The position numbers and the translations under genes are program-made. From positions 1 through 9,761 of the forward strand of contig DAOVMD010000078.1 in the NCBI GenBank assembly GCA_030630935.1: a stretch of DNA of 9,761 bases, in the 5' to 3' direction. This stretch comes from Candidatus Mcinerneyibacteriota bacterium (GTDB lineage Bacteria > AUK180 > JAQVHJ01). Position 1 is the first letter of the stretch; each line of letters opens with the position of its first letter. This document shows, piece by piece, positions 1 to 9,761 of the stretch. The notes beneath the pieces are model-generated. The model did not search any database and was not told the origin of the DNA. It saw only the letters and a program-made list of their open reading frames with translations.

Positions 1-1
1 C

Positions 2-643
2 ATCTATAAGTTCCCGTCTGTAAAGATACCGATTCAATTTGACCTGAAATCTGCTGAAGTGAATATTTCTCTAAAAGTCACAGAAGAGACCCCGGATGTA
101 ATGGAGATAATTGAAACAATACCAGAAGCAGACTTACAGAATTTAAACTCAGCAGAATGGTATTTTGATATGATGCCGGGAGAAGATAAAACACTCCTTT
201 CAATTAATAGACTTCCTGAAGCACTTGGATATTACGAGCTATTCTTTGAAGTCTATACAAAAATCAATGGGACATATAATCTTCACTCGACATTCATCTA
301 TGGTTTTGAAATGGAATTTGAAAAGGAATCCTATATAAATGAAATGATATTTGACCTGATTCAGCTCCCCGTAGAAAGTAATGAACAGAAATGGCTGGAG
401 AATATTATTCAGATCCTGGATGAAATAAAAAACACGAATATCCAGACCAAAAACGATTGCCTTAATGCAATAAAAGACCTATTTACCGCGAAAAATAATC
501 TGGATAAGATTACAAGTGTGAATACATATGAAATATATGAAAAAATATTAATACTCGTATTATATCATGAAGCCAAGATTGAATCGATAAACACACGTAA
601 AACCACGAAAAGAAAAAACAAAAAAGACACGAAAAAGCATTAG
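2..643 (+). CDS. 3' end of an unrecognised protein (beta-sandwich-like segment plus helical tail), 5' truncated by the window edge
   Basis: The frame is open from the first complete codon (base 2) to the TAG at 641-643, giving 213 visible residues. A GTG at 59 is an internal valine codon, because the same frame continues upstream of it without a stop. The first ~110 residues alternate short hydrophobic and polar stretches (VNISLKV, WYFDMMPGEDKTLLSI, YYELFFEVYTKINGTYNLHS), which looks like an Ig-like or other beta-sandwich repeat of an extracytoplasmic protein. The next ~80 residues look helical (YINEMIFDLIQLP, WLENIIQILDEIKN, CLNAIKDLFTAKNNLDKI, YEIYEKILILVLYHEAKI). The last ~17 residues are a basic Lys/Arg/Thr tail in A-rich, CACGAAAA-containing DNA. 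I do not recognise the family and assign no function. It has the same orientation as the downstream genes but is separated from them by 462 bases and a hairpin, so it is probably a separate transcription unit. Confidence 0.7.
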   Translation: MYKFPSVKIPIQFDLKSAEVNISLKVTEETPDVMEIIETIPEADLQNLNSAEWYFDMMPGEDKTLLSINRLPEALGYYELFFEVYTKINGTYNLHSTFIYGFEMEFEKESYINEMIFDLIQLPVESNEQKWLENIIQILDEIKNTNIQTKNDCLNAIKDLFTAKNNLDKITSVNTYEIYEKILILVLYHEAKIESINTRKTTKRKNKKDTKKH

Positions 644-646
644 CCA

Positions 647-665
647 CCCCGAAGTAAATTCGGGG
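647..665 (+). terminator. GC hairpin just after the first gene, possible terminator without a U tract
   Basis: CCCCGAA (647-653), loop GTAAA (654-658) and TTCGGGG (659-665) form a perfect 7-bp stem beginning four bases after the TAG stop. It is GC-rich in an AT-rich setting, which suits a transcription end or an mRNA 3' stabiliser. No T-run follows (taaactccag), so it is not a textbook intrinsic terminator. Confidence 0.45.
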
Positions 666-713
666 TAAACTCCAGACACTAAAGCTCGAAATATGCTCTT
701 TGAAATTACACAA

Positions 714-764
714 GGATTAAAGTATACAGGATTAATTTTTTCATACAGGGATTAAACGGATTAA
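714..764 (+). repeat. Four direct copies of GGATTAA
   Basis: Exact GGATTAA units occur at 714-720, 729-735, 749-755 and 758-764, two of them preceded by ACA (tACAGG, tACAGGG). A fifth copy lies at 927-933, and the complement TTAATCC is at 894-900. From general knowledge, similar 'acaGGATTaaacGGATTaa' strings are scattered between genes in many environmental bacterial genomes. Their role is unknown to me. Confidence 0.65.
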
Positions 765-922
765 CCTGATTATAATTACTCTTGAAAAAAATATTAATCT
801 ATATATAGCTTGAGGATAGAAGAAAGTGTGTGAGGAGTAATCAGTAAAGAGAAAAATCCAAACTTTAGCTACTTTCTTTTAGGTTTAAAGCTTTTAATCC
901 CTTTAATCAGGCGAATCCCTGT
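745..922. repeat. Nested imperfect inverted repeat (178 bases)
   Basis: Four complementary word pairs lie in nested order: ACAGGGATT 745-753 with AATCCCTGT 914-922; CCTGATTA 765-772 with TAATCAGG 904-911; AGCTT 807-811 with AAGCT 888-892; AAGAAAGT 820-827 with ACTTTCTT 871-878. The arms have unequal spacing, so one has gained or lost sequence. The ~40-base centre (828-870) has no coding potential. It could be a degenerate palindromic or MITE-like element, or two repeat copies inserted head to head. No target-site duplication was identified. Confidence 0.5.
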
Positions 923-999
923 AAAAGGATTAAGTTAATTTTTTATTATTTTTAATCTATGTTTTTTAATAAGTTCTTTGTAAATACTATTTATAACGA

Positions 1000-1027
1000 T
1001 TGATATTCAAGCATTGTTTGCTTTAAT
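1000..1027 (+). promoter_or_regulatory. Candidate sigma70-type promoter for the TPR-RHS operon
   Basis: TTGATA (1000-1005) and TTTAAT (1022-1027) each match the -35 and -10 consensus at five of six positions, with a 16-base spacer. They lie about 80 bases before the TPR gene start. The -10 box sits in the loop of a small inverted repeat (TTTGC 1017-1021 / GCAAA 1028-1032). The DNA is AT-rich, so chance matches are likely. If the organism belongs to Bacteroidota or a relative, its promoter consensus would differ. Confidence 0.3.
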
Positions 1028-1053
1028 GCAAATCGGTTTATCAATTAATAACT

Positions 1054-1069
1054 ATCAATCATCAATCAT
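1054..1069 (+). repeat. Short tandem ATCAATC repeat
   Basis: Two exact ATCAATC units (1054-1067) followed by a partial AT lie in the 5' leader of the TPR-RHS operon. It is a low-complexity tandem with no recognised function. Confidence 0.45.
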
Positions 1070-1078
1070 AAATGTGGA

Positions 1079-1100
1079 GCGTTAGCGAAACGTTAGGGAG
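1079..1100 (+). promoter_or_regulatory. CGTTAG direct-repeat leader and ribosome binding site of the TPR gene
   Basis: CGTTAG occurs twice, at 1080-1085 and 1091-1096, and CGTT (1080-1083) can pair with AACG (1089-1092). The second copy runs directly into AGGGAG (1095-1100), a strong Shine-Dalgarno sequence five bases before the ATG at 1106. The repeat unit and the ribosome binding site overlap, so the leader could affect translation start; that is inference. Confidence 0.5.
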
Positions 1101-1105
1101 TAGAT

Positions 1106-1711
1106 ATGAGAAAGCTTTTAATATTTGTTTTATTTTTATCTCTTTTAATCTCTGTTTCTTTCGCGGTTTCTGATTCGGAGCTATTTCAGAGTGCGGGAGA
1201 GAAATGGGAGCAGAACAAGTATGAGGACTGTTTAGAGATTTGTCAGCGATTCTTATCCACATACACCAATAGTGAATTTATCGATGATGTTTTATTCCTT
1301 CGTGGTAAGTGCTATTACTTTCTATGGGATAAAGAGAATGCACTTAAGAAGGAAGAGCATACTTATAAGATTGAAGATGCAGTAGAGTCTTTCCAAAATA
1401 TCATCAACGACCATAGCGATTCAGAACTATGCCCTGTTTCTTTAATGTGGATAGGTAACTGTTATTATTTCAATGAGGAATTTGACAAAGCGATTGAATC
1501 TTATGAAAAACTAATAACTGATTATCCTGAACATTCCGAGGCACAGAATGCCCGATACCGAATCGCAAAATCTTACGAAGCAAAAGGTGATCTGGAAACC
1601 GCATTAATAAATTACAAGTTCGTGGTCCGGGACTATCCTGATACCCCTGTTGCCAAGCAGGCAAAGTTCGATATAAAACGCATTGAAAAAATATTAAATG
1701 ATAATAAATAA
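1106..1711 (+). CDS. Exported tetratricopeptide-repeat (TPR) protein, BamD/CpoB-like
   Basis: A 201-residue protein. Residues 1-20 are a Sec signal peptide (MRK, a hydrophobic core, then SVSFA before the likely cleavage at Ala20). There is no lipobox cysteine, so it is predicted to be soluble in the periplasm rather than a lipoprotein. The mature part is built of TPR helix pairs, at roughly residues 24-57, 88-123, 114-147 and 150-185. Typical signatures are FDKAIESYEKLITDYPEHSEAQ and GDLETALINYKFVVRDYPDTPVA, with the DYP turn seen in the BamD (YfiO), CpoB (YbgF) and Tol-Pal-associated TPR families. Such proteins act as periplasmic scaffolds in envelope assembly or secretion. The ATG at 1106 is supported by AGGGAG five bases upstream and by the signal peptide. 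The RHS gene starts 12 bases after its stop, so the two are almost certainly co-transcribed. A scaffold or chaperone role for the RHS protein is inferred from this pairing only. Hand-counted GC over 1141-1560 is about 37%, the highest of the genes sampled. Confidence 0.85.
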   Translation: MRKLLIFVLFLSLLISVSFAVSDSELFQSAGEKWEQNKYEDCLEICQRFLSTYTNSEFIDDVLFLRGKCYYFLWDKENALKKEEHTYKIEDAVESFQNIINDHSDSELCPVSLMWIGNCYYFNEEFDKAIESYEKLITDYPEHSEAQNARYRIAKSYEAKGDLETALINYKFVVRDYPDTPVAKQAKFDIKRIEKILNDNK

Positions 1712-1718
1712 GGAGAGG
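1711..1718 (+). promoter_or_regulatory. Shine-Dalgarno of the RHS gene, overlapping the TPR stop codon
   Basis: AGGAGAGG begins on the last base of the TAA stop of the TPR gene, and its GGAG core ends eight bases before the ATG at 1724. The overlap and the 12-base gap fix the RHS start codon and support translation of both genes from one mRNA. Confidence 0.75.
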
Positions 1719-1723
1719 GATAA

Positions 1724-4700
1724 ATGAATAAACTAAAATTTTTAATATTTCTCTTAATTTCTTTCGTACTAATAATAGAAGGGCAGGCGACGACAGACCT
1801 GAATCAGTCTCAGGGTTTTGCTCCTAATACAAGGTTCTATTCCAGCGGAGGTGATGAGAACATAAATATTATGAACGGCAACCTGATGTTAAACTATGTT
1901 GATGCAAGCTTACCCGGCAGGAACGGTATGAGTCCTGGTGTTGGAAGAATATATAACAGTAAGATCTGGAGACCATTTAAAAAATGGGTTGAAGTTATAA
2001 GAGATGACGGTTTGAAATATTTGGTTCCAAGAGATTCTGCTTATATGATTGGGGGTAATTTTGGTACAGGTTGGAGATTAAATATACCAAGGGTAAAATT
2101 AAATACTAAGGACAATCCTTTTTTTATAAGCTTGACAACAGGTGATGGTTCAGAGCATGTGTTTGAGAAACTATCTACTGACCTCTCAATAAATAAGACC
2201 TGGCACTGGTATGGAGATACTGTTGATAGTACATTTTATAAGATAGAATTATTTAAGTTTAAAGAAACACCGGTTGAAAGAGTAAACCCCAATGTTTGGC
2301 CTAAGCAAGATTATATCTATACTGCAAGAAATGATAATAGTAAAATAATCGTCTGGGCAAAGGACGGTACAAAGTATGAAGGATATCCCGATAGACGAGA
2401 CTATGATTACGATATTGAGAATTGTTCAATTCCAATAATTTTAGATCCAATTCGCGTAAAGGAAATTTTAAGTTATATTTATCCGGATCATTCTGAATAT
2501 TCTCAAGGCTGTAATTTTCAAAAAATTGAAGATGTTAATGGGAATTTCTATACGATTAATTATTCTACTTCAGATAGTTATTCTGGTTTTATTAATTATG
2601 AAGTAAATCTTAATTCATATTTTCTAACATCTGATTTCGAAACGACAACATCACTCAATTCAGAATTTTGGACTAAATTCTTTTATGAATTAAAATATAA
2701 TATTAAAATTAATCAGACTTCAGGTGATATGGTTATTGCATCAGAATCAACTGGTCCTGTTGCTATTGTCAGATTACCTGTTAATGTTAAATACCGGTTT
2801 GGTGATTTAATAGGTATAACAGACAGTAACGGTTTTAAGGTAAATATTAACTATGTTAATATTGAAGGACAGAATGATAGAAGGTTTCATGTTGTGTCGG
2901 ATATTAATTATTTGAATTCAAATAATGAAAGAATTAAAGTTAAATATAATTACAACGAAAGATTGGTTACATTTCCAGCTGAAGGTAAATATATTGAAAA
3001 TAAGGAACACTCCATCTTTCTTGAAAAAGTAAATTATTTATTAGTTAAAGATAATGGAGAAGAAAAGGAGTTAATTAATTCTTATATTTTTGACTATAAT
3101 GAAACAGGTCATTTATGTAAAATAGTATATCCAACAAGGAATAACTTAACTGACCCTAAAAATTCAACCGAAGGTCTAATTGAGTTTAAGTATAAACCTT
3201 ATCAATCTTATATCCCTTCTTCTATACACCTTGCAAATTATAAAGCAGTAGCTTCTAAGGCTTTTGTGGAAGACGAGCAAACCGCGGTTGAGCAACCAAT
3301 ACTAAATTTACCAATATCAGCTCTTACATTTGGGGTTTCAGAGAGAACTGAAGATAAAACCAAAGTAACAAAATATTTTAGAGGAATTAAAGATAGCGTT
3401 TTACTAGGTGGTTACCCAAGAGAGGTAACTGTTGTCCATCCGGATGAGACTTATGAAATTCATAACTATTATTATGGTGGAAAAGTTGTTATAGGTTTCT
3501 ATGGTGCCTATATATCACATTGGAATTCAGGTTATGAGAAATCAGTTGAATATTACGAAGGTCCATATTCAACAGGTCCGTTTCAGACATCAAAAATCAT
3601 TCAAAAAGTTGATTTTGAATGGGATGCTCAGGTATTTAAGGATATAACCAATGATGGTGTTTATGATTTTTGTAAAAATAAAAGGTTGAAAAAGAAAACT
3701 ATTAGAAAATATCGTTATTCAGATAATGGAGTTCAGGAAAGAATTTATGAGACTGAAAATTTAAAGTATGATGAATTTGGAAATATCAAGAGAATGATAA
3801 ACAAACGTGATTTAGAAGATCCTGCAGATGATATAATTATTGTTAATCGTTATCTTCATGAAACGAAACCTGAATATATTGATAAACATATACTAAATAA
3901 GGTTTTATTGACAACTATTAAAGATACAGATGGAAACATTCTGAAGAGGACCCGGTTCAAATATGACCAGTTTATTCCTAAAAATTATGGAATAGATACT
4001 GAACAAAAGTATGAAGATGTGAATCTTGATCCTTTGAAATTAGGTGAAACATATCGCGGTAACCTGACGACATTGATTACTTATATTGCTGAACAGGATG
4101 AAGAAGGCCTATTTAACTGGGATAATGCAATTGAAGTGACTCGGTACTTTACTTATGATATATTCGGGAATCAAGTAACTTCTGTTGATCCGAAAGGAAA
4201 TCCTTCTAGAGTAACTTATGATGAAACACATAACTATGCTTTACCTGAAGAAACGATTAATGCATTAAATCATAAATCTGAAATTTCGTATTACCCCAAT
4301 ACCTATCTTGTTAAAACATCGACTGATATAAACGGTAATAATATCTTAAATGAATATGATTCGCTTGATAGGATTGTAAAAATAATTTTTCCACAGACTG
4401 CAGGGACATATACTACATTTGAATATCATGATAAGGCATTCCCCGCATATACAATTTTGAGGAATAATATTGAAGATAGTAAATTCTCAGAGAGTGTTTA
4501 TTATTTTGACGGAATGGGAAGGTTTATCTACGGCGGTGTAAAGGAAGATGTTAAGGACGGAATAGATTCCTGGGTAGTAAATGGTGTGGACTATGATCAT
4601 ATGGGGAGGAAGAATAATGTCTATGAACCACAGAAGGATTTTGGTATTAATTTTAGTGATTTCCGCGATCCGCGTGAAAATCTTGAAGACCCAAGCAAGG

Positions 4701-7381
4701 ACTTGAATTATATCAATTACGAGTATGATGTACTCGGCAGAACAAAGAAGGTTTTTATACCTGATGCAGTTCATGGTAATACTATTCCCCTGGAGATTGA
4801 ATATGAATATAATGATTACCAAAATTCGGTTAAGATAACAGATACTAAGGGTCAACCAATTAAATATTATTACAATTCACAGGATAAACTTAAGATAGTT
4901 GAAGAACTTGATGAGAACGGTTATGCTTACTCCAAAACCAGATTTAAGTATGACCTGATGGGTAATATGACAGAAATGCGAACAAGCAAAGACGGTCGAA
5001 ACTGGATGGTCTCAAAATATACTTATGATTCGGAAAGGAGACTAGTTAAATCAGTTTTACCTGACAGCGGTGAATCAACTTTTATTTATGATTTAAATGG
5101 AAACTTAACGCAAAGGACAGATGCAAAAGGGATTACAATTAAGTATTATTATGATAAGCTTAACCGTCAAACGAAGATTGAATATCCTGATAGTAGTTAT
5201 ATCCAATATGAATATGATAATCTTGCAATCCCCAATGGTAAAGGTAAGTTATATTCAAAGCGAAAATATCAAGCTGGTGAAGGTATTGTCAGTGAAAACT
5301 TGTTCTCTGATTTCGATGATCTGGATAGACTTTTAGAGAAAAAAGAATTTATCAACTTTGAAGGTCATAATCCTGTCCAGGTAAATCATAACTATTCATA
5401 TAACAAAGCAGGATTTATGCTTTTTCATGATATCTCAGTCAACGGTCAGGAGATTCAAAAGATGGAGTATGACTACGACCTCATGGGTAGAGCAGATGTT
5501 TTATTTGAAACTGTGATGGGTGATTTGACAACGAAGACTGAGATAGCACGGATCCGTAACTTTAATCCTTTAGGTATGGTAGAAGATATTGAGTATGCAA
5601 ATAATATTCATGTTCAATATAAATATAATGAATACCGTCACTGGATGGAGGAGATGGACATATCTATAGAAGAGGATAATGGTTCAGGTGATACTTATAA
5701 AAATTCAATATTCCATAATCAGTATCTCTATGATGTAGTTGGCAATAGGACAAAGTTAATCGATGAATCGGGTATAGAGACCACATATAATTATGATTCA
5801 CTCTATCGGTTAACCAATGTTAATGGTAAGTATTATAACAAGGAAGGTCAGACTAAGGGAAGCAAATATACTTATGATCAAGTTGGTAACCGTTTGACTT
5901 ATAACAGTAAATATGGTAAAATTACTTATGAGTATGATGAAAGTTCAAATAGGCTAAATCGAGTTAATTTTAATAGAGAGAATGATGATTTAAGTTATAT
6001 GCTTATTAATTATGATGCAAATGGAAATACGAAACAACGAGATTATTTCAGGAGTAAGGATGAGATATTTGAACAGGAACTTTATGAATATAACTATGAC
6101 AATATGATGACACATTATGTCAGACCCAAACCTGTTATGAAGAATAATCGAATTGAGATGGAAGTTGAGTCGGAACTAAATATGGAATATGATGTTAACG
6201 GAATACGCATAATCAAGAAATGTTATCCCAATACAAGTGATTCTACTATCTATATCTATGAAGGTGGAGAGGTCGTTTTAGAAATAACATACGAACAGAT
6301 TCCAAAGAACAAGTACCTGTTCACGTATGCTGGTGGGAAGAAAGTCAGTAGAACCTCCTTTAATATAGATGGTACAATTGATCTTGATTCGAGAAAGTAT
6401 TTTCATCAAAACTTCTTGGGTTCAATTGCTATGATTACTGATAAAGACGGAAACATTGAAGAACACAATAAATACGAACCATTCGGGGATATTCTCTGGT
6501 CAAAGAGTTATATCGATACAGATAATGATTATAAGTTCACGGGAAAAAAAAGAGATAAAGAAAGTAATCTGGATTATTTTAATGCACGTTATTTAGATAC
6601 AAAACTTGGAAGATTTATGAAAGTGGATGTAGTTACAGGAAATGTCAAGAATCCACAGACACTAAACAGATGGGTGTATGTATTAAATAATCCTTTAAGA
6701 TATATTGATATATTAGGTTTATATGAAGAAATAGTTGTATCTGGAGGTCCTTCAATAAAATCTATTGAACAAAATAAGCAACATGATCAGTATTGGGGTA
6801 ATTTCTATTCTTCAGCCAAAATCATAATAAAAAATTTAAAGAAATCTTTAAAGGAAGGTGATGAGATAACTTGGCTTGTATATAGACCTGGATTTGAAGC
6901 AAGAGGTAAAGAGGATGAAAATGATAAAGATTATTATATTAAAAAAATCGAAAAAGCTAAAAAAGAATTTGGAGAGAGCGTTAATTTAGTATGGTTTAAT
7001 AGCAAAGATGAATTTATTAAATATATGAATGAAGGTAAAATTGAAGAACATGATGAGGGTAAAGATAGGTCAAAAGAAGAAAACAAAATAAATGTATTTT
7101 ATTATTTTGGACATGGAACAGACGCATTGTATTTTGAGTTTGGTACAAAAAAGAAAGGAGTTTCTACAGATTGTTTATATCCAGATGATTTAAAATTGAT
7201 TGAAAAAGATATCTTTGCAAAAAATACTTATGCAAAAGGTTATGGTTGTTTTGGTGCTCCAGTATTTTCAGAAGCTTGGGAGGAACATTTTGGTTTAAAA
7301 TATCATGGTGTTAAAGGAAGAGTAACATATTATAGACGTGATAAACTTCCTAAATTAAGTCCAGGTGCAGAATGGAACTAA
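1724..7381 (+). CDS. Giant Sec-exported RHS/YD-repeat protein with a C-terminal caspase-like tip (putative polymorphic toxin)
   Basis: A 1885-residue protein. Residues 1 to ~22 are a signal peptide (lysines, then a hydrophobic core, EGQA before likely cleavage). Residues ~40-680 form the N-terminal shell region, starting with the GDENINIMNGNLML / LPGRNGM signature common at the N-terminus of exported RHS proteins. Residues ~680-1500 carry about 18 YD-type repeats, from YDEFGN (Tyr682) to YDVNGIR (Tyr1489), with clear examples such as YDLMGN, YDLNGN, YDVVGNRT and YDQVGNRLTY. Residues ~1559-1666 are the RHS-associated core: YFHQNFLGS, YEPFGDI, FTGKKRD, NARYLDTKLGRF (from Asn1620) and NRWVYVLNNPLRYIDILGL (1648-1666). 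RHS cores of this kind form a hollow shell that holds a C-terminal toxin. There is no PAAR or VgrG-like N-terminus, so Sec export is more likely than type VI delivery. Residues 1667-1885 are the variable tip, described separately. Odd points: both conserved Asp-Pro sites of the core have lost proline (VDVV at 1634-1637, DILGL at 1662-1666), and no immunity gene follows. Hand-counted GC is about 34% over 4921-5340. The RHS assignment is certain; a toxin role is inferred. Confidence 0.9.
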   Translation: MNKLKFLIFLLISFVLIIEGQATTDLNQSQGFAPNTRFYSSGGDENINIMNGNLMLNYVDASLPGRNGMSPGVGRIYNSKIWRPFKKWVEVIRDDGLKYLVPRDSAYMIGGNFGTGWRLNIPRVKLNTKDNPFFISLTTGDGSEHVFEKLSTDLSINKTWHWYGDTVDSTFYKIELFKFKETPVERVNPNVWPKQDYIYTARNDNSKIIVWAKDGTKYEGYPDRRDYDYDIENCSIPIILDPIRVKEILSYIYPDHSEYSQGCNFQKIEDVNGNFYTINYSTSDSYSGFINYEVNLNSYFLTSDFETTTSLNSEFWTKFFYELKYNIKINQTSGDMVIASESTGPVAIVRLPVNVKYRFGDLIGITDSNGFKVNINYVNIEGQNDRRFHVVSDINYLNSNNERIKVKYNYNERLVTFPAEGKYIENKEHSIFLEKVNYLLVKDNGEEKELINSYIFDYNETGHLCKIVYPTRNNLTDPKNSTEGLIEFKYKPYQSYIPSSIHLANYKAVASKAFVEDEQTAVEQPILNLPISALTFGVSERTEDKTKVTKYFRGIKDSVLLGGYPREVTVVHPDETYEIHNYYYGGKVVIGFYGAYISHWNSGYEKSVEYYEGPYSTGPFQTSKIIQKVDFEWDAQVFKDITNDGVYDFCKNKRLKKKTIRKYRYSDNGVQERIYETENLKYDEFGNIKRMINKRDLEDPADDIIIVNRYLHETKPEYIDKHILNKVLLTTIKDTDGNILKRTRFKYDQFIPKNYGIDTEQKYEDVNLDPLKLGETYRGNLTTLITYIAEQDEEGLFNWDNAIEVTRYFTYDIFGNQVTSVDPKGNPSRVTYDETHNYALPEETINALNHKSEISYYPNTYLVKTSTDINGNNILNEYDSLDRIVKIIFPQTAGTYTTFEYHDKAFPAYTILRNNIEDSKFSESVYYFDGMGRFIYGGVKEDVKDGIDSWVVNGVDYDHMGRKNNVYEPQKDFGINFSDFRDPRENLEDPSKDLNYINYEYDVLGRTKKVFIPDAVHGNTIPLEIEYEYNDYQNSVKITDTKGQPIKYYYNSQDKLKIVEELDENGYAYSKTRFKYDLMGNMTEMRTSKDGRNWMVSKYTYDSERRLVKSVLPDSGESTFIYDLNGNLTQRTDAKGITIKYYYDKLNRQTKIEYPDSSYIQYEYDNLAIPNGKGKLYSKRKYQAGEGIVSENLFSDFDDLDRLLEKKEFINFEGHNPVQVNHNYSYNKAGFMLFHDISVNGQEIQKMEYDYDLMGRADVLFETVMGDLTTKTEIARIRNFNPLGMVEDIEYANNIHVQYKYNEYRHWMEEMDISIEEDNGSGDTYKNSIFHNQYLYDVVGNRTKLIDESGIETTYNYDSLYRLTNVNGKYYNKEGQTKGSKYTYDQVGNRLTYNSKYGKITYEYDESSNRLNRVNFNRENDDLSYMLINYDANGNTKQRDYFRSKDEIFEQELYEYNYDNMMTHYVRPKPVMKNNRIEMEVESELNMEYDVNGIRIIKKCYPNTSDSTIYIYEGGEVVLEITYEQIPKNKYLFTYAGGKKVSRTSFNIDGTIDLDSRKYFHQNFLGSIAMITDKDGNIEEHNKYEPFGDILWSKSYIDTDNDYKFTGKKRDKESNLDYFNARYLDTKLGRFMKVDVVTGNVKNPQTLNRWVYVLNNPLRYIDILGLYEEIVVSGGPSIKSIEQNKQHDQYWGNFYSSAKIIIKNLKKSLKEGDEITWLVYRPGFEARGKEDENDKDYYIKKIEKAKKEFGESVNLVWFNSKDEFIKYMNEGKIEEHDEGKDRSKEENKINVFYYFGHGTDALYFEFGTKKKGVSTDCLYPDDLKLIEKDIFAKNTYAKGYGCFGAPVFSEAWEEHFGLKYHGVKGRVTYYRRDKLPKLSPGAEWN
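6398..6721 (+). other. RHS-repeat-associated core domain (within the large RHS protein)
   Basis: Residues 1559-1666 match the hallmark RHS core seen just before toxin tips: YFHQNFLGS, a YEPFG element, a FTGK(K/R) element, an NARY-D-LGRF element and a final NxxVYVLNNPLxYxD-GL element. In canonical RHS proteins the end reads PxxxxDPxGL and is where the shell's aspartyl-type self-cleavage frees the tip. Here Pro1657 and Asp1662 are kept, but the residue after Asp is Ile1663. The earlier Asp-Pro after GRF is also changed (Asp1635-Val1636). Confidence 0.85.
6722..7378 (+). other. Variable RHS tip, probable caspase-like (clan CD) cysteine peptidase
   Basis: These are residues 1667-1885, directly after the RHS core. 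The pattern alternates strands and helices: EEIVVSGG, a helix around 1692-1707, ITWLVYRPG, a charged helix, VNLVWFNS, INVFYYFGHG, YAKGYGC, FSEAWEEHFG, HGVKGRVTYYR. Two sites match the catalytic dyad of clan CD peptidases (caspase, gingipain, CHAT-like): His1797 after a hydrophobic strand in YYFGHG, and Cys1842 after the next core strand in KGYGC, 45 residues later, with a following FSEAW helix. This is the strand-GHG / strand-C order expected of the fold. The region is more AT-rich than the shell (hand count 6781-7200: 114 of 420 bases G or C, against 142 of 420 in 4921-5340), as expected of an exchangeable tip. Substrate and target cell are unknown. An inactive caspase-like domain is also possible. 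Confidence 0.6.
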
Positions 7382-7467
7382 ATATAATAAATCAAGAATG
7401 GTTTCAATTTATCTTCGATATAATAATGATTTATATAATATTAATAAGTAAAAAGTAAGGTGTTATT
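7382..7467. other. 86-base AT-rich spacer between the RHS gene and the LVIVD gene
   Basis: The spacer has no hairpin followed by a T-run, so there is no clear terminator after the RHS gene and read-through is possible. TATAAT words occur at 7419-7424 and 7434-7439, but neither has a good -35 box at normal spacing. TAAGG (7456-7460), seven bases before the ATG at 7468, is the likely ribosome binding site. There is no room for an immunity gene. Confidence 0.55.
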
Positions 7468-9345
7468 ATGAAAAAGTATGATATAGTTTTTTTGGGAATT
7501 ATAATAGTTAATATGTTTTTTATTTTAATAAATTGTTATTCAGATTCGTTAAATGTTGAATTAGTTGGAAGAATGAAAAGTGGAATACCTCAAGATGTAT
7601 TTGTTGATGGAAATTATGCATATGTTGCAGCATATCGTCTAATTTATATATTCGATATATCAAGCAAAAAAAATCCCAAAGAAATTGGATATTGTGAAAT
7701 AACTTATCAAGCAAATAGAGTCTATGTCTTAAAGAATTATGCTTATATTGTAGGAGGGAATTTTTTAACAATAGTAGATATATCAAATAAAACTAAACCT
7801 TTTCAAGTTGGATTATGTAAGTTACCGGATTCTGCAAATGATATTTATGTATTAGGCAATTATGCCTATGTAGCCGATAGTTTTAAAGGATTAAGAATAA
7901 TAGATATCTCTAAACCTAAAACACCAAAGGAAATAGGTCATTATAATACTAATGGTGATTCAAAAGGTATTTATATCTCTGGAAATTATGCATATCTCGT
8001 GGATAACCAGTCTAGTTTAAGAATAATAGATATTTCTATTCCTAAGTCACCAAAAGAGGTGGGGTTTTATTATGATACTGATTGTTCTTATCAAGATATT
8101 TTTGTTAAAGAACACTATGCTTATATTGCTGGAGGTTTATCAGGTTTAAGAGTAATAGATGTTTCTATACCTGAGAAGCCAAAAGAAGTTGGATATTATA
8201 AAACTCCTACAGGACCTTCGACAAATATATTTATTTCAGAAAAGTTCGCCTATATTTTAGTTGATTTTGTAGGTTTGAAAATAATAAATATTTCTGATCC
8301 TGAATCACCGAAAGAGATAGGTTTTTTAAAAGTAAGTTGTTCAGACTACTCAGAAGCAAAAGTCGGTTTATTTGTGTCAGGTAATTATGTATATACTACT
8401 GAAAGCAATGAGGGCTCATTAAACATAATAGACATTTCTGATCCAGCCAATCCTAAACAGAATTTTTTCTATACATTTATTGATTTTAATGATATTTATA
8501 TATCAGGCAATTATGCATATATTGCAGCGGGAATTACAGGTTTAGTTATAGCAGATATTTCTAATCCGAAATTACCGAAAAAAATATGTTCAATTAAAAC
8601 TCCAAATTATGCTTCAGGTGTTTATGTTTCCGGAGATTATGCATATGTCACAGACGAAAAGTTCGGTTTAATAATAATAGATGTATCAAATCCTAAAATA
8701 CCAAAAGAAATTGGCTTTTATAAAATGTTTTCGAGAGCTGACCATATTTATGTCTCGGATAATTATGCATATATTGGAGCTCATGATTCCGGGTTAAGAA
8801 TAATAGATGTATCAAATCCTAAAAAACCTAAAGAAGTAGGATTTTATATTAAAGATAATAATGGTGATCGATGTTATGCAACTGGAGTTTATGTTTCCGG
8901 AGATTATGCATATGTTAATGACTATGATGGCATATTAAGAATATTGGATATATCAAACCCGACATCTCTCGAGAATGTAGGTTCTTGTGGAATACACGGA
9001 AATGCAATAAATATTTTTGTTTCAGGTAATTATGCATATATTGCTTCAGGAGTTTTAAGAATAATAGAAATATCTAATCCTAAAAAGCCTAAAGAAATAA
9101 GTTGTTTAGATGATGATAAATATAATAATATTATTGATATTTTTATAAAAGATAATATTGCTTATATTTTGGACTATCCATCAGGATTAAGAATAATAGA
9201 TGTATCAAATCCTAAACAACCTAAAGAAGTAGGATATTATGATACACCAGGTAATGCTAATAGTGTTTTTGTATCAGGTAAATATATTTATGTTGGAGAT
9301 AATGGCTCTGGTTTATGGATATTACAATTAAATAAAAGGAAGTAG
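7468..9345 (+). CDS. LVIVD-repeat beta-propeller protein, probable lipoprotein
   Basis: A 625-residue protein. Residues 1-23 are a lipoprotein-like signal (MKKYD, a hydrophobic core, then LINC with Cys23). Asn at -1 is not the textbook residue, so lipidation is probable, not certain. From about residue 40 to the end there are 14 repeats of ~41-47 residues. Each has a (I/V)(Y/F)(V/I)SGNYAY(V/I) strand pair, then GLRIIDISNPKxPKE(V/I)G, which is the LVIVD repeat family. LVIVD proteins are taken to fold as beta-propellers at the cell surface and have no enzymatic residues. The last repeat stops after LWILQL, while the N-terminus begins with an unpaired VELVGRMKSG strand matching the PKEVG part of the unit. 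That suggests circular 'velcro' closure, and 14 blades would suit two seven-bladed propellers. TAAGG seven bases before the ATG supports the start. Hand-counted GC over 8641-9060 is about 31%. It lies where an immunity gene would normally follow an RHS tip, but size, signal and repeats argue for a surface partner, adhesin or anchor; this is inference. Confidence 0.85.
   Translation: MKKYDIVFLGIIIVNMFFILINCYSDSLNVELVGRMKSGIPQDVFVDGNYAYVAAYRLIYIFDISSKKNPKEIGYCEITYQANRVYVLKNYAYIVGGNFLTIVDISNKTKPFQVGLCKLPDSANDIYVLGNYAYVADSFKGLRIIDISKPKTPKEIGHYNTNGDSKGIYISGNYAYLVDNQSSLRIIDISIPKSPKEVGFYYDTDCSYQDIFVKEHYAYIAGGLSGLRVIDVSIPEKPKEVGYYKTPTGPSTNIFISEKFAYILVDFVGLKIINISDPESPKEIGFLKVSCSDYSEAKVGLFVSGNYVYTTESNEGSLNIIDISDPANPKQNFFYTFIDFNDIYISGNYAYIAAGITGLVIADISNPKLPKKICSIKTPNYASGVYVSGDYAYVTDEKFGLIIIDVSNPKIPKEIGFYKMFSRADHIYVSDNYAYIGAHDSGLRIIDVSNPKKPKEVGFYIKDNNGDRCYATGVYVSGDYAYVNDYDGILRILDISNPTSLENVGSCGIHGNAINIFVSGNYAYIASGVLRIIEISNPKKPKEISCLDDDKYNNIIDIFIKDNIAYILDYPSGLRIIDVSNPKQPKEVGYYDTPGNANSVFVSGKYIYVGDNGSGLWILQLNKRK
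8620..8915 (+). repeat. 29-base exact direct repeat in the LVIVD gene
   Basis: The same 29 bases occur at 8620-8648 and 8887-8915, starting GTTTATGTTTCCGGAG and ending TGCATATGT, and encode the VYVSGDYAYV strand pair of repeats 9 and 11. Exact identity, including silent positions, points to recent duplication or gene conversion between blades. Confidence 0.75.
8794..9235 (+). repeat. 48-base near-exact direct repeat in the LVIVD gene
   Basis: Positions 8794-8841 and 9187-9234 differ at a single base (A at 8824, C at 9217; Lys against Gln). They encode LRIIDVSNPKxPKEVG of repeats 10 and 13. Near-identity at silent sites indicates recent copying or conversion, whereas the 5' repeats have diverged. 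Confidence 0.75.
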
Positions 9346-9436
9346 AAATATTTTATAACCAACTTTTAAATTAGTGATTAGCGACAATTATAATTACCGG
9401 GTGACGTCAATTAAAGCAACAGGATTTTAGTAATTT
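9346..9436. other. Spacer after the LVIVD gene, junction with an RHS fragment
   Basis: This is AT-rich and non-coding. It contains one GC-richer patch with the palindrome TGACGTCA (9402-9409), flanked by TAATT (9391-9395) and AATTA (9409-9413). No clear terminator or promoter is visible. Translated in the three forward frames, I see no match to the N-terminal ~150 residues of the large RHS protein, although the next frame starts matching it soon after. Confidence 0.45.
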
Positions 9437-9761
9437 ATGTTATTATACTTAATTTTAAAAATTATGAATGCAGCAATTAACCAAGAATTTATAGAGTCAT
9501 CATATACAGTTGACAGCACATATTTTATGATTGAATTAAAGAAGGACGATTTTGAGATAAAAGAGAAACATGATGGTAGAAAGATGATATTCCCTAAACA
9601 GACTTATCTTTATTTCCCGAAGAATGATGATAGTAAAATCTCTATTTATACAAAAGACGGTACAATGTTTGAAGCTTTTCCTAACAGGAAACAGACGATA
9701 TATGATACTCCGAGTATTACAGTAGAGAATTATTCAGACTGGACAGATGCCCAGGTTGAAG
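9437..9761 (+). CDS. RHS-family fragment lacking the usual N-terminus, running off the window (partial, possibly a pseudogene)
   Basis: The frame opens after a TAA at 9431-9433 and stays open to the window end. ATG codons lie at 9437 and 9464. Neither has a good Shine-Dalgarno; AGGA at 9421-9424 is 12 bases before the first. From about base 9476 the product resembles residues ~155-230 of the large RHS protein: VDSTYFMIEL against VDSTFYKIEL, FPKQTYLYFPKNDDSKI against WPKQDYIYTARNDNSKI, and KDGTMFEAFPNR against KDGTKYEGYPDR. Roughly half the residues match in the best block. The signal peptide and the first ~150 residues of the family, with the NGNLML and LPGR signatures, are absent. It is either a 5'-truncated RHS paralogue left by recombination or a real gene with a short, different N-terminus. 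After the matching block (DTPSITVENYSDW) the two proteins diverge. Confidence 0.65.
   Translation, partial: MLLYLILKIMNAAINQEFIESSYTVDSTYFMIELKKDDFEIKEKHDGRKMIFPKQTYLYFPKNDDSKISIYTKDGTMFEAFPNRKQTIYDTPSITVENYSDWTDAQVE

What the first reader, a model, noticed from the sequence alone, without database searches (positions are those of the whole stretch)
6722..7378. RHS tip that looks like a caspase-like cysteine peptidase toxin
Directly seen: a 219-residue tip after the RHS core, with His1797 in YYFGHG and Cys1842 in KGYGC, 45 residues apart, each at the end of a hydrophobic strand, followed by FSEAWEEHFG and GVKGRVTYY. Established: clan CD peptidases (caspases, gingipains, CHAT) place His after one core strand and Cys after the next, and protease tips are known among polymorphic toxins. 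Inferred: this is a proteolytic RHS effector rather than one of the commoner nuclease or ADP-ribosyl types.
Basis: partly seen in the sequence, partly recalled or inferred. Interest (0 to 1): 0.72.

Follow-up and report, generated by a model that had tools for sequence, protein, structure and literature searches.

The report
Probable caspase-like protease tip on RHS
The end of this large exported bacterial RHS protein carries the His...Cys signature of caspase-type cysteine proteases and is probably a protein-cutting weapon tip, a divergent example of a kind of toxin domain predicted in 2012; its fold is not proven.

Summary
ORF 1724-7381 (1885 aa) is an exported RHS protein. Its last 219 residues have His1797 (VFYYFGHG) and Cys1842 (KGYGC), 45 residues apart. 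The caspase/clan CD reading is partly supported. For: in 3,807 background ORFs (521,000 aa) the HG-x(35-55)-YGC signature occurs only in eight DUF4347 domains and this tip, and strand-GHG occurs in 23 bacterial caspases, this tip and one other ORF. Three other RHS tips with the same layout, aligned with this one, match DUF4347 His-on-His and Cys-on-Cys (hhalign 88%; 0 of 200 motif-preserving shuffles reach it). A DUF4347 effector has a solved structure (9QPE) whose His/Cys pair overlays a clan CD toxin protease (PMC13323088). Against: the tip alone has no significant similarity to any family or protein searched, the profile link does not depend on it, and both single-sequence AlphaFold models are poor (pLDDT 45, 42). 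The setting is classic polymorphic toxin: near-constant RHS cores, unrelated tips, an envelope-anchored gene after the tips examined. Caspase-like RHS toxin tips were already predicted in 2012 (PMC3482391), so this is a new, very divergent member of a known kind.

The parts
1724..7381 (+). RHS protein, 1885 aa, with a hydrophobic N-terminal signal-like stretch (MNKLKFLIFLLISFVLIIEGQA) and a DUF6531-like N-terminal part
   Evidence: ORF; RHS_repeat PF05593 E 1.1e-19, DUF6531 21.5 bits, just under cut-off; Rhs_assc_core and YD repeats; signal peptide read from the sequence only
6473..6721 (+). RHS-associated core domain ending in NRWVYVLNNPLRYIDILGL, the junction with the tip
   Evidence: TIGR03696 residues 1584-1666, E 1.7e-16; same coordinates
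6722..7378 (+). variable C-terminal tip, 219 aa; putative caspase-like (clan CD) cysteine peptidase; GC falls to 26% at 6901-7500 against about 32% in the core
   Evidence: GC; no family hit on its own
7094..7117 (+). strand plus His motif VFYYFGHG; His1797 codon 7112-7114; putative catalytic His
   Evidence: same motif type in 23 C14 caspases
7235..7249 (+). Cys motif KGYGC; Cys1842 codon 7247-7249; putative nucleophile. Ala three residues after Cys is also invariant in the DUF4347 set
7265..7333 (+). predicted helix FSEAWEEHFG and following strand(s) KYHGVKGRVTYY after the Cys
   Evidence: low-confidence secondary structure
7468..9345 (+). 625-aa lipoprotein-like protein (lipobox LINC) made of 14 LVIVD beta-propeller repeats; next gene after the tip (86-base gap); candidate immunity or partner protein, unproven
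   Evidence: LVIVD E 6.5e-128; choice-of-anchor B; position only for the immunity role
9437..9760 (+). RHS remnant, 38% identical to RHS residues 155-236, without its N-terminus

Best explanation
The tip is a divergent caspase-like (clan CD) cysteine peptidase domain forming the variable C-terminal effector of a polymorphic, Sec-exported RHS protein. Inferred mechanism: the RHS shell is exported to or beyond the envelope and the tip is released at the core/tip junction. The released tip folds with His1797 after one core strand and Cys1842 after the next. Cys1842, activated by His1797, cleaves target proteins of a neighbouring cell, probably in or via the envelope, because the genes after the tips in this genome are lipoproteins or membrane-anchored. 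Shown: RHS architecture, tip polymorphism, His/Cys motifs, group-level profile match to DUF4347. Inferred: fold, catalysis, release, target, and the LVIVD lipoprotein as immunity partner.
For: The motifs match clan CD families and are otherwise nearly absent from 521,000 aa of background ORFs. Tip alone against C14: 0 of 100 full shuffles and 0 of 100 other RHS tips score as high, aligned on FYYFGHG. Four RHS tips with this layout (A2; invariant H, G, C, G) against DUF4347: hhalign 88%, E 3e-6, dyad on dyad; the best of 200 motif-fixed shuffles reaches 47%. An HMM of the three other tips, without this one, recovers DUF4347 members at ranks 4, 6, 7, 8 and 11 of 3,807 ORFs. A solved DUF4347 effector, 9QPE, is the best PDB hit for DUF4347; its paper overlays its His/Cys dyad on a clan CD toxin protease and shows active-site-dependent yeast toxicity for a sister effector (PMC13323088). 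Single-sequence models put strands before the His and alternate strands and helices. Zhang 2012 lists Tox-Caspase as C-terminal toxin and releasing domain with RHS repeats.
Against: Removing this tip leaves the DUF4347 match unchanged (87.0%), so the group link does not prove the tip belongs. Alone it scores 0.3% against DUF4347 and 1.3% against the combined profile; 15 of 100 motif-fixed shuffles equal it for the combined profile and 49 of 100 for C14, and HMM ranks are 57-118 with E 20-140. AlphaFold pLDDT 45 and 42, no usable fold match. The tip seems to have one more strand-helix unit before the His than the other tips, and a weakly hydrophobic strand before Cys. In my small alignments DUF4347 does not link to C14 or CHAT by sequence.
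Confidence: 0.72

Rival explanations
1. The caspase-like domain is mainly an auto-processing (releasing) peptidase that cuts the RHS protein at the core/tip junction, not a toxin.
For: Zhang 2012 says most caspase-like domains in polymorphic toxins are releasing peptidases.
Against: Releasing domains sit upstream of another toxin domain; here nothing follows the domain before the stop codon. Zhang reads C-terminal-most versions as toxins. RHS cores usually self-cleave by their own core motif (established knowledge).
Confidence: 0.1
2. The tip is a non-proteolytic toxin of another fold, for example an ADP-ribosyltransferase using the H-G-T of GHGT, or a Rossmann-type enzyme; the His/Cys pairing is coincidence.
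For: No significant family match on its own; HGT also occurs in some ADP-ribosyltransferases (established knowledge).
Against: Only 88 residues follow the His, too short for the His-to-Glu span of known ADP-ribosyltransferases (about 125; established knowledge). Strand-GHG with YGC at this spacing is specific in the background set.
Confidence: 0.12
3. The tip has a caspase-like sheet but is a Tox-HDC-like thiol peptidase or transglutaminase using a His-Asp-Cys triad.
For: Tox-HDC has H, D/N and C at the ends of successive strands of a caspase/flavodoxin-like sheet and occurs with RHS.
Against: No Tox-HDC model was available to test. The described SGxH signature is not GHG, and its spread is given as proteobacteria and phages.
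Confidence: 0.06

Closest known systems
Tox-Caspase domains of polymorphic toxins (Zhang et al. 2012, PMC3482391)
   Same: C-terminal position in RHS proteins, His then Cys, predicted toxin
   Different: No detectable sequence match could be shown to any published member; the immunity protein listed there (Imm36) is not what follows here
DUF4347 (PF14252), including the effector Tce1 (PDB 9QPE chain G, PMC13323088)
   Same: H-G...Y-G-C-x-x-A with nearly the same spacing (43 and 45 residues); group-level profile match 88%
   Different: The tip alone is below any threshold; DUF4347 hits here lie in large ORFs of 351-4650 aa and Tce1 is Hcp-delivered, not RHS-borne
Bacterial caspases and metacaspases, Peptidase_C14 (PF00656)
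   Same: Hydrophobic strand ending in [FY]-Y-x-G-H-G
   Different: Cys motif is GYGCFGA, not the DAC-type motif seen in the C14 set; no significant profile match
RHS tips L083, L133 and L143 (three unrelated genomes)
   Same: RHS core, then strand-H-G/A, then a second strand ending in G/S-C; L083 ends in a similar ...YSPGA...
   Different: 16-21% identity in the aligned core, mostly fewer strands before the His

Membership tests
Polymorphic RHS toxin | RHS repeats and an RHS-associated core directly before a C-terminal tip | tested here: met
Polymorphic RHS toxin | Conserved core with unrelated tips in the same genome | tested here: met
   Cores 83-87% identical to two C164 RHS ends and 67% to C102; this tip matches none of the others
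Polymorphic RHS toxin | Cognate immunity gene next to the tip | tested here: inconclusive
   LVIVD lipoprotein follows; LVIVD proteins are widespread in other settings
Clan CD (caspase-like) cysteine peptidases | His at the end of a core strand (GHG), then Cys after the next strand | tested here: met
   Sequence and motif comparison; the strands themselves are only predicted
Clan CD (caspase-like) cysteine peptidases | Caspase/hemoglobinase alpha/beta/alpha fold | tested here: inconclusive
   pLDDT 45 and 42; fold comparison uninformative
Clan CD (caspase-like) cysteine peptidases | Significant profile similarity to a clan CD family (C14, CHAT) | tested here: inconclusive
   hhalign 2.6% against C14 and 0.9% against CHAT; hmmsearch E 20 against C14
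Clan CD (caspase-like) cysteine peptidases | Cys-dependent proteolysis | not testable with these tools
   needs an experiment
DUF4347 (PF14252) | Pfam gathering score | tested here: not met
   no hit; not filed as a DUF4347 member
DUF4347 (PF14252) | Invariant H-G ... Y-G-C-x-x-A at 43-45 residue spacing | tested here: met
Tox-HDC | SGxH, D/N and C motifs on successive strands | not tested
   no model available; described in PMC3482391

The most novel reading that the evidence does not exclude
A caspase-like RHS protease tip that acts in or through the envelope, neutralised in the producer by the adjacent LVIVD beta-propeller lipoprotein (and, for the second candidate tip in the same genome, by an anchored WG-repeat protein): repeat-propeller proteins as immunity proteins against caspase-like toxins.
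Probability: 0.15. Interest if true: 0.55.

Novelty: new member of a known kind. Interest (0 to 1): 0.36.

Why it matters
Caspase-like tips of RHS proteins were predicted in 2012, but I found no experimental study of one in the papers searched. A compact example with clear candidate catalytic residues from a sparsely sampled phylum would extend the range of the kind and give a simple two-mutant test. If the neighbouring envelope lipoprotein protects against it, that would be a new class of immunity protein.

Tried and rejected
Direct homologue searches of the tip in GTDB contigs, viral contigs, phages, plasmids and 386 sampled genomes found nothing (the single weak hit in G380 covers only the charged N-terminal half). 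Pfam, NCBIfam, PADLOC and PHROGs gave nothing for the tip. Two AlphaFold jobs without an alignment failed to give a usable model; VIA-align rows were all weak and unrelated, and no clan CD entry was listed. An HMM search of 386 genomes with the four-tip alignment returned only the four members and borderline chance hits; the one read through, L167, is an unrelated enzyme. The PDB hits of that alignment (proteinaceous RNase P) are chance. MAFFT misaligned the full-length tips, so only the His-to-end part was used. Own-genome tip L006 (EHSG...LGC) looks similar by eye but gives no hhalign match. Papain-like folds were rejected because their order is Cys then His.

Full report
What is there. The window is G000:C156:1-9761 of a 3.16-Mb, 80%-complete genome in 471 contigs; its phylum holds only seven genomes in the collection. 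ORF 1724-7381 encodes an 1885-residue RHS protein with a signal-like N-terminus. The RHS-associated core ends at residue 1666 (NNPLRYIDILGL). The remaining 219 residues are the tip, with His1797 in VFYYFGHG and Cys1842 in KGYGCFGA.

Polymorphic design. RHS cores elsewhere in the genome are very similar to this one (83-87% identity for the two C164 ends, 67% for C102), but their tips share nothing with this one. In C102 and C164, as in the window, the tip is followed by a membrane-anchored or lipoprotein-like ORF and then RHS remnants. Here that ORF is a 14-repeat LVIVD beta-propeller with a lipobox, followed by an RHS remnant. GC drops to about 26% over the tip. This is the layout of a recombining toxin-tip cassette; that reading is inference from known RHS systems.

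No direct homologues. The tip has no relative in any collection searched and no family match. To find comparable tips I took RHS-core positions in the 119 RHS-bearing genomes among 386 sampled, fetched the listed places and scanned the tips. Three from unrelated genomes share the His...Cys layout: L083, L133 and L143. The own-genome tip L006 looks similar by eye.

Clan CD test, group level. Aligning the His-to-end parts of the four tips gives four invariant residues: H, G, C and G. This profile matches DUF4347 at 88% probability, E 3e-6, with His on His and Cys on Cys. Because the tips were chosen by motif, I shuffled everything except the motif residues; none of 200 shuffles reached 88% and the best was 47%. 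An HMM from the three other tips alone also retrieves DUF4347 members. DUF4347 in turn has a solved member, 9QPE chain G. Its paper (PMC13323088) reports that the His/Cys pair of this effector superposes on the catalytic dyad of a clan CD toxin protease, and that a sister effector is toxic to yeast only with its active site intact.

Clan CD test, this tip alone. Without this tip the group match is unchanged (87%), so the match is not evidence for the tip itself. Alone it aligns in the correct register with DUF4347 and with the C14 His motif, beating all full shuffles and all other RHS tips for C14. But motif-preserving shuffles do as well in 49 of 100 trials for C14 and 15 of 100 for the combined profile, so nearly all the signal is in the motifs. 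The motifs are specific, however: in 3,807 ORFs, HG-x(35-55)-YGC occurs in eight DUF4347 domains and this tip only, and strand-GHG in 23 C14 caspases, this tip and one other ORF. The patterns were chosen after the fact, so this is useful but informal evidence.

Fold. Two single-sequence AlphaFold runs gave pLDDT 45 and 42. Both show alternating strands and helices with a strand ending just before the His motif and a helix after the Cys, but they cannot decide the fold.

Conclusion. The most likely reading is a divergent caspase-like cysteine peptidase tip (0.72). Zhang et al. 2012 already predicted such C-terminal domains with RHS repeats, so it is a new member of a known kind. What is new is its extreme divergence and the possible pairing with an LVIVD lipoprotein, which rests on position alone.

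Noticed in passing
L006 1738-2478 (own genome, contig C102; also L052): Second RHS tip in the same genome with a strand-EHSG ... LKILMVLGC layout, followed by a membrane-anchored WG-repeat protein; possible second caspase-like tip, but no profile match.
   Followed up: partly
L053 3-1460 (own genome, contig C164): RHS tip with a metallopeptidase-like HELGH motif, followed by a membrane protein and then an orphan RHS core with a different tip.
   Followed up: no
window 9437-9760 and L053 4939-5439: N-terminally truncated RHS remnants matching the same part of the RHS protein, each directly after a lipoprotein-like ORF, suggesting a recurrent cassette structure.
   Followed up: partly
window 1106-1711: Signal-bearing TPR protein (TPR_6, YfiO-like) directly upstream of the RHS gene.
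   Followed up: no
G003 contigs C71, C86, C159: A related genome of the same class holds 27 RHS core copies, many in tandem with different short tips.
   Followed up: no
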